A DNA stretch of 64,000 nt from Halobacillus kuroshimensis DSM 18393. Lineage in GTDB: Bacteria > Bacillota > Bacilli > Bacillales > Halobacillaceae. The DNA lies in assembly GCF_000425705.1 (NCBI RefSeq), contig NZ_AUDY01000010.1, positions 1-64,000 of the forward strand. Reading direction: 5' to 3'. The position numbers were made by a program, and so were the translations under genes. Shown piece by piece: positions 1 through 64,000 of this stretch. Below the pieces are notes generated by a model. It was not told the origin of the DNA. It saw only the letters and a program-made list of their open reading frames with translations, and ran no database searches. Numbering within the stretch: position 1 is the stretch's first letter; the number at the start of each line of letters is the position of its first letter.

Positions 1-335
<335 letters not shown>

Positions 336-414
336 TATATATACTTCGTGAATCGTGTTTTAATCAATAGTTGTTTCCTTATCCGGTTTTGAGGGTTCAC
401 CTCAAACTTTATAT

Positions 415-533
415 TGATGTGGTGGTGAAGGCGAAGAGGTCACACCTGTTCCCATGCCGAACACAGTAGTTAAGCTCTTCAGCGCCGATGGTAGTCGGGT
501 TTACCCCCGTGAGAGTAGGACGCTGCCACGTCA
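415..533 (+). rRNA. rrf: 5S rRNA
   Basis: The 119-base sequence contains the conserved GAAGAGGTCACACC and CCGAACACAGTAGTTAAGC segments of Firmicute 5S rRNA. Ends are placed where the 5' segment TGATGTGGTG pairs with the 3' segment CTGCCACGTCA to close helix I. It is the last gene of the rRNA operon. Confidence 0.95.
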
Positions 534-537
534 CACG

Positions 538-568
538 AACCCTTCAGGATGATCCTGAAGGGTTTTTT
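538..568 (+). terminator. rRNA operon terminator
   Basis: An almost perfect 12-13 bp stem (AACCCTTCAGGAT with ATCCTGAAGGGTT) is followed by seven T. It lies directly after 5S, so no tRNA cluster follows this rRNA operon. Confidence 0.95.
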
Positions 569-603
569 TATGTTCTCGTATGAAGAAATAAAGAAACGTG
601 TCT

Positions 604-686
604 AAAGGACTGGTTTCAAAGTGGGGAAACCGAGTCTTTGGTCACAAATCTGTTCCATAAGCCTGCTGCTGTGTTTAACATAGCAG
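604..686 (+). promoter_or_regulatory. Two hairpins upstream of the alcohol dehydrogenase gene
   Basis: The gap between the rRNA terminator and the dehydrogenase gene contains two inverted repeats. The first pairs 604-617 with 626-639 (about 13 bp with small mismatches). The second is a compact palindrome at 666-686, stem CTGCTGTGT with ACATAGCAG around a 3-base loop. Neither has a T-run, so they are not terminators. An operator or leader structure is an inference. Confidence 0.4.
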
Positions 687-738
687 GTAAACGGTTATGT
701 TCCCTCTGTGAGTTCAAATCTAGTTTGGAGGTATGAAC

Positions 739-1905
739 ATGAATCGATTTACAATCCCACGCGATATATACTTTGGTGAAAATGCCCTTGAAATCCTTCA
801 GGACATCAAAGGCAAACGGGCACTCCTTGTTATTGGCGGAGGCTCAGTAAAAGAAAACGGAAATCTGGATACGATTAAACAACATTTATCCAAAGCGGAT
901 ATAGAAACGAAAGTCATTGAAGGTATTACGGAAGAGCCGTCTACGGACTTAGTTAACAATCATCTGGAAGAAGTGAAAAACTATGAGCCGGACTGGATCA
1001 TTGGTATCGGGGGCGGTTCCCCAATGGATGCTGCCAAAGCCTTCTGGATTTTCTATGAACATCCGGAGCTCAGCTTCCAGGACGCAATGGAGCCATTTAA
1101 TCTGCCTGCTCTAAGAGGGAAAGCGAAGTTTATCGGAATCCCGACAACAAGTGGTACAGCATCAGAGATTTCCAACCTCTCTGTCATTACAGAATCAGAA
1201 ACAGGGGTGAAATATCCACTGGCTGATTTTGACCTGACACCGGACCTTGCTGTCATTGACCCGGTTATGGTTGAATCCATGCCGAAGCACGTGACCGCCT
1301 ATAGTGGTATGGATGCTGTAACACACAGCATTGAAGCTTATGTGGCTAAACCGAGGACGACTTTCACAGATGCCTTGTCCATTGAGGCGCTGGAGACACT
1401 GGATCAGCACCTCCTGGCTTCTTATAATGACAATCAGGATTCCCGTGAAAAAGTCCACTATGCTCAAGCGATGGCAGGCATGGCTTTTGCGAATGCTGTT
1501 CTCGGAAATGTGCACAGTCTGGCGCATAAGAGTGGACCTACCTTTGGTGTTCCACACGGCTGTGCGAACGCGATTTATCTTCCATATGTCATTCAATTCA
1601 ACCGAAGTGTAGTGGAAGACCGCTATGCAGCTCTTGCCCGCCGGATCGGCCTTTCCGGACAGACAGATGAAGAACTCGTGGATGGTCTGATTGAATGGGT
1701 ACGCAATCTGAATAAAGAGATGGATGTACCAAATACACTGAAAGACTTTGGTGTAGAGGAAGAATTGTTTAAAGAGCATGTGGATCAAATGGCTGCCAAT
1801 GCTGTAGAAGATCCATGCACTGGAACAAACCCTCGTGAAACTTCTGTAGAGCAGATGAAACAATTGTTCATCGCTGCTTACTATGGCAAAGATGTAGACT
1901 TTTAA
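739..1905 (+). CDS. Iron-containing alcohol dehydrogenase
   Basis: Cytoplasmic NAD(P)-dependent dehydrogenase of the Fe-ADH (type III) family, which interconverts alcohols and aldehydes or ketones; the substrate cannot be read from sequence. The 388-residue length is typical. The nucleotide-binding GGGS motifs lie near residues 34 and 92. Metal ligands by family pattern are D192 and H196 (in GMDAVTHSIEAY), H259 and H273 (in VPHGCANA). An in-frame ATG at 733 lies 1 base after the GGAGG, too close for initiation, while ATG 739 has a normal 7-base spacing and was chosen. Monocistronic, with its own terminator. The C-terminal YYGKDVDF is intact. Confidence 0.9.
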   Translation: MNRFTIPRDIYFGENALEILQDIKGKRALLVIGGGSVKENGNLDTIKQHLSKADIETKVIEGITEEPSTDLVNNHLEEVKNYEPDWIIGIGGGSPMDAAKAFWIFYEHPELSFQDAMEPFNLPALRGKAKFIGIPTTSGTASEISNLSVITESETGVKYPLADFDLTPDLAVIDPVMVESMPKHVTAYSGMDAVTHSIEAYVAKPRTTFTDALSIEALETLDQHLLASYNDNQDSREKVHYAQAMAGMAFANAVLGNVHSLAHKSGPTFGVPHGCANAIYLPYVIQFNRSVVEDRYAALARRIGLSGQTDEELVDGLIEWVRNLNKEMDVPNTLKDFGVEEELFKEHVDQMAANAVEDPCTGTNPRETSVEQMKQLFIAAYYGKDVDF

Positions 1906-1915
1906 TCCATGAAAG

Positions 1916-1944
1916 ACACCCGGTCCATGACCGGGTGTTTTTTT
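1916..1944 (+). terminator. Terminator after alcohol dehydrogenase
   Basis: A 10-bp stem ACACCCGGTC / GACCGGGTGT with a 3-base loop is followed by a run of T. Nearly the same stem recurs at 6361-6383. Confidence 0.93.
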
Positions 1945-2039
1945 GATTAGATAAGGGTATGATCCATCCATGAACATTTGAAAGTGTGGTAAAATATAGG
2001 CGGGAAGGTGTATACATAAGGAATGAAGGAGCGTTTGAA

Positions 2040-2309
2040 ATGGTTCATTTTGAAAGAAAACGCAATACATTTTGGAATTGGAAGTATGCCGTTCTTTTGC
2101 TGCTTCTCCCCCTTGGGTTTTATCTTGTTTCTCTGAAAGGAGACATTGGAGAAATCCAGCACATGATTTTTGTGGCTGTGATTGTATGGCTGGCTATCGC
2201 AGGTGTTTTCGGTTTGACGAACAGGTGGGACCGGCTGCACGCCTATGGATATCTGTACCTCTTCAGCAGTCTCTTATTCTCGTTTTTAGGACTTGCTTTT
2301 ATTTGGTAA
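2040..2309 (+). CDS. Small membrane protein, unknown function
   Basis: 89 residues. Start ATG 2040 was chosen because AAGGAG lies 8 bases upstream; the reading frame opens further upstream without a better site. Three hydrophobic segments are visible (about residues 15-33, 40-60 and 66-89) with a basic, aromatic N-terminus (FERKRNTFW), so an integral membrane protein with the N-terminus probably inside. The family is not recognised. It precedes another small unknown gene by 49 bases, in a gap that contains a good sigma-A-like promoter, so the two may not be strictly co-transcribed. Confidence 0.7.
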   Translation: MVHFERKRNTFWNWKYAVLLLLLPLGFYLVSLKGDIGEIQHMIFVAVIVWLAIAGVFGLTNRWDRLHAYGYLYLFSSLLFSFLGLAFIW

Positions 2310-2315
2310 TACCGG

Positions 2316-2344
2316 TTGTGTTTTCATAGATTCCTCGTTATACT
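2316..2344 (+). promoter_or_regulatory. Candidate sigma-A promoter between the two small genes
   Basis: TTGTGT (2316-2321), a 17-base spacer and TATACT (2339-2344). The predicted start (~2351) falls almost on the Shine-Dalgarno of the gene starting at 2359, which argues some caution. Confidence 0.4.
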
Positions 2345-2358
2345 GATTGGGAGAATAT

Positions 2359-2616
2359 ATGTTCGGGGTGATCATCATACAACTGACGAGATGGAGTTAT
2401 TCACGTAGGAAAATGGTCCGCGGATATTTTGATAAGTTTCCACATTCAACCGTATACTTCCGAAGGGTACGGCGTTTCTATATTATTTATATGGTCGATT
2501 GGCATGAGCAGGATCCGGTCATCACCCAGGAGGACCGGGAAGGGATGCAGCTGTTGATCAACCGGGAGCTTGGCCGGGAAAAAGAATATAATCAAAGAAA
2601 GTCGAGAAAGGGCTGA
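2359..2616 (+). CDS. Small basic protein, unknown function
   Basis: 85 residues, start ATG 2359 with GGGAG 5 bases upstream (an in-frame TTG at 2347 lacks a site). The N-terminal half is strongly basic (RWSYSRRKMVRGYF, YFRRVRRFY) with one moderately hydrophobic patch, and the C-terminal half is charged and helical (QEDREGMQLL, ELGREKEYNQ). No known motif is recognised. It ends at a bidirectional terminator shared with the convergent gene ytfP. A small peripheral membrane or nucleic-acid-associated protein is possible, but nothing in the sequence decides this. Confidence 0.65.
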   Translation: MFGVIIIQLTRWSYSRRKMVRGYFDKFPHSTVYFRRVRRFYIIYMVDWHEQDPVITQEDREGMQLLINRELGREKEYNQRKSRKG

Positions 2617-2635
2617 CCCTTTCTCGACTTTTTTT
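2598..2635. terminator. Bidirectional terminator
   Basis: A 15-bp perfect stem (AAAGTCGAGAAAGGG and its complement) with a 4-base loop and T-runs readable from both sides. It separates the small gene at 2359 from the convergent ytfP. Confidence 0.93.
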
Positions 2636-2636
2636 G

Positions 2637-3896
2637 TCATGCCATTGCTTCCCATGCTGCATGCATGCCCGCTACACGGCCGGTGACCATTGCTGATGTA
2701 ATATTGTATCCGCCGGTGTATCCGTGAATGTCTAAAACCTCTCCACAGAAATAAAGTCCCGGCATGAATTTCGACTGCATGGTATTCGGGACGATTTCCT
2801 TGATAGAAACACCGCCGCCTGTTACGAAAGCTTTTTCGATCGGCTGGGAATCGTGTACATGAACGGTGAAGTGTTTCAGCAGTTGAACGAATTGGTGGAG
2901 CTGCTGATTGGACAAGTTCGCCGCCTTATCCTCACGATCGATTTCAGACTGATCCAATACATAGTCAAGCAGACGTTCAGGAACCATCCCTTTGACTACA
3001 TTCCGAAAAGCTTTCTTGGGCTGGTCTTTCATTGTTTTCTGAAGCTCATCGAGCAGGGATTGTTCATGCTGATCAGGAAGAGCATCAATCTCCACCTGAA
3101 CAGGTGAGCGGCCCTTCATCAGCTCTTTCACAACATACTGAGAACAGCGTAAAACAGCAGGGCCGGAAAGGCCGAAGTGAGTGAACAGCATATCCATCCG
3201 GTGGGTGATGATTTTTCTGCCTTTCGGATTTAATACCGATACGTTCACCCCCCGTAGAGAAAGCCCCTGAAGAGTCTTCTGTTTAATTACAGTGTCGTTT
3301 GACAGCAGAGGCACTTCTGTCGGAAACAGTTTTGTAATCGTATGGCCTGCTTTCTTCGCCCATGCATAACCGTCTCCAGTAGATCCGGTATGCGGGACAG
3401 CTTTTCCTCCGGCCGCAATGACTACAGCATTCGTTTGTATCTTCTCTTTGGACTTCAGAATGATCTGGTGCTCGTTTTCCCCGTAATGAATGGCATCCAC
3501 AGGTGTTTCTTTTCTTACTTCGATATTCAATTCATCCATCCGGTTCAAAAGGGCCTGGACAACATCCTTGGCCTTATTACTGACAGGAAACATCCGGCCG
3601 TGGTCTTCTTCTTTGAGCGCCACTCCAAGCCCCTCAAAGAAATCAATGATATCGTAATTGTTAAAAACAGAAAATGGACTGTATAGGAACTTTCCGTTTC
3701 CTGGTATATGTTTGATGACTTCCTCTTCTGGAAGGCGGTTCGTAACGTTGCAGCGGCCGCCTCCGGAGATGGCAAGCTTGGTGCCCAGCTTTTTTCCTTT
3801 TTCAATCAAGAGCGTACTTACACCCTGTTCAGCAGCAGCGATGGCTGCCATAAGCCCTGAGGGCCCTCCGCCGATGACGGTTACGTGGTAATTCAT
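2637..3896 (-). CDS. ytfP: FAD-dependent oxidoreductase of the HI0933/BaiN family
   Basis: 419-residue flavoprotein, probably cytoplasmic; the physiological substrate of this family in bacilli is not established. The N-terminal Rossmann motif [14 protein letters not shown] (residues 9-22) binds the FAD ADP moiety. [10 protein letters not shown] (about residues 44-53) is the family signature. The C-terminal [17 protein letters not shown] and the segment after it complete the FAD site and the FAD-linked C-terminal strand. Start ATG has AAAGGGA upstream on the minus strand. Divergent from murJ, as expected for the ytfP-ytgP neighbourhood of B. subtilis. Confidence 0.9.
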
Positions 3897-4000
3897 AAAT
3901 GTCGTCCCTTTCTTATCTCATTCGTTCCTTGTTTATCCTCTATCTATGATAAAATAGATGAGGTCGATTCTACAATAAAATTGAAGGTGAAAAGCGAATT

Positions 4001-5608
4001 ATGTCAAAAATACTTAAAGGTACCTTGTTATTGACTGCAGGAACTTTCCTATCCAAGTTCCTGGGAATGATTTATACGGTTCCGTTTGAAAATATGGTGG
4101 GAACAGACGGGACCGACCTATTTTCCATTGCTTATGTTCCCTACAGCATTCTGCTCAGCTTATCGAGTATGGGCGTCCCTGTCGCTGTTTCCAAGTTTGT
4201 GTCCAAATACAACTCGCTTGGTGATTACGAGACCGGTCAGCGGATGCTGAAAGCCGGGATGACTCTGATGTCCATCACAGGAGTGATCGCCTTTTTAATG
4301 CTTTACTTCTCAGCTGAACAGGTAGCTGTCTGGACAATCGGCTCAGACTCTGACCGCCTTGACCATGCAACAATGGTCATTCAGATGGTCAGTTTTGCTC
4401 TGCTTGTTATCCCGCCGATGAGTATTACGCGCGGGTTTTTCCAGGGACATGAGTCCATGGCCCCTACGGCTGTATCACAGGTCGTTGAACAAATCGTCCG
4501 AATTGTTTTCCTTCTGGCCTCCGCTTTTATTATTGTCCAGGTCCTGGGCGGCCCTGTCCATCAGGCGGTAGGTTTTGCAACATTTGCTGCCTTTATCGGA
4601 GGGATTGCTTCCTGTATCGTTCTGTATGTATATTGGAGAAAGCGTAAACCTTTCCTGGAAAATCAAATTCAGGCTCAGGAATATACGTACGGCTTGTCCA
4701 ATAAGGAAATGTTCAAGGAATTGTTCACCTATGCCGGTCCTTTCATTCTGGTCGGGATTGCTACGCCTTTATACCAGCTGGTGGACCAGTTTACTTTGGA
4801 AAAAGCGATTAAGGCCTCAGGCGCTGAATATAATAATGCTTTTTCCATCATAAATTTTCTAAGTCATAAATTGATTATGATTCCGGTTACTCTCGGCCTT
4901 GGTTTATCACTCGCGCTGCTGCCGGCGATTACACAGGCGTTTACGAAGAATGAGATGGACCGCCTGAACAAACAGATCAACCAGGCCCTCCAGATCGTTG
5001 CGCTGCTGATCATCCCTGCTGTCGCCGGCTTATCTGTCGTCGCGTGGGAAGCGTATGGAACGTTTTACGGCGTGGATGAGGTAGAATACCGCGGAGATCT
5101 TCTCAGGTGGTATGCACCAGTAGGGCTGTTCCTGGCCTTATATACGGTCACTTCTTCGATTCTTCAAGGGGTGAATAAACAGAATTTTGCTGTTGTCAGT
5201 CTCGGAACAGGGATTTTGTTAAAAGTCAGCCTGAACTGGTGGTTGATTCAGCTGCTTGGCGCAAAAGGAGCAATTTTAGCGACAGGCATCGGTGTCGCTG
5301 CAGCTGTCAGCCTGAACTTCTGGCGTATTTTTACGACCATCGACTTTTCTTACAAGCAGCTGCTGAAGCGTACTCTGCTTGTCGTCATTTTGACAGCAGT
5401 CATGGCCGTAACGGTTCTTCTAGTCAAATGGCTGCTCGGTTTTGTATTTGAACCCACCGAGAACCGTGTGGATGCTCTGATCGTATTGATATTCAGTATT
5501 GGGGCCGGCGGGATCGTCTACTTGTGGACAGCCTACAAGACGACACTGCTTGAACATGTACTCGGCGGAAGAGTCCGTGTGCTGGATAAGTTTTTGAAGC
5601 GCAGCTAA
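4001..5608 (+). CDS. murJ: Lipid II flippase MurJ (YtgP), MOP superfamily
   Basis: 535-residue polytopic membrane protein of the polysaccharide-transporter/MVF branch, with about 14 hydrophobic segments spread along the whole length. The YtgP subfamily moves lipid II across the membrane for peptidoglycan synthesis. The N-terminal segment MSKILKGTLLLTAGTFLSKF and the motif GMIYTVPFENMVGTDGTDLF are typical of it, and the genetic context (ytfP upstream, an RsuA-type enzyme 12 bases downstream) matches ytgP rather than the sporulation paralogue SpoVB. AAGGTGA precedes ATG 4001. It likely forms an operon with the pseudouridine synthase that follows. Confidence 0.9.
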   Translation: MSKILKGTLLLTAGTFLSKFLGMIYTVPFENMVGTDGTDLFSIAYVPYSILLSLSSMGVPVAVSKFVSKYNSLGDYETGQRMLKAGMTLMSITGVIAFLMLYFSAEQVAVWTIGSDSDRLDHATMVIQMVSFALLVIPPMSITRGFFQGHESMAPTAVSQVVEQIVRIVFLLASAFIIVQVLGGPVHQAVGFATFAAFIGGIASCIVLYVYWRKRKPFLENQIQAQEYTYGLSNKEMFKELFTYAGPFILVGIATPLYQLVDQFTLEKAIKASGAEYNNAFSIINFLSHKLIMIPVTLGLGLSLALLPAITQAFTKNEMDRLNKQINQALQIVALLIIPAVAGLSVVAWEAYGTFYGVDEVEYRGDLLRWYAPVGLFLALYTVTSSILQGVNKQNFAVVSLGTGILLKVSLNWWLIQLLGAKGAILATGIGVAAAVSLNFWRIFTTIDFSYKQLLKRTLLVVILTAVMAVTVLLVKWLLGFVFEPTENRVDALIVLIFSIGAGGIVYLWTAYKTTLLEHVLGGRVRVLDKFLKRS

Positions 5609-5620
5609 GGAGGAATAGGA

Positions 5621-6340
5621 TTGAGAATTGATAAACTGCTTGCCAATATGGGCTATGGAACTCGTAAAGAGGTGAAAGGCCTTTTGAAAAGCGGCCATGT
5701 CCGCATCAATGGCGAACCGGAAAAAAGTCCCAAAACCCATGTAGATCCCAAGGAAGACTTAGTGACGGTTATGGGCGACGAAGTGGAATACCGTGAATAT
5801 ATCTATCTGATGATGAACAAACCAGGGGATTTAATATCCGCTACCGAAGATCCCCATGAGACGACAGTGATCGATATTCTCCAGCCGGAAGATATCGTCT
5901 TTGAACCGTTTCCTGTCGGGAGACTCGATAAGGATACAGAAGGCCTGCTCCTGATCACGAACGACGGTCAGCTGAACCATCGGTTGACTTCCCCGAAAAA
6001 AGACGTAGGAAAAACCTACTTTGCCCGTATTGAAGGGAAAGTCACTGAGAGCGATGTGGAAAAATTCGCTGCAGGTGTCACTCTGGATGACGGCTACCAT
6101 ACGAAGCCGGGAGAGCTGGTGATTCTTTCTTCTGATGAATTTTCGGAAATCGAACTTACGATTACCGAAGGCAAGTTCCATCAGGTGAAGCGGATGTTCG
6201 AAGCTGTAGGAAAGAAGGTTGTGTATCTCCAGCGGATTAAAATGGGGGAACTGGTTCTTGATGAAGAGCTGGAGCTTGGAGAATACCGTGAGCTGACGGA
6301 TGAGGAACTGGAGTATTTGATGAATATAACAAACCTCTAA
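5621..6340 (+). CDS. RsuA-family rRNA pseudouridine synthase
   Basis: 239 residues. An S4 RNA-binding domain (residues 1-60, RIDKLLANMGYGTRKEVK) is followed by the catalytic domain with GRLDKDTEGLLLITNDG, in which D103 is the catalytic aspartate. The family isomerises a uridine in small-subunit rRNA (position 516 in E. coli RsuA). It starts at TTG 5621 directly after AAGGAGGAATAGGA, 12 bases behind murJ, so the two are probably co-transcribed. The position next to murJ matches ytzG of B. subtilis. Confidence 0.9.
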   Translation: MRIDKLLANMGYGTRKEVKGLLKSGHVRINGEPEKSPKTHVDPKEDLVTVMGDEVEYREYIYLMMNKPGDLISATEDPHETTVIDILQPEDIVFEPFPVGRLDKDTEGLLLITNDGQLNHRLTSPKKDVGKTYFARIEGKVTESDVEKFAAGVTLDDGYHTKPGELVILSSDEFSEIELTITEGKFHQVKRMFEAVGKKVVYLQRIKMGELVLDEELELGEYRELTDEELEYLMNITNL

Positions 6341-6352
6341 GTTCGAGAATAA

Positions 6353-6383
6353 GCAAAAAAACACCCGGTCCACGACCGGGTGT
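6353..6383 (-). terminator. Terminator for the HTH gene (minus strand)
   Basis: The 10-bp stem ACACCCGGTC / GACCGGGTGT (6361-6383) is flanked on its left by seven A, giving a T-run only on the minus strand. It therefore mainly ends the HTH gene at 6413-6631, although it also closes the murJ operon region. Confidence 0.8.
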
Positions 6384-6412
6384 CATCTATATAAGAAGAG
6401 ATAATGATTCAA

Positions 6413-6631
6413 TTATGAGATTTTGACCCTCTTTTCAGTGATTGACCACCTTCCACGGTGTGGACTGGCGACAAGTCCATTGTATTCCAATATGCTTAAG
6501 TCCCTCTGCATTGTGCGATCAGTGATACCAAACTCATCTGCTAACTCATTTGTCGTGACTGTCCCTTTTTCTCTAATGTAAAGGTAGACAGCTTTGATCC
6601 GGGTGAGCATACGTGATGATGGATGATTCAA
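6413..6631 (-). CDS. ytzE: Small DeoR-type HTH regulator (YtzE-like)
   Basis: 72 residues, made of little more than one winged helix-turn-helix: KGTVTTNELADEFGITDRTM is the HTH (about residues 23-42) and SILEYNGLVASPHRGRW the wing. There is no effector domain, so it is a stand-alone DNA-binding domain. It begins at TTG with AAGGAG 8 bases upstream. It is transcribed divergently from the K+ channel gene, with 155 bases between them, and could act on that region. YtzE of B. subtilis has similar size and class; the assignment is by size, class and locus. Confidence 0.75.
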   Translation of the reverse strand: MNHPSSRMLTRIKAVYLYIREKGTVTTNELADEFGITDRTMQRDLSILEYNGLVASPHRGRWSITEKRVKIS

Positions 6632-6740
6632 AAAACCACTCCTTAATCGTCATTATATGGAACTTGTGGTGCCAGTGAATCTCTGAAGTTGGTTTCATTC
6701 TACAATAATGAAAGGTATCGTGCTACTATAATCCTCTCAA

Positions 6741-6773
6741 TTTACAGATTATTCACCTTATTTACAGATTATT
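6741..6773. repeat. Two phased direct repeats upstream of the K+ channel gene
   Basis: TTTACAGATTATT occurs at 6741-6753 and again, identical, at 6761-6773. The period is 20 bases, about two helical turns, so both copies face the same side of the DNA. They lie 13 bases before the start of the channel gene in the gap shared with the divergent HTH gene. Confidence 0.8.
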
Positions 6774-6786
6774 AAAGATCGGAGGC

Positions 6787-7818
6787 ATGAAATTGTACTT
6801 TTTCAGGAAAATTCTTTTAAAAATGGTGAAGGTCAATAATCTTGTCCTTTTCTTAGCAAGCATAGCCCTGCTGCTTCTATCCAGTATTTTGATCGTTATC
6901 GTGGAAAATGATACCTTCCCGACACTATTCGATGGGTTCTGGTGGGTCATGACAACGGTAACCACTGTAGGTTACGGGGATTATTCTCCTATCAGTGCTG
7001 GTGGGCGGCTGATAGCCATGTTTTTATATATCTTCGGAATCGGTTTGATTGGAATTGTGATTGGTAAGGTCGTTGATAGCCTGGCCATTTATAGAAAAAA
7101 ACGTCTGGAAGGTGATATCGTGTATAAAGATCAAGGCCATTTTGTTATTATCGGCTGGTCCCAGAAAACAGAATTTGCTGTGAAGGAAATGCTGGATACG
7201 CATGAAGACTGTGAAATCGTATTGATCGATCAGCTACCAGAAGCTCCTATGCTTTCAGAAAACATACACTACATAAAAGGAGATGCTGGAGATCATAACA
7301 CATTGGAAAAAGCCAATATTACAAAAGCGAAAGCTGTATTGATCTTTGCTGATGACCAGATGACCAGCAATCAGATGATTGATGGAAAGACACTTCTGAT
7401 TGCTTCATCCGTTGAAAATCTGGCTCCGGGTGTTCATACGATCGTTGAAGTGATGGAGGAAAAACACATCAATAACTTTAAGCATGCCCAGGTGGATGAG
7501 TTTATCGTCTCCAGTGAAACGATTTCCTCTTTGGCAGTCCGGGCAGCATTCAGAAAAGGGGTTTCTGGAATTTATGGACAGCTTCTGAAGCGTTCTGTAG
7601 GAGAGGACCTCTTTTACATTCCGACACGTTCAGAATGGCGTACCTACCGGGATGCTTTTCAAAATCTTCTATCTGAAGGAGCCACCCTTATCGCAGACCG
7701 GAATGATCTGGCGATTAATCGAAAGCTGGAAGAGCCGATCCCTGATAACGCAGAACTTTATGCCGTTTGTGATAAAGCCACGTATGACGCCATTCTTTCT
7801 AAAGGAGGACAATCATGA
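6787..7818 (+). CDS. yugO: Two-TM potassium channel with RCK/TrkA-N domain (YugO-like)
   Basis: 343 residues. Two transmembrane helices (about residues 15-38 and 72-98) flank a pore loop with the K+ selectivity filter TTVGYGD. A cytosolic Rossmann-fold RCK domain (from VIIGWSQKTEFA, about residue 120) follows, and then a C-terminal subdomain. It lets K+ cross the membrane under control of a ligand bound by RCK. The GGAGG lies only 1 base before ATG 6787; TTG 6793 has a 7-base spacing and may be the real start. The stop overlaps the ATG of pepV (ATGA), indicating translational coupling. Confidence 0.9.
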   Translation: MKLYFFRKILLKMVKVNNLVLFLASIALLLLSSILIVIVENDTFPTLFDGFWWVMTTVTTVGYGDYSPISAGGRLIAMFLYIFGIGLIGIVIGKVVDSLAIYRKKRLEGDIVYKDQGHFVIIGWSQKTEFAVKEMLDTHEDCEIVLIDQLPEAPMLSENIHYIKGDAGDHNTLEKANITKAKAVLIFADDQMTSNQMIDGKTLLIASSVENLAPGVHTIVEVMEEKHINNFKHAQVDEFIVSSETISSLAVRAAFRKGVSGIYGQLLKRSVGEDLFYIPTRSEWRTYRDAFQNLLSEGATLIADRNDLAINRKLEEPIPDNAELYAVCDKATYDAILSKGGQS

Positions 7819-9185
7819 ATTTCAAAAAATTAAGTGAAGAGTATTTGGATTCCTTCCTTATTCATGCTGGTGAACTGATCAGCATTCCAAGTGTTTATGA
7901 GAAAGACGAGGATACACCATTTGGACCCGCCATACAGCAGGCCTTATCCCATATGCTTGCGCTTGGAGAGAAAGACGGGTTTGTAACAAAGAACATCGAC
8001 GACTTTGCTGGACACATCGAATTTGGAGAAGGAGACGAAATCATCGGGGTGCTCGGCCATCTTGATGTTGTTCCTGCAGGTGAAGGATGGACATCTCCGC
8101 CCTTTGAAGCTGCTGTAAGGGATAATAACCTGTACGGACGCGGAGCCCAGGACGATAAAGGACCTGTGATGGCTGCTTATATGGCCATGAAAATGCTAAA
8201 GGACCAAGGATTCCAGCCTAAGAAGAGAATCCGGCTTATCCTGGGTACAGATGAAGAGCGGGACTGGCAGGGGATCAGCCATTATTTTAAAAAGGAGCCT
8301 ATGCCTGTGGCCGGCTTCACTCCAGACGCTTCTTTTCCAGTAATTCATGCCGAAAAAGGGCTGCTTGATGCTTATGCTGCGTATCCTGCTGCACCGGACA
8401 CAGAAAATGACATCCGCCTCTTACGTGTGAAAGGGGGAGGGCCGTTGAATATGGTACCGGATGAGGCCGTAGTCGAATTGTCAGGGGCTGTTCGGCCGGC
8501 TTTTGATGCCTACATAAACGAACATCAAGCAGACGCATACCTGAAGGAGAAAGAAGAGTCTGTCCAAATTGTGTTCAAAGGGAAAGCAGCTCATGCAAGC
8601 CGTCCGGAAACAGGAAAAAACGCGCTGATAGACCTTTTGGGCTTTCTCTTCTCCCTCCCGCTTCCTCAAGTCGACCATCAACTTGTTTCTCAGCTGCTTG
8701 CCTGCTTTACAGACACGGACGGCAGTGGTCTCGGTTTGGACATGTCTGATGACGTATCCGGACCATTAACCTCAAACCTGGGTTCTTTGGAAAAGACAAA
8801 GGAAGAATGGAGAGTCGGGCTGAACCTACGCTATCCTGTAACGGCGGACGCAGAGCAGGTTATGGAACGATTGCACAACGCGCTGGAAATAAACGGAGGA
8901 ACAGTAGAGATTTATGATCATCTGGCGTCTCTCTATGTTGAGAAAGAGGATACTTTAGTACAGACGCTGCTGTCCGTCTATAACGAAGCCACCGGCGGGC
9001 TGGCAGAAGCTTTGTCCATTGGAGGAGCCACTTATGCCCGTTCTTTGACAACCGGGGTCGCTTTCGGGGCGATGTTTGCCGACAGTCCGGATACTGCGCA
9101 TCAGTCTGATGAACACGTCAGGTTGAAGGATATGGTAAAAGCAATGGAAATTTATGCAGAAAGCCTTTACCGGCTGACAAAATAA
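7815..9185 (+). CDS. pepV: M20 family dipeptidase PepV (YtjP)
   Basis: 456-residue zinc dipeptidase of the cytoplasm, which releases amino acids from dipeptides. M20 landmarks: GHLDVVPAGEGW with H82 and D84, GRGAQDDKGP with the bridging Asp at about 113, and GTDEERDW with the general base and metal Glu at 147/148. A lid domain is in the middle of the chain. The C-terminal DTAHQSDEHVRL contains the last histidine ligand. Start ATG with AAAGGAGGA; 4-base overlap with the K+ channel gene. The length fits PepV (about 465) rather than shorter M20 exopeptidases. Confidence 0.92.
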   Translation: MNFKKLSEEYLDSFLIHAGELISIPSVYEKDEDTPFGPAIQQALSHMLALGEKDGFVTKNIDDFAGHIEFGEGDEIIGVLGHLDVVPAGEGWTSPPFEAAVRDNNLYGRGAQDDKGPVMAAYMAMKMLKDQGFQPKKRIRLILGTDEERDWQGISHYFKKEPMPVAGFTPDASFPVIHAEKGLLDAYAAYPAAPDTENDIRLLRVKGGGPLNMVPDEAVVELSGAVRPAFDAYINEHQADAYLKEKEESVQIVFKGKAAHASRPETGKNALIDLLGFLFSLPLPQVDHQLVSQLLACFTDTDGSGLGLDMSDDVSGPLTSNLGSLEKTKEEWRVGLNLRYPVTADAEQVMERLHNALEINGGTVEIYDHLASLYVEKEDTLVQTLLSVYNEATGGLAEALSIGGATYARSLTTGVAFGAMFADSPDTAHQSDEHVRLKDMVKAMEIYAESLYRLTK

Positions 9186-9212
9186 AAGGACTAAGGAAAC
9201 GGAGGCGGGATC

Positions 9213-9791
9213 ATGAGCGACCCTCATTATTTTATCGGCCTGAAGACAGAACAAGCGGCAGATCATCTTCTTCTATGGCAGCAGGAACTGAGGGAACATA
9301 TGCAGTACAAAGTATGGACGAATCCCTCAGACTTTCACGTAACCCTAAAGTTTCTGGGACCGGCATCCGATGAAAAAATAAACAAGTTGATTACAATCCT
9401 CCACCAGCAGGAGCTGCCGGATGCTTTTTCAATCACCATCGGACCCGCCGGTGGTTTCGGCCACCCGCAGTCCCCACGGGTCTTCCTCGCTGAAGTGGAA
9501 AAGGCCCCGCAGCTGGAGAAGCTGTACCAACAGGCAGAGAAAGCGGCGGCTGCATCCGGATGGGATCGGGAAAGAAGGAAGTTTCACCCCCATATTACAC
9601 TGGCAAAAAAACAGGCGGAAGGGCAGTCTCCGCTCTCGTTAAGCAACGTTCCCCCTGTATTTCAACAGAAGTTCCCGATGATTATGGACCATGTAACGTT
9701 ATTCAGGATCCACCCCGGGGAACATCCGAAATATCAAGAAGTGTTCACCATTGAATTAAAAAGTAGGGATGGCAATGGCTCAACTAATTAA
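9213..9791 (+). CDS. thpR: RNA 2',3'-cyclic phosphodiesterase (2H family)
   Basis: 192 residues of the LigT/ThpR 2H phosphoesterase family, which opens 2',3'-cyclic phosphate RNA ends. The two catalytic HxT motifs are HVTL (H42-T44) and HITL (H127-T129), with the usual spacing for a two-lobed fold. GGAGGCGGG precedes ATG 9213. It corresponds to YtlP in B. subtilis. The last 23 bases overlap the next gene, which implies coupled translation with the NERD protein. Confidence 0.9.
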   Translation: MSDPHYFIGLKTEQAADHLLLWQQELREHMQYKVWTNPSDFHVTLKFLGPASDEKINKLITILHQQELPDAFSITIGPAGGFGHPQSPRVFLAEVEKAPQLEKLYQQAEKAAAASGWDRERRKFHPHITLAKKQAEGQSPLSLSNVPPVFQQKFPMIMDHVTLFRIHPGEHPKYQEVFTIELKSRDGNGSTN

Positions 9792-10692
9792 ACTGAATGA
9801 TTATATCTCCAGATATGAAGTGAATATGTATCAATATCCCGCCCAGTTTATCCGTTTGAAACAGGAGAACTGGACGAAAATGCGGTCCCTGTACGAGCAG
9901 GGACGGCTGGACTTTCAAAATGAGCTTCCGGATTCTGTAGAAGTTGAACCGGAAAAAATCCCGTGGTGGAAAGCTTTATTCCGGGATAAAGGGCTTGGAG
10001 ACGCTGGTGAAGAAGCAGCATCCATGATGGTGGAAAAACAGCCCCGCTCATTAAGGGAGCTGAAGCAGTACTATCTGGATGGGCTGCTTCCTTTTCAATT
10101 GAAATGGGCGACGACCACCCTGCAGAAAAAATCCTTTCTGCATCCAGCCTACAAGGACGACCCGTCCCTCTCTTTTTATCTGCAGCGCTTCCCGGATACT
10201 TACCTGCTCATGTATGAACCGGTCGCTCAGCTGAGAAACGCAGAATTGGAAATCGATCACATCCTGATTGGTCCGCATGGACTGGAGTTGGTTACATCTC
10301 TGCCTGCCCGGAAGGGGGAGACGGCGTATGTGCAGTCTGAACACACGTGGATGTTGGAAGAAGGTAACGTTCAGCGGAAAGTCCAAAGTCCGCTGATTTC
10401 CTTGAAGCGTACGGAAACCTTTGTAAGGAGCATTCTTAGAAAATACGATATTGAATTCCCTTACACTAAAGTGGTGTTATCTCCTTCCTTGTCATTTGAA
10501 AAAACACAGGAGCCCTACCAGACGATCTATGTAGGAAACAATGAGTATGAACGCTGGCTTTATGAGAAAAGACAGATGAGCACACCTTTGAAGCATAAGC
10601 AGCTGAAAACGGCAGAAGCTCTCTTGAAGCACTGCCGGACAAGTGCGGTAAAACGAGCCGAATGGGATACGGAGGAACCTATGGAAGAATAG
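9769..10692 (+). CDS. NERD domain protein
   Basis: 307 residues. A central segment (about residues 150-260) has the nuclease-related NERD pattern: LRNAELEIDHILIGPHGLEL with conserved acidic residues, then the strand around ELVTSLPARKGETAYVQ. The N-terminal third is basic and helical. NERD is related to endonuclease-like folds, but no activity can be claimed here. Two in-frame ATGs (9769 and 9775) are possible. It starts inside thpR (23-base overlap), linking it to an RNA-end enzyme. Its 3' end overlaps the convergent EAL gene by 14 bases. Confidence 0.8.
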   Translation: MAMAQLIKLNDYISRYEVNMYQYPAQFIRLKQENWTKMRSLYEQGRLDFQNELPDSVEVEPEKIPWWKALFRDKGLGDAGEEAASMMVEKQPRSLRELKQYYLDGLLPFQLKWATTTLQKKSFLHPAYKDDPSLSFYLQRFPDTYLLMYEPVAQLRNAELEIDHILIGPHGLELVTSLPARKGETAYVQSEHTWMLEEGNVQRKVQSPLISLKRTETFVRSILRKYDIEFPYTKVVLSPSLSFEKTQEPYQTIYVGNNEYERWLYEKRQMSTPLKHKQLKTAEALLKHCRTSAVKRAEWDTEEPMEE

Positions 10693-11695
10693 CGGCATGT
10701 GGAAACGGAGCTGGTCTGCCAATCAAATAGCCCTGGCCGAAGTGGACACCCAGAGCGGCAAGCCAGTTCCATTCCTCCGGGGTTTCAATCCCTTCAGCCA
10801 GGACATCGATAGTAAGTCTGCCTGCGTCAGCCATTACTTGGTTAAGAAAGGACTGTTTCTCCGGCTGGATATGACAGTCCTGAATGTAGGAACGGTCAAT
10901 TTTGACATAATCGGGCTGTAGTAAGCGAAGCATCTCCAAAGAACTGTATCCGGCCCCCACATCATCAAGAGCTGTTTTCATTCCGGAAGCTTTGTATTTC
11001 TCCAGGATCGTTTTTAAGTGATCGACGTTTGTAATTCTCTCTGTTTCCACGACTTCAAACACAAGGTCCTCCGAAGGGACATCGTATTCCTTGACCATTT
11101 GGAAGGTATGAGCCAGACAGAAGTCCGGGTCATAAATGGTGGAGGGGAGGAAGTTGATGAAAATCTTTTCTCCTTTTTGTAAATGTTCAGCTTTTGCTTT
11201 TACGGCCGCTCTTCTTGCTTTTTGGTCAAGCATCGACTGAAGTCCCGCATCACTGGCAAAAGAGAACAGCTCACCTGGATGGATAGAGGCGTGATTCGTC
11301 CGCAGTAAAGCTTCGTATCCAATCACCTTTTTCATTTTTATATCCATGATAGGCTGTAAATGGGCTTGAAACTCACCCTTATGAATAATCGAAACGAGAT
11401 CCGGACGGGTAATCCTTTCGTAGAGGTGTGTCAAAGGGATTGGATGGGAACGATCCGTGGAAGGGTCTAGAACGTGAATACGGATGTGGGGAATATTCCC
11501 GTCATTCCACTGTTCAAGGGCACCCTTCAGCTCCTCGTGACTTCGGTAGGAAAATACAGTGTGAACCTCGTCTTTATCTTCCACCGTTAAGGGCAGTGGT
11601 TTTGGGAAGTGATTGAAATAGGATTCTTTAATGACCAGTTTTCCTTGATCAGGGACTGTGAAAATAGTCCCGCATGACAGGCAGTTGTTCCTCAT
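10679..11695 (-). CDS. EAL-domain c-di-GMP phosphodiesterase
   Basis: 338 residues, soluble. An N-terminal region with a CxxC pair (C5, C8) precedes the EAL domain from about residue 100. All residues usually needed for hydrolysis are present: E128 in YEALLR, N181 in NFLP, E214 in FEVVE, D244-D245 in DDVGAG (DDFG in most members), K265 in VKID, E301 in AEGIET and Q321. It should degrade c-di-GMP to pGpG. AAGGAGGAG precedes the ATG. Convergent with the NERD gene and divergent from ytlR. The diguanylate cyclase DgcP is encoded 33 kb away. Confidence 0.88.
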   Translation of the reverse strand: MRNNCLSCGTIFTVPDQGKLVIKESYFNHFPKPLPLTVEDKDEVHTVFSYRSHEELKGALEQWNDGNIPHIRIHVLDPSTDRSHPIPLTHLYERITRPDLVSIIHKGEFQAHLQPIMDIKMKKVIGYEALLRTNHASIHPGELFSFASDAGLQSMLDQKARRAAVKAKAEHLQKGEKIFINFLPSTIYDPDFCLAHTFQMVKEYDVPSEDLVFEVVETERITNVDHLKTILEKYKASGMKTALDDVGAGYSSLEMLRLLQPDYVKIDRSYIQDCHIQPEKQSFLNQVMADAGRLTIDVLAEGIETPEEWNWLAALGVHFGQGYLIGRPAPFPHAAILP

Positions 11696-11711
11696 GTGCT
11701 TCTCCTCCTTT

Positions 11712-11726
11712 TATACTAGTAGTATA
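11712..11726. promoter_or_regulatory. 15-bp palindrome in the EAL/ytlR divergent region
   Basis: TATACTAGTAGTATA is a perfect palindrome around a central G. It contains -10-like TATACT on both strands and sits just upstream of the EAL gene's Shine-Dalgarno, so it may be an operator or simply overlapping -10 boxes. Confidence 0.4.
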
Positions 11727-11778
11727 CTGGAGTAGCTATCATAAAGTATAGTCATTCAACTCGCAGGGAGTGGGGCTC

Positions 11779-12702
11779 ATGTATATTCTGATTGTGAATC
11801 CTGCGGCGGGAAACGGCCGGGGATTAAAGCTGTATCAACAGCTTAAGAAAACGTCCGACTACCACAGCCGGGATATTCAGACGTTTTTCACAGAAGCGCC
11901 TGCTGGTGCGGAAGCACTGGCGTCCGACCTGTCAAAATCTCAGGGGCCTTCCTTGAAAGCTTGTTTAGTTCTTGGTGGAGACGGCACCCTTCATGAAGTG
12001 ATCAATGGCTGGAATCCGTCACGGCCTGTCCCCATCTGTTTTTTACCAGCCGGGTCAGGGAATGATTTTGCACGGGGACTGGGAGTAAAGTCACGAATTC
12101 CAGATTTGTTCAAATCCGTCCTCCGTAAGCCGCGGGAGCACCATGTTTATCTGGGAAACTACCAGGTGCACAATGGGCAGAAAAGAACCTTCTTGAACAG
12201 TGTTGGTATCGGATTTGATGGGGCAGTGGCGTCCTATGCGGACCGCCCTGCTTTTCGGTTGTGGATGCGCCGTCTTCATTTAACGAAATGGATCTATCCC
12301 GCGGCTCTTGTCCGTGCTTTGCAGTGGTTCAAAGCTGTGGAAGTGGAAGTGAAGCTTGATGATCAGCCTCCTGTTATTGAAAAAGTCATGATGATGACGA
12401 TTACAAACCATCCTTATTTCGGGGGCGGGATGAAAATTGCACCCAGAGCAGGCATCCACCATCCACGCTTCTCGGTTATTCTCGTTCGAGCTCTATCCAA
12501 GCGGAAACTGCTGGCCCTTTTTCTAAGCGTATTCATTGGAAAACATACAGCTTTGAGGGAAGTGGTCGAGTGGGAAGCGGATAGGGTCCATGTCCGTACA
12601 AATCAGGGGACACTTTTCCAGGTGGACGGCCAACCTTCTCGATCGGATGAATGGTTGATCAAGAAAGCGTCATCAAAAACGACATTCCTGAGCAATTCAT
12701 AG
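11779..12702 (+). CDS. ytlR: Diacylglycerol kinase-family lipid kinase (YtlR)
   Basis: 307 residues. The DAGK catalytic domain shows VNPAAGNGRG (residues 6-15), the ATP-binding GGDGTLHEVINGW, and PAGSGNDFARGLG. The C-terminal beta-sandwich includes the conserved NHPYFGGGMKIAP. Phosphorylation of a membrane lipid such as diacylglycerol is the family role; the exact substrate is not shown. ATG 11779 is chosen because GGGAG lies 8 bases upstream; a GTG at 11770 overlaps that site. YtlR followed by YtmP matches B. subtilis order. Confidence 0.87.
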   Translation: MYILIVNPAAGNGRGLKLYQQLKKTSDYHSRDIQTFFTEAPAGAEALASDLSKSQGPSLKACLVLGGDGTLHEVINGWNPSRPVPICFLPAGSGNDFARGLGVKSRIPDLFKSVLRKPREHHVYLGNYQVHNGQKRTFLNSVGIGFDGAVASYADRPAFRLWMRRLHLTKWIYPAALVRALQWFKAVEVEVKLDDQPPVIEKVMMMTITNHPYFGGGMKIAPRAGIHHPRFSVILVRALSKRKLLALFLSVFIGKHTALREVVEWEADRVHVRTNQGTLFQVDGQPSRSDEWLIKKASSKTTFLSNS

Positions 12703-12773
12703 ATATCTCTTGAAACTTGACAGATCAATGAGTTAATCTATTCTAAGGTGACTATTGAATCGGCAGGGTATAT

Positions 12774-12802
12774 TTCGAATAATGACAAAAGTACGGTATA
12801 CT
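12774..12802 (+). promoter_or_regulatory. Candidate promoter for ytmP
   Basis: TTCGAA, a 17-base spacer and a good TATACT -10 lie 49 bases before the ytmP start. A second possibility upstream is TTGACA at about 12718 with a 16-base spacer to TATTCT. The 150-base gap holds nothing else recognisable. Confidence 0.4.
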
Positions 12803-12851
12803 GAATGAATAAAGACGTGATTCGATCACAAGAGGATTTGAGGAATTGAAG

Positions 12852-13658
12852 GTGAATTGGTTGGAACATATACTCGGTAGTAATTGGACAATAACACCAG
12901 CAGGCGGTTCGACAGGGGAAGCTTACTATGCCCAGACAGATGAGAAGCGGCTGTTTTTAAAACGCAACTCTTCACCTTTTTTAGCCGTCCTGTCCGCAGA
13001 AGGGATCGTCCCTAAATTGATCTGGACCAAAAGGCTGGAGAATGGGGATGTCATTACTGCCCAGGAATGGCTGGACGGGCGGGAATTAAATCCGGAAGAG
13101 ATGAAGCACCCGCGGGTAGCCGCCCTGTTAAGTAAGATCCACCATTCCACTGAGCTGCTGGATATGTTAATGAGACTGGGTAAGCATCCTTTAACCCCTG
13201 ATGAGATACTTTTGGATATCAAGGAAAATCAAAAGGTTCTGGATAAGGTGGATCCAAGGATTGAAATTCATCAGGCCGTCAGATACCTGGATCAGGAAGT
13301 ACGGAATGTCCAACATGATGTTCACGTCGTCTGTCATTGTGATACCAATCATAATAACTGGATGTTATCCGCAAAAGATCATCTTTATTTAATCGATTGG
13401 GATAACGCGATGGTAGCTGATCCCGCTTTGGATCTCGGAATGCTTTTATATAACTATATCCCAGAGGATTACTGGGAGACATGGATGAAGGAATACGGCA
13501 TCCGGCCTGACTCCCACATGTTCCAGCGGATGAAATGGTACTCGATTTCCCAGGCGCTTTCATTTATTCAGTGGCATCAAATGCGGGGAGAATACCATGA
13601 ATCCGCCGTACGAACAGAAAAGTTAAAAACCATCATGAAGCAGCATGGAATAATATAA
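12852..13658 (+). CDS. ytmP: Phosphotransferase-family protein YtmP
   Basis: 268 residues of the aminoglycoside phosphotransferase/choline kinase fold. The Brenner motif HCDTNHNNWM gives the catalytic Asp and Mg-binding Asn, and LIDWDNAM gives the second metal Asp, so the kinase site looks intact. Substrate unknown. GTG 12852 has GAGGA 7 bases upstream; an in-frame TTG at 12846 is an alternative start with a weaker arrangement. In B. subtilis ytmP stands next to trmB; here a short-chain dehydrogenase and a small membrane gene lie between them. Confidence 0.85.
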   Translation: MNWLEHILGSNWTITPAGGSTGEAYYAQTDEKRLFLKRNSSPFLAVLSAEGIVPKLIWTKRLENGDVITAQEWLDGRELNPEEMKHPRVAALLSKIHHSTELLDMLMRLGKHPLTPDEILLDIKENQKVLDKVDPRIEIHQAVRYLDQEVRNVQHDVHVVCHCDTNHNNWMLSAKDHLYLIDWDNAMVADPALDLGMLLYNYIPEDYWETWMKEYGIRPDSHMFQRMKWYSISQALSFIQWHQMRGEYHESAVRTEKLKTIMKQHGII

Positions 13659-13670
13659 ACGTCCAATAGA

Positions 13671-13706
13671 GAAAAAGCTTATGCCGCCGCGGCATAAGCT
13701 TTTTTT
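13671..13706 (+). terminator. Terminator after ytmP
   Basis: A 14-bp stem (AAAAAGCTTATGCC and its complement), GC-rich loop, then seven T. It falls inside the reading frame that would extend the next gene upstream, which supports the later start at 13792. Confidence 0.93.
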
Positions 13707-13791
13707 GAACGGGTCCAGAACATTAAAAGGATCAATCTTCCAAACAGGCGGGTATCGTTGGGTATCTGTCATTAAAATGGAGGGATTGGGT

Positions 13792-14493
13792 ATGGAGAAA
13801 AATGTACTCGTTTCAGGAGGAAACCGCGGCATAGGTTTTGAGGCGTGCCGTCAGCTGGCCGAAACGGGCTTTAAAGTGTGGCTGGGGTCCCGGGATGAAG
13901 AAAAGGGAAACGAAGCCGCTTCCCGTCTTCAGAAAGAGGGACTGGACGTCCAACAAATTTTCCTTGATGTGGCCCAGCCGGATAGAATGGCTGAAGTCAG
14001 GGGTAGAATTCTTAAAGAGGACGGTCGAATCGATGTACTGATTAATAATGCCGGGATCTTTCCTGATAAAAGAAGTTCCATCCTGGATATTGATACCGTT
14101 ACCTTTGAAGATATTCAGCTTGTGAATTATTTTGGCCCTTATTTTCTCATGAGGAGCCTTATGCCTGTGATGCTGGAGAATAATTATGGCCGGATTGTAA
14201 ATGTTGCTGCAGAGATGGGGGTCAGTCAGGCGATGGACGCTCCAATGGCTGGTGCCTATAAAGCGTCCAAGTACAGCTTGAATGCCTTAACGAGATTGTT
14301 CGCAGGAGCAGCACGCCGGAAGAACGTGAAAGTGAACTCCGTAAGTCCCGGATGGGTGAAAACGGAGCTTGGTGGAGAAAAGGCAGAGCGTAAGCCTGAA
14401 GAAGCTATGGAAGGGATTTTATGGCTTTCGCAGCTGGAGGAGGACGGCCCTACAGGGAAATTCTTCAGAGATAGAGATGAACTTGAATTTTAG
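13792..14493 (+). CDS. Short-chain dehydrogenase/reductase, carbonyl reductase-like
   Basis: 233 residues. The N-terminal cofactor motif is GGNRGIG, NNAG lies near residue 86, and YKASK gives the catalytic Tyr and Lys. The segment that normally reads NVSS before the active site is VNVAAEMG here, so the catalytic serine appears to be replaced by alanine; S in MGVS is displaced by several residues. The fold is clearly SDR but classical activity is uncertain. Start ATG 13792 with GGAGGG 7 bases upstream. The 3' end faces a small convergent membrane gene. Confidence 0.85.
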   Translation: MEKNVLVSGGNRGIGFEACRQLAETGFKVWLGSRDEEKGNEAASRLQKEGLDVQQIFLDVAQPDRMAEVRGRILKEDGRIDVLINNAGIFPDKRSSILDIDTVTFEDIQLVNYFGPYFLMRSLMPVMLENNYGRIVNVAAEMGVSQAMDAPMAGAYKASKYSLNALTRLFAGAARRKNVKVNSVSPGWVKTELGGEKAERKPEEAMEGILWLSQLEEDGPTGKFFRDRDELEF

Positions 14494-14510
14494 TGGGAAA
14501 TGAGACGTCA

Positions 14511-14543
14511 TAAAAAAACCACTGCCCTCAGGCAGCGGTTTTT
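14511..14543. terminator. Bidirectional terminator overlapping a small gene
   Basis: An 8-bp GC-rich stem with one mismatch (CCACTGCC / GGCAGCGG) plus A- and T-runs on both sides closes the dehydrogenase gene. Its right arm encodes the last residues of the minus-strand small gene at 14528-14701. Confidence 0.8.
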
Positions 14544-14701
14544 TGTGTGGCTGGTGTATATTTAAGTTTTTTGGCTTTGACTTCTGCACTCATACGTTCA
14601 GACATTTTTTCAAACGGATAAACAAACAGGGCATATCCTGCGAATAGAACAGAGAAGACGGCCAGAACAGATACTTCAAAAAGTTTTGTCATCAATTTCA
14701 T
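14528..14701 (-). CDS. 57-residue single-pass membrane protein, unknown
   Basis: An uninterrupted minus-strand frame encodes 57 residues: a short basic start (MKLMTKLFE), one hydrophobic helix (about residues 9-28, VSVLAVFSVLFAGYALFVY), then a charged tail with lysine repeats (EVKAKKLKY). The orientation suggests N-terminus in the membrane and C-terminus outside or inside depending on charge balance. GGGAG lies 13 bases upstream of the ATG and a weaker GAGAAAG is closer, so the initiation signal is not strong. Codon use resembles the neighbours. The stop sits inside the terminator stem. No family is recognised. Confidence 0.6.
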   Translation of the reverse strand: MKLMTKLFEVSVLAVFSVLFAGYALFVYPFEKMSERMSAEVKAKKLKYTPATQKTAA

Positions 14702-14858
14702 AGCTTTCTCATCACTCCCGTTCAGTATTGATCAACACGATACTCATCATAAAGTAGGAAGCGCTTACAACCCAACCCCCTTAAAACGGTGAATTTTACG
14801 TTATACACGGAGCAGACGTTCTGTAGAAGATATATCCGATAAAATGGCTTTAATCATC

Positions 14859-14878
14859 ACGGATGGTCCATAATCCGT
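14859..14878. repeat. Inverted repeat upstream of trmB
   Basis: ACGGAT and ATCCGT flank an 8-base spacer. The region from 14702 to 14963 holds the divergent promoters of the small gene and trmB; a weak -10 TACCAT is seen at 14929. Confidence 0.3.
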
Positions 14879-14963
14879 ACAGATACAGCGAATATAGAAA
14901 AAAATTTTCAATTTCCCGGTCTTCATGGTACCATTTTATCGATAAGAAGGAGGAATTCCATAC

Positions 14964-15608
14964 ATGCGTTTAAGAAATAAACCTTGGGCGGATGATTTTC
15001 TAAGGGAAGAAGATCAGATTGTCGTCCAGGCTCCATTTGCACAAAAGGGAAGCTGGAAGCATTTGTTTTCCCATCCTGAACAACCCCTTCATTTAGAGAT
15101 TGGATCAGGAAAAGGTCAGTTTATCGCCGGGATGGGTGTCCAGCATCCTGAAGTCAATTTCATCGGCATTGAATTCGTGAAGAGTGTGATTGTCGGCGCG
15201 GTGAAAAAAGTGAAAGACGCGGAGACTGAGAATGTAAGGATGGTCAATGAAAATGCAAAAGATTTGACCGATCTTTTTGAAAATAATGAAGTAGACCATA
15301 TTTATTTAAACTTTTCTGATCCGTGGCCGAAATCGAAGCATGAAAAAAGGAGGCTGACATTCCATACGTTCCTCTCCCAATATGAGGCGGTTCTTAAAGA
15401 AGAGGGGAGAGTCACGTTAAAAACGGATAATAAAGGATTATTCGAGTATTCACTGGTCAGTTTTTCTGAATACGGCATGATTCTTGAGGATGTATCCGTT
15501 GATCTCCACGCAGATGAGGATCCATTGAATGTCCCGACGGAATATGAAGAGAAATTCTCGGCAAAAGGACAACCCATCTACCGTTGTACAGCAAGATTCA
15601 CAACTTGA
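14964..15608 (+). CDS. trmB: tRNA (guanine-N7-)-methyltransferase TrmB
   Basis: 214 residues, cytoplasmic. It uses S-adenosylmethionine to methylate N7 of G46 in the variable loop of tRNA. SAM-binding motif LEIGSGKGQFI is at residues 47-57. The TrmB signature NFSDPWPKSKHEKRRL lies at about 115-130 and includes the catalytic and tRNA-contact residues. The full length matches Bacillus YtmQ. AAGGAGGAATT precedes ATG 14964. The stop codon TGA is the first part of a cre sequence serving ytnP. Confidence 0.95.
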   Translation: MRLRNKPWADDFLREEDQIVVQAPFAQKGSWKHLFSHPEQPLHLEIGSGKGQFIAGMGVQHPEVNFIGIEFVKSVIVGAVKKVKDAETENVRMVNENAKDLTDLFENNEVDHIYLNFSDPWPKSKHEKRRLTFHTFLSQYEAVLKEEGRVTLKTDNKGLFEYSLVSFSEYGMILEDVSVDLHADEDPLNVPTEYEEKFSAKGQPIYRCTARFTT

Positions 15609-15619
15609 TAACGTTTTCA
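15606..15619. promoter_or_regulatory. CcpA-type cre site before ytnP
   Basis: TGATAACGTTTTCA matches the Bacillus cre consensus TGWNANCGNTNWCA at every fixed position. It overlaps the trmB stop codon and lies where the -35 of the ytnP promoter would be, an arrangement that normally gives repression by CcpA. The ccpA gene itself lies at 33.3 kb. Confidence 0.7.
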
Positions 15620-15622
15620 AAG

Positions 15623-15649
15623 GCTCTAGTTATTATGATAAACTAGAGC
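15623..15649. promoter_or_regulatory. Palindrome enclosing the ytnP -10 box
   Basis: GCTCTAGTT (15623-15631) and AACTAGAGC (15641-15649) are perfect inverted repeats. The 9-base interval and edge contain TATGAT (15634-15639), a likely -10. It could be an operator or a weak trmB terminator; there is no proper T-run. Confidence 0.5.
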
Positions 15650-15674
15650 TATCTTTATAGAAGGGGTGATAGTG

Positions 15675-16529
15675 GTGGAAAAGCTGACGATCGGTCAAGC
15701 AGAGCTGACCTGGCTGGATGGCGGGGTAACTCATTTGGATGGCGGTGCCATGTTCGGAGTTGTTCCCAGAGCACTATGGAGCAAGAAATATCCTGTGAAC
15801 GATAAGAATCAAATTGAGCTTCGGACGGATCCCATCTATGTGCATGCAGGAGGGAAACATATTCTCATTGATTCCGGGATTGGGAATGGAAAAATGAATG
15901 AAAAACAGATGCGTAATTTCGGAGTGCTTGAAGAATCCAAAATAGATCAAGGACTTCAGGCATTAAATCTGACCCGTGAGGATATTGATTATGTCCTGAT
16001 GACTCACCTTCACTTCGATCACGCCTGCGGTTTAACCCGCTGGGAGGGAGAAGAACTGGTATCCGCCTTTCCTGAAGCCGTTATTTATACGAGCCGGACG
16101 GAATGGGAGGAAATGCGGGAGCCGAATATACGCTCTATTAATACATACTGGGAGGATAACTGGAAACCTGTAGAACATCAGGTGCGGACCTTTGAAGACA
16201 GCCTAGAGGTTGTGCCCGGCCTGCGGATGATTCACACAAGCGGTCATAGTGACGGCCATGCTGTTCTTGTTTATGAGGAAGATGAGCATGTATGGATCCA
16301 CATGGCTGATTTGATGCCGACCCATGCTCATCAAAATGTGCTGTGGGCTCTCGCTTATGATGATTATCCGGTGACTTCTGTACACGAAAAGAAAAAATGG
16401 ATGGAATTTGGGTATGATAAAGAGGCCTGGTATACGTTTTACCATGATGCTGTATATCGTGCGTTGAAATTCGACCAGGACGGAAAAATCATCGATCAGG
16501 TGGATCAGAACAAGCATCATTACACATAA
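15675..16529 (+). CDS. ytnP: Metallo-beta-lactamase-fold lactonase YtnP
   Basis: 284 residues. The metal site HLHFDH gives H111, H113, D115 and H116; later ligands are in SGHSDGH and HMADLMPTH. This subfamily (YtnP of B. subtilis) opens lactone rings of N-acyl homoserine lactones and has been linked to quorum quenching, including interference with a Streptomyces signal. Three GTG codons (15666, 15672, 15675) are in frame; 15675 is chosen because the AAGGGG site is 8 bases upstream and the protein then begins MEKLTIG like the family. The cre and palindrome upstream suggest carbon-source control. Confidence 0.9.
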
Positions 16530-16530
16530 A

Positions 16531-16561
16531 AAAATACCCTCTTTGGAAGAGGGTATTTTTA
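16531..16561. terminator. Bidirectional terminator ytnP/ytzB
   Basis: A 12-bp stem (AAATACCCTCTT and complement) with a 3-base loop and T-rich ends on both strands, between the convergent genes ytnP and ytzB. Confidence 0.92.
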
Positions 16562-16565
16562 TAAG

Positions 16566-16883
16566 TCAGGCCGTTGTTTCCGCTACATCCACAATGGTGC
16601 CTGTGTCTGTATCGATATAAAATTCGAATTGAGAGGTTTCCCCGTCCTGGTTCTTGGAGATGCCGCCTCGATACACATCATAATTGATACCGTTTTTATT
16701 CAGTTCTTCCGGCTTCATGTAAATCCATGAACCGCTGATCGGCCCCTGTTTCTTAAAGGCTTCCTTTGCAATTTTCAGTGCCTTTTCAGGAGTGACATTC
16801 TGACTGCTGCTGATTTGTTCTTTTACAATATAACCGGCGAGTGCTCCTACACCTGCGGCTATCGCGACTTTTTTCCAGTTCAT
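16566..16883 (-). CDS. ytzB: PepSY-domain membrane protein YtzB
   Basis: 105 residues. A single N-terminal hydrophobic helix (about residues 5-22, VAIAAGVGALAGYIV) anchors it, followed by a PepSY-like domain (from VTPEKALKIAKEAF to the C-terminal YIDTDTGTIVDV), predicted to lie outside the membrane. PepSY domains are associated with peptidase inhibition, but the target is unknown; the divergent neighbour ytoP is a peptidase, which may or may not be meaningful. GAGGTGAT precedes the ATG. Order ytnP-ytzB-ytoP is that of B. subtilis. Confidence 0.85.
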   Translation of the reverse strand: MNWKKVAIAAGVGALAGYIVKEQISSSQNVTPEKALKIAKEAFKKQGPISGSWIYMKPEELNKNGINYDVYRGGISKNQDGETSQFEFYIDTDTGTIVDVAETTA

Positions 16884-16974
16884 TAACCAATCACCTCACA
16901 ACTAGTTTCTAGTGTCCAGTATACTAAATATTCCCGTTAAAAGGAAATCAAAACTCATTTGAACGGCGGATTTG

Positions 16975-16988
16975 TAGAAACGTTTTCA
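16975..16988. promoter_or_regulatory. Weak cre-like sequence before ytoP
   Basis: TAGAAACGTTTTCA keeps the AACGTTTTCA half of a cre but deviates at two consensus positions. A -10-like TAAAAT follows at 16998. Suggestive only. Confidence 0.25.
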
Positions 16989-17034
16989 CAATTCCGTTAA
17001 AATAGAAACAGATGGAAATAAAGGAGATGTACAT

Positions 17035-18102
17035 ATGAATCAAGAAACCCAAGAACTTTTCAAAACGTTGACGGAACTGCCGGGTGCTCCTGGAAACGAA
17101 CATCTGGTACGCCAATTCATGAAAGAAGAGTTAGGGAAATATTCGGATGGAATCGTTCAGGATCGCCTGGGCGGTGTGTTTGGAGTGAAGAAAGGGAAGG
17201 GGCCGACGGTTATGGCTGCGGGCCATATGGATGAAGTAGGCTTCATGGTCACTCAAGTCACTGAAAACGGCATGATCCGCTTTCAGCCGCTGGGAGGCTG
17301 GTGGAATCAGGTCCTTCTGGCCCAGCGTGTCCAGGTAGTGACCGATCGCGGGCCCGTGGTTGGTGTGATTGGATCCATCCCTCCTCACAATCTGACACCG
17401 GAACAGCGGAAAAAACCGATGGAAATTAAAAACATGCTGATTGATATCGGAGCAGATAACAAGGAAGATGCCGGAGAAATCGGCATCAAGCCTGGACAGC
17501 CGATCGTGCCGATCTGCCCGTTCACCTCGATGGCCAATGAAAAGAAAATCCTTGCGAAAGCCTGGGACAACCGTTATGGCTGTGGTCTTTCCATTGAACT
17601 ACTGAAAGAACTGCAGGGAGAAAAACTTCCGAATGTTCTCTATTCCGGAGCTACTGTTCAGGAAGAAGTCGGACTGCGTGGGGCTCAGGTAGCCGCCAAC
17701 ATGATCCAGCCGGATATTTTTTATGCGATGGATGCTTCACCAGCCAACGATATGAGCGGGGATAAAAAAGAATTCGGTCAGCTGGGTAAGGGGGCACTTC
17801 TCCGTATACTTGATCGTTCCATGATCACACACCGCGGCATGCGTGAATTCATCCTGGATACAGCTGAAACCCATGATATTCCTTACCAGTATTTTGTTTC
17901 ACAGGGTGGAACAGATGCAGGACGGGTGCACATGGCGAACGATGGAGTTCCATCTGCCGTTGTTGGAATCAGCTCCCGATACATTCACACATCCTCTTCC
18001 ATCATTCATGTGGATGATTATGCAGCAGCTAAAGAGCTTCTCGTGAAGCTGGTCAAAGCGACGGATCAATCCACTGTTGACGAAATCCGCCGGAACGTAT
18101 AG
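17035..18102 (+). CDS. ytoP: M42-family aminopeptidase YtoP
   Basis: 355 residues of the glutamyl aminopeptidase/deblocking aminopeptidase family, cytoplasmic, usually a large oligomeric assembly with two metals. Motifs: [11 protein letters not shown] with the first metal His and Asp (H64, D66 approx.), [10 protein letters not shown] with the bridging Asp, and [10 protein letters not shown] with the general-base Glu pair. The C-terminal GGTDAGRVH completes the site. AAGGAGAT precedes ATG 17035. It trims peptides in the late steps of protein turnover. Divergent from ytzB. Confidence 0.92.
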
Positions 18103-18110
18103 ATCACCAA

Positions 18111-18146
18111 AAAGTCACACGTGCTGATGTCAGCGGGTGTGACTTT
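18111..18146 (+). terminator. Hairpin after ytoP
   Basis: AAAGTCACAC and GTGTGACTTT form a 10-bp stem with an inner CTGA/TCAG stem. The following T-run is short, so termination may be partial. Confidence 0.6.
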
Positions 18147-18220
18147 ATGCTAGAATGATAGGAACTAAAGAATTCAAGGACCTTGAAAGAATATAAGTGA
18201 GAAGGAGAAAGGTGCCTGTT

Positions 18221-18727
18221 ATGTTGAAGATTTATGTAGGATCAAAGAACCCTACGAAGGTTGATTCGGTGAAGCGGGTGTTTCCTGAGGCAGAAGTCGT
18301 AGGAATGGAAGTTGAATCAAAAGTGGCAGCACAGCCCTTTTCTGATGAAGAGACGTTGGAAGGTGCCATCAACAGAGCACGCGAATGTGCGTCGCACCAT
18401 AAATCAAAATTGGGCATCGGCCTGGAAGGCGGGGTCATGGAAATTGAAGATGATCTCTACCTTTGCAACTGGGGCGCTCTTGTAGATGAAAAGGAAAACG
18501 TCTATAGTGCAAGCGGAGCCAGAATTCGACTGCCGGATGAAGTGAAGGCAGGCCTTGAAAAAGGAAAAGAATTAGGCGATGTCATGGACGAATACGCAGA
18601 TAAGCACGATGTCCGGAGTAACGAAGGGGCTATCGGCATATTTACGAATGGTCTGATTCACCGAGAAGATATGTTCACACACGTTGTCCAGCTTCTGAAG
18701 GGGCAGTGGGAATTTGATCAACAATAA
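18221..18727 (+). CDS. DUF84 inosine/xanthosine triphosphatase-like protein
   Basis: 168 residues. VGSKNPTKVDSVKRVF at the N-terminus and LGIGLEGGVMEIEDDLYLCN are the family landmarks, and the C-terminal NEGAIGIFTNGLIHRE is also typical. Related enzymes (E. coli YjjX) hydrolyse non-canonical ITP and XTP to keep them out of nucleic acids; this function is by family only. ATG 18221 is preferred over an in-frame GTG at 18197 because AAAGGTG stands 6 bases upstream. It is flanked by terminators, so monocistronic. Confidence 0.85.
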   Translation: MLKIYVGSKNPTKVDSVKRVFPEAEVVGMEVESKVAAQPFSDEETLEGAINRARECASHHKSKLGIGLEGGVMEIEDDLYLCNWGALVDEKENVYSASGARIRLPDEVKAGLEKGKELGDVMDEYADKHDVRSNEGAIGIFTNGLIHREDMFTHVVQLLKGQWEFDQQ

Positions 18728-18756
18728 ATGGACGGGGGATTTCCCCCGTCCATTTT
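18726..18756. terminator. Bidirectional terminator
   Basis: A 13-bp stem (AATGGACGGGGGA and complement) with almost no loop, followed by TTTTC. It ends the DUF84 gene and also reads toward ytoQ. Confidence 0.85.
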
Positions 18757-18800
18757 CTAATTTTGGATTCGGTTTTCAGCGGCAGTCGCTGCAGCTTGCT

Positions 18801-19241
18801 TTATTCATAAAGATAGGCAAGGACTTCAATGGCTTGTTCGATGGTTTCTACTGTTACATCAGCCTGATTGGAGAGCTCCTTCAATGGATGAACGAGGGAC
18901 TCCGGGCGGATCAGGATAAGGGGTTTGCCTGCCTGAATCGCAGCTCCGGCATCCATCGCTGTGTTCCACTGTTTATACGATTCCCCGAAATAGGCAATGG
19001 CTGCATCCGACTTGTTCAATAATATTTTCGTACGGAAATTGTTGATGGAAGAGGCCGCATCATCGCGTTCCACTTGACCGGGCTGGTCCCCGAGTATTTT
19101 TTCCCCAATATCGTCGGACAGTGCATGATTTTCCTGAGGGCTGACAAAAGTTACCGGCAGCTGTTTCTCGTCTGCCTTGGATTTGATTTCCCTGCGCCAA
19201 TCATCGTGAATCTGTCCTGCTAAGTATACGGTAAGCTGCAT
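18801..19241 (-). CDS. ytoQ: YtoQ-family protein
   Basis: 146 residues. The sequence starts MQLTVYLAGQIHDDWRREI and ends around IEQAIEVLAYLYE, as in the YtoQ family, whose function is not established. The segment YFGESYKQWNTAMDAGAA and the following KPLILI resemble nucleoside 2-deoxyribosyltransferase-like folds, which suggests a nucleotide- or nucleoside-related role (inference). ATG 19241 lies 5-6 bases after GGAGGGAG; an upstream in-frame start at 19256 overlaps that site. Confidence 0.8.
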   Translation of the reverse strand: MQLTVYLAGQIHDDWRREIKSKADEKQLPVTFVSPQENHALSDDIGEKILGDQPGQVERDDAASSINNFRTKILLNKSDAAIAYFGESYKQWNTAMDAGAAIQAGKPLILIRPESLVHPLKELSNQADVTVETIEQAIEVLAYLYE

Positions 19242-19315
19242 AATTCTCCCTCCCAATCTTTTCTTCTTTTTCAGTATGAGAGAGATGTTGATTCAAGTCC
19301 AGTCGAAGCTCTTTG

Positions 19316-21400
19316 TCAGGAGCTTCGTTTTTCCGGTATATTCCATTCGGGGTCTTTAATTGTAACAACATCGTTATCTAATGGGATTTCTTTTTCACTC
19401 GGCCCTTCGTCATCTTCCATCAGCTGTTGAAGAGTGAATTCGCTCACTTCTTCTTCAAGTTCGCTGGACAGTTTTTTAACATCTGAAGCCGAGCGTGTCA
19501 CCTGCTCGATGGCAGACAATTGATTTTCACTGGATGCCGCTACTTCTTCGGATGTTGCCGCTGCTTCCTCAGAAATGACACTGATATTGTGAAGGCGGCT
19601 CTTGACCTCTTCATTGGCTGTTTCGACTTCGTTGACCGCATCCGTTACTTTACCTGTCTGCTCGTTTATATACGTGATGTGGGAAGCGATCGTCTTGAAG
19701 GCTACTTCTGTCTGCTGGACGGAGGATTCCTGTGCGGCACGGTACTGTTGGAATTGGTCGGCTTCACTGGTCAGCTTATCCATCTGGACGGTCATATGCT
19801 CAATCATGCTTTGGATGCTTCGTGCTTCTGTTTTGGACCGTTCAGCAAGTTTCTTCACTTCATCAGCCACAACAGCGAAGCCACGTCCGGATTCTCCGGC
19901 GCGGGCAGATTCGATAGCCGCATTTAAGGCTAAAAGGTTCGTGCTGTCAGCAATATCTTCGATCGTAGTTACGGCTTGTTGGACTTCTTTGGACTGCTCG
20001 GCCGCAGCTTTCACTTCCTGTGTCATTAAATCAGACAAACGGATAAAATCATCGGACGTTTCTTTTAAGCCTGTCATCGTCCGAAGGCCTTCATCTCCAG
20101 CTTCTTTCGCTTGATCAAGCTTCCCTGCGATATCTGCTGCTGCTGTTTTTGTCTGTTGAATGGCCTCTGATACATCGTGGATGAAGTGATTGGTTTCATC
20201 AATCTGCTGAGCCTGCTCCTGAGAACCAGCGGCCACCTCTCCGATGGCTGCATGAACTTCCGAGGCCTGTATGGAAGTTTGTGAAGATACTAAGGACATC
20301 TGTTCCGATGTGTCGTTCATCAATCCGGAGGCTTGAAGAACTTTTCTGACGGACTGCTCCATTTTCCCGGCCATCTCATTGAATTGACCCGCAAGTTCGC
20401 CCATTTCATCTTTCGTTTCAAGCCGGATCCGGTGACTTAAATTTCCATCTCCGATAATGGAGGCCCCTGTTTTCAGCTGCTGGATGGATTTACTGATGGA
20501 GCGGATCAGCAGAAAACCGGTTGAGAAGAGAATGATAAGCATCAATGATCCTAAGGCTAAAAGGCCTCCTGTAAACCAGAGCTGCTGTTCTTCCTGCTCA
20601 GCAGCCATGCGTTCGTTCATTTCACCGGCTGCCTGCATCACCTGATCCACCTGGGTGGAAACCTGTGAAGCAATTTCCTCGAACGATGTGCGTATGTTTC
20701 CTGCCTGTTCGTAAGTATTATCGATGGTGTTTAAGCCCTGCTCATACTTCAGCAGGCTTCTGCTTAATGTAGTGTTTTCTTCTTCAGAAAGGTTCAAACT
20801 CTCCGCGGACTCTTTTAAGGATGAGGAGCTCTCCTTAAAATCAGAAAGCTGTTCTTCCTCTGGATTGTTTAAATAAGCCTGCTCATCCATTTTCATTACC
20901 AACAGGGTATTTTCCAGCGCTGGACTTTCGGATTGGCTGATCAGCTCACTGAACTGTGCAGAGGCTTCCTGTATCTGCTTACGAAGTCCTTCTGAATCGG
21001 AAAAGCCTATCAGCTTAAACATATTCACCAGCGGTCCGAGCTCTTCTATGTACTGTTCGGAGCTTCCGTAAATCGATTGAAACCCCTTCTCGATGGATGG
21101 GTAGCTGCTGTAGGTTTCTTTATAGCTTAGAGATGCTTCCTTCACTTCAGTGATGGCTGTCTCCACGGCTGCGCCCTGGTCTTTTGATGGCTGATTGAAA
21201 AACTGCTGCTGTTCCAGTTTCACCTCGTTCATGAGAGCTTGGACGGATTCACTGTCTGTTACGGCCTGCTGAATCATCTGTCTTTCTTCGGCCTGCTTCG
21301 ACTGTTCCATAAATAAATACGTCGATACGCCTACAAGAAGCAGCAGGGAGCAGAGTGAGGAGATAAGGATGAACCTTACACGTGCACGAATCGTTTTCAT
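19316..21400 (-). CDS. Methyl-accepting chemotaxis protein
   Basis: 694-residue transmembrane chemoreceptor. TM1 is at residues 9-31, an all-helical extracellular sensor domain covers 32-274, TM2 is at 275-300, then HAMP (about 300-350) and a long cytoplasmic coiled coil. The signalling tip, rich in [18 protein letters not shown] and [13 protein letters not shown], is at about 490-520 and contacts CheA and CheW. There is no CheR-binding pentapeptide at the C-terminus. The ligand cannot be told. GGGAGGG precedes the ATG. It is transcribed alone from a strong sigma-A-type promoter rather than a visible sigma-D promoter. Confidence 0.93.
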
Positions 21401-21447
21401 AAGAACCCTCCCTGTGAATATTCTGAAATTTATGTAGATATGGATTT

Positions 21448-21476
21448 ATTATAAGACTAATCGATTAGGAACACAA
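21448..21476 (-). promoter_or_regulatory. Sigma-A promoter of the chemoreceptor gene with palindromic spacer
   Basis: Read on the minus strand: TTGTGT (plus 21471-21476), 17 bases, TATAAT (plus 21448-21453). The spacer carries the perfect 12-bp palindrome CTAATCGATTAG (21457-21468), placed so that a bound protein would block polymerase. Confidence 0.75.
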
Positions 21477-21536
21477 TAGAATCCAGGCTTTTAGGTATGG
21501 GTCTAAAGACCTTACGGGAAGATGAGGCGACTTGTC

Positions 21537-21565
21537 TTTACACATGTTGTGTATAGGTGTATAAT
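21537..21565 (+). promoter_or_regulatory. Sigma-A promoter of the EIIC-like gene
   Basis: TTTACA (21537-21542), 17 bases, TATAAT (21560-21565). The inverted repeat TACACA-TGT-TGTGTA (21539-21553) starts in the -35 and runs into the spacer, a possible operator. Confidence 0.7.
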
Positions 21566-21593
21566 TTCTTTCGGTAAGACAGGAGGTCATGGA

Positions 21594-22622
21594 ATGAAAA
21601 AGTTTTTAAATAGAAAAGGTGTGTATATTTCGGTTCATGCCTATTTCATAACGGCTCTGAGTTATATGGCTCTCGGACTTTTTTCTTCATTAATAATCGG
21701 GTTGATTATGAAAACGATTGGTGAACAGCTGGATTTAGGGATGTTTTCAGTTTCTCTTATTGATATGGGAACCTTCGCCATGGATGCAAAGATATGGGGA
21801 GGAGCAATCGGGGCGGCTGTAGCCTACGGGTTGAAAGCACCACCGCTGGTCATCTTTGCTGCATTATTCAGCGGTGCTTACGGAGCAGATCTCGGCGGTC
21901 CGGCCGGCAGTTATATTGCTGCTCTGTTTGCAACGGAATTTGGGAAGCTTGTCAGTAAGGAAACGAAACTTGATATTATCCTTACTCCTTTTTCTACGAT
22001 TTTGGTAGGGTACTTTGTTGGTGTGGTGATTGGAGCGCCGATTGGAGCATTTATGACCGGATTGGGAGAAATCATCAACTGGTCCACCCAACAGCAGCCA
22101 CTTTTGATGGGTGTCCTTGTTGCCGTTCTCATGGGGCTGGCCTTAACTGCCCCGATCTCGAGTCTGGCAATCGCTCTTATGCTTTCTTTAGAAGGGGCAG
22201 CGGCCGGAGCGGCTACCGTCGGCTGTGCAGCCCAGATGATTGGGTTTGCGGTGACGAGTTATAAAGATAATGGATTTGGAGGTGCGGTTGCCCAGGGGAT
22301 CGGCACATCCATGCTTCAGGTAGCCAATGTCGTGAAAAAACCGTTGATCATCCTTCCACCGACGCTGGCCGGGGCGCTGCTGGCTCCATTAGCAACGATG
22401 TGGCTGTCGATGGAAAACAATGCAGCCGGTGCCGGTATGGGTACGAGTGGTTTTGTTGGTCAGATTATGACAATTGAGACGATGGGACTTTCACCTGAAG
22501 TGGGTCTGATCATCCTTTTCCTCCACTTTATAGGGCCCGCGGTCATCAGCTACGGTTTCTATTATTGGTTTTCAAGAAAAGGGTGGATTGAGCCTGGAGA
22601 CATGAGAATTGAATATGAGTGA
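21594..22622 (+). CDS. PTS EIIC-like membrane protein (EIIC_2 family)
   Basis: 342 residues with about nine hydrophobic segments, rich in Gly and Ala, spread through the whole chain (for example GLFSSLIIGLIMKTIG and LAGALLAPLATMWLS). It resembles the PTS_EIIC_2 family, whose members stand alone without EIIA or EIIB domains; whether they transport sugars is not settled. No PTS genes are adjacent. ATG 21594 follows AGGAGGT by 6 bases, and another ATG at 21589 is closed by a stop. It is divergent from the chemoreceptor gene, with 193 bases between them that carry both promoters. Confidence 0.8.
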   Translation: MKKFLNRKGVYISVHAYFITALSYMALGLFSSLIIGLIMKTIGEQLDLGMFSVSLIDMGTFAMDAKIWGGAIGAAVAYGLKAPPLVIFAALFSGAYGADLGGPAGSYIAALFATEFGKLVSKETKLDIILTPFSTILVGYFVGVVIGAPIGAFMTGLGEIINWSTQQQPLLMGVLVAVLMGLALTAPISSLAIALMLSLEGAAAGAATVGCAAQMIGFAVTSYKDNGFGGAVAQGIGTSMLQVANVVKKPLIILPPTLAGALLAPLATMWLSMENNAAGAGMGTSGFVGQIMTIETMGLSPEVGLIILFLHFIGPAVISYGFYYWFSRKGWIEPGDMRIEYE

Positions 22623-22654
22623 TCCTGTGCTAGAATAGCGGTGGAGGTGTCCTT

Positions 22655-22972
22655 ATGATTACATTAGAATCTGATCAGCAATTAAAAGAATTGATAGAAA
22701 ACGAATCGGTCATCCTGCTCTTTTCGGCAGACTGGTGCCCGGATTGTCGAGTGATCGAGCCATTCCTTCCTGAGCTGGAAGAAAAATATTCCCAATGGAC
22801 ATTTGTTTATGTAGACCGTGATCAATTTATCCACGTCTGCGCCGAAAATGACATTTTTGGAATTCCGAGCTTTCTTGCTTTCCGTGAAGGCGGAGAAGCA
22901 GGACGGTTTGTCAGTAAAGACCGTAAGACAAAAGAAGAAATCGAAGCTTTCTTAACGAAAGTTTCCGGTTGA
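22655..22972 (+). CDS. ytpP: Thioredoxin-family protein YtpP
   Basis: 105 residues with a complete thioredoxin fold. The active site is WCPDC (residues 27-31), a dithiol pair for disulfide exchange, and IPSFLAF holds the conserved cis-proline. The WCPDC variant is usual for the YtpP group; its partners are unknown. GGAGGTG precedes ATG 22655. It lies 32 bases after the EIIC-like gene and may be read from it, and it ends with a strong terminator before ytpQ. Confidence 0.9.
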
Positions 22973-22976
22973 TCCA

Positions 22977-23017
22977 CAGACAGGCTGTGCAGATGGCGCA
23001 GCCTGTCTGCTTTTTTT
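22977..23017 (+). terminator. Terminator after ytpP
   Basis: An 11-bp perfect stem (CAGACAGGCTG and complement) with a weakly paired loop region and seven T. Confidence 0.93.
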
Positions 23018-23112
23018 ACACCAAAGATGTGTGTATAATGGAAGAGTATGCAAATCGAAGAGAAATCAAGGACATGATCTTCTTTCTTCCCATGTAAAAG
23101 GAGGAAAAAACA

Positions 23113-23931
23113 ATGAAAATGACAAGTATTAAAATGAAGAAGAAATTAGAGGAGCGGCTGGCCCGGGACGAGTGGAAAGCTACCTTTAACCGAGATAAAG
23201 ACACATTCAGAATTGAATGGGCAGAGTCTGGAAAAGGGATTACGATCACCCTCCCCAATGTCATATCTAAATACCAAGCGCGCGGGGAAGAGGCTCTTGA
23301 TGAGCTGGAAGACCATGTAACAGAAGCTCTGCGTGTGATGGAGGAAGACCACCACCTGACAGGAAAGGAACAGTATATCTTTCCTGTTATTCGTGCGGCT
23401 TCTTTCCCAACAGAGACAGAGCAGGGAAAAAAGCTCGTTTATACAGATCATACGGCTGAAACCCGTATTTATTATGCCATTGATCTTGGGAAGTCTTATC
23501 AGCTAATTGATGAGGATATGCTTAAAAAAGAAAAGTGGGATCTGGACAGGATCCGGGAAATTTCGGGTTTCAACGTCCGGTCTCTGAAAACCAATCTGAA
23601 AAAAGATACGGTCTATGGCAATGACTTTTATTTTCATTCCGCCCGGGACGGGTATGATGCCAGCAGGATTCTGAATGAAGCCCTGCTTGAACAGCTCAAA
23701 GCAGAAGCCAAAGGAGAGCTTGCCATCAGCATTCCCCACCAGGATGTTATCATTTTTGCGGATGTTCAAAATCCAGAGGGCTATGATATATTAGCTCAGA
23801 TGGCTATGAAGTTCTTCGCCGAAGGAACGGTCCCCGTAACTTCTTTGAGCTTTCTTTATGAAGATAAACAATTGGAGCCGATATTCATACTGGCTCAGAA
23901 AAAACCGAAAAAGGACCGAAAGGAAGAGTAG
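23113..23931 (+). CDS. ytpQ: DUF1444 protein YtpQ
   Basis: 272 residues, soluble, mixed alpha/beta. The family is conserved in bacilli without an assigned function. The N-terminus MKMTSIKMKKKLEERLA is basic and the segment PVIRAASFP lies near residue 95. AAGGAGG stands 8 bases before ATG 23113. The stop is separated from ytpR by only 3 bases, so both are surely translated from one mRNA. A -10-like TATAAT at 23034-23039 is the likely promoter, though its -35 is weak. Confidence 0.85.
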   Translation: MKMTSIKMKKKLEERLARDEWKATFNRDKDTFRIEWAESGKGITITLPNVISKYQARGEEALDELEDHVTEALRVMEEDHHLTGKEQYIFPVIRAASFPTETEQGKKLVYTDHTAETRIYYAIDLGKSYQLIDEDMLKKEKWDLDRIREISGFNVRSLKTNLKKDTVYGNDFYFHSARDGYDASRILNEALLEQLKAEAKGELAISIPHQDVIIFADVQNPEGYDILAQMAMKFFAEGTVPVTSLSFLYEDKQLEPIFILAQKKPKKDRKEE

Positions 23932-23934
23932 ATC

Positions 23935-24543
23935 ATGCACGTATTTTACAACAAGCAAGGAATTGGAGACGTTTTACTTATTCCCGTTAAAGAAGGCAGC
24001 CGGGACGAAATCAAAGAGGAAGCCTATGGTGATGTCGTCAAAATCACCGACAAGAGAGACGGATCCCTCCTTGGATACAACATTTTCAACGCATCCAAGT
24101 ATTTCAATATTGAAGGCCAGGGGAAAATCCGCTTAACGGAAGAAGTGCTGGCTCCAATTAAGGATCTTTTTACCCAAAACGAATTGAATGATGTCCTTGA
24201 TTTCGATCTCAGCCCTAAGTTTGTCGTCGGGTACGTAAAGGAAAAAGCCCCTCATGAAAATGCAGATAAATTAAACGTATGTCAGGTCGATGTTGGAACC
24301 GAAACCCTTCAAATCGTCTGCGGTGCGCCGAATGTTGATGCAGGACAGAAAGTGGTTGTAGCGAAAGTAGGAGCTGTCATGCCAGGTGGAATGAAGATTA
24401 AGGATGCGAAGCTTAGAGGCGTTCCATCTTCAGGGATGATCTGCTCTGCCAAGGAACTCAATCTACCGGATGCTCCTGAGGAGAAGGGTATTCTTGTATT
24501 GGATGACCAATATGAAACAGGACAGACGTTTGAAATGGAATAA
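23935..24543 (+). CDS. ytpR: tRNA-binding domain protein YtpR
   Basis: 202 residues. An N-terminal DUF4479-type domain (1-90) is followed by an EMAP/OB-fold tRNA-binding domain (about 92-200) like the N-terminal domain of Phe[21 protein letters not shown], then [19 protein letters not shown] and [16 protein letters not shown]. It probably binds tRNA or a related RNA, but no catalytic part is present. ATG 23935 is 3 bases after ytpQ and a strong terminator follows. ytpQ-ytpR-sftA is the usual order in bacilli. Confidence 0.9.
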
Positions 24544-24552
24544 CCCTGTCTA

Positions 24553-24586
24553 AAAGCAAAGCAGCTCGTCTGCTTTGCTTTTTTTG
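24553..24586 (+). terminator. Terminator after ytpR
   Basis: An 11-bp stem (AAGCAAAGCAG and complement), 5-base loop, and a run of seven T. Confidence 0.93.
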
Positions 24587-24693
24587 ATTCAAAAGTCATT
24601 TTTAAAGCGATTGTAAACCAAACCCTTCTGTAAACCTGTTAAAATATAAGGGAATCAGCATTATGATTTAAATTGGAAAAGAGTGTGAACTTA

Positions 24694-27660
24694 ATGTGGA
24701 AAGACCTAAAAGATAAAATGAAACGCTTGTTTGAACAGGAAGAAAACCATGCTGAAGAAGCTGCCGTACATAAAGAAGAAAAGAAAGATGTCAACGCAAA
24801 AACAAAAATGACGTATCGATATCCGAAGCAGGGAGAATTCCGTTTTCCTGTCATTCCAGATCAGGACCAGGAACGCCGGGAACATGTGTCACGTGCAAGA
24901 TCTGAGCGCAGACGTCATGTGCAGGAAGAAGAGCCGGAAGTGGAAAAACGACCACAGCGTAGGAAGAGAAAGCAGCCGGAACCTGAGGAGGAATTAAAAG
25001 AGACACTTGAAACGACGTCCATTCCTTTTACTCCAACCGATGTTCCCTCCCCTATCTTTGGCTATCAAACCAGACAGATGACGAAAGGACTGCAGAACCT
25101 GGAGTATACCGTAGAGGAAAATTCCAAGCCGGAATTTTACACAGGTTCCTATGAAGAGAAAAAATGGCAGGATTTACGGGAAAAGTTGAGAGAGCGCGTC
25201 CAGGTTGGCAGGAAACAGCCGGATGCTGTGACTCCATCCGAGGAGGAGCCGGAACAGGAAAGCCATCAGGAAGGCGCGGCGTCGCTGGAAATGGAAGCGC
25301 CTGTCCAGGAGGAGCTTCCAAATAGAAAGGAAGAGCTGTCCAAGCTCAAGGATACTTCCATTCGCGGCGAACATACCGAAGAGACGCCGGCAGACACAGC
25401 CCCCCCTGGACACGAAGACACATCCACAGTAGATTTCGAAATGCATGCATCGCATTCGGAGACAGAAGACAGCTCCATGGAAGCCGGCCCAGATCAGGAA
25501 GTAAATGCAGAGGCGCATGAAGAAGAAACATACAGGTACCGCCTCCAGGATATCTTCGATCAGGACGCTCCAGCCATAGGCAATGCCAATGACGATGGTA
25601 ATGGAGAGGTTCATACAGAAGAAGAACAGCCGGAAGAGCCGGAAAATGAAGAAACCCAGGTGGACCCGTTTGAAGATGATTCTTCTGAGGCGGCAGAACG
25701 ACCGTTCATCAATGAGGAGGAAGAAGAAGCTGTTCCCGAAGGTGCTGGAGAGCTTCCTGACCCGGAAGAATATATGGCAGGGGAAGTAGAAGCTGAGCTT
25801 AAGGTAGAGACGGAAACAGAGCGGACTGAGGTGAATCAACCTGAATTCGAGGAGCCGGAAGGTCACACAGCTGAGGACGAATCCGGAGATGGGACAGAGG
25901 CAACTGAAGAGCTTCCGGTTGCGGGCCCAGAACACGAGGCTGCATCTGTTTTGGATGAACAAGAGAGGAAAACGAAAGAAGACATGGAGCCCCAGCCGCT
26001 TGGGGAAGAACCGGCAGACTCCGGGGAAGACCAAGAGGAAACACCAAAATCCTCTTCCAGAAGAAGCGTGCCATTTAATGTTCTTATGACGCCGCGGGAT
26101 AAGCGGTCAAGAGATCATCAGAAGCCGGAAGCCCCTAAACAGGAGGAACCCAAGCCTGAAGCTGTCCAAACGAAGGATACTCAGGTGGAGAAACCAGCAG
26201 CTGAACAGGAAGAAGCAGCAGGAAAAAGACGTACGGAATATGTGCGCAGTGAATATCAGACACCGCTGCATCTACTCGAGGATCCTGTCCGTCCATCCAC
26301 AGATGATGACAGCTGGATTACCGGACAGATGGAACTGCTCGAAACAACCCTGCGTCATTTCCATGTCCGGGCGAATGTTGTCAATGCAATGAAGGGTCCT
26401 TCTGTCACACGTTTCGAAGTTCAGCCGGAGCCGGGTGTGAAAGTAAGCAAAATCACCAACCTCGCGGATGATATAAAACTGAGCATGGCTGCAAAAGATA
26501 TCCGTATAGAAGCTCCGATCCCAGGAAAGCAGGCCGTTGGGATTGAAGTTCCCAACAAACAGCCACAGATGGTGGGGCTGCAGGAGATTTTTGAGGATGA
26601 AGCCTTTTCTCAAGAACAGTCCCCGCTTTCTGTGGGACTCGGCCTTGATATCGGTGGGGAGTCGATCGTGACCAACCTGAAAAAAATGCCGCACGGGTTG
26701 ATTGCAGGGGCTACAGGTTCAGGGAAAAGTGTGTGTATCAACACCATTCTTGTCAGCTTGTTATACAAAGCACATTATGATGATGTGAAGTTCCTGCTTA
26801 TTGATCCTAAGATGGTGGAATTGGCGCCTTACAATGATCTGCCTCATTTAGTCGCACCAGTCATTACAGATGTAAAAGCGGCCACGACAGCATTGAAGTG
26901 GGCCGTGAAGGAAATGGAAGAGCGGTATGAAAAGTTCGTAGCCGAAGGCGTCAGGGATGTGGAGCGTTACAACGATAAAATGATCAAACAGGGACGTGCT
27001 TCTGAGAAGCTTCCTTATCTTGTGATCGTTATTGATGAGCTTGCTGATCTGATGATGGTTTCTCCTCAGGATGTCGAAGATGCCATCTGCCGGATTGCTC
27101 AAAAGGCTCGTGCCTGTGGTATTCACCTGCTGCTTGCTACTCAGCGTCCGTCAGTAGATGTCATAACAGGCCTTATCAAAGCGAATATTCCAACGAGGAT
27201 TGCCTTCAGTGTATCTTCCCAGGTGGATTCCCGTACCATCATCGACTCCTCCGGTGCCGAGAAGCTGTTAGGAAAAGGGGACATGCTTTTCGTTGAAAAT
27301 GGTTCAGGTCAGCCTGTCCGAATTCAGGGAGCCTTCGTATCGGATGATGAAATTGAACGGGTCACGAGTTTCATTAAGAAAATGGCTCCTCCGCAGTATC
27401 TGTTCCATCAGGATGAATTGATCAAGCAGGTATCGACCGAAGAGGAGACGGATGAGTTGTTTGATGAAGCGGTCGATTTCGTCCTCGCTCAGAACGGAGC
27501 CAGTGCCTCCTTGATCCAGCGGCGCTTTAAAGTCGGGTACAATAGAGCCGCCCGCCTGATTGACCAGATGGAGGACTATGGGATTATTTCTGAACAGAAG
27601 GGAAGCAAACCGAGGGATGTCCTTCTGACCAGACAGCAGATCGAAGAAATAATGGACTAA
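24694..27660 (+). CDS. sftA: FtsK/SpoIIIE-type DNA translocase SftA
   Basis: 988 residues. Unlike SpoIIIE it has no transmembrane helices, which marks it as SftA, the soluble translocase that moves chromosome ends away from the closing septum. A very acidic, low-complexity linker (about residues 60-530, runs of E, D, P, Q) precedes the motor. Walker A is GATGSGKS at 672-679 and Walker B VIVIDELADLM has D781. The C-terminal gamma winged-helix region (about 925-988) should read DNA polarity sequences. ATG 24694 is chosen; TTG 24673 is an upstream alternative and neither has a strong Shine-Dalgarno. The linker is longer than in B. subtilis. Confidence 0.93.
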   Translation: MWKDLKDKMKRLFEQEENHAEEAAVHKEEKKDVNAKTKMTYRYPKQGEFRFPVIPDQDQERREHVSRARSERRRHVQEEEPEVEKRPQRRKRKQPEPEEELKETLETTSIPFTPTDVPSPIFGYQTRQMTKGLQNLEYTVEENSKPEFYTGSYEEKKWQDLREKLRERVQVGRKQPDAVTPSEEEPEQESHQEGAASLEMEAPVQEELPNRKEELSKLKDTSIRGEHTEETPADTAPPGHEDTSTVDFEMHASHSETEDSSMEAGPDQEVNAEAHEEETYRYRLQDIFDQDAPAIGNANDDGNGEVHTEEEQPEEPENEETQVDPFEDDSSEAAERPFINEEEEEAVPEGAGELPDPEEYMAGEVEAELKVETETERTEVNQPEFEEPEGHTAEDESGDGTEATEELPVAGPEHEAASVLDEQERKTKEDMEPQPLGEEPADSGEDQEETPKSSSRRSVPFNVLMTPRDKRSRDHQKPEAPKQEEPKPEAVQTKDTQVEKPAAEQEEAAGKRRTEYVRSEYQTPLHLLEDPVRPSTDDDSWITGQMELLETTLRHFHVRANVVNAMKGPSVTRFEVQPEPGVKVSKITNLADDIKLSMAAKDIRIEAPIPGKQAVGIEVPNKQPQMVGLQEIFEDEAFSQEQSPLSVGLGLDIGGESIVTNLKKMPHGLIAGATGSGKSVCINTILVSLLYKAHYDDVKFLLIDPKMVELAPYNDLPHLVAPVITDVKAATTALKWAVKEMEERYEKFVAEGVRDVERYNDKMIKQGRASEKLPYLVIVIDELADLMMVSPQDVEDAICRIAQKARACGIHLLLATQRPSVDVITGLIKANIPTRIAFSVSSQVDSRTIIDSSGAEKLLGKGDMLFVENGSGQPVRIQGAFVSDDEIERVTSFIKKMAPPQYLFHQDELIKQVSTEEETDELFDEAVDFVLAQNGASASLIQRRFKVGYNRAARLIDQMEDYGIISEQKGSKPRDVLLTRQQIEEIMD

Positions 27661-27670
27661 AATCTTGGAG

Positions 27671-27739
27671 ATTGGTCGAAAGGCTTGTGAAACAGGTCTC
27701 AATTTTATATGATGGACTATGAATAAAAATTCGACCAAT
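27671..27739. repeat. 10-bp inverted repeat 49 bp apart before the NAPRT gene
   Basis: ATTGGTCGAA (27671-27680) and TTCGACCAAT (27730-27739) are exact inverted copies. They fill most of the 108-base gap between sftA and the phosphoribosyltransferase gene. There is no T-run, so a long-range leader stem or paired operators are more likely than a terminator. Confidence 0.55.
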
Positions 27740-27768
27740 TACGACCTATATGTTTAAGGAGTTAAGCC

Positions 27769-28884
27769 ATGAAGGAAATTGCACTTAAATTAAATGGGGA
27801 GATCAGCCGACTCACCAACAAGACATTCAAGTTTGATGAACGCGTTGCTGAAGGCTGGTTCTCTGCCGTCTATTTTTTGAAGACCCGGGATATCGTTAAA
27901 AGCCACCTTCCTGATAATAAGGTGACGATGCAGTTTTTCCAGAAGGATCATGCCGTTTTATGCGGGACGGATGAAGTGATTGCCCTTATCCATACCTTTG
28001 CGGACCACCCGGAGGAACTGGAGATTCATTCGCTGAAGGATGGCGATAAGATCAGTCCGTATGAAACTGTTCTTACAGTCACGGGCCCTTATCAATATTT
28101 CGGATTTCTGGAAGGAATCATTGACGGTATTCTGGCCCGGCGTACATCTGTGGCCACCAATGTCTACAATGTCGTAAAAGCGGCCAGATCCTCTGGTAAA
28201 CAAAAACCGATTATTTTTATGGGAGACAGGGATGACCACTTTACGCAGCAGTCCGGTGACGGATATTCTGCATTCATCGGGGGATCGACTGCCCAGGCCA
28301 CCCATGCCATGAACGAATGGTGGGGGAAAGAAGGAATGGGTACGATGCCCCACGCTCTGATTCAAATGTTTAAAGGTGATGTCGTTGCAGCCACCAAAGC
28401 CTATCATGAACAATTCCCGGACGATCAGCTCATGGCTCTCGTTGATTATAATAATGATGTGATTACAGATTCCCTTCATGTGGCCCGTGAATTCGGGGAG
28501 GAGTTGAAAGGGGTACGCCTGGATACATCAAGGAATCTCGTGGACAAATATTTCCTGAGAAATCAGCATCTGATGGGGACATTTGATCCGCGGGGGGTCA
28601 ATCCTGAATTAATCTTTGCCTTACGCCGAGCATTGGATCAGGAAGGATTCCGTCATGTGAAAATTGTAGTGAGCGGCGGGTTCACGAAGGAACGTATCCG
28701 CGCGTTTGAAGAGAAAAAAGTTCCTGTTGATATGTATGGAGTAGGTGGAAGCCTCTTGAAGATAGGAATCGGATTTACGGGGGATAATGTCATCATTGAT
28801 GGCGAAGCGGAAGCCAAGGAAGGCCGTCGTTTCAAACCGAATCCAAGACTGGAATATGTAGAATATACAGGATCAGCCGAATAG
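27769..28884 (+). CDS. Nicotinate phosphoribosyltransferase (short bacillar type)
   Basis: 371 residues, cytoplasmic. It transfers a phosphoribosyl group from PRPP to nicotinate for NAD salvage (family function). It belongs to the ~360-residue class rather than the ~490-residue YueK/PncB class. Visible family segments are YEVVLTV-like YETVLTVTGPYQYFGFLEG, the RRTSVATNVYNVV region, GGSTAQATHAMN, the VRLDTS motif and VVSGGFT at the phosphate site. AAGGAG is 8-9 bases before ATG 27769. The inverted repeat just upstream may control it. Confidence 0.82.
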   Translation: MKEIALKLNGEISRLTNKTFKFDERVAEGWFSAVYFLKTRDIVKSHLPDNKVTMQFFQKDHAVLCGTDEVIALIHTFADHPEELEIHSLKDGDKISPYETVLTVTGPYQYFGFLEGIIDGILARRTSVATNVYNVVKAARSSGKQKPIIFMGDRDDHFTQQSGDGYSAFIGGSTAQATHAMNEWWGKEGMGTMPHALIQMFKGDVVAATKAYHEQFPDDQLMALVDYNNDVITDSLHVAREFGEELKGVRLDTSRNLVDKYFLRNQHLMGTFDPRGVNPELIFALRRALDQEGFRHVKIVVSGGFTKERIRAFEEKKVPVDMYGVGGSLLKIGIGFTGDNVIIDGEAEAKEGRRFKPNPRLEYVEYTGSAE

Positions 28885-28890
28885 CAGTTT

Positions 28891-28942
28891 GGAAGGCGCG
28901 GACGATACTCGTTGGTGCCTTCCCGGCAGGTCCTGCTTTTTC
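28891..28942 (+). terminator. Probable terminator after the NAPRT gene
   Basis: GGAAGGCGC pairs with GTGCCTTCC, followed by a short GCAGG/CCTGC stem and five T. The shape is less regular than neighbouring terminators. Confidence 0.5.
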
Positions 28943-29039
28943 TAAAGCGATTTCCGTGATAAGATAAGGAAATGCAGACAAGGATTCATCTGTGCAGAGA
29001 GGTGAAGCGCAGATCGATACTTGTTACATATACTATACC

Positions 29040-29056
29040 TAAAGTGACCCACTTTA
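29040..29056. promoter_or_regulatory. Hairpin in the murC leader
   Basis: TAAAGTG and CACTTTA form a 7-bp stem with a 3-base loop ending 4 bases before the murC Shine-Dalgarno. It may affect translation; this is an inference. Confidence 0.3.
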
Positions 29057-29074
29057 TTTTGGAGGTTCTTGTTT

Positions 29075-30370
29075 ATGACAACTTACCATTTCATTGGTAT
29101 CAAAGGAACTGGAATGAGTTCGCTTGCCCAGATTCTCCACGACTCGGGCGAGAAAGTTCAAGGATCAGATGTAGATAAACGCTTTTTTACACAAGACGTA
29201 CTAGAAGCTAAAAATATAGAGATCATGTCTTTTTCAGAAGAAAACATTACAGACGGCCTGACGATTATTGCCGGAAACGCCTTTGGGGACGATCATGAAG
29301 AAATCGTGGCAGCCAGGGAGAAAGGTCTGCCGTTTTACCGGTACCACGATTTTTTAGGTGAGTGGCTGCAGAAGTATACAAGTATAGCTGTCACAGGCGC
29401 ACACGGGAAAACGTCGACAACAGGCCTTCTTGCACATGTGCTGACAGAGAATTATCCGACGTCCTTCCTGATTGGGGATGGAACTGGGAAAGGCCATGAA
29501 GACAGCCGTTATTTTGCCTTTGAGGCGTGCGAGTACCGCCGCCATTTTCTTGCCTATGAGCCGGATTATGCCATCATGACAAATATTGATTTTGACCACC
29601 CGGACTACTTCTCAAGTGTGGAGGATGTTTTCCAGGCCTTTCAACAGATGGCAAAGCAGGTGAAGAAAGGGATTATTGCGTGCGGAGATGATGAGCACCT
29701 GCAGCATATCCAGGCCAATGTTCCTGTCCTTTACTATGGACTGGCTGATACGAACGATTTCCAGGCTCAGAATATCCGTGAAGGTGAAGATGGAACGACG
29801 TTTGATGTGTTTGTACGCAACAATTTCTATGATACCTTTACGATTCCACAGTACGGGAACCACACGGTTTTGAATGCTCTCAGCGTGATTGCTCTCTGCC
29901 ACTATGAGCAGATGCAGCCCGAGCAGATCAAAAAGCTTGCTACATTCAAAGGTGTGAAACGCCGCTTTACCGAAAAGGTCTGGCATAATCAGATTCTTGT
30001 CGATGACTATGCCCATCACCCGATCGAAATTACAGCGACCATCGACTCAGCCCGTAAGAAATATGCCGATCGACCGGTCATCGCTATTTTCCAGCCACAT
30101 ACCTTTACAAGGACGAAAACCTTCCTGAATGAGTTTGCGGAAAGCTTGAAGGAAGCGGATCAAGTATACTTGTGCGATATCTTTGGTTCGGCCCGTGAAA
30201 ATGGTGGAAAGCTGACCATTGACCATCTGCAGGAGCTGATTCCTGAATCCAAGGTACTTCAACTGGATGAGACGCAGCAGCTGGTCGAATACGACGATGC
30301 TGTTCTTCTTTTCATGGGAGCCGGGGATATTCAAAAGTTCCAGGACGCTTACGAAAAGCAGTACAATTAA
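29075..30370 (+). CDS. murC: UDP-N-acetylmuramate--L-alanine ligase MurC
   Basis: 431 residues, cytoplasmic. It uses ATP to join L-alanine to UDP-MurNAc, the first peptide step of peptidoglycan synthesis. The N-terminal Rossmann domain begins [14 protein letters not shown]. The ATP loop is GAHGKTSTT (about residues 108-116). The C-terminal domain includes [13 protein letters not shown] 29075 is 9 bases after GGAGG; an in-frame TTG at 29069 is too close. It is next to ytxGHJ as in B. subtilis, with its own terminator. Confidence 0.95.
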
Positions 30371-30375
30371 GCAGG

Positions 30376-30412
30376 CATGCGGCTTTCCATTTTGAAAAGC
30401 CGCATGTTTTTT
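30376..30412 (+). terminator. Terminator after murC
   Basis: An 11-bp stem (CATGCGGCTTT and complement) followed by six T. Confidence 0.93.
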
Positions 30413-30440
30413 CAATAAAAGTAGAAAATTGGCTGATAAA

Positions 30441-30470
30441 AAAGGATATTATGTTTAAGATAGCGAATAT
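30441..30470 (+). promoter_or_regulatory. Sigma-H promoter of ytxGHJ
   Basis: AAAGGATAT, 12 bases, AGCGAATAT. Both boxes fit the sigma-H consensus RNAGGAWWW and RNNGAATWW completely. ytxGHJ of B. subtilis is known to have sigma-H and sigma-B control. Confidence 0.8.
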
Positions 30471-30493
30471 GTCCATTTATAAGCAGCCTTCAC

Positions 30494-30519
30494 GTTTAGG
30501 AAAAGCCTGATTAGGGCAA
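30494..30519 (+). promoter_or_regulatory. Sigma-B promoter of ytxGHJ
   Basis: GTTTAG, 14 bases, GGGCAA, one mismatch per box to the general-stress consensus GTTTAA / GGGTAT with normal spacing. It lies 45 bases before ytxG, downstream of the sigma-H promoter. Confidence 0.75.
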
Positions 30520-30563
30520 TAACTAAACTGTGTTGATTACATAAGAAGGAGTGTGCAGGGGGA

Positions 30564-30983
30564 ATGATCAATATCCTTTACATTGCTGCTTTAATTGCAG
30601 CAGTGGCTTTTGCTGTTCTTGTGATTTTCTTAGCAAGAACGTTAACGGCTGTGCGCCGTACAATGAACAACGTAGCTGATACCCTTGAGGGTGTAGAGAA
30701 ACAGATGGAAGGCATCACCCTTGAGACCACTGAGCTGTTGAATAAGACGAATAAGCTGGCTGAGGATGTAGGCGAGAAATCGCAGAAACTCAATACATTA
30801 GTTGACGGTGTAAAGGGTATAGGAGATACCGTACAGGAATTTAACCAATCCATACGATCTGTATCCAAGGGTTTTACCCAGTCAGCCAATGAGCACACAG
30901 ACTCAGCTGCCCAGGCGGTCAAGTGGGGACAGGTGGCTATCAGCCTTTGGAAGAAAGCCAAGAAAGAAGATAAGAATTCATAA
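30564..30983 (+). CDS. ytxG: General stress protein YtxG (DUF948)
   Basis: 139 residues. One N-terminal membrane helix (about residues 3-24, ILYIAALIAAVAFAVLVIFL) is followed by an amphipathic, coiled-coil-rich region resembling DUF948 proteins (from residue 30, VRRTMNNVADTLEGVEKQME). It is probably membrane-anchored with the helical part in the cytoplasm. Molecular function unknown. AGGAG stands upstream of ATG 30564. First gene of ytxG-ytxH-ytxJ, under sigma-H and sigma-B type promoters, so induced by stress or entry into stationary phase (inference from promoters and B. subtilis). Confidence 0.88.
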   Translation: MINILYIAALIAAVAFAVLVIFLARTLTAVRRTMNNVADTLEGVEKQMEGITLETTELLNKTNKLAEDVGEKSQKLNTLVDGVKGIGDTVQEFNQSIRSVSKGFTQSANEHTDSAAQAVKWGQVAISLWKKAKKEDKNS

Positions 30984-30995
30984 GGAGGAATTAAC

Positions 30996-31418
30996 ATGGG
31001 ACAACAAAACAAAGAACAAAATAATGGTAGAGATTTTGTACTGGGTTCGCTGATCGGCGGTTTAGTCGGTGCAGCTGTTGCCTTGCTCTTTGCTCCGAAA
31101 TCCGGACGTGAACTGCGCGAGAACATCAATCAAAGCTCCGGAGAGTTGAGAGAACGTGCCGGAGAGTGGAAGGATGTCGCTTATGAAAAGGGCGGAGAAT
31201 GGAAAGACCGCGCTGTTGAATCCTCTTCCCATCTGACAAAATCCGTTTCTGAAAAATCTCAGGAGTGGAGCGGATTGATGAAGGACAAAGTGAAAAACAT
31301 CCGAACAAATGAAGAAGATGAAGCTGAAAGAGCCGCTCAAGAAGTAGCTGAAGCGATCGAGGAAGCTGCTCAGGAGCTGGAAAGACAGCAGGACTCTACG
31401 ACATCGACAAATATTTGA
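30996..31418 (+). CDS. ytxH: General stress protein YtxH
   Basis: 140 residues. The YtxH signature is at the start: a glycine-rich membrane segment (about residues 12-30, [19 protein letters not shown]) followed by [10 protein letters not shown]. The rest is a long, highly charged helix with [10 protein letters not shown] and similar units, ending in an acidic stretch. Such proteins are desiccation/stress-type helical proteins without known activity. AAGGAGG precedes ATG 30996, 12 bases after ytxG. Confidence 0.88.
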
Positions 31419-31424
31419 CACAGT

Positions 31425-31457
31425 ATGGAGACTGTCCGCAGTCTCCATCTTTCTTTT
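31425..31457 (+). terminator. Hairpin between ytxH and ytxJ
   Basis: ATGGAGACTG and CAGTCTCCAT form a 10-bp stem with a 4-base loop, followed by CTTTCTTTT. This looks like an intra-operon terminator that would lower ytxJ relative to ytxGH. Confidence 0.65.
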
Positions 31458-31470
31458 AGGAGGAATGGAA

Positions 31471-31794
31471 ATGACAATCGAAGTAATTCAAGACAAGCAG
31501 ACATTTGAACAGGTGGTTAACGAAAAAGAGGCATTTATCCTGCTCAAGCACAGTTTGACATGCCCTGTCAGCACATTTGCCCATCACCAATATAAGCAGT
31601 TCACCGACGGAGCAGATGTACCGTGCTACATTCTCCATGTTCAGGAGGCAAGAGATTTGTCCAATCATATTGCTGCGGAATACGATGTCCAGCATGAATC
31701 CCCGCAGGCCCTTTACTTCAAAAATGGGCAGGTGGTATGGCACGACAGCCATGGCGCAATTACAGCCGACCAGCTGAAAGAAGTCACAGCGTAA
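31471..31794 (+). CDS. brxC: Bacilliredoxin-type protein YtxJ (BrxC)
   Basis: 107 residues with a thioredoxin-like fold. The motif TCPVS (about residues 30-34) carries the single reactive cysteine of the BrxC/YtxJ family, monothiol proteins that act with bacillithiol to remove S-bacillithiol from oxidised proteins. The C-terminal AITADQLKEV helix is typical. ATG 31471 has AGGAGG 7 bases upstream; ATG 31465 is only 1 base away from it. Last gene of ytxGHJ. Being under stress promoters fits a redox-repair role. Confidence 0.88.
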   Translation: MTIEVIQDKQTFEQVVNEKEAFILLKHSLTCPVSTFAHHQYKQFTDGADVPCYILHVQEARDLSNHIAAEYDVQHESPQALYFKNGQVVWHDSHGAITADQLKEVTA

Positions 31795-31807
31795 GGGCAC
31801 AGGTTTA

Positions 31808-31851
31808 TGGAGGAAGGGTCAAGGTAATCTTGATTCTTCCTCCAACTTTTT
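31808..31851 (+). terminator. Terminator of the ytxGHJ operon
   Basis: TGGAGGAAG and CTTCCTCCA form the outer stem and TCAAG/CTTGA an inner one, followed by CTTTTTAG. Confidence 0.88.
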
Positions 31852-31864
31852 AGCCACTTTTTCA

Positions 31865-31878
31865 TGAAAACACTTTCA
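31865..31878. promoter_or_regulatory. cre-like site before aroA-ccpA
   Basis: TGAAAACACTTTCA is a palindromic match to the cre consensus except that the central CG is CA. It ends 5 bases before the aroA -35 box, centred at about -47 from the predicted start. Confidence 0.45.
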
Positions 31879-31883
31879 AAGGG

Positions 31884-31912
31884 ATGACAATATTCAAAAA
31901 GTTAGCTATAAT
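31884..31912 (+). promoter_or_regulatory. Sigma-A promoter of aroA
   Basis: ATGACA (31884-31889), 17 bases, TATAAT (31907-31912). The leader to the ATG is about 60 bases and includes the palindrome CATAATACTTATG at 31928-31940. Confidence 0.75.
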
Positions 31913-31978
31913 TGTCCCTAATTATTTCATAATACTTATGATTCTAATTATCAAATTTCATTGTAGGGGGACGTAAGC

Positions 31979-33037
31979 ATGAGTAATCAAAAGCTTGACC
32001 AGTTGCGCAGCGAGTTGGATAAGGTTAATTTAGACCTTTTGAGTTTAATCAATAAACGCGGTGATCTGGTAAAGGAAATTGGTCAGATCAAAGAACAGCA
32101 GGGGATGAACCGCTTCGATCCAGTAAGGGAGAGAGCGATGCTGGACCAGTTGTCCCAGCACAATGATGGACCTTTCGAGGATTCAACAATCGTACATTTG
32201 TTCAAGGAAATCTTCAAAGCAGCGCTTGAACTGCAGGAAGATGACCACCGTAAAGCACTGCTTGTATCCAGGAAGAAAAAGCCTGAAGATACAGTCGTTG
32301 AAATAAAAGGAGAAAAAGTCGGAAACGGCACGCCTTCCTTTGTTATGGGTCCATGTGCGGTGGAAAGCTACGAGCAGGTATCTGAAGTGGCCAAAGCTGT
32401 GAAAGCAGAAGGTCTGACACTGCTTCGTGGTGGAGCCTTCAAACCGAGAACTTCTCCATATGATTTCCAGGGACTTGGTCTGGAAGGGTTGAAGATTTTG
32501 AAGCAGGCGGCAGATGAGCAGGGACTTGCAGTCGTCAGTGAAATCGTGAATCCAGGAGACCTGGAAGAAGCCCTGGAGTACCTGGATGTCATTCAAATCG
32601 GTGCCCGTAACATGCAGAACTTCGAGCTTCTGAAAGCAGCAGGTTCTGTGAACAAGCCTGTATTGCTTAAACGTGGATTGTCAGCAACGATTTCCGAGTT
32701 CATCAATGCCGCTGAATACATCATCTCACGTGGAAATGAAAACATCATTCTCTGTGAGCGCGGAATCCGTACCTACGAAAAAGCGACAAGGAATACATTG
32801 GACATTTCCGCTGTCCCGATCCTTAAGCAGGAAACCCACCTGCCGGTCATGGTTGATGTGACGCACTCAACCGGCCGTCGCGATCTACTGCTTCCAACAG
32901 CGAAAGCAGCACTTGCTGTAGGAGCGGACGGTGTGATGGCTGAAGTTCACCCGGATCCGGCTGTCGCTCTTTCGGATTCAGCACAGCAGATGGATATTCC
33001 GACTTTCCACTCTTTCATGGAAGAACTGAAAAAATAA
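31979..33037 (+). CDS. aroA: Bifunctional chorismate mutase / DAHP synthase AroA
   Basis: 352 residues. The N-terminal AroQ-type chorismate mutase (about 1-90) begins [20 protein letters not shown], and the DAHP synthase barrel (about 108-352) follows with [33 protein letters not shown] and [14 protein letters not shown]. It makes DAHP from PEP and erythrose 4-phosphate and, with the mutase part, senses prephenate and chorismate for feedback. Fused form as in B. subtilis AroA. AGGGGG precedes ATG 31979. It lies ahead of ccpA, separated by a terminator and a separate promoter. Confidence 0.95.
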
Positions 33038-33051
33038 CGAAGAAAAAGATA

Positions 33052-33087
33052 AAGACAGGCTGATCAAACAGCCTGTCTTATTTTTTT
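33052..33087 (+). terminator. Terminator between aroA and ccpA
   Basis: AAGACAGGCTG and CAGCCTGTCTT, an 11-bp perfect stem, 6-base loop, ATTTTTTT. Some read-through into ccpA is possible. Confidence 0.92.
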
Positions 33088-33129
33088 CTTCATAGTTTCT
33101 AAAAAAATCAGGAAGACTATAAGTAACCT

Positions 33130-33158
33130 TTTGCACGAATTTAGGAATCCGTTATAAT
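33130..33158 (+). promoter_or_regulatory. ccpA promoter
   Basis: TTTGCA (33130-33135), 17 bases, TATAAT (33153-33158). The resulting leader is about 108 bases long. Confidence 0.7.
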
Positions 33159-33210
33159 GGATAGGGTACAAACTCTAGAGAACCGTATGATTATTGCGCA
33201 GGCAGGCGAT

Positions 33211-33250
33211 CTGTCGTATGATTGTTCTTATAAGTACTACGGTACGACAG
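33211..33250 (+). promoter_or_regulatory. Leader hairpin of ccpA
   Basis: CTGTCGTA (33211-33218) and TACGACAG (33243-33250) pair perfectly and end 10 bases before the Shine-Dalgarno of ccpA. CGTATGATT also appears twice upstream (33184 and 33215). The leader may control translation; mechanism unknown. Confidence 0.45.
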
Positions 33251-33272
33251 GATTCGATGAGGAGGAAATTAG

Positions 33273-34274
33273 ATGAATGTAACAATATATGATGTAGCAC
33301 GCGAAGCGAACGTTTCAATGGCAACCGTTTCGCGGGTCGTCAACGGGAACCCGAATGTGAAACCCGCCACAAGAAAGAAAGTACATGATGCGATTGAACG
33401 GCTCGGGTACCGTCCAAACGCAGTAGCGAGAGGTCTTGCGAGTAAGAAGACAACGACAGTAGGTGTCATTATCCCGGATATCTCCAGCATTTTCTTCGCA
33501 GAACTGGCACGGGGAATCGAAGACATCGCAACCATGTACAACTATAACATCATTTTAAGTAACTCTGATCAGAACAAAGACAAAGAGCTTCATTTGATCA
33601 ATGCCATGCTCGGCAAGCAGGTAGATGGGCTGATCTTTATGGGTGGCGACATTACTGATGACCACATCCGTGAGTTCAAGACGTCTTCTGTACCGATTGC
33701 GCTGGCGGCGACTGTTGATGAGTCACAGGAAACGCCATCTGTAAACATTGATTATGAAGAAGCGGCTTATGATGCGACGAAGATGCTTCTTGAATCCAAT
33801 AACGAGCGGATTGCCTTCATTTCCGGACCGGAAAATACATTAATCAATACAAGAAAAGTAACAGGCTACAAACGTGCCATGGCTGAAAAGGGCGTCGAGG
33901 ATGCTGACAAATATATCGTAACTGGAGATTATTCCTACGATTCCGGTCACGAAGCGCTAGAGCAGATCCTTGAGATGGACGAACAGCCGTCAGCCGTTTT
34001 CGTTTCTTCTGATGAAATGGCCCTCGGTGTTATTCACGGAGCACAGGACCGCGGCATCCGTGTACCTGAGGACATGGAAGTGTTCGGTTTTGACAATACA
34101 CGTCTGGCTACCATGGTGCGCCCGACGCTGTCCACTGTAGTACAGCCGATGTATGACATCGGAGCAGTGGCTATGCGTCTCCTTACGAAATTCATGAACA
34201 AAGAAGAAGTAGAGGAAAAGAACGTGGTTCTTCCACACCGAATTATTGAAAGAAACTCAACTCAGCAGAAATAG
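33273..34274 (+). CDS. ccpA: Catabolite control protein CcpA
   Basis: 333-residue LacI/GalR-family regulator, cytoplasmic dimer. With HPr phosphorylated on Ser46 as co-repressor it binds cre sites and sets carbon catabolite control. The N-terminal [23 protein letters not shown] is followed by the hinge ALG-type helix ([19 protein letters not shown]), which also contacts the minor groove, and by the sugar-binding-like core with [13 protein letters not shown]. The spacing and neighbours (aroA, motP, motS) are those of B. subtilis. GAGGAGG precedes ATG 33273. cre sites elsewhere in this window are its probable targets. Confidence 0.96.
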
Positions 34275-34324
34275 TACCGATATATGTACTAAAAGGTACT
34301 TGTTCGAACTGAGGAGAGAGTGAA

Positions 34325-35149
34325 ATGACAAAAAAAGATTTAATGACTCCCATAGGAATTACTCTTGGATTTGCTATGGTTATGGTTGGGATCATGTCCA
34401 ACGCAGGCATCGGAGGGGCCGCCTCCTTTATACAAATATCCTCTATCGTGATTGTGTTGGGAGGGCTGGCCGCCGCCATTCTCGTGAACTTCAATCTTAC
34501 TGAAGTGAAGCTGACCTTCCGAGTAACGAAGGAAGCCTTCAAAGAAAGCAGCATGAATCTAAGAGAGCTGATCAGCCTCTTTGTGAGACTTTCTGAGCGG
34601 GCCCGGAGGGAAGGGCTGCTTGCCTTGGAAGCTGAGCTTGAGGAAGTGGATGATCCTTTTATAAGGAAAGGGATTCTTCTGGCTGTTGACGGTGTAGAGC
34701 CTGATGTCATTAATGAAATTATGAATGCGGAAATTTCCGCTGTGGAAGAGCGGCACCAAAAAGGAAGAGCTCTTATTGAAAAGGCGGGGGAATATGCTCC
34801 TGCCTGGGGTATGATTGGAACGCTGATCGGTCTTGTCCTGATGCTTTCCAGCTTATCCACCCCGGAAGAGCTTGGTCCCAAAATGGCCGTCGCTCTTCTT
34901 ACTACTTTTTACGGAACACTGCTAGCCAACCTTGTTTTCATTCCGATGGCGGGGAAGCTTGAGAACAAAACAGACCAGGAAGTGTTCATGAAGCAGATTA
35001 TCATTGAAGGGGTCATCGGCGTCCAGTCCGGCCAGAATCCGAAACTCCTGGAAGAAAAACTGGGAGCATTCCTGTCTGAAAATGATAAGAAGATTCTGGA
35101 AGACGAAGAACAAAACGATCCACTTGGGGAAGCAGCCAATGAGGCGTAG
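34325..35149 (+). CDS. motP: Na+-type flagellar stator subunit MotP
   Basis: 274 residues of the MotA/TolQ/ExbB family. Four membrane helices (around residues 5-25, 31-52, 150-170 and 183-205) surround a cytoplasmic loop that meets FliG. The signature PAWGMIGTLIGLVLMLSSL lies in TM3. Together with MotS it forms the ion-driven stator that turns the flagellar motor; the ccpA-motP-motS context identifies the sodium type rather than MotAB. GAGGAG precedes ATG 34325. Its 3' end overlaps motS by 11 bases. Confidence 0.92.
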   Translation: MTKKDLMTPIGITLGFAMVMVGIMSNAGIGGAASFIQISSIVIVLGGLAAAILVNFNLTEVKLTFRVTKEAFKESSMNLRELISLFVRLSERARREGLLALEAELEEVDDPFIRKGILLAVDGVEPDVINEIMNAEISAVEERHQKGRALIEKAGEYAPAWGMIGTLIGLVLMLSSLSTPEELGPKMAVALLTTFYGTLLANLVFIPMAGKLENKTDQEVFMKQIIIEGVIGVQSGQNPKLLEEKLGAFLSENDKKILEDEEQNDPLGEAANEA

Positions 35150-35930
35150 ACCTAAAAAGCAGAAACAGGACGGCGCTCCCAAATGGATGACTACATATGC
35201 AGACATGATCACCCTTGTCCTTGTATTCTTTATTCTTTTATTTTCCATGTCCCAGATTAATCTCGATAAATTTGAGGCTATAACAGAAAGCTTCCGAAAC
35301 CGGATGATTTTGGACTTTTATCCTTCTGCTGTGGAAAACAAGAACCCCGCCGATCAGGCTGAGATAGAGGGAAATGATGAAAAGAATAATGAATTTGACA
35401 TGCCGCCGGAAGAAGTGGAAGCTTCACAATCAAGTGAGGCTGAAGCGGAAAAGGAGCAGGATCTGGATGAATTGAAGCAGGAGATCGATGAATACCTTAA
35501 GGAAAACGACTTGAGTGACATTATTGCTGCGACGAATTCCGAACGCGGCGTCGTCCTCGTTCTGGAAGAACAGCTGCTCTTTGAAACAAGTGAGGCGGAA
35601 ATTCTGGAGCAGGCTAAGCCGTTCTTATCCAAGGTAGGAACCCTGCTTGAAAACATTCCGAACTTTGTCAAAGTGGAAGGGCATACGGATAACCGTCAGA
35701 TTTCCAGCTACCGCTATCCTTCAAACTGGGAATTGTCCGGAGCACGGGCGAGCAGTGTTATCCGTTATATCCTTGATAACACACAGGACATGGACCCGAA
35801 GCGGTTTACGGCTGTTGCTTACGGAGAGACGAGACCGGTCGCCCCGAATGATTCTGAGGAGAACTGGAGCAGGAACCGAAGGGTTGAAATTGTCATTTTA
35901 GATCCGGCTTACGAAAATTCCGGATCTTAA
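35139..35930 (+). CDS. motS: Na+-type flagellar stator subunit MotS
   Basis: 263 residues of the MotB family. One membrane helix with the ion-binding Asp (YADMITLVLVFFILLF; D22) is followed by an acidic linker (about 50-120) and an OmpA-like peptidoglycan-binding domain (VEGHTDNRQISSYRYPSNWE, GARASSVIRYI, YGETRP). The sequence TLVLVFF around the helix resembles MotS/PomB more than MotB. ATG 35139 lies inside the motP end, so the two are translationally coupled. A longer frame upstream runs through motP and is not used. Confidence 0.9.
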   Translation: MRRRPKKQKQDGAPKWMTTYADMITLVLVFFILLFSMSQINLDKFEAITESFRNRMILDFYPSAVENKNPADQAEIEGNDEKNNEFDMPPEEVEASQSSEAEAEKEQDLDELKQEIDEYLKENDLSDIIAATNSERGVVLVLEEQLLFETSEAEILEQAKPFLSKVGTLLENIPNFVKVEGHTDNRQISSYRYPSNWELSGARASSVIRYILDNTQDMDPKRFTAVAYGETRPVAPNDSEENWSRNRRVEIVILDPAYENSGS

Positions 35931-35961
35931 AAGCCACTACATAAAAGTAGTGGCTTTTTTT
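35929..35961. terminator. Bidirectional terminator motS/acuC
   Basis: AAAAGCCACTAC and its complement form a 12-bp stem with a 6-base loop and T-runs from both directions. Confidence 0.93.
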
Positions 35962-35962
35962 G

Positions 35963-37135
35963 CTACAAGGAGTTGAATTTCTTTTGGTTATGAATCAGCT
36001 GCAGTGCTTTTTCCAACAGCTTATTGTTCTTTTCTGTAATTTCTTCTCTTCTCGGTATAGGTTTGAAAGCATTTGGTGGATCGTTCCATGCATCGGGCAG
36101 AGAAACGGGGGATTCTTTTTCCCATTTCTTCAGCCACTCGACAGGAAGGGGACCTGTAAAAGGCTCTTCTTCCAACATGACTTTCCAAATTTGAGCCCAT
36201 GCTCTCGGGACAACACGCCAGATGTCATATCCGCCCCCGCCAAGAGCCACCCAGCGCCCTTCACAGTATTGATGAGCCAATTCGTGGGCAATCGCAGGTA
36301 TGCGCTCGTAAATGGCCATCGTGGAGCTTAGATGGGTGAGGGGATCAAGAAAATGAGCATCCGCCCCGTTTTGTGTAATAATGATGTCGGGCTTGAAATA
36401 ATCGGTGATCTCCTTGAAAGCGGATTCATAAACGTGCAGAAATGATTCATCTTCAGTGAAGGCATCGATCGGTAGATTAAAAGAGTATCCGTACCCTTCC
36501 TTCAATCCTCGTTCATTCACATGTCCGGTGCCGGGAAACAGATAACGCCCTGTTTCGTGGATGGACAGGGTGCAGACGTTGGGATCATCATAAAAGGCCC
36601 ACTGTACACCATCGCCGTGATGGGCGTCTGTATCAACATACAGGACCTTGTAATCGTATTTCCGGCGGATGTATTTAATACCTACGGCCCCGTCATTGTA
36701 GATACAGAAGCCTGAGGCTTTGCGTTCAAATCCATGATGCAGGCCGCCACCCAGATTAAGGGCATGGGTGACATCACCGCCCAGAACCGCATCAATAGCA
36801 GACAATGTACTGCCCACAAGCAGCTGAGAAGCCTCATGCATGCCTTTAAACATTGGTGTATCTTCTGTTCCTATTCCGTATTCAAGCCCTTCCTCTTCCG
36901 ACAGATTACCTTCTGATGCTTTTTTCACTGCCTGGATATATGCTGGACTGTGGGCAAGGCGCAGTTCTTCCTCTGTTGCCATTCTGGGAGTGATCAAGTG
37001 ATTTTCCTCAAGCATTCCTGCTGCATCCAGTAGTTCCTTTGCCAGGACGACTCTCATCTGATTAAATGGGTGGTCATCCCGGAACCGGTAGGAAGTAAAA
37101 TCGTTGGAGTATACAAACCCTGCTTTACAAGTCAT
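35963..37135 (-). CDS. acuC: Acetoin utilization protein AcuC, histone-deacetylase family
   Basis: 390 residues of the class I/II deacetylase fold. Zinc and catalytic segments: HHGFERKASGFCIYNDGA, DTDAHHGDGVQWAFY and LGGGGYDI. In B. subtilis AcuC removes the acetyl group that AcuA places on acetyl-CoA synthetase AcsA, restoring activity. Start ATG 37135 (with GGAGAG 6 bases away) is chosen over a frame extension further upstream, giving an 11-base overlap with acuB. Last gene of acuABC on the minus strand, convergent with motS. Confidence 0.92.
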   Translation of the reverse strand: MTCKAGFVYSNDFTSYRFRDDHPFNQMRVVLAKELLDAAGMLEENHLITPRMATEEELRLAHSPAYIQAVKKASEGNLSEEEGLEYGIGTEDTPMFKGMHEASQLLVGSTLSAIDAVLGGDVTHALNLGGGLHHGFERKASGFCIYNDGAVGIKYIRRKYDYKVLYVDTDAHHGDGVQWAFYDDPNVCTLSIHETGRYLFPGTGHVNERGLKEGYGYSFNLPIDAFTEDESFLHVYESAFKEITDYFKPDIIITQNGADAHFLDPLTHLSSTMAIYERIPAIAHELAHQYCEGRWVALGGGGYDIWRVVPRAWAQIWKVMLEEEPFTGPLPVEWLKKWEKESPVSLPDAWNDPPNAFKPIPRREEITEKNNKLLEKALQLIHNQKKFNSL

Positions 37136-37778
37136 AGGGACTCTCCGGTTTCTTAGGCCACAAAACTTCATAGCCTGCTTCCTCCAGATCTTGAACAGTT
37201 GGAAGTGGGTTCATCGTCTGAATCCGGACGACGACAACTTTGTAGTTGGCATCCGGCTTATAAGGATAAATGAGGATGGAGCTGATATTCACCTTTCGTT
37301 TTCCGAATACTTGCGTCACTTGAGGAAGGATCCCTGGCTTGTTGATTACTTTCACTTCAATCTGCGAACTCTGGACGTGAGTGCCCGTTAATTGAATCAA
37401 CGTATAGAGCATGTCTTTTTCAGTTACAATTCCGACCAGTTTTCCGTCTCTGGTGACAGGAACACAGGCAATTTCCTGTTCATAAAAGATGGATGCTGTT
37501 TCTTCGACAAAATCAAGGGGATGCACGGTCGTTACCGGATAGGTCATGATGGAGCGGATTGGATACTGCAGTTCCTCCTGCCCGGTGTCTTCTTCCAAAA
37601 TCGATGGACTGGCATCTCTGACATCACGGTCAGAAACAATACCTATGACGGCTCGGTCCTCATCTATAATTGGGATATGCCGGATATGGTGTTCATGGAG
37701 AAGTTTCAACGCTGTTTCAATCGTTTCATCCGGAGTAAGTGTAATCACATGGTCCTTCATGATTTCTTCTACTAACAA
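37125..37778 (-). CDS. acuB: Acetoin utilization protein AcuB (two CBS domains + ACT)
   Basis: 217 residues. Two CBS domains (about 1-65 and 75-130, with HIRHIPIIDEDRAVIGIVSD and TRDGKLVGIVTEKDML) form a nucleotide-sensing module, followed by an ACT-like domain (about 138-205). Function in B. subtilis is not well established beyond membership in the acu operon. It starts at TTG with GGAGG 7 bases upstream, 5 bases after acuA, so translation is probably coupled. Confidence 0.9.
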   Translation of the reverse strand: MLVEEIMKDHVITLTPDETIETALKLLHEHHIRHIPIIDEDRAVIGIVSDRDVRDASPSILEEDTGQEELQYPIRSIMTYPVTTVHPLDFVEETASIFYEQEIACVPVTRDGKLVGIVTEKDMLYTLIQLTGTHVQSSQIEVKVINKPGILPQVTQVFGKRKVNISSILIYPYKPDANYKVVVVRIQTMNPLPTVQDLEEAGYEVLWPKKPESPYDL

Positions 37779-37783
37779 TTCCG

Positions 37784-38431
37784 CTACCTCCTCAGCTGGC
37801 GATTTCGATGCCTCGTTAAAAAGCGCAGTTGATCAAATGTCTCCACTGATGATTCAGGAACCCGGCTGCCTACTCTGACCATCAGGCAGTTGGCTGGATG
37901 GGATATGATTTCAGGATCGTCGGTGGGGGAAGGGGTCAATCCGCCTGCGGCCATCATCTTTTCCATGACCTTTCGATAATCCCATATGTTCAGCCCTGTC
38001 CCTTTCAAGTCCCAATGCCAGTAATATTCGGTGGAGATAATAATGTAATTTTCCATATAGTCATCCATCATGGAAAGTTTCAAGAGACGTGAGCCAATCC
38101 GGTGTCCACGGAATTCCGGGCTGACTTCAATGGCACCCAGTTCAATTAAATCTTCCATGCTGCCTTCCGACCACCGTTCCAAAGGATCTGGATGCAGGTA
38201 GGTCACATAGCCGATGATCTCTTCACTGTTTCTTGCAATGATGATCCGGCCTTCATCGAAATCCGCAATGCTTTTTACAGCTTCAAATTGTTTTTCCGGC
38301 GGACGGAAAGCGATAAGGCCTTCGTTAAACGTAAAATGTGACAATTCGTCTGATGTCAGCGGTCCTTCAACAATGATCGGTCCATGCTCGGAGCTGAAGG
38401 ATTCGCTGTAATAAGTTTTTTCATGATTCAT
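37784..38431 (-). CDS. acuA: Protein acetyltransferase AcuA (GNAT family)
   Basis: 215 residues with a GNAT core (about 50-170): the acceptor strand SPEFRGHRIGSRLLKLSMMD contains the acetyl-CoA loop RGHRIGSR. In B. subtilis AcuA acetylates and switches off acetyl-CoA synthetase AcsA. Here acsA is not beside it. AGGTGG stands 8 bases before the ATG, and a good promoter lies 44-71 bases upstream. First gene of the acuABC operon. Confidence 0.9.
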   Translation of the reverse strand: MNHEKTYYSESFSSEHGPIIVEGPLTSDELSHFTFNEGLIAFRPPEKQFEAVKSIADFDEGRIIIARNSEEIIGYVTYLHPDPLERWSEGSMEDLIELGAIEVSPEFRGHRIGSRLLKLSMMDDYMENYIIISTEYYWHWDLKGTGLNIWDYRKVMEKMMAAGGLTPSPTDDPEIISHPANCLMVRVGSRVPESSVETFDQLRFLTRHRNRQLRR

Positions 38432-38474
38432 TCAGTCACCACCTGAAAAAGAGATTCATAGAGCGATTGTTTCT

Positions 38475-38502
38475 ATTATACAACAAAATATGGGATTGTT
38501 AA
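38475..38502 (-). promoter_or_regulatory. Sigma-A promoter of acuABC
   Basis: On the minus strand: TTAACA (plus 38497-38502), 16 bases, TATAAT (plus 38475-38480). No clear cre was found in it. Confidence 0.7.
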
Positions 38503-38511
38503 TTGTTCTCC

Positions 38512-38542
38512 AAAAAGAAAACCAGCCCATGGCGGGCTGGTT
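38512..38542 (-). terminator. Terminator of the class A PBP gene
   Basis: AACCAGCCC with GGGCTGGTT, followed on the minus strand by TTTTCTTTTT. It separates the PBP gene from the acu promoter. Confidence 0.85.
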
Positions 38543-38550
38543 TAATTCAT

Positions 38551-41500
38551 TTATTCTTCATTTTCCGTAGTTTCATCTCCGCTGGACTCGTCGGTGTTTC
38601 CGTTATCTGAGTCTTCTTCCGGTGGTGTATCGTTTGAACCATCATCGGAATTTCCTTCTGAATCGTCGGATTCACCACCTTGATTATTGTCATTAGCGGG
38701 ATCATTATTCTCTTCTGTACTTTCATTTGACTCATCTGCATTGGAGTCGTTCGTGTTTTCGTTATTGTTGCCATTGTTACCATTGTTACCTTCGCTGCTG
38801 TTTTCATTACTGGAATCATTCGTATCCTCTTCCGGCTCCGGTTCCGGCTCTGGGGCTGGCTCAGGATCCGGCTCTGGTTCCGGCGCCCCTGGATTTCCGA
38901 CCGTCACGGAAGAAGAAAGACTGGATGATTGACCGAAATAATCCACCGCTCGAACGGCGTAGACGCCATCGCCTGAAAAGTTGTACGACGTGTTCACTGT
39001 GCTGCCAAGCAGGGAATAGCTGCCACCCGGCTCAGAAGCGCGGTAGATCCGGTACCCGACGACATCATTGCTTCCGGATGCATTCCAGCTGATTTTTGAC
39101 CCGCTGGCAGAAACAGATCCCGGAGCGGAAGGAGCCTTGCCATCATTATCAATGGACGACACGGTAGATCCGATCGAAGAAGAGGAAGGCAGAGCTACAT
39201 TGCTCCATCGTGATGAATTAGGAATCAATGCTCTTAATTCTTCAGAGGACGTCAATCCTTCCTCTTCCAGCCATTCAGGACTCAATGTGACACCGCCGCC
39301 GTCTTTGACGAATTCACGCGGTGTATCCGGCCCAGCGATAACCAATTTATCTTTCACGCTTACGAAGTCGCCGCCGATCAAGCTGTCATCGGCGTTTGAA
39401 GGAGCATAGTCGGCATCAAAAATGTCGCTGTCTACAAGACCTGCGGACGAGCATAAGTCAGATGGCAGCATCCCTGATGTCGCACAGTAGGAACTTGTAA
39501 CAAGGCCGCCCGGGTTCTCGAAATCATTGCTTGGAGCCATCAGTTCCGGCCGTAATTCCGTGACTGCATTGACTACATCGGCCCAAAGTCCCTGTGTCCG
39601 CTGGTTGTAGTTCATGTTCTGCATGTTGCCTTCATCAAACCCTGTCCACATTCCAACAGAGACATTCGGGTTCGTAGCAACAAACCAAGAGTCTTTCGTC
39701 ATTTGAGAAGTACCGGTTTTACCAGCCCACTCGACACCGCGGTCAGCAAGCAGCCCGCGTACACGGGAGCCTGTGCCGTAATCTAATACATCTTTCATGA
39801 CATCCAGAGTAAGGTAGGAGGCCTGCGGGCTGAATACTTCTGTTTCTTCTGCTTCGTGCTGATAGACGGTTTCCCCGTCTTTGGTTTCAATTTTTTCGAT
39901 CATGTACGCATCGACGAATTTACCCATGTTGGCAAAAGTTGCGAACGCATTCACATTCTGCTCGACGGATATGCCGTAGGTTAATGCGCCGAGGGCCATG
40001 GATTCATTCGTATAGTCATCCTCGTGTAATCGATCTTTCATCCCCATTTTCTCTAAATAACTTTTCACGGGGTTATCGCTCTTAATCTCATTGTACTGTT
40101 TAACAGCCGGCACGTTATAGGACTGGGCCAGCGCATATCGGGCACTGACAAACCCTTTGTGGCTTCTGGAGAAGTTTCGTACTTCTCCACCGATGCGATA
40201 GTCATAGGGGACATCTGCAATGACGGATCCCGGCTGGGCAGCCCCCATGTCAAAGCTCGGACCGTAGACGAGCAGCGGTTTCATTGTACTGCCGTTGGAG
40301 CGGTAAGCATGGGAAGCATGGTTAAGATTCTTTTTATCGAAGTCATATCCGCCGATGAACCCATGAATTTTCCCTGTCGAGTTTTCAATTATTATACTTC
40401 CCAGTTGAAGTGGGATTGTCTTTGTGTCTCCAGTAGGGTCACCGTTCTCATCCCTGATCGGAACAGTTTTCCATGGCCAGGATGAAGGTTCTGTATAGGA
40501 GTCCTTCACATCCTGCATGGCATCATAGACTTCTTTATCCAGTGTTGTATGGATTTGATAACCGCCGGAGGACATTTCCCGCTCTGCCAGTTCATCGTAC
40601 TCCTGGGCCAGTTCTTCATCGTTTTCCAGGTCTTCCTGGGTATGACCGTTTTCTTTCATTAAATAGTCTTGGATTTTACCTTTCGCACGTTTCTGCACTT
40701 CCTGGTTGATAGCGGGATACTTGCTGATCGCTGTCGGTTTAGCATCAGCCAGCGTTTCATCGTTCAACGAAAAAGCCATCGCCTCATCGTATTCCGCTTT
40801 CGTAATGTATTCCGCTTCCAGCATACGTTCGAGTACTTCGTGCATCCGGTCTATGCCGGGTTCCAGTCCTGCTTCGTCCTTAATCGTCCCATCATTGTTG
40901 AAAGGGGTATAACCGAAGGGGGATTGTGGCAGGCCGGCAATAAAGGCCGACTGGGCCAAGGAGAGTTCACCGGCATTTACGCCGAAAATGCCCTGTGCAG
41001 CTGTTTGTACACCCGCTACATTCTGCCCGTTCGCATTCCGCCCGAACGGGACGATGTTCAAGTAAGCTTCGAGTATTTCTTCTTTTTCAAAGAAACGCTC
41101 GATACGAAGGGCAATGAGCATTTCCTTGGCCTTCCGCTCAAATGATACTTCGTTCGTTAAAATCTGGTTTTTAACGAGCTGCTGAGTAAGTGTACTCCCA
41201 CCGGTTTTTACAGAGGAGTTCGTCACTTCCTGAACGACCGCACGCATGACGGCTTTCGGAACAACACCTTGGTGCTCTTCGAAATACTCGTCTTCCGTAG
41301 CGATGACAGCATTTCTTAAATAATCACTGACCTGATCGAGTTCAACGACCTCCCGGTACAGGTCGGAACTGACATCTCCAATTTCTGTTTCGTCCGTGAA
41401 TAACATCGTGGACGTCTGCGAATAATTATAAATATCGTCTTCCATATCCGCCTGGCTCCGTACTGGCTCGTCCTTTACGAGGGAAGCAAAGTATCCAGCT

Positions 41501-41667
41501 CCGACACCGCCGGCGAAAAACAAACCGATCACACCGATAATGATAAAAAATAAGATGACGTTCCAAACGACATCGTATGTAATCCGTGTGTTTTTCTGTA
41601 TACGCCCCTGCTCCCATAAAGAGCGGAAATCTATCTTATTTCGACCGTTCTTCTGGTTATTAGACAT
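38551..41667 (-). CDS. Class A penicillin-binding protein (PBP1A type) with FN3 domain and acidic tail
   Basis: 1038 residues, anchored by one helix (about 34-62) with the rest outside. GT51 glycosyltransferase: catalytic E125 in ATEDEYFEEHQG and TGGSTLTQQLVKNQ. Transpeptidase: S460 in STMK, SYN in QSYNVPAVKQY, and KTGTS from K650. A fibronectin III-like domain (about 838-920) follows, and then a tail of more than 100 residues made first of PEPEPEP and later of N, D, E, S and G. It polymerises and crosslinks peptidoglycan. B. subtilis PonA is about 914 residues and lies elsewhere. In B. subtilis, acsA lies beside acuA. Confidence 0.92.
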   Translation of the reverse strand: MSNNQKNGRNKIDFRSLWEQGRIQKNTRITYDVVWNVILFFIIIGVIGLFFAGGVGAGYFASLVKDEPVRSQADMEDDIYNYSQTSTMLFTDETEIGDVSSDLYREVVELDQVSDYLRNAVIATEDEYFEEHQGVVPKAVMRAVVQEVTNSSVKTGGSTLTQQLVKNQILTNEVSFERKAKEMLIALRIERFFEKEEILEAYLNIVPFGRNANGQNVAGVQTAAQGIFGVNAGELSLAQSAFIAGLPQSPFGYTPFNNDGTIKDEAGLEPGIDRMHEVLERMLEAEYITKAEYDEAMAFSLNDETLADAKPTAISKYPAINQEVQKRAKGKIQDYLMKENGHTQEDLENDEELAQEYDELAEREMSSGGYQIHTTLDKEVYDAMQDVKDSYTEPSSWPWKTVPIRDENGDPTGDTKTIPLQLGSIIIENSTGKIHGFIGGYDFDKKNLNHASHAYRSNGSTMKPLLVYGPSFDMGAAQPGSVIADVPYDYRIGGEVRNFSRSHKGFVSARYALAQSYNVPAVKQYNEIKSDNPVKSYLEKMGMKDRLHEDDYTNESMALGALTYGISVEQNVNAFATFANMGKFVDAYMIEKIETKDGETVYQHEAEETEVFSPQASYLTLDVMKDVLDYGTGSRVRGLLADRGVEWAGKTGTSQMTKDSWFVATNPNVSVGMWTGFDEGNMQNMNYNQRTQGLWADVVNAVTELRPELMAPSNDFENPGGLVTSSYCATSGMLPSDLCSSAGLVDSDIFDADYAPSNADDSLIGGDFVSVKDKLVIAGPDTPREFVKDGGGVTLSPEWLEEEGLTSSEELRALIPNSSRWSNVALPSSSSIGSTVSSIDNDGKAPSAPGSVSASGSKISWNASGSNDVVGYRIYRASEPGGSYSLLGSTVNTSYNFSGDGVYAVRAVDYFGQSSSLSSSVTVGNPGAPEPEPDPEPAPEPEPEPEEDTNDSSNENSSEGNNGNNGNNNENTNDSNADESNESTEENNDPANDNNQGGESDDSEGNSDDGSNDTPPEEDSDNGNTDESSGDETTENEE

Positions 41668-41696
41668 GAATAAAACCTCCTAAAAAATCCATCAAT

Positions 41697-41705
41697 ATTA
41701 TAACA
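41697..41705 (-). promoter_or_regulatory. Extended -10 promoter of the PBP gene
   Basis: On the minus strand TGTTATAAT, an extended -10 (TGN + TATAAT), 30 bases before the PBP start; its -35 is poor. It diverges from the tyrS T-box leader. Confidence 0.55.
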
Positions 41706-41814
41706 TACCCCTCTGTATTAAGACACGACGGGACTTGGGGATTTTGTTGCATTTTTTTTTGGAATGTGTTAAATATAGTACATAGTTTAATAAGTGTGCG
41801 TGGATGGATTGAAG

Positions 41815-42016
41815 TAGAATGAAGATCCCTGTTGCAGAGAGCTGACGGTTGGTGCGAGTCAGTACATATTGGATTTCGAATTACGACCCGGAGCATCTTC
41901 TGGTAGGAATCAGAAGACGGTGGAAACCGTTATCGATAGAAGTGGCACGTTTTTTATGTGCAACAAGGGTGGTACCGCGAAGACCTCGTCCCTTTTTCAG
42001 GGATGGGGTCTTTTTT
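41815..42016 (+). ncRNA. Tyrosine T-box leader of tyrS
   Basis: The T-box AGGGTGGTACCGCG is at 41967-41980. Stem I closes through GAAGAT (41821-41826) with ATCTTC (41895-41900) and contains AGAGAGCTGACGGTTGGTG. The likely specifier TAC (41882-41884) follows GAAT and codes for Tyr. The terminator stem (GACCTCGTCCCT / AGGGATGGGGTC, 41981-42011) ends in T. Uncharged tRNA-Tyr should favour the antiterminator and tyrS expression. Confidence 0.93.
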
Positions 42017-42031
42017 GTGTTCCGAATCTGA

Positions 42032-43342
<1,311 letters not shown>

Positions 43343-43349
43343 TATCACG

Positions 43350-43378
43350 AAAAAAGCAGGGATATCCCTGCTTTTTTC
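43350..43378 (+). terminator. Terminator after tyrS
   Basis: AAAAAGCAGGGATATCCCTGC is palindromic and followed by TTTTTT. Confidence 0.93.
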
Positions 43379-43408
43379 TATCATGAAACCAGGAAGGAAG
43401 ATGGGTTG

Positions 43409-43867
43409 ATGCTTGATAATCGGGGTGTTATAAGAAGAGCTGTACCGGGAGATACGCTGCAATTGGAAGCATGTATGCAAAAAGCATACAGTGTTTATAA
43501 AAAACGGATGAATGGAAATCAGCTCCCTCCGTTGGAAGCTGATTATAAAGATGAAATCGTTTCCTATCCAGTGTGGGTTCTGGATAAGGGGGATGAAATT
43601 CTTGGGGGTGTCATTTTGATGTTCCACCCGACGTACACGCAAGTCGCCAACATTGCTGTCGATCCTGATTATCAAGGGCACGGGCTGGGACGAAGGTTAT
43701 TAGGATTTGCTGAGGAGAAATCTGTGGAGCGTGGCTGTTTTGAAATGCGTCTGGCCACACATAGACTCCTTACAGAGAACGTGGCTTTCTACACATCGAT
43801 GGGGTGGGAGGAATCAGGAAGAGATGACTTCCGGATCTTCTTTAAAAAGCGTTTGGAGACAACATAA
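43409..43867 (+). CDS. GNAT-family N-acetyltransferase
   Basis: 152 residues, one GNAT domain. The acetyl-CoA loop is in IAVDPDYQGHGLGRRLL (about residues 82-98) with the GHGLGR pyrophosphate-binding turn, and the ENVAFYTSMGW motif is the end of the fold. The acceptor is unknown. An in-frame TTG at 43406 or ATG 43409 both follow a GGAAGGAAG site, and the start is therefore uncertain by one codon. It ends against rpsD with a shared terminator. Confidence 0.85.
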   Translation: MLDNRGVIRRAVPGDTLQLEACMQKAYSVYKKRMNGNQLPPLEADYKDEIVSYPVWVLDKGDEILGGVILMFHPTYTQVANIAVDPDYQGHGLGRRLLGFAEEKSVERGCFEMRLATHRLLTENVAFYTSMGWEESGRDDFRIFFKKRLETT

Positions 43868-43870
43868 ATA

Positions 43871-43898
43871 AAAAAACCGCCGAAATGGCGGTTTTTTT
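43871..43898. terminator. Bidirectional terminator GNAT/rpsD
   Basis: A perfect stem of AAAAAACCGCC with GGCGGTTTTTTT, loop GAAAT, lies between the two convergent genes. Confidence 0.93.
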
Positions 43899-43907
43899 GA
43901 AAAGCTA

Positions 43908-44510
43908 TTAACGAGAGTAGAATTCAACGATAAGAGCTTCGTTGATTTCAGATGGAAGCTCAGAACGCTCAGGGAAACGAGTGTACGTACCCTCACGCTT
44001 GTCTTCGTCGAAAGTAAGGTATTCTGGAACGAAGTTGTTCACTTCGATAGCCTCTTCTACGACGTTAAGCTTTTGAGATTTTTCGCGAAGGCTGATCACT
44101 TGACCAGGAGCTACGCGGTAGGATGGAATGTCAACGCGGCCGCCATTAACAGTAACGTGACCGTGTGTAACAAGCTGACGCGCCTGGCTGCGTGTACGTG
44201 CAAGACCGAGACGGTACACAAGGTTATCCAGACGAGATTCAAGAAGAATCATGAAGTTCTCACCGTGGATACCTTTCATATTTCCGGCTTCTTCGAACAT
44301 GCGGCGGAATTGACGCTCAGTCAAGCCGTACATGAAACGAAGCTTCTGCTTCTCTTGAAGCTGAAGACCGAATTCAGAAAGTTTTTTACGTTGGTTAGGA
44401 CCGTGTTGTCCTGGTGCGTAAGGGCGCTTTTCAAGCTCCTTACCTGTTCCGCTTAAAGAAATACCATAGCGACGTGATTTTTTCCAAGTTGGACCTGTAT
44501 ATCGTGCCAT
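43908..44510 (-). CDS. rpsD: Ribosomal protein S4
   Basis: 200 residues, full S4. The N-terminal [21 protein letters not shown] is typical of Firmicutes, without the zinc-binding cysteine cluster of some S4 proteins. The central S4 domain is [20 protein letters not shown] and [13 protein letters not shown]. It binds 16S rRNA early in small-subunit assembly and represses its own mRNA in B. subtilis. AAGGAGG precedes the ATG. A structured leader of ~180 bases and a consensus promoter are upstream. Confidence 0.97.
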
Positions 44511-44690
44511 AGGAATTTCCTCCTTTTTATTTTATTTCGCATAAAATAAAAACAGTGTGTCCTGCTTCCATTGCTCATTATGTTTTCATGCACCATCGCC
44601 CCAGCAGCAGAGGGTTACACGATGCACCTCCGTAGAGGAACAAAATGATAACAACGGCGGCTCACATAGGCTGCCATTTATTTTACACAA
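44511..44690 (-). ncRNA. Candidate S4 autoregulatory leader of rpsD
   Basis: The ~180-base untranslated leader can fold: plus 44589-44598 pairs with 44620-44626 (minus TGCATCG with CGATGgTGCA), CCTC/GAGG hairpin at 44627-44638, and an A/T-only 12-bp hairpin at about 44525-44553 that ends at the Shine-Dalgarno. B. subtilis rpsD is autoregulated by S4 through its leader. The equivalence here is by position and general structure. Confidence 0.6.
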
Positions 44691-44695
44691 CGAAT

Positions 44696-44724
44696 ATTAT
44701 ATAAAGAATAATAGAGGAAGTCAA
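44696..44724 (-). promoter_or_regulatory. Sigma-A promoter of rpsD
   Basis: On the minus strand: TTGACT (plus 44719-44724), 17 bases, TATAAT (plus 44696-44701), one mismatch to the consensus. Confidence 0.88.
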
Positions 44725-44883
44725 GGTGTTCTCTGCTTTTTTATTTAAGATTTCCAACGTACACCGATTATTTACTGCCACAGCACATTGGATTGTCATT
44801 TTTTACATATACACATTCACTTTTGGGTATAAAGGGATGGTACAATATACTTAAAAATGTGTGCAGGAAGACAGGTGAATCGG

Positions 44884-46782
44884 ATGAGTGTCCCATGCTC
44901 TATGGAAATGAAGTTTAACCGCTTGAACAGTCGTCTCTTTGAATGGATGATGACAGAGACGCCCCCTGCGTTTGAACAATTCCTCGTCAAGCTGATGAAG
45001 GAAATGAAGGATTTTATGCACGCAGAAGGCACAGCCTGCTACATGTTTCATCAATGGAGAGGCGTGTATCAGCTTTACAGACAAGAAGATACACCGGTTT
45101 ATTTTCATCATTCCTTCGCCCCGGCTGCTCCACCCGGTCAGGAAGAACAGATGCCTGGTCCTTCTATAAAAGGGCGGATGCTGGCACAACCTGGTCATCA
45201 TGATCAGGTTATTGTCCTTCCTTTGAAAAAAATGAGCGGAATCGTCGGGTATCTGGCTTTCACTTACACAGATAAAAATTCTTCTCTGATCCCTTCCTCC
45301 TATCTAAAGGCTGCATCTGAAAGCTTGGAGAAGGTTATTGAAAAAGCGGATAATTTTTATACGATGAAGGAAGAAAAGAAAATGTTTGAGCGTCTCTTGA
45401 ATGTGACCGCTCATTTTCATTCTTCTATTGATATCCAAACCGTGTTAAAGGAGATCATTGCGACGCTTTCTGAAGTGTACCCATCCTTTCAGTACCATCT
45501 TCACCTTTCTCAGGAGTTTGAGGAAATGCCTGACCTGCCTGTGTACGTCCTCTCCTATAATGAAAGCTCCAGCAGCAATACGGGTCTTCAGGCTTTTATC
45601 ACAGGTGAATTTCAAATCATTGAAAATCCGGATGGGCAGCAGTTCTTATTATACGCGCCGCTTAAAGGAAGGCAGGGCGTGTATGGCGTGCTTCAGATTA
45701 CTATTCCCTATACCCTTCCCATCAGAGGGAAGGAGGTGGAGTTCTTTATACAAATTGCCGATACAGCGGGAAAGGCATTTGAAAATGCACGTTTATATGA
45801 GCAGGCCCGGAAACAGAATAATGACCTTCAAATTATTACCGCAGCCTCCCAGCGTTTGAATTCCTACACCAAACTATCGGAAAAGGCTGCATTTATGGTA
45901 GAACAAATCCAGGAGATTTTTCAAGCAGACGAGGCAGGCTTTCTTACCTATGCAGGGGATGGGGGAGCGAGCGTCCTGGAAGGCAGTTCTAACTACTTCA
46001 CGTCGATTTTCAACCTTGAGGAGGTTTCAGCTATCCGATCCCTGTTCGAAAGGGAGAGCGGCCCGGTTTTTATCAGTGATCTTCATGGGGACGGTGCGGA
46101 CGTCCTTCATCCATACCGATCACTGATGGCTGTGCCCATGAAGGACCATCATCAACAAACCGGGTTTGCGGTCGTCCTGCATAAGAAACCTTCTTTTTTC
46201 TCTTTTGATTCCTTTAAGCTCCTGCAGTCCCTTGTTCAACATTCGGCTCTAGCCTTTGCCAATTCCATCCTTCAAGAGGAGCTGGAACGAGCAGTGATCA
46301 CCGATTATTTAACAAAACTTCACTCCAGGATTTATCTTGATCATCGTGTGGAAAAGCATATCAAGGAAGATGAGCAGGGGCATTTAATATTGATAGATAT
46401 TGATCATTTCAAAGCGGTTAATGACACGTATGGACACCAGACAGGAGACGAAGTCATCTGCCAGGCTGCGGCAGTGATTCAGGAGGAAATGGCTGGATCT
46501 TCCGGTCTGGCCGCGCGCTGGGGTGGGGAGGAGCTGGCAGTATATTTCCCTTCGATCAGTTCAGGGGAGGCCTATCAAATCACGGAAAGCATACGTGAGC
46601 GAATTGCTTCAGAGACCCACCCCGGGGTCACTGTATCCTGCGGGTTTTCCTCCTGGAAAGCTATACACGGCAGGCCGGAAAGGAAAGAGCTTATCCTTCA
46701 AGCGGACCGCGCCCTCTATCAAGCTAAGAAAGCAGGACGGAACTGCATCAAAAAAAATGATCCAGGTATTTTACCTGGATGA
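44884..46782 (+). CDS. dgcP: Diguanylate cyclase DgcP (GAF-GAF-GGDEF)
   Basis: 632 residues, soluble. Two GAF-like domains (about 170-310 and 320-460) precede a GGDEF domain (about 470-630). The metal-binding segment is LIDIDHFKAVNDTYGHQTGD and the signature is GGEEL at 547-551, an accepted active variant. No RxxD inhibitory site stands at the usual 5 residues before it. It should make c-di-GMP. The domain layout and position next to rpsD match YtrP/DgcP of B. subtilis. ATG 44884 follows AGGTGA; ATG 44857 lies almost at the likely transcript start and is less likely. Confidence 0.9.
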   Translation: MSVPCSMEMKFNRLNSRLFEWMMTETPPAFEQFLVKLMKEMKDFMHAEGTACYMFHQWRGVYQLYRQEDTPVYFHHSFAPAAPPGQEEQMPGPSIKGRMLAQPGHHDQVIVLPLKKMSGIVGYLAFTYTDKNSSLIPSSYLKAASESLEKVIEKADNFYTMKEEKKMFERLLNVTAHFHSSIDIQTVLKEIIATLSEVYPSFQYHLHLSQEFEEMPDLPVYVLSYNESSSSNTGLQAFITGEFQIIENPDGQQFLLYAPLKGRQGVYGVLQITIPYTLPIRGKEVEFFIQIADTAGKAFENARLYEQARKQNNDLQIITAASQRLNSYTKLSEKAAFMVEQIQEIFQADEAGFLTYAGDGGASVLEGSSNYFTSIFNLEEVSAIRSLFERESGPVFISDLHGDGADVLHPYRSLMAVPMKDHHQQTGFAVVLHKKPSFFSFDSFKLLQSLVQHSALAFANSILQEELERAVITDYLTKLHSRIYLDHRVEKHIKEDEQGHLILIDIDHFKAVNDTYGHQTGDEVICQAAAVIQEEMAGSSGLAARWGGEELAVYFPSISSGEAYQITESIRERIASETHPGVTVSCGFSSWKAIHGRPERKELILQADRALYQAKKAGRNCIKKNDPGILPG

Positions 46783-46819
46783 TTCTTGATTTCAGAGTGT
46801 GCAAAGGGGAGATAGACAC

Positions 46820-46858
46820 AAAAAAGTTCCGTTCTTTTATGGAACGGAACTTTTTTTG
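46820..46858. terminator. Bidirectional terminator dgcP/ytsP
   Basis: AAAAAGTTCCGTTC and GAACGGAACTTTTTTT form an 11-bp stem plus A/T extension. A further hairpin (ATCCAGGT/ACCTGGAT) includes the dgcP stop. Confidence 0.92.
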
Positions 46859-46862
46859 TCTA

Positions 46863-47342
46863 TTAAATATAGTTTTGTAGAGTTTCCACGAACTCGACCA
46901 GCTTCTGCTCGTCCACTTTATCAAAGCGGCCTTTAGAAGGACTGTCGATATCCAGAACGCCGTATATGTCTCCGTTTTTAAGAATAGGAACGACAATTTC
47001 GGACTGACTGGCTGCATCGCAGGCAATATGACCCGGGAAAGCGTGAACATCTTCTACGCGCTGAACTTTTCTCTCAGCGACCGCTGTCCCGCATACGCCT
47101 CTTCCAGAAGGGATGCGGACACAGGCGGGCATGCCTTGGAATGGTCCGAGTACAAGCTCGTCTTCCTTCCATACATAAAAGCCGACCCAGTTTACATCAT
47201 CGAGGAACTGGTTGAGCAGGGACGATGCGTTGGAAAGGTTGGCCACAGCATCTTTTTCATCCTCAATCAAGGCTTTCAACTGCTTATTTAGCAGATCATA
47301 CTGTTGCTCTTTTGTACCTGAATAAGTCATGGATTGGAACAT
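46863..47342 (-). CDS. ytsP: Free methionine-(R)-sulfoxide reductase, GAF domain (YtsP)
   Basis: 159 residues, a single GAF domain. Family segments NWVGFYV, LGPFQGMPACVRIPSGRGVC and DVHAFPGHIACDAASQSEI contain the three conserved cysteines used for reduction of free Met-R-sulfoxide with thiol recycling. It protects against oxidised free methionine. ATG 47342 lies 6 bases behind AGGAGGT; upstream in-frame ATGs overlap the site. Convergent with dgcP, divergent from refZ. Confidence 0.88.
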   Translation of the reverse strand: MFQSMTYSGTKEQQYDLLNKQLKALIEDEKDAVANLSNASSLLNQFLDDVNWVGFYVWKEDELVLGPFQGMPACVRIPSGRGVCGTAVAERKVQRVEDVHAFPGHIACDAASQSEIVVPILKNGDIYGVLDIDSPSKGRFDKVDEQKLVEFVETLQNYI

Positions 47343-47368
47343 CATAGACCTCCTGATCATTTTTTATT

Positions 47369-47392
47369 CGACAAAACATGGGAGATTTGTCG
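47369..47392. promoter_or_regulatory. Inverted repeat between ytsP and refZ
   Basis: CGACAAA and TTTGTCG are perfect inverted copies around a 10-base spacer, the layout of a TetR-family operator. It stands 22 bases before the sigma-H -35 of refZ. Confidence 0.5.
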
Positions 47393-47413
47393 GGATTTGC
47401 AGGACGATTCTAA

Positions 47414-47442
47414 GCAGGATTTCCCAAAATTATAGAGAATCC
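47414..47442 (+). promoter_or_regulatory. Sigma-H promoter of refZ
   Basis: GCAGGATTT, 11 bases, AGAGAATCC. The -35 fits RNAGGAWWW completely and the -10 has RNNGAAT; only the last two bases deviate. It agrees with early-sporulation expression of refZ in B. subtilis. Confidence 0.7.
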
Positions 47443-47462
47443 TATCCCGAGGGGGAAAAATA

Positions 47463-48065
47463 ATGAATCGACCGAATGGAACACGTAATAAAGTGTTGGA
47501 CGTAGCCTGCCGCCTATTCTACAGCCAGGGGTTTAATGGAACATCGGTCAGAGATATTGCTAAGGCAGCCAATGTGAATGTTTCATTGATCCATTACTAC
47601 TTCAAAAGCAAGCAGGGCCTTTTTGAATCGCTCGCTGTCAGTTACTTTGAACCCTATCTTGAAATGCTTGAAAGTGAGCAGCCCTCTGAGGATGGCAGCC
47701 GTCTTCATTCGTTAGTGAAGAAAATTCTACATTATAAACAGACTCATTATCAACTATCCTGTCTCTTGAACCGGGAGCTTTCCTTGAATACTGTATTTGC
47801 CAGGGAAATGCTTGTCACCTATCTGGCTAAGGAAAATCATTTGTTCACGCAGATTTTATTTGATAAACATTCCCACATTGAAGTGACCTTCAAGGAGAAG
47901 CTCTGCCTTTTACAGCTGAAGGGTCTCTTGAATGCACCCTTCACGATGCCTCATGAATTTAAAGATCCGTTTATAACAGAAGCCTCCATCGACCATTTTG
48001 TTGAAGTATACAGTGACTTAATGAATGAACATCAATCGGTGCAGCTTATCGCGGCCAGGGCTTGA
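47463..48065 (+). CDS. refZ: TetR-family regulator of cell division RefZ (YttP)
   Basis: 200 residues. TetR HTH at about 10-55 (NKVLDVACRLFYSQGFNGTS, DIAKAANVNVSLIHYYFKSK) and a helical C-terminal domain. In B. subtilis RefZ binds near the origin and inhibits FtsZ to position the polar septum and capture the right part of the chromosome in sporulation. GAGGGGG precedes ATG 47463. The last 20 bases overlap the convergent hisJ. The position between ytsP and ytvP/hisJ matches B. subtilis. Confidence 0.9.
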   Translation: MNRPNGTRNKVLDVACRLFYSQGFNGTSVRDIAKAANVNVSLIHYYFKSKQGLFESLAVSYFEPYLEMLESEQPSEDGSRLHSLVKKILHYKQTHYQLSCLLNRELSLNTVFAREMLVTYLAKENHLFTQILFDKHSHIEVTFKEKLCLLQLKGLLNAPFTMPHEFKDPFITEASIDHFVEVYSDLMNEHQSVQLIAARA

Positions 48066-48858
48066 TCAAGGAATGATCAACAGCCTCCCAGCCCTGCTTC
48101 AAAGCTGAAGCGGTATGAGCATCCGAGCCATAAATCAATGGAATTCCCATGGAAGAAGCCTCCCGGGCGATGGCAAGCGGCGGGTAGGTTTCTTTACAGT
48201 GGTTTTTTTTCATTCCTGCCCCGTTATAATCGAGCTCAAAGCCATGTTCCTTGACCAGGGTCAAAAAGCGGGAAGCCCTGGACGGCCATTCTTCCGGACC
48301 GGGATAAAGCTTCTGAAACTTCCTTACTAAAGTCATGTGGCCGATCCGTTTTGGTTTATAGGAGCCTAGAGGAGCTTGGACTGATTCGGCAAGGGCGTCA
48401 TAATAGGCGCGGTAGAGAGCCTCTATGCTTCCAAAGTCTGCCGCTGCCTCTTCGAACATTTCCGGACTGTAATCGATACAGTACCACGCCTTGTTCCCCT
48501 TGAGAAAATGAACGGAGAGGATGCTGTCATCCAGTTCCGGACCATAGGTGTCAAGAAACGATGAGGTTTCCTTCTCGTACCCTTCAATATAATCCACTTC
48601 GAGTCCTTTCAGAATCGTCAAATCCTTCTCGTACTTTTTCTGCAGCCCGCCCAGATCCGCCAGGTAGTTTTCCAGGTCCTCGATTGTCATGCTGCTGTCT
48701 TTAGCTGGTGCAGGGTCTGTAAAGGAATCAGGAAGAGGAGCGTGTTCGGTGAACGTCAAGGCGGAATATCCTGCTTTTATGGCATTTTCTATATAACTTT
48801 CCAGCGAATCCTTCGACCCGTGAGGGCAGTAGGGAGTATGGATGTGACCGTCTTTCAT
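48046..48858 (-). CDS. hisJ: Histidinol-phosphatase HisJ, PHP family
   Basis: 270 residues. PHP metal motifs are DGHIHTPYCPHG (residues 3-14), FTEHAP, GLEVDYIEG, GHMTLV and YGSDAH near the end. It removes the phosphate of histidinol phosphate in histidine synthesis; other his genes are not in the window. AGGAGGA precedes the ATG. Monocistronic and convergent with refZ. Confidence 0.92.
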   Translation of the reverse strand: MKDGHIHTPYCPHGSKDSLESYIENAIKAGYSALTFTEHAPLPDSFTDPAPAKDSSMTIEDLENYLADLGGLQKKYEKDLTILKGLEVDYIEGYEKETSSFLDTYGPELDDSILSVHFLKGNKAWYCIDYSPEMFEEAAADFGSIEALYRAYYDALAESVQAPLGSYKPKRIGHMTLVRKFQKLYPGPEEWPSRASRFLTLVKEHGFELDYNGAGMKKNHCKETYPPLAIAREASSMGIPLIYGSDAHTASALKQGWEAVDHSLIKPWPR

Positions 48859-49016
48859 CCGGCTGTCCTCCTTAAATAGAATTTTTTGTCAGCACACTAA
48901 TAATTTTGAAATAATTTAGCCAAAAGGCTGTTTTACATGGTATCATTATAAACAACTAAATCACATATCGGAACGTAATTCATCCGTAGGACATGTTTAT
49001 TGTAAGGAGGCTATTT

Positions 49017-50708
49017 ATGAAGTACGTCATAGGGGCTATATTACTACTAATTGCAATGTTCATCATCGGGCTGATTTGGCGTAAAAAGGTCTATGATGAA
49101 GTGGATCGTCTGGAAGGTTGGAAAATGGATATTATGAACCGGCGCGTAACGGAGGAATTATCCAAAGTAAAGAACCTGAACCTTTCCGGCGAGACACAAG
49201 AAAAGTTCGAAACATGGCGTGAACGTTGGGATCAAATCCTTACAAAAGAACTGCCCGAACTGGAAGAATACCTTTTTGACGCAGAGGAAGCGGCCGACAA
49301 ATACCGACTGAAGAAAGTCAGGTCCGTGATTGAAAATACTGAAAAGAAACTGGAATCGATTGAAGAAGATATAAAAACGATGCTGACGGAATTGGAATAT
49401 CTTCTGAACTCTGAAAAAGAGAGCCGTGTGGAAATCGAATCCATTGCTCCTGAATTGAAAGAATTGACGAAACGTCTGATCCAGAACCGTCACCAGTACG
49501 GGAAAGCTGTCAGTTTTTTTGAAAAAAGGGTGGATGCACAGAAAGAAAAGCTGTCCCAGTTTGAACAGCTGACAGAGCAGGGGGATTACCTGGAGGCCAA
49601 TAAACTGGTGCAGACCGTAAAAGAAGAGACCGTCCTGCTGCAGGAGGATGTTGAAGCTTTCCCCGAACGGTACCGTAAAGTGAAAGTTGAACTCCCGGAA
49701 CAGCTGAGGGAGTTGAAGAGTGGAATCGAGGAAATGAAAGCAGAAGGCTATCGGATTACCCATTTCGAATTTCTGCCGGAAATACATAAACATGAGCGCA
49801 CACTGACCGAAGCTTTTGAAAAGCTGGAGCAAGGGGATCAGTCCGATGTTCAGGAAGCTGTAGAAGCCATTGAGTCCAGAATTCAGGAGATGTATCAGGT
49901 CTTGGAAGGCGAAGCCGTTGCTCATCAATATGTAGAAAAACAGTTTGAACCTCTTAAAGCGAAGCTGGATGAGCTGGAAAGCATGTTGAGTGTGACAGAA
50001 CAAGAACTGAATGAGCTGCTTGTAACCTATCAGCTTGAAGAAGAAGATGTGGAATCCCATCAAGGATTGAAAAACTGGTTCAATCAGCTGAGAAAGAAAA
50101 TGACCAGTCTCGAATTCAAGCGCCAGGATGGGGAAACCGCCTATTCTGAACTGCGTGATGATCTGGAGCAGCTGCAGAAACAGACCGCTGACCTCCAGGA
50201 AAAACATGAATTCTTCCAGGAGCGGGTGGAAAACCTAAGGAAAGACGAACGCGAGGCGAAGCAGCAGTTGAGAAAAATGGAAGAGCTGCTGATGGAAACC
50301 CACCGCCGTCTGAAGAGGAGCAATATCCCGGGAATTCCTGTTTTTATCTTTGAAGATATGAAAACAGCGAGTGAGAAAGTAGATGAAGTTTTTCAGAACC
50401 TGGAGAAACAGCCTCTGGATATGAATGATGTTCATGCATCTTTAGATGAAGCAGTTGAACTGGTGGAAAAGCTGAGAAACGATGCTGAAAAAGTGATGGA
50501 TAAAGCGCATTTATCAGAGCGTCTCATCCAACATGGGAATCGATATCGGAGCAAGCATCCACTGCTGGCGGCTAAGCTGCTTGAAGCTGAAGAGAAGTTC
50601 CGTTCCTATCAGTATGACGAAGCTTTAGCTCTGGCGGCCGAAGCGGTAAAAGAAGTTGACCCCGGAGCGCTTGAGAAAATGGAAGCAGAAGAAGAAATGC
50701 TAGTCTAG
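49017..50708 (+). CDS. ezrA: Septation ring formation regulator EzrA
   Basis: 563 residues. One N-terminal membrane helix (about residues 3-21, YVIGAILLLIAMFIIGLIW) and then an almost complete coiled-coil of spectrin-like repeats. EzrA binds FtsZ and keeps Z-rings from forming at wrong places. The conserved RRVTEELSKVKNLNLSGET segment and a QNR-like patch (TKRLIQNRHQYGKA) are visible. ATG 49017 follows AAGGAGG by 6 bases. A small unknown gene stands 11 bases downstream and may belong to the same mRNA. Confidence 0.94.
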   Translation: MKYVIGAILLLIAMFIIGLIWRKKVYDEVDRLEGWKMDIMNRRVTEELSKVKNLNLSGETQEKFETWRERWDQILTKELPELEEYLFDAEEAADKYRLKKVRSVIENTEKKLESIEEDIKTMLTELEYLLNSEKESRVEIESIAPELKELTKRLIQNRHQYGKAVSFFEKRVDAQKEKLSQFEQLTEQGDYLEANKLVQTVKEETVLLQEDVEAFPERYRKVKVELPEQLRELKSGIEEMKAEGYRITHFEFLPEIHKHERTLTEAFEKLEQGDQSDVQEAVEAIESRIQEMYQVLEGEAVAHQYVEKQFEPLKAKLDELESMLSVTEQELNELLVTYQLEEEDVESHQGLKNWFNQLRKKMTSLEFKRQDGETAYSELRDDLEQLQKQTADLQEKHEFFQERVENLRKDEREAKQQLRKMEELLMETHRRLKRSNIPGIPVFIFEDMKTASEKVDEVFQNLEKQPLDMNDVHASLDEAVELVEKLRNDAEKVMDKAHLSERLIQHGNRYRSKHPLLAAKLLEAEEKFRSYQYDEALALAAEAVKEVDPGALEKMEAEEEMLV

Positions 50709-50719
50709 GACGTGGATGC

Positions 50720-51040
50720 ATGAGAAAAAAACTCTTAATAGGTTTATCCGCATGTGTCGTCCTCCTATGGACAACAGTGCTTGTTATTCTCCTCCTGCCT
50801 CGTGACAGCGGACGTCTTCCTGCATCGGAACACAGCTACAGCCGTCTGGACTACGGAGTGGAGGAAAAGCTGATGAAACAGGTGGATAGAGACAACCCGT
50901 CCGCAATCCTATCTTCTGAAAGCCAGCCTGAAGATATTTTAGGAAGCATGGAATACACGCAGTCCTGGGTGGACGATGTGACGGAAGATGGAAAGCTTAG
51001 TATAGATACAATCCTCGAACATTTGGATTCAATGGAATAA
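50720..51040 (+). CDS. Small exported or membrane-anchored protein behind ezrA
   Basis: 106 residues. Basic start (MRKKLLIG) and one hydrophobic helix (about 6-27, LIGLSACVVLLWTTVLVILLLP) followed by an acidic, soluble tail with DYGVEEKLMKQVDRDNPS and TILEHLDSME. No signal-peptidase site is convincing, so an anchored form is likely. Family not recognised. It is 11 bases after ezrA without a good Shine-Dalgarno, so it may depend on ezrA translation. A strong terminator follows. Its location suggests, but does not show, a division-related role. Confidence 0.65.
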   Translation: MRKKLLIGLSACVVLLWTTVLVILLLPRDSGRLPASEHSYSRLDYGVEEKLMKQVDRDNPSAILSSESQPEDILGSMEYTQSWVDDVTEDGKLSIDTILEHLDSME

Positions 51041-51055
51041 GCCGTCTTCCGGTGA

Positions 51056-51090
51056 AAAAGGCATCTGCAGTCGTGCAGATGCCTTTTTTT
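51056..51090 (+). terminator. Terminator of the ezrA operon
   Basis: AAAAGGCATCTGCA with TGCAGATGCC, loop GTCG, and seven T. Confidence 0.94.
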
Positions 51091-51115
51091 GCAGGGCTGC
51101 GACAGGGGCCGGCTG

Positions 51116-51144
51116 TTCCATTTCTGCCGTTGGTGTGGTAGAAT
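51116..51144 (+). promoter_or_regulatory. Promoter of nifZ-thiI
   Basis: TTCCAT, 17 bases, TAGAAT with an extended TGG before the -10. The start codon is 37 bases downstream. Confidence 0.5.
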
Positions 51145-51180
51145 TATGGACTGCAATTTGAAAAAAAGGAGTCAAAGCCA

Positions 51181-52320
51181 ATGATATACTTGGATAACAG
51201 CGCGACGACCCAACCTTATCCGGAAGTGCTGGCAAGTTTCCAGAAAGCCGCAGAGCAGTATTTCGCCAATCCTTCCTCCATTCACAGTCTGGGAAGTGAA
51301 GTGGAGCGACTGCTAGATCGTTCCCGTAAGCAGGCAGCCAGTCTGCTGCATGTGGATACAAATGAAGTGATCTTTACATCTGGTGGTACAGAGGGGAACA
51401 ATATGGCGGTGAAAGGGGTGGCTCTGCAGCATCAAAATAGAGGGAAACATCTGATTACAACTTCTATTGAGCACCCATCTGTCATGGAAGCTTTTCGAGC
51501 CTTGGAGTCATTGGGCTTTGAAGTTACCTATATAGATGTAAATCGAGACGGTCTTGTAGATGCGGATGCTGTCATGAATGCCGTCAGGCCGGATACCATT
51601 TTAGTCAGTGTGATGTCTGTAAATAACGAGTTGGGTTCCATTCAACCCATTAAGGACATCGGGCAGAAACTGAAAGCACATCCAAAAATCCACTTTCATG
51701 TAGACCATGTTCAGGGACTTGGTAAAATCGATCTTCCCATGAATGAATGGGGCATTGATTTGTGTACCATTTCCGGTCATAAAATTCATGGTGTGAAAGG
51801 GACAGGGGCCCTCCTTGTGCGAAAGCATGTTTCCTTATTTCCAATGCTTCATGGAGGAAGCCAGGAAGCTGAATTGAGAGCGGGTACCGAGAACCTCCCA
51901 GGAACGGTAGCCTTTGTTAAAGCCCTCCGCATCCTGAAGGAAAAAGAGCAGCAAAACCGGGACCATTTATGGAAGCTGAGAGCCCGGCTGAGGGAAGCCT
52001 TAAGGGATCGGCCTTACTGTGTGTTGAATTCTCCAGAGGACGGGGTTTCCCACATTACCAATTTTTCTATACCCGGCTTAAAACCTGAGGTGGTCATCCA
52101 CGCATTAGGGCAGAAAGAAATTTATATTTCGACCAAGTCCGCCTGCTCTTCTAAGCAGCCGGATGTGAGTGCTGTACTGAAGGCTTGTAATTTTGATTAT
52201 GACCGTACCACATCAGCGTTAAGAGTCAGTTTTTCTTCACAGAATACGGAAGAGGATATTAAACAATTTGTAGATGCACTGGATGAAGCTGTCCATCACT
52301 TACAAGCTGCAATGAGGTGA
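51181..52320 (+). CDS. nifZ: Cysteine desulfurase NifZ
   Basis: 379-residue PLP enzyme of the NifS/IscS family. The PLP lysine is K201 in SGHKIHG, and the reactive cysteine is C322 in STKSACSSK. It removes sulfur from cysteine and passes it on; adjacency to thiI (7 bases) identifies it as the donor for 4-thiouridine, as NifZ in B. subtilis. The family motif LDNSATT is near the start. AAGGAG precedes ATG 51181. Its stop region carries the Shine-Dalgarno of thiI. Confidence 0.92.
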   Translation: MIYLDNSATTQPYPEVLASFQKAAEQYFANPSSIHSLGSEVERLLDRSRKQAASLLHVDTNEVIFTSGGTEGNNMAVKGVALQHQNRGKHLITTSIEHPSVMEAFRALESLGFEVTYIDVNRDGLVDADAVMNAVRPDTILVSVMSVNNELGSIQPIKDIGQKLKAHPKIHFHVDHVQGLGKIDLPMNEWGIDLCTISGHKIHGVKGTGALLVRKHVSLFPMLHGGSQEAELRAGTENLPGTVAFVKALRILKEKEQQNRDHLWKLRARLREALRDRPYCVLNSPEDGVSHITNFSIPGLKPEVVIHALGQKEIYISTKSACSSKQPDVSAVLKACNFDYDRTTSALRVSFSSQNTEEDIKQFVDALDEAVHHLQAAMR

Positions 52321-52327
52321 GCAATCA

Positions 52328-53539
52328 ATGAAATTTGATCGTATTATGATCCGTTATGGTGAAATGGCGTTAAAGGGAAAAAATAAAAAGTTATTTGAAC
52401 AGAAACTGAAGTACAATTTGTCGGGTAAACTCAAGGAGTTCCCTGAAACGACGATTGAAAAGACGCAGGGGCGCATGTATGTACACTTGAATGGAGAGCA
52501 TCCCCAAAAAGTGATGGAAGCGTGCCAGAAAGTATTCGGTATTCACAGCCTAAGCTTTGCTGTGAAGGTTGAGCAGTCAGAGGAAGCGATGAAAGAAGCT
52601 GTCCTCCTGGCTTTTCATGATGCCCGGGGAGCGCAGACCTTTAAGATCTCTTCCAAGCGGACGGACAAATCGTTCCCGCTTCCCTCCCAGGACATTAATC
52701 CAATGCTTGGCGGTCATATTTTAAGAAATACAGACGGTGTCACAGTCGATGTCCACCGTCCTGACGTGGAAATCAAAGTGGAGGTCCGCCACGAAGGTGT
52801 CCTCATCACTGCACGTGATTACCCGGGAGCCGGTGGTCTTCCGGCGGGTACGACAGGAAAGAGTCTGTTGATGCTTTCCGGAGGAATCGACAGTCCTGTG
52901 GCCGGGTATTTGACGATGAAGCGCGGTGTGGAACTTGAAGCGGTCCACTTCCACTCTCCGCCTTATACGAGTGAGCGTGCGAAACAAAAAGTGATTGACC
53001 TCGCTCAGGAACTGGCGAAATACGGAAGCAAGGTGAAAATACACGTCATCCCGTTCACAGCTGTTCAGCAGAAAATTCATAGGGAGATGCCGTCCGGGTA
53101 CAGCATGACGATTACAAGACGGATGATGATGAGGATCAGTGAGAAAATTGCAGAACAGCAGGGGATTTTGTCCATTACGACCGGCGAAAGTCTTGGTCAG
53201 GTGGCCAGCCAAACGATGGAGAGTATGAACACCATTAATGAAGTAACCAATTACCCTGTCATTCGTCCACTTGCGGCGATGGATAAGCTTGAAATCATTG
53301 ATATTTCCCGGAAAATAGGAACGTATGATATTTCGATCCGTCCATTTGAAGACTGCTGTACGGTCTTCGTACCAAAAGCACCAAAAACAAAACCGACAAG
53401 AGCGAATGCGAATTACTACGAATCCAATACCGACTTTTCGGAAGATCTTGAGAAGGCGGTCCGTGAATCCTACACCATCGAAGTAGATGCGCAGGGAAGT
53501 ACGGATCAGCAGGAAGACGCTTTTGATGATCTCTTATAA
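52328..53539 (+). CDS. thiI: tRNA 4-thiouridine synthetase ThiI
   Basis: 403 residues. THUMP RNA-binding region (about 60-165), then an ATP-pyrophosphatase domain with SGGIDS at 184-189. No rhodanese domain is present, so it is the short, Bacillus type. It adenylates U8 of tRNA and introduces sulfur supplied by NifZ. GAGGTGAG overlaps the nifZ stop and precedes ATG 52328. The cysteine pair CC in EDCCTVFVP near residue 344 is a possible sulfur carrier. Confidence 0.95.
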   Translation: MKFDRIMIRYGEMALKGKNKKLFEQKLKYNLSGKLKEFPETTIEKTQGRMYVHLNGEHPQKVMEACQKVFGIHSLSFAVKVEQSEEAMKEAVLLAFHDARGAQTFKISSKRTDKSFPLPSQDINPMLGGHILRNTDGVTVDVHRPDVEIKVEVRHEGVLITARDYPGAGGLPAGTTGKSLLMLSGGIDSPVAGYLTMKRGVELEAVHFHSPPYTSERAKQKVIDLAQELAKYGSKVKIHVIPFTAVQQKIHREMPSGYSMTITRRMMMRISEKIAEQQGILSITTGESLGQVASQTMESMNTINEVTNYPVIRPLAAMDKLEIIDISRKIGTYDISIRPFEDCCTVFVPKAPKTKPTRANANYYESNTDFSEDLEKAVRESYTIEVDAQGSTDQQEDAFDDLL

Positions 53540-53546
53540 GCCATTG

Positions 53547-53580
53547 AAACCCTGACCTATCCTAGGTCAGGGTTTTGTTT
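53547..53580 (+). terminator. Terminator after thiI
   Basis: AACCCTGACCTA with TAGGTCAGGGTT, a 12-bp perfect stem, followed by TTGTTT. Confidence 0.9.
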
Positions 53581-53645
53581 ACAGTTCTCTTTTTTTCCTG
53601 GATATGTTATAGATAGTAGTAAATGAAAAGAGAGGAAGTGCTGGG

Positions 53646-55235
53646 ATGAAGCTTTGGTATGGTGGGAAAATTTATACGCTGACAGCTGAAGACACCTGGG
53701 TGGAATCTGTTGTGACCGAAGGCGGGCGGATTAAAGCTGTAGGAGATACACAGGATCTGTTTGAAACCTACAAAGACGGAATAAAGGAAGAAATCGATTT
53801 GAAAGGGGCGGTGATGTACCCCGGCTTTACTGACAGCCACCTGCACATCCTCGGGCACGGGGAACGCCTGATGCGTCTGGATCTGTCTTTTATGAAATCG
53901 GCCGAGGAAGTCAAGCAGGCTCTCCAGCTTCACGCTGAACAGCTTCCTGAAGGGGAGTGGATTATCGGGGACGGCTGGAATGAAAATCAGTGGGAGGAAA
54001 AGCGGATCATACATAAAGATGAACTGGACGAAATCTCCCGAAATCATCCCATGATGCTTACGCGTGTCTGTCGTCATGCTCTGCTTGCCAATACAAAAGC
54101 AATGGAGCTCGCGAAGGTTACAGATCGTACTCCCGATCCTCAGGGAGGGGTGGTCGTTAAAGATGAGTCCGGTCGTGTGACCGGGTATTTTCACGATAAA
54201 GCTCAGGACCTGATCAAATCAGCCATGCCGGAGGTTACACCGGAATACTTAAGGAAAGCAGCAGATCTTGCCGTCAAGGATATGCATGCCTTCGGACTTG
54301 TCGGTGGTCACAGTGAGGATTTGAACTATTATGGAGGATTCAAAAGAACCTATGACGCCTTTTTGGATGTGATTGACGGAAAAACAACGAAGTTCAGGGC
54401 CCATCTGCTCGTTCATCACGGTGTGATCGAGCAGGTGGATGAGTCCGGGCTTGGATTCAAGCAGGGAACAGACTTTGTAGAACTGGGAGCGTTGAAAATT
54501 TTTTCTGATGGGGCTCTTGGAGGACGGACGGCATGGCTGAAACAACCTTATGCGGATGATCCGGACAATTACGGGGTAGCTATCCATACGCAGGAGGAGC
54601 TGGACACCCTCGTCGGTGAAGCGCGGAAGCGGAACATGCCTGTGGCCGTTCATGCCATCGGAGACGGAGCGGTGGAAGCTGTAGCAGACGCAGTGGCCAG
54701 AAACCCTCTCAAGACAGGCGAGCGTGACCGTATCATTCACGCCCAGATTTTAAGCAGTGAATTGATTCATAAGCTTCAGCATTTGAACGTCGTTCTGGAT
54801 ATCCAGCCGACCTTTGTAGCCTCCGACTTTCCGTGGGTGATGGAAAGGCTGGGGAACATGCGTCTGAAAAACTCGTATTCGTGGAAGACGCTTCTTGATG
54901 CAGGAATAAAATGTGCGGGTGGATCAGATGCTCCGATTGAAGAAATCAATCCGCTTCTCGGTATCCGGGCTGCCGTGGACCGAAGAGCCTCCTATGATCA
55001 TGAAGTCTACCAGGCAGAAGAAAAACTGAGCGTTTATGAAGCCGTCTGTCTGTATACGAAAGGAAGTGCTGAAGCGATTCATAAAGAGGGAGAGCAGGGG
55101 ATGATCCAGCCTGGATTCACCGCTGACTTTACGGTGCTGGACAGAGACCTGTTTACGCTGAAATCGCACGAACTTGCAGATGCAAAAGTGATGATGACAG
55201 TAATCGACGAAGATATTGTCTATCAGCGCTCCTAA
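53646..55235 (+). CDS. ytcJ: Amidohydrolase of the YtcJ family
   Basis: 529 residues, TIM-barrel metal hydrolase. The first metal motif is DSHLHILGHG. The substrate-loop segment SDGALGGRTAWL and the later VHAIGDGAV, IHAQ and SDAPIEEINPL complete the site. Members usually hydrolyse cyclic amides or related compounds, but the substrate is unknown. GAGGAAGTG stands upstream of ATG 53646. Monocistronic between strong terminators. Confidence 0.88.
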   Translation: MKLWYGGKIYTLTAEDTWVESVVTEGGRIKAVGDTQDLFETYKDGIKEEIDLKGAVMYPGFTDSHLHILGHGERLMRLDLSFMKSAEEVKQALQLHAEQLPEGEWIIGDGWNENQWEEKRIIHKDELDEISRNHPMMLTRVCRHALLANTKAMELAKVTDRTPDPQGGVVVKDESGRVTGYFHDKAQDLIKSAMPEVTPEYLRKAADLAVKDMHAFGLVGGHSEDLNYYGGFKRTYDAFLDVIDGKTTKFRAHLLVHHGVIEQVDESGLGFKQGTDFVELGALKIFSDGALGGRTAWLKQPYADDPDNYGVAIHTQEELDTLVGEARKRNMPVAVHAIGDGAVEAVADAVARNPLKTGERDRIIHAQILSSELIHKLQHLNVVLDIQPTFVASDFPWVMERLGNMRLKNSYSWKTLLDAGIKCAGGSDAPIEEINPLLGIRAAVDRRASYDHEVYQAEEKLSVYEAVCLYTKGSAEAIHKEGEQGMIQPGFTADFTVLDRDLFTLKSHELADAKVMMTVIDEDIVYQRS

Positions 55236-55238
55236 TAC

Positions 55239-55278
55239 AAAAGGCCTCCGCGGATATTTTTCCGCGGAGGCCTTTTTT
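55239..55278. terminator. Bidirectional terminator ytcJ/nadK
   Basis: A 15-bp GC-rich stem (AAAGGCCTCCGCGGA and complement) with T-runs at both ends, between convergent genes. Confidence 0.94.
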
Positions 55279-55283
55279 GACAG

Positions 55284-56087
55284 TTATAGGAATGTGCGTT
55301 TCACTCGATCCCAGTACGTATTATTTTTCAGCTTGACCGTTTTGATCACTTTTTCACTAAGGTTTACAGTAACGTCATGGATGTTGCGGATAGAGAACGC
55401 TTCATTGTCCATGCCGATAATAGGGTAGTCGTTTCCGTCCTGCCTGACCTTAAGGTTCAAGGTTCTTTCTCCACTGAGGATGAAGGATGAACCGAGGGTC
55501 CGATAGCGGTTGTTATTCAAGGAGGCAAGCTCACTGATTTGGAAGCACGGAAGTTTTGGATCGACAACGGCTCCATTAATGGATTTGTTGTAGGCTGTAC
55601 TTCCTGTTGGAGTGGCGATGATCAATCCGTCTCCCCGGAACGTTTCAAAATGAAGGTCATCAATATAGACATCAATGACAATGGACTTAATCAATGTCGA
55701 GCGTACACTGCATTCATTTAGACAGGAGAAGGTAGATTCATCGTTGATGGTGGTATCGATGACAGGAAAGCGGCGGACTTCTACTTCTGCATTTTTCATG
55801 GCTTCTATCATTTCATCGTGGTCATCAATATTAAAATCACAGTACAGACCTGCTTCATTTTCACTGCGGATTCCTACGTACAGGCAGTCCTGGCGGAATC
55901 CTGTTTTTCTGACAGCTTGAAGAAAGGCACCGTCCCCTCCAACAGCAATAACGATGTTGGCGTCTTTAGAATTTTCAACAATTTGGAAATCGTTGTCCCT
56001 TGCCAGCTGGAAGAGAGCTTCTAATTTATCCTGAAGTTCGGTTTTTTGATGATAATAAAAGTATAGGTTTCTACGTTGATCCGTCAT
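55284..56087 (-). CDS. nadK: NAD kinase (second type, YtdI-like)
   Basis: 267 residues. The catalytic GGDGAFLQAV is at about 48-57, NECSVRS is the second NAD-binding motif, and DGLIIATPTGSTAYNKS follows. It phosphorylates NAD to NADP. Of the two Bacillus paralogues this is the YtdI type, by gene context (next to ytxK-ackA). AGGAGG stands just before ATG 56087; a frame extension upstream lacks a site. Confidence 0.93.
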   Translation of the reverse strand: MTDQRRNLYFYYHQKTELQDKLEALFQLARDNDFQIVENSKDANIVIAVGGDGAFLQAVRKTGFRQDCLYVGIRSENEAGLYCDFNIDDHDEMIEAMKNAEVEVRRFPVIDTTINDESTFSCLNECSVRSTLIKSIVIDVYIDDLHFETFRGDGLIIATPTGSTAYNKSINGAVVDPKLPCFQISELASLNNNRYRTLGSSFILSGERTLNLKVRQDGNDYPIIGMDNEAFSIRNIHDVTVNLSEKVIKTVKLKNNTYWDRVKRTFL

Positions 56088-56141
56088 CGTGACTCCTCCT
56101 TTAAGTTGTACAGCTTCAGCCATATCATATCATTTCAAAAG

Positions 56142-56155
56142 TGTAAGCGCACACA
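56142..56155. promoter_or_regulatory. cre-like sequence upstream of nadK
   Basis: TGTAAGCGCACACA has one mismatch to the cre consensus (A instead of T at position 10). It lies just upstream of a -10-like TATGAT on the minus strand (plus 56124-56129). Confidence 0.35.
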
Positions 56156-56317
56156 GTTTTCAAATAAATCGGGAAAGTTTCACATTGTTGAATTACATCA
56201 TGGTTTTCGTTATGGTTAGTTTAGACCATAATGGAACAAGTACGTAAACGGGCGCATTTTGTTATTGACAACGTGCGTCATTTCTTTGGAATTTTTACAG
56301 AGAAGGAGTCTAATAGT

Positions 56318-57304
56318 ATGAAGCAGGAACATGTAGAGCAACTATTTCAATGGATTGACAATACAGCGACAACGATTTCAGAGGATATGAATATTACCTA
56401 CCTCGAATCCATTGCGGAAACAATGGACGTTTTATTCAACGGGCAGCCGTTTGATGACATGAGTGAAAACCTTCAAACGTATTTGACAAATGAATTGACG
56501 AAAGTGAAAAAAGACAATCATGAGAAGGAAGAAATCCGGAAAGCTGTTCAGCTGGCGATTCTGAAGGGAATGAAAGGGGCCACGCAGCAGCAGCACTTGA
56601 TCACCCCGGATTCTGTCGCGATGTTTATGGGGTATCTCGCCTCCCGCTTGTTTGAAGGCGAAGAGGAATTGAAAATCTTCGATCCGGCTGCCGGAAGTGC
56701 CAACTTGATTACGTCGGTGATGAACCAGCTTGACATGCCGGTGAACGCCTACGCCAGTGAAGTCGATCCTACATTAATCCAGCTGGCAGTCACCAACGCC
56801 AACCTGCAGAAAAACAAGATTGAGTTCTTCCACCAGGACAGTCTTGCCCCGTTCTTAATGGAGCCTGTTGATTTTGTTATGGGAGATCTCCCGGTCGGTT
56901 ACTATCCGGATGACGTACAGGCAGCGAAATATGAGCTGAAAGCAGAGGAAGGTCTTTCCTACGCTCACCATTTATTCATTGAACAGGGCTTGAACTACAC
57001 GAAGGAAGGCGGGTATATGATGTTCATCGTGCCAAACTTCCTGTTTGAAAGCGATCAGTCCAAAGCTTTGAATGCCTACCTGCGTGAACACGCCCATATT
57101 GTAGGGATGCTCCAGCTTTCTGATTCTCTCTTTAAGGATGAAAAGCACGGCAAGAGCATACTAATCCTGCAGAAGAAAGGGAAGGATACAAAAGCGCCGA
57201 AGCAGGCCCTTCTTGTGAAACTTCCGTCCTTTAAAAATCCAAATGGCATGGCGGATATTCTCAGTCAGATGAACGCCTGGTTTGACGAATATAAAAGCCG
57301 GTAA
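56318..57304 (+). CDS. ytxK: Class I methyltransferase-like protein YtxK
   Basis: 328 residues. The SAM motif I is FDPAAGSANLIT (about 115-126). At the place of the catalytic (D/N)PPY of N6-adenine methylases it reads GDLPVGYY, so the classical catalytic motif is not kept. It may bind SAM and act on another substrate, or not be a methylase. The N-terminal 100 residues are helical and acidic. ATG 56318 lies 7 bases behind AAGGAG; a longer reading frame upstream crosses the promoter. It precedes ackA as in B. subtilis. Confidence 0.88.
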   Translation: MKQEHVEQLFQWIDNTATTISEDMNITYLESIAETMDVLFNGQPFDDMSENLQTYLTNELTKVKKDNHEKEEIRKAVQLAILKGMKGATQQQHLITPDSVAMFMGYLASRLFEGEEELKIFDPAAGSANLITSVMNQLDMPVNAYASEVDPTLIQLAVTNANLQKNKIEFFHQDSLAPFLMEPVDFVMGDLPVGYYPDDVQAAKYELKAEEGLSYAHHLFIEQGLNYTKEGGYMMFIVPNFLFESDQSKALNAYLREHAHIVGMLQLSDSLFKDEKHGKSILILQKKGKDTKAPKQALLVKLPSFKNPNGMADILSQMNAWFDEYKSR

Positions 57305-57329
57305 TTGTGAGAAAATAATGAATATAACA

Positions 57330-57343
57330 AGTAAACGTTAACA
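57330..57343. promoter_or_regulatory. cre site upstream of ackA
   Basis: AGTAAACGTTAACA has one mismatch to the cre consensus (first base). Its centre lies about 55 bases before the predicted ackA start, the same distance as the CcpA activation site of B. subtilis ackA. Confidence 0.75.
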
Positions 57344-57356
57344 TCACGGAACTGCC

Positions 57357-57385
57357 TTGAAATCAAAGGGTGCGGGTGATTAAAT
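57357..57385 (+). promoter_or_regulatory. ackA promoter
   Basis: TTGAAA (57357-57362), 17 bases, TTAAAT (57380-57385). The leader is about 40 bases. Confidence 0.55.
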
Positions 57386-57432
57386 AGTAATGGTAGAAAG
57401 TTACGAACCTATATTTAAGGGGATGAGCATCG

Positions 57433-58623
57433 TTGAGTAATAACATTCTTGCTATCAATGCCGGCAGTTCATCGTTGAAATTCCAACTGATTGAAATGCC
57501 TGAGGAAACAGTCGTTACAAAAGGCCTCGTTGAGCGGATCGGTCTGGATGACGCTGTATTCACCATTGAATTTAATGATGAAGAAGATAAAACGGTAACA
57601 GAAATTCCTGATCATGCCGAAGCGGTAAAAATGCTTTTGGATAAGCTGACAGCCAACGGCATCATCAACTCTCTGGATGAAATTAACGGTGTCGGCCACC
57701 GTGTCGTTCATGGAGGCGAGCGCTTCAGTGAATCTGTATTGATTACAGACGAAGTGATCAAAGAAATCGAACAGGTATCGGACCTTGCACCACTGCATAA
57801 CCCTGCCAACCTGACAGGGATCAATGCTTTCCGTGAAGTGCTGCCGAACGTTCCGCACGTGGCCGTTTTCGATACAGCCTTCCACCAGTCCATGCCTGAG
57901 CAGTCTTACTTGTACAGCCTGCCATATGAATACTATGAAGAGTACGGCATTCGTAAGTATGGTTTCCACGGTACGTCGCACAAATATGTGTCTGAGCGTG
58001 CAGCGGAAATGCTCGGCCGTCCGGTTGAGGAACTTCGTCTGCTTTCCTGCCACCTTGGTAATGGAGCGAGTATAGCAGCCATCGAAGGCGGAAAGTCCAT
58101 CGATACATCCATGGGCTTCACACCGCTTGCCGGGGTAACAATGGGAACCCGTTCCGGGAACATTGACCCTGCCCTTATTCCATTCATTATGGAAAAGACG
58201 GGTAAGACAGCGTCAGAAGTTATGAATGTATTGAATAAAGAAAGTGGAATGCTGGCTCTTTCCGGTTTCTCCAGCGATCTGAGAGACATCGAAGTGCAGG
58301 CGAATGAAGGGGACGAACGTGCAGAGCTTGCTCTCGAAGTGTTCGCAGCCCGTATCCACAAATATATTGGTTCCTATGCCGCCCGCATGCACGGAATCGA
58401 TGGCATCATCTTCACAGCAGGTGTTGGTGAAAACAGTATTACAATGCGTGAACGTGTCCTTAAAGGATTGGAGTTCATGGGCGTTTACTGGGATCCATCC
58501 TTGAACAAAGTCCGTGGAAAAGAAGCATTTGTGAACTACCCGCACTCTCCGGTCAAAGTTATGGTCATTCCTACCAACGAGGAAGTCATGATTGCCCGCG
58601 ACACTGTGGAAAAAGGTTTATAA
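57433..58623 (+). CDS. ackA: Acetate kinase AckA
   Basis: 396 residues, full length. The N-terminal [14 protein letters not shown] is the ATPase-fold phosphate-1 motif. Family segments [24 protein letters not shown] and ITAGVGEN-like FTAGVGENS are in order. It makes acetate and ATP from acetyl phosphate in overflow metabolism. It starts at TTG with AAGGGGATGAG upstream. The cre at -55 suggests activation by CcpA in excess carbon. Ends in a strong terminator. Confidence 0.96.
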
Positions 58624-58631
58624 GAAAGGTC

Positions 58632-58672
58632 AAAGCAGTGAATCCGGTTCTCCGGGTTCATTGCTTTTTTTT
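58632..58672 (+). terminator. Terminator after ackA
   Basis: A 14-bp stem with two wobble pairs (AGCAGTGAATCCGG with CCGGGTTCATTGCT), then eight T. Confidence 0.92.
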
Positions 58673-58725
58673 CGTTGTTAAGGCTACAATAGAGGAAAAG
58701 GCTGCCTTATAAGGGGGAGAATGGA

Positions 58726-59553
58726 TTGGCTGATGATCGAATCCACAGAGAACTTGAGATATGGCTTCAGCAGTTCCGGCAGTACCAGCCGAATGATTTT
58801 GAAAACATGTATGATCAATGGATGCATCAAAATTTTCAAAACCTCGACCCTGGAGTCAGGAATAAATTCTTTTCCAAGCTGGATGCGTGGTTCTTTCACA
58901 CCCATGCGTTTCTCCAAGGGACGTCCTATCAATATGAGGCGCGCGCGCGTATTTTGACTGCAGGACGGATCTTTTCTTCCAACATCCATCACATTCAGGA
59001 TATGGAAAAAGAGTTAACCACTGATCAATTGACCTATATTGCTGAGCAGCAGATGGCCCGTGGGCGCCTGTATTCTTTTGCTCAGGGTGGATTGACGGGG
59101 GCTGGAGGGTGGTTGTTTCTCGGTGTCGACTATCCGATGATGATGCTTATGAACATCCGGGCTATTCAGTTGATCGGACTTACCTTTGGGCATGAAATGA
59201 ATCATCCTTACGAAATGATGATTTCCTTGAAGGTGTTTCACGCGGCGACACTCCCCAAGCGTTTGAAAGCGCAGGCCTGGGAGGATTTGATTCAGGAAGT
59301 CGAGAAAAAAGAACACAACTTCATTGTTGCCGGTGATGACCGTCTGACGGATGAAGGGTGGCTGGAGCAGCCGCTGAAGCACTGCTTCAAGTCCCTGTTC
59401 ATTTTGATGTTCAGAAAAAAACTGGTGCAGGGTCTTCCTTTTATAAGCATAGCCATCGGCGCATATTCGAACTACCATTTAACCAAGCGTGTGACGGAAT
59501 TCGCTATGAAATTTTACCAGTATCGTCATATCACGAATGAGGAAGGAGGCTGA
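58726..59553 (+). CDS. EcsC-family protein
   Basis: 275 residues. Two hydrophobic stretches (about 120-160 with FAQGGLTGAGGWLFLGVDYP, and 240-262) and a helical, aromatic N-terminal half (ELEIWLQQFRQYQPNDF) match the EcsC protein family (named after the third gene of the ecs ABC-transporter operon), whose function is unclear. No ecsA/ecsB lie nearby. It begins at TTG 58726 after GGGGGAGA. It ends 2 bases before moaB, giving an operon with that gene. Confidence 0.78.
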   Translation: MADDRIHRELEIWLQQFRQYQPNDFENMYDQWMHQNFQNLDPGVRNKFFSKLDAWFFHTHAFLQGTSYQYEARARILTAGRIFSSNIHHIQDMEKELTTDQLTYIAEQQMARGRLYSFAQGGLTGAGGWLFLGVDYPMMMLMNIRAIQLIGLTFGHEMNHPYEMMISLKVFHAATLPKRLKAQAWEDLIQEVEKKEHNFIVAGDDRLTDEGWLEQPLKHCFKSLFILMFRKKLVQGLPFISIAIGAYSNYHLTKRVTEFAMKFYQYRHITNEEGG

Positions 59554-59555
59554 AT

Positions 59556-60068
59556 GTGTCCGTTGATGAACATAAGCAAGCAGTAAAAGGGCCTGTCCGC
59601 TGCGGGATCATTACCGTTAGTGATACAAGGACAGTGGATACGGATAAGAGCGGCAGACTGATGAAGGAAAAACTGCTTGAGCACAATCATGAAATCCTCC
59701 GCTCTTCGATTGTGCCCGATGAGAAAGCGTCTATTCTCCAAGAACTTCATGAGAATATGGCTCATCCTTCTATGGACGTCATTTTACTGAATGGCGGCAC
59801 AGGAATCGCCGCCAGGGATGTCACTATTGAAGCAGTGGAAAGTGTTTTTGAAAAGGAAATGCCGGGCTTTGGAGAGATTTTCCGTATGCTCAGCTACACA
59901 GAAGACATTGGATCTGCCGCTATCCTATCGAGGGCAGCGGCAGGGGTGGCAGGTGGAAAAGCGGTCTTTTCCACGCCTGGTTCAACAGGAGCGGTGAAAC
60001 TGGCTATGGATAAGTTGATTTTACCGGAGCTCCACCATGTTGTCCGTGAATTAAGAAAAGATCAATAA
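59556..60068 (+). CDS. moaB: Molybdenum cofactor biosynthesis protein MoaB
   Basis: 170 residues of the MoaB/MogA fold. LNGGTGIAARDVTIEAVESV and the following EKEMPGFGEIFRMLSY bind the pterin phosphate; the C-terminal STPGSTGAVKLAM is also typical. It adenylates molybdopterin before metal insertion in the MogA/MoaB group. GTG 59556 is 5 bases behind GGAAGGAGG. A moaB-ackA neighbourhood also exists in B. subtilis; here the EcsC-like gene stands between. Confidence 0.9.
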   Translation: MSVDEHKQAVKGPVRCGIITVSDTRTVDTDKSGRLMKEKLLEHNHEILRSSIVPDEKASILQELHENMAHPSMDVILLNGGTGIAARDVTIEAVESVFEKEMPGFGEIFRMLSYTEDIGSAAILSRAAAGVAGGKAVFSTPGSTGAVKLAMDKLILPELHHVVRELRKDQ

Positions 60069-60069
60069 A

Positions 60070-60094
60070 AAAAGAGCCCTTAAAAGGGCTCTTT
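60070..60094. terminator. Bidirectional terminator moaB/usp
   Basis: AAAGAGCCCTT and AAGGGCTCTTT with a 2-base loop, with a long T-run on the minus strand. It ends moaB and the universal stress protein gene. Confidence 0.92.
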
Positions 60095-60551
60095 ACTCAT
60101 CTTGTTTATCGGCACCGGCGCGGACAACGAGAACGTCACATGGGGAATAGCGGGTAATGTGCTCGGAAACACTTCCAATAAAGAAGCGTTCCATAGCATT
60201 CAGACCGGTCGCACCGCAGATAATTAAATCAGCGTGATGTTTAGGCGCAATGTCTTTAGCGATTTTCACTTTCGGGGACCCATACTCAATATCAATCACG
60301 ACGTTGGTGACGCCGGCTTGTTCCGCTTTCTTTTGATAGTCGTTCAACAGCTCCGTGGCGTACTGCTCTGCCCGTATTGCTAAGGAACGGTCATACGCTT
60401 CCACGGTAGCAAAAGCTCTTGTATCCACTACGTGAGCAAGAATCAGTTTTGCTCCGTTTCGATTGGCTATGTCAATCGCTTTTGAAAAAGCCTCCTCTGC
60501 TGTAACGGAACCATCCACGGCAACGACGATATCTTTATATTCATAAGTCAT
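60093..60551 (-). CDS. Universal stress protein, UspA family
   Basis: 152 residues, one Usp domain. The nucleotide-binding pattern GxxGxxxxxxxxxGS is seen as GATGLNAMERFFIGS (about 119-133), so ATP binding is probable. The N-terminal VVAVDGSVTAEEAF and the final CDVLVVR are typical. It is a cytoplasmic stress-response protein without known partner. GGAGGGGGT precedes the ATG. It is transcribed from a promoter with an extended -10, divergent from a 36-residue gene. Confidence 0.9.
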   Translation of the reverse strand: MTYEYKDIVVAVDGSVTAEEAFSKAIDIANRNGAKLILAHVVDTRAFATVEAYDRSLAIRAEQYATELLNDYQKKAEQAGVTNVVIDIEYGSPKVKIAKDIAPKHHADLIICGATGLNAMERFFIGSVSEHITRYSPCDVLVVRAGADKQDE

Positions 60552-60582
60552 CCCAATTACCCCCTCCCATTTAATTACTTTT

Positions 60583-60610
60583 ATTATATCATGCTATCCT
60601 CTATTGTAGA
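60583..60610 (-). promoter_or_regulatory. Extended -10 promoter of usp
   Basis: On the minus strand TCTACA (plus 60605-60610), 16 bases and TATAAT (plus 60583-60588) preceded by TGA, an extended -10. Confidence 0.65.
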
Positions 60611-60668
60611 CCGTTGTTCCATACATAATCGGGAGAATTGTGTGAACAATAAGACAGAGGTGATGTCA

Positions 60669-60779
60669 ATGAAGAAGCCAATGAACCCTCTTGAAAAAGA
60701 AAGCATCGACCAACGCCGGATCATGAGTGCTTTGAATGAAAGCTACCAGTCCGGTGACCGTCGCCAAAAACGTCGATAA
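60669..60779 (+). CDS. 36-residue small protein
   Basis: ATG 60669 lies 6 bases behind GAGGTG; a second ATG at 60663 is directly at the site. The product has 36 residues, starts MKKPMNPLEKESIDQRRIM and ends QSGDRRQKRR. It is hydrophilic and basic at the end, with no membrane helix. Its own Shine-Dalgarno and a strong terminator 8 bases after the stop support a real gene. No family is recognised. Confidence 0.6.
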   Translation: MKKPMNPLEKESIDQRRIMSALNESYQSGDRRQKRR

Positions 60780-60787
60780 ATAAGAAG

Positions 60788-60818
60788 TCCCCCGCCTGGA
60801 AAAAAGCGGGGGATTTTT
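60788..60818. terminator. Terminator after the 36-residue gene
   Basis: TCCCCCGC and GCGGGGGA with a 10-base loop, followed by TTTTTC. It also faces the convergent permease gene. Confidence 0.85.
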
Positions 60819-60834
60819 CGTAACCTATGTTTTC

Positions 60835-62151
60835 TTATGCTTCTGCGTTTCTCTGAGTGAGCGGGTAAATCATTGCAATAACTACAAAGGTAAGAAACCC
60901 AGGGGACCAATCGTCCGGAAAGGCAAAGTACAACAGTGTCCCGACGGTCACAGCACCCATCGCTGAACGATTGACAGCCGGGGCAGAAGGAAGCAGGTTC
61001 AAATCCTCGTTGGTCAGACGGCCGCGTTTCACCACAAGGAAATCACTGACAAGAACCGCAGAAATCGGAATGATCAAGCCGCCCAGCAGAGAGATAAATG
61101 ATTCCGCTTCATTCACGAGGTTCGGAAATCCACTCAGAATAACGCCTGCGCTGCCAAAAAGCACGGCACTCTGAACTCTGGACAGCTTAGGGAAAATGTT
61201 GAGAAGACTGAAACCGCCGGTATAGGCATTGCTGACGTTGATGCTGATCATGGAAATGACAGCTGTCAAAGTAATCACCGTGATGATCACGGGGGATGCC
61301 GTCTGGTTTGAAGAGGATACATATGGGTTGAGACTTCCATAAAGAGTAGCGGAAGCACATCCGATCACTGCTGTTAGAAGAAACCCGGCGGCGTTGCCAG
61401 TAAGCAGTCCCCAGAAACCTTGGGCCGGTGTCTGCGCATACCTCGTCATATCAGCTGATGCGCTCACTCCAGAAACATACTGGACGAAGGCCAGGCTTGA
61501 GAAGAACAGCATCATCGGGAGAGAGCCGCTCCAGCCATCCATGGCAAGCGTCAAGGATGCACCGGATTCATTGTTTGTAGTAAAGTATACATAGAGCATA
61601 GTTCCCTCTCCAACAAGCAGGAGCGGAAGGAAATAACTGGTCGCCTTCTTAACGGCGTTAAAACCGAGGATAGCTAATAGGACCATCAAAAGAGATAACG
61701 GCAGGGAAACAATCCAGAAGGGAAGCGCAGCTCCGGAAATTCTGGATACCAGTTCTTGAATGACGTACGTTCCTCCGATGGTCTGGACCGCGAACCAGTA
61801 AAGAGAAGTCAAACTCCTTACAGGAGATGATAGAAACTGTGCGCCTCGAACACCCAGCATTGTCCGGATCGCGTACTGGGCGGGGATGCCGAGCCGTGCC
61901 CCGGGTAAAGATAAATAGGATACAAAAAGAAACCCAAGCCAGGCACCTGCACAGGTGCAGAGAACAGCGCTCCAGAAGGAAAGCCCGCCTTCCATGACAG
62001 CAAGAGCGGGCACGAGGAAGTTTCCGGCATTGGCCGCAACGGCCATCTGGATAAAAGCGAAACGATACCAGGGCGTATTTTTCTGGTGGAGAGGCACGGC
62101 TTCAAGTCCGTACCTCTCCACAACAGACTTACTGCCTGCAGCAGCTCTCAT
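60835..62151 (-). CDS. NCS1-family permease (cytosine/purine type)
   Basis: 438 residues with about 12 hydrophobic segments. The N-terminal LHQKNTPWYRFAFIQMAVAANAG resembles cytosine permease CodB and other NCS1 carriers. Conserved helix 6-8 residues are consistent, but the substrate (cytosine, other nucleobase, or a related compound) cannot be read. ATG 62151 follows AAAGGA by 10 bases; a GTG at 62160 overlaps the site. No deaminase or nucleobase enzyme is adjacent. It is divergent from a short-chain dehydrogenase. Confidence 0.85.
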   Translation of the reverse strand: MRAAAGSKSVVERYGLEAVPLHQKNTPWYRFAFIQMAVAANAGNFLVPALAVMEGGLSFWSAVLCTCAGAWLGFLFVSYLSLPGARLGIPAQYAIRTMLGVRGAQFLSSPVRSLTSLYWFAVQTIGGTYVIQELVSRISGAALPFWIVSLPLSLLMVLLAILGFNAVKKATSYFLPLLLVGEGTMLYVYFTTNNESGASLTLAMDGWSGSLPMMLFFSSLAFVQYVSGVSASADMTRYAQTPAQGFWGLLTGNAAGFLLTAVIGCASATLYGSLNPYVSSSNQTASPVIITVITLTAVISMISINVSNAYTGGFSLLNIFPKLSRVQSAVLFGSAGVILSGFPNLVNEAESFISLLGGLIIPISAVLVSDFLVVKRGRLTNEDLNLLPSAPAVNRSAMGAVTVGTLLYFAFPDDWSPGFLTFVVIAMIYPLTQRNAEA

Positions 62152-62257
62152 GATTGTCACGTCCTTTCTGACGAGCTCATTGTACAGAACGGGGCAGAAG
62201 AAGTAAACAATACAACTGTTTGAAAGTAGAGATGGATCGATAAAAGGAGGGGTTTAG

Positions 62258-63016
62258 ATGCGCCATGCCATCATAACAGCCGGCACGAAAGGCCTCGGCA
62301 GAAAAGTTACGGAACACATGCTTGCTCAGGGGTATTCCGTAACGGTAACCTATTTTAACGACGAGCAGAAGGCGCAGACACTCCTGAATGACTTTGCTTC
62401 CGCACGCGGGCGTATTCAGCTTGTAAAGGCGGATGTCACAGTGGAACAGGATTTGGAACGTGTGGTCGAGCAGGCGGTGGACCGCTACGGCCGTATCGAC
62501 TTCTTAATTAATAATGCAGGGCCTTATATATTTGAACGGAAAAAGCTGATGGACTATTCTAAAGAAGAATGGAATCAAATGATCCGTGGGAATCTGGATG
62601 CCGTCTTTTACCTGCTTAAGCTGACCATTCCCTATATGCGCAGACAGCATTTCGGCCGGATCATCAATTATGGATTTCAAGGAGCTCATTCGGCGTCCGG
62701 TTGGATTTACCGATCAGCCTTCGCTGCAGCGAAAGTAGGCCTCGTTTCCCTGACCAAAACGATTGCCTATGAGGAAGCCGAGCACGGCATCACCTCAAAT
62801 ATGATCTGCCCTGGAAATATTGTGGGTGAATGGAAGGAGTCTTCCATCGATCAAAGCCGGAATACGACGGATGACGAGACACCGATAGGAAGACCCGGCA
62901 CAGGGGAGGATATCGCACGGACCATCGATTTTCTATGTGATGAACGCTCGGATATGATTACAGGCACAATATACGAAGTCACCGGCGGTCTTGATGTCAT
63001 CCACCGCCATCGTTAA
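62258..63016 (+). CDS. Short-chain dehydrogenase-like protein lacking the catalytic Tyr
   Basis: 252 residues. The cofactor motif is TAGTKGLG (7-14), NNAG is at about 86-89, and NxxN-type positions are kept. The active-site YxxxK reads FAAAK in YRSAFAAAKVGLVSL, so the catalytic Tyr is Phe; another Tyr is 4 residues earlier. The segment INYGFQGAHSASG also lacks a normal Ser position. It may bind NAD(P) without oxidoreductase activity, or use a shifted Tyr. GGAGGGG precedes ATG 62258. It corresponds to YtkK-like SDRs by size only. Confidence 0.82.
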   Translation: MRHAIITAGTKGLGRKVTEHMLAQGYSVTVTYFNDEQKAQTLLNDFASARGRIQLVKADVTVEQDLERVVEQAVDRYGRIDFLINNAGPYIFERKKLMDYSKEEWNQMIRGNLDAVFYLLKLTIPYMRRQHFGRIINYGFQGAHSASGWIYRSAFAAAKVGLVSLTKTIAYEEAEHGITSNMICPGNIVGEWKESSIDQSRNTTDDETPIGRPGTGEDIARTIDFLCDERSDMITGTIYEVTGGLDVIHRHR

Positions 63017-63045
63017 GGGGGGAGGGTGAATATTTTTAGAAAAAG

Positions 63046-63072
63046 TGAAACCTCTGCCCGGGGCTTTCCGTA
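63046..63072 (+). promoter_or_regulatory. Sigma-W-type promoter of DUF4178-pspA
   Basis: TGAAAC (63046-63051), 17 bases, CGTA (63069-63072). TGAAAC and CGTA are the sigma-W (ECF) boxes, usually 16-17 apart. The pspA operon of B. subtilis is sigma-W dependent. Confidence 0.75.
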
Positions 63073-63111
63073 CATAAGGTACACAGGGCAAAGCAGAAGG
63101 GAAGTGAAGGA

Positions 63112-63624
63112 TTGGGTTTTTTCTCTCGATTGTTTCAAAAGAAAGACCAGCAGGTGCCCGAGGTGAAAGAACGGACGCCTCTGATGATTGAAGTAGGAGA
63201 TATTGTGACCTACGACCTCGCCGATTACGAAGTAGTAGGGAAAATCACCTATCGGGACGGTTCTTATGAATGGTATGCCTATCAGCTGCTGGAAGGGAAT
63301 CGAACCAAATGGCTCGCTGCTGAAATGGATGACGAGCTGGAGCTTGGAATGTATGAGAAGGTCAATCTGCCTGTGGGCAGGCCGTACCCCTCCTCTCTTG
63401 AATACGAAGGTGTGACCTACACGAAGGATGAAGAAGGGGAAGCCCAGGTGACAGGGGAAGGCCGCAGTGCGAATGTGAACGGCCGGACCGTCAACTATGC
63501 GGACTATATATCTGAAGATGAAGAAGCATACCTGAGTGTTGAAGCCTGGGGGACGGAAGTTGAAGTCAGTATCGGGTCAGACATTGAAGCGTATGAATTG
63601 AAAATTATAGCAGGTTCTAAATAA
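63112..63624 (+). CDS. DUF4178-domain protein
   Basis: 170 residues. After a short basic start (GFFSRLFQKKDQ) comes one DUF4178-like beta-rich domain (about 25-165): VGDIVTYDLADYEVVGKITY, WLAAEMDDELELGM and EYEGVTYTKDEEGEAQVTG. Its role is unknown, but this domain often neighbours PspA. TTG 63112 is the start, with GAAGGGAAGTGAAGGA upstream. The end is 15 bases before pspA, so both should be transcribed from the sigma-W-type promoter. Confidence 0.82.
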   Translation: MGFFSRLFQKKDQQVPEVKERTPLMIEVGDIVTYDLADYEVVGKITYRDGSYEWYAYQLLEGNRTKWLAAEMDDELELGMYEKVNLPVGRPYPSSLEYEGVTYTKDEEGEAQVTGEGRSANVNGRTVNYADYISEDEEAYLSVEAWGTEVEVSIGSDIEAYELKIIAGSK

Positions 63625-63639
63625 CAAGGAGGAATTTAC

Positions 63640-64000
63640 ATGTTCAAATTTTTCAAACGTGTGAAGACGGTCGTAGGTTCTGAAATGAATGCGATGCTTG
63701 ATAAAGCTGAAGATCCAGTGAAAATGCTCGACCAATTTATGAGGGACATGGAAAATGACATTCGTGAAGCAGAGAGCGCTGTTGCTAAGCAGATCGCCAA
63801 TGAGAAAATGCTGAAGCGCAAGTACGATGATGCCCAGGCTCTTGCGGATAAGCGGATGCAGCAGGCTGAAAAAGCCATTGAAGCCGGTAATGAAGATCTT
63901 GCCCGCCGCGCCCTGGAAGATAAGAAAAATCATCAGGAACAGGCCGAGCAGTTGAAAGCGTCCTGGGAGCGCGCTCAGACAGACGCTTCCAATCTCCGTG
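63640..64000 (+). CDS. pspA: Phage shock protein A (PspA/IM30), 5' part
   Basis: The first 120 residues are in the window; the gene continues beyond the right edge. MFKFFKRVKTVVGSEMN is the amphipathic N-terminal helix that contacts membranes. KAEDPVKMLDQFMRDMENDI and the following coiled coil are typical of PspA/IM30 (ESCRT-III-like), which protects membrane integrity under envelope stress. AAGGAGG precedes ATG 63640. Confidence 0.95.
   Translation, partial: MFKFFKRVKTVVGSEMNAMLDKAEDPVKMLDQFMRDMENDIREAESAVAKQIANEKMLKRKYDDAQALADKRMQQAEKAIEAGNEDLARRALEDKKNHQEQAEQLKASWERAQTDASNLR

Follow-up and report, generated by a model that had tools for sequence, protein, structure and literature searches.

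In Bacillus subtilis, the acuABC genes lie beside motPS-ccpA, and acsA, encoding acetyl-CoA synthetase, is divergent from acuA. The acetyltransferase AcuA modifies K549 of AcsA, a lysine described as catalytic (PMC11255334), and AcuB is a regulator of the deacetylase AcuC, with roles assigned to residues H87 and M189 of the Geobacillus stearothermophilus protein (PMC13121692). A further mode of inhibition, in which the synthetase is locked by its own acetyltransferase, was described for B. subtilis in 2024-2025. According to the cryo-EM account of the AcuA-AcsA complex (9G7F), the C-terminus of AcuA plugs the CoA site of AcsA, and removal of the last seven AcuA residues breaks the complex (PMC11910552). 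The terminal residue, Y210, touches R108 through its main chain, and the contacts named in that paper are R108, D255, R282, F283, and A303 (PMC11910552).

The window analyzed here, 64,000 nucleotides of Halobacillus kuroshimensis DSM 18393, carries acuABC in the same order beside motPS-ccpA, and its genome encodes the same four proteins with the catalytic residues and the AcsA lysine motif preserved. Genes were assigned from open reading frames and from sequence matches to NCBIfam, Pfam, and the PDB (Table 1). With 5 nt between acuA and acuB and an overlap between acuB and acuC, the three genes appear to be arranged as one operon; ccpA, motP, and motS flank it on the side opposite tyrS. The original prediction of acuABC without acsA, followed by a class A PBP gene and then tyrS, agrees with the observed row of acuC, acuB, acuA, PBP, and tyrS. 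The PBP gene encodes glycosyltransferase 51 and transpeptidase domains (PF00912, 184 bits; PF00905, 77 bits), and neither the open reading frames nor the profiles place acsA anywhere in the acu-tyrS interval of the window. The gap between acuA and the PBP gene measures only 119 bp and is occupied by a terminator-like site and the promoter-like site of acuA.

Table 1. Features of the acu-tyrS region of the window.
Feature	Coordinates	Strand	Description	Support
ccpA	33273..34274	+	conserved flank	TIGR01481, 513 bits
acuC	35963..37171	-	HDAC-like lysine deacetylase, 402 aa	Pfam PF00850, 299.7 bits, histone deacetylase domain
acuB	37125..37778	-	CBS-CBS-ACT regulator of AcuC, 217 aa	E 2.2e-67 vs G. 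stearothermophilus AcuB 9s4w
acuA	37784..38431	-	GNAT lysine acetyltransferase, 215 aa	E 4.4e-86 vs B. subtilis AcuA chain 9g7f_C
altered AcuA tail	37787..37819	-	codons 205-215, LTRHRNRQLRR instead of xNRFMY-stop	
acuABC promoter-like site	38475..38502	-	TTAACA-16-TATAAT	11/12 matches
intrinsic terminator-like hairpin	38519..38543	-	in PBP gene/acuABC gap	11 pairs + T tract
class A PBP gene	38551..41667	-	1038 aa; acsA's ancestral neighbour, outside the switch	Transgly + Transpeptidase
T-box leader of tyrS	41792..41996	+		RF00230, 131.7 bits
tyrS	42044..43342	+		TIGR00234, 467 bits

Instead of standing divergent and adjacent to acuA, acsA is found on another contig of the same genome (G000:C5:10234-11940; L010/L165), where it encodes a protein of 569 aa with an intact PKTRSGKIMRR motif and the catalytic lysine at K546. 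Thus, of the two options raised originally, that acsA had moved or that the acetylation pair had another target, a genome-wide search confirmed the first. The new site, near genes for LysM-GH18, DUF3891, tadA, and dnaX, is common to the whole clade of the window. Its unlinked families, in which acsA does not adjoin acuA (f1, f2, f13, f32, and f36; 16 rows), form one clade in a tree of AroA, CcpA, TyrS, and RpsD (SH-aLRT 100), and their AcsA proteins likewise form one clade, outside a group of second-copy paralogs, in the second of two AcsA trees. All trees were quick, with SH-aLRT as the only support; the first AcsA tree omits the frameshifted L142 and the duplicate L171, and the second omits L166 and keeps 27 of 64 linked rows. 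Trees and synteny support a single move of acsA in the ancestor of a clade that includes Halobacillus, Virgibacillus, Oceanobacillus, and Lentibacillus. The departure of acsA in family f25 was separate.

Other loci of the same order (Bacillales) share the row of acuCBA, the PBP gene, and tyrS with the window, but these relatives have acsA lying between acuA and the PBP gene, where the window's clade lacks it. The order acuCBA-acsA-PBP-tyrS occurs in 53 of the 66 fetched loci with linked acsA, and acuCBA-PBP-tyrS without acsA in all 19 unlinked ones; acuC sits between ccpA and acuA throughout (66/66 and 19/19). In 12 of the 66 linked loci the PBP gene is lacking beyond acsA, two of these being loci whose contig ends 0.4 kb (L143) or about 2.5 kb (L150) past acsA. 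Since the PBP gene is usual beyond acsA where acsA is linked, acsA departed from the window's locus and its neighbours closed up. The PBP gene is therefore the neighbour of acuA by default and no newcomer, contrary to the suggestion that it was a novel occupant of the slot of acsA.

The motif of the relocated AcsA says nothing about its regulation. K549 is catalytic, and three genomes in which AcuA was not found at E 0.001 (G013, G037, and G077) carry an equally intact motif; a kept motif is thus a weak test, and the trap of reading retained PKTRSGK as a sign of control is avoided. More is learned from the regulators. AcuA residues D82, E85, E97, E102, E135, H139, and W140 are kept in the window and in 16/16 clade rows, all residues of AcuA that bind K549 are retained in the window, and the H and M of AcuB that were taken as H87 and M189 of the Geobacillus stearothermophilus protein (chain index plus one) are kept as well. 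True AcsA occurs in all 18 AcuA-bearing genomes of the clade. Of the 140 genomes in the order whose AcuA is intact, 139 have it too, and the exception, G081, has only a 56% paralog. G033, on the face of it a case of AcuA without AcsA, does have acsA beside acuA, but disrupted by a frameshift; acuC, motS, and rpsD are disrupted likewise in that stretch, which points to poor assembly, and the genome is counted as linked. From the preserved catalytic pocket of AcuA, AcuB, AcuC, and lysine motif, AcsA most likely remains the target of AcuA.

Where this genome further departs from B. subtilis is in the surfaces that form the lock there. The plug of B. subtilis AcuA reads RFYHRYMY, with aromatic-Met-Tyr at the very end of a 210-aa protein; the AcuA of the window instead ends in a polar tail five residues longer that runs into the acuB ribosome-binding site, which its final codons, AGG AGG, resemble. 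Within the order, the canonical tail is present in 118/118 genomes with linked acsA and in 0/22 others (G061, with a broken acuA, is omitted), and among named loci in 37/37 linked and 0/43 unlinked. At AcuA positions 208-209, F/Y-M elsewhere is replaced by polar residues in the 14/14 clade rows having those positions, and the tail is altered in every clade member examined. Family f13 has tails (LRFLNA, LRFLT) that fall 3-4 residues below canonical length without the R-F-M-Y end, while f25 differs in the last residue only. On the side of AcsA, position 309 within the docking segment is K in 18/18 clade rows and M in 63/63 linked rows (M309 in B. subtilis), making the lysine clade-specific, and all five contacts named in the cryo-EM paper are kept, in a site that also serves CoA. 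These changes of tail and dock in the unlinked clade are new. The view that acsA elsewhere with its motif would mean a relocation only thus holds as to gene and motif, but not as to "only."

Linkage does not predict the tail everywhere. Outside the order, 56 genomes matched AcuA at E 1e-30, and the tails of 37 of these were read. With a canonical tail defined by the fixed pattern [RK][FY][MLI][YF] at the very end, genomes with AcsA at E 1e-190 or better had canonical tails in 7/16 linked and 8/15 unlinked cases, with acsA only 7-9 kb away in two scored as unlinked (G154 and G177). Loss of linkage as a general rule for loss of the plug was accordingly rejected, and since the two are uncoupled outside the order, causality is unproven. 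Within the order, the association comes from only about three independent events. The tail of G171, whose acuA adjoins a divergent 55% AcsA paralog, is canonical too.

Taken together, the locus probably encodes the AcuABC acetylation switch of AcsA, with the target gene moved away and the steric lock lost or rebuilt. In this mechanism, acsA would have left its former position, flanked by acuA and the PBP gene, in a Halobacillus-Virgibacillus-Oceanobacillus-type ancestor for a site near tadA/dnaX, leaving the PBP gene next to acuA. AcuA would still acetylate AcsA, at K546 here, and AcuC, held by AcuB, would still reverse the reaction, as the sequences of the Halobacillus proteins suggest. The lock, which is independent of acetyl-CoA, may have been lost or rebuilt, with acetylation left as the main control. 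A narrower version, in which the genes parted, the plug was lost, the dock of AcsA gained a lysine, control became acetylation-only, and several families subsequently came to have the 3′ end of acuA fused with the ribosome-binding site of acuB, is tentative and somewhat doubtful. It is marginally easier to credit, if still short of probable, that acsA merely moved while full control of the B. subtilis type and the lock stayed, the tail change being neutral or compensated by a longer polar tail docking against K309. The kept contacts of AcsA and acidic pocket of AcuA fit such retention, as does the joint turn to polarity of both interface sides (AcuA 208-209; AcsA M309K). Moreover, the last residues of the f1 and f36 tails correspond to the ribosome-binding site of acuB, and no protein function is needed to account for their conservation; the conserved MREGL and RR ends of the new tails were therefore not taken as a sign of such function. 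However, the short f13 tails lack the R-F-M-Y end, in a region where loss of the last seven residues breaks the B. subtilis complex, and an extension of 5-7 residues should disturb the contact of the Y210 main chain with R108, as the interface is described in the cryo-EM paper (PMC11910552).

Replacement of AcsA is unlikely, though several features would suit an ancestor that gained another AcsA by transfer and then deleted the copy beside acuA, the AcuA tail adapting to a foreign partner. Clade-distinguishing columns number 36 in AcsA (35 residues of 569; L096 and L142 omitted), vs 4/215 in AcuA, 2/352 in AroA, and 2/333 in CcpA (L085, L091, L096, and L142 omitted), and the AcsA stem of 0.25 vs 0.13 for marker genes fits a protein from an unsampled lineage. 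Transfer of AcsA does seem to occur, as a second copy in G007 joins f52 with support 99, or stands beside the clade in a smaller tree. Nevertheless, the AcsA of the clade falls inside a 48-row group (support 94) with all 27 sampled linked rows of the order and three from outside, next to the linked proteins as expected for a vertical gene, and no donor lineage is seen in the AcsA tree. A switch of AcuA/AcuC to a different target, such as the PBP or another acyl-CoA ligase like the L011 paralog, is very improbable, and retargeting is not supported for the window by the sequences compared. AcuA does occur without true AcsA in G206, G179, G219, G224, and G190 and, within the order, in G081, all with non-canonical tails, and the paralog beside acuA in G171 would also suit such a switch. 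Against it stand the unchanged K549 pocket and the true AcsA of every AcuA-bearing clade genome. A link between the PBP and acetylation was rejected, as its gene is an ancestral neighbour, missing in only the 12 linked loci above, and has a terminator-like hairpin downstream.

If the narrower version, with the lock lost and control by acetylation only, is the correct reading, the clade is a natural experiment separating two modes of inhibition, and it poses the question of whether the lock requires co-expression from one shared promoter region. Were so large a clade to lack the lock, the lock would be dispensable, and the clade would show whether selection keeps the lock or acetylation. It also offers a comparison on whether stoichiometric inhibitors need genes sharing a promoter region.

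CcpA operators (cre) were sought in the 200 bases upstream of each gene, allowing up to two mismatches to a consensus; because the controls were shuffles of single bases, the outcome is a hint only. Linked acsA has a cre-like site in 26/49 loci, at scattered positions, and linked acuA in 22/49 (21/37 of named loci). The acuA of the clade has one in 2/16 loci (shuffled 17%), and in 9/43 named clade loci (shuffled 14%), where five of the nine sites lie at -37 to -44. Upstream of relocated acsA, a cre-like site occurs in 17 of 18 clade loci (shuffled 15%), 15 of them at 33-40 bases before the start.

The neighbor of acuA in the window is a class A PBP gene with no acsA in between, as the original prediction stated. 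Within the 119-bp gap separating them, a terminator-like hairpin follows the PBP gene and acuABC has a promoter-like site (11/12 matches), and thus the PBP gene and acuABC look like separate transcription units. Among solved structures, AcuA has a match in the B. subtilis enzyme of the cryo-EM complex (9g7f_C; E 4.4e-86) and AcuB in known AcuB structures (E 2.2e-67); AcuC is of the HDAC type. By AcuA, the nearest five named genomes are Halobacillus (79-83% identity).

Features of the acu locus and of AcsA and its relatives (G000, genome of the window)
Feature	Location	Strand	Description
ccpA, motP, motS	window, before acuC	+	
acuC, acuB, acuA	window, after motS	-	
class A PBP gene	window, beyond acuA	-	1038 aa
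PBP C-terminal end	window 38551-38930	-	long, very acidic, low-complexity, E/D/N/S-rich
tyrS with T-box	window, beyond PBP gene	+	
AcsA	G000:C5:10234-11940, contig other than the window's		569 aa; motif PKTRSGKIMRR intact
paralog ligase (L011/L166)	G000:C10:90900-92552		catalytic motif PKTQISGKVLRR with one inserted residue
AcsA paralog beside acuA in G171, another order (L292; L291)	G171:C40:3000-20000		motif PKTRSGKIIRR

Relocation of acsA, one of the two explanations originally offered, is borne out by an acsA elsewhere in the same genome, the product of which has B. subtilis AcsA (9g79; E 3.3e-285) as its closest PDB match. Two further AcsA relatives are a 562-aa paralog (55%; motif PKTQISGKVLRR) and a 653-aa ligase (motif PKTRNAKVMRR). 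The lysine motif expected as a sign of AcuA targeting is also kept, but its lysine is catalytic according to the available text of PMC11255334, and the motif is identical in three genomes (G013, G037, and G077) in which AcuA was not found at E 0.001. Thus, an intact AcsA motif is no proof that AcuA acts on AcsA. Genes beside the L011/L166 ligase appear ABC transporter-like, and motifs of its type also occur in the sole AcsA relative found in G123 and in the sole one found at E 1e-60 in genome G081 (PKTKISGKILRR).

The PBP gene had been regarded as part of a new arrangement, a view contradicted by acu loci fetched from 85 other genomes of the order to which the window's genome belongs (about one per genus, plus the families in which acsA lies elsewhere). 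The order acuCBA, acsA, PBP, tyrS was found in 53/66 loci with linked acsA (12 lacked a PBP match and one lacked tyrS), and acuCBA, PBP, tyrS in all 19 loci of unlinked families, window included. Since the PBP gene already lies beyond acsA in linked loci, acsA left and the PBP gene is not a newcomer. The one remaining locus, in G081, is rearranged (L156, L394; no acuB, acuC, or acsA match). Among named loci with unlinked acsA, the PBP match starts <3 kb from acuA in 43/43, and no acsA match occurs within the fetched stretch of any of them. Their genera include Halobacillus, Salimicrobium, Sediminibacillus, Virgibacillus, Lentibacillus, Oceanobacillus, Ornithinibacillus, Pontibacillus, Aquibacillus, Alkalibacillus, Filobacillus, Tenuibacillus, and Compostibacillus.

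AcuA is intact in 140/150 genomes of the order, and by coordinates acsA is adjacent in 118 of these and not adjacent in 22, namely 18 of families f1 (the window's own), f2, f13, f32, and f36, three of family f25, and G081. In a tree of AroA, CcpA, TyrS, and RpsD, the 16 rows of the first five families form a single clade (SH-aLRT 100), with f25 placed apart. AcsA trees likewise unite the AcsAs of this clade, separate from second-copy paralogs of other genomes, and the larger tree places them within a 48-row group (support 94) with 27/27 sampled linked rows of the order and three rows from outside it. The trees and shared synteny support a single move of acsA, common to the clade. At the new place, seven fetched loci (G013, which lacks acuA, among them) have LysM-GH18 close by in 7/7, DUF3891 in 6/7, a tadA-type deaminase gene in 5/7, and dnaX in 3/7. 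The place differs in f25, where a fumarase/aspartase-type lyase gene and an M19 dipeptidase gene adjoin acsA in 3/3. Genome G061 (L091) has a broken acuA remnant beside intact acsA, with acuB and acuC still present.

The other explanation, that the acetylation pair has another target, is disfavored by the presence of a true AcsA in 139 of the 140 genomes with intact AcuA (in frameshifted form in two, G033 and G105); only in G081 is it missing, the sole relative there being a paralog-type one at 56%. In addition, AcuA residues D82, E85, E97, E102, and E135, which with H139 and W140 bind or deprotonate K549 (PMC11255334, available text), are all retained in the window and in 16/16 clade rows. 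From these sequences, the AcuA-AcsA partnership has probably been kept.

What changed is the AcuA C-terminus. The tail of B. subtilis AcuA (residues 203-210, RFYHRYMY) enters the AcsA CoA site, removal of the last seven residues breaks the complex in pull-downs, and 1 mM tail peptide lowers AcsA activity by ~90% (PMC11910552, available text). All 118 linked AcuAs of the order end in [RK][FY][MLI][YF] (RFMY in 104, RYMY in 10, and four close variants in one each), with a length of 210 residues in 117. None of the other 22 has this canonical end, and among named loci it occurs in 37/37 linked versus 0/43 unlinked. The tail-linkage association within the order represents about three events. Only the last residue differs in f25 (RYMI, KYML). 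Positions 208 and 209 carry polar residues in the 14/14 clade rows having them, in place of the F/Y and M found elsewhere; two f13 rows are too short. Relative to the canonical length, tails are 5-7 residues longer in f1/f36, 1-4 longer in f2/f32, and 3-4 shorter in f13, which shortened independently. At the DNA level, the acuA end overlaps the apparent acuB ribosome-binding site in f1, f36, and the Virgibacillus-Oceanobacillus type, where AGG AGG, AGG GAG GG, and CGA GGA GG encode RR, REG, and RGG; acuA-acuB spacing is 0-5 nt or a one-base overlap in these loci and 11 to >100 nt in the 18 linked loci shown. Since f32 and f2, the deepest clade branches, lost the plug without this fusion, we infer that plug loss came first.

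AcsA itself also diverged. Position 309 (B. subtilis numbering), within segment 301-317 that is protected on AcuA binding, is K in 18/18 clade rows and M in 63/63 linked rows and all outside-order rows shown; other departures are K in G013, which has a clade AcsA, and R in a second copy in G007. AcsA contact residues named in the available text of PMC11910552 are all retained in the clade. Clade-distinguishing columns number 36 in AcsA (35 residues of 569), a per-site rate above that of all other proteins compared (AcuA 4/215, AcuB 8/217, AcuC 6/402, TyrS 8/431, AroA 2/352, CcpA 2/333, MotP 2/274). This excess suggests that AcsA either went through a burst of change or came from another lineage.

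It has been reported that AcuC deacetylates and is inhibited by AMP-bound AcuB (PMC13121692, available text), and conservation suggests that in the window AcuC would remove the acetyl group from AcsA and be held by AMP-bound AcuB. The non-covalent mode would differ: since the plug is changed and acsA and acuA no longer diverge from a shared control region, which is absent in the clade, the tight AcuA-AcsA lock was probably lost or rebuilt. A scan of 200 bases upstream of starts with a CcpA operator consensus gave, as weak evidence, a cre-like site with two mismatches 40 bases before the relocated acsA of this genome and none within three mismatches before the window acuA. Among the titles and abstract openings listed, outside subscription journals, preprints, and supplements, none reported the acsA move or AcuA tail variation in these genera, and a word search of the available text of PMC11910552 returned no cross-species comparison.

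Outside the order, where tails were read for 37/56 genomes, tail type is not coupled to linkage: the canonical end occurs in 7/16 linked and 8/15 unlinked genomes. Five AcuA-bearing genomes (G206, G179, G219, G224, and G190, the last two assembled in hundreds of pieces) yielded no AcsA at E 1e-190, their best relatives having 34-43% identity; all six of their AcuAs have non-canonical tails, as does that of G081. Thus, gene linkage seems a poorer guide to the plug than whether an AcsA is present and of which kind. Genome G206 (L293, L294), a single contig, has a good AcuA with a non-canonical tail and no AcsA relative above 37% identity. The AcuA of G171, the gene of which adjoins that of an AcsA paralog, has a canonical tail and may have a real second target. 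The paralog gene is oriented divergently from acuA (product 55% to the AcsA of the window's genome), and the true acsA of G171 lies on another contig.
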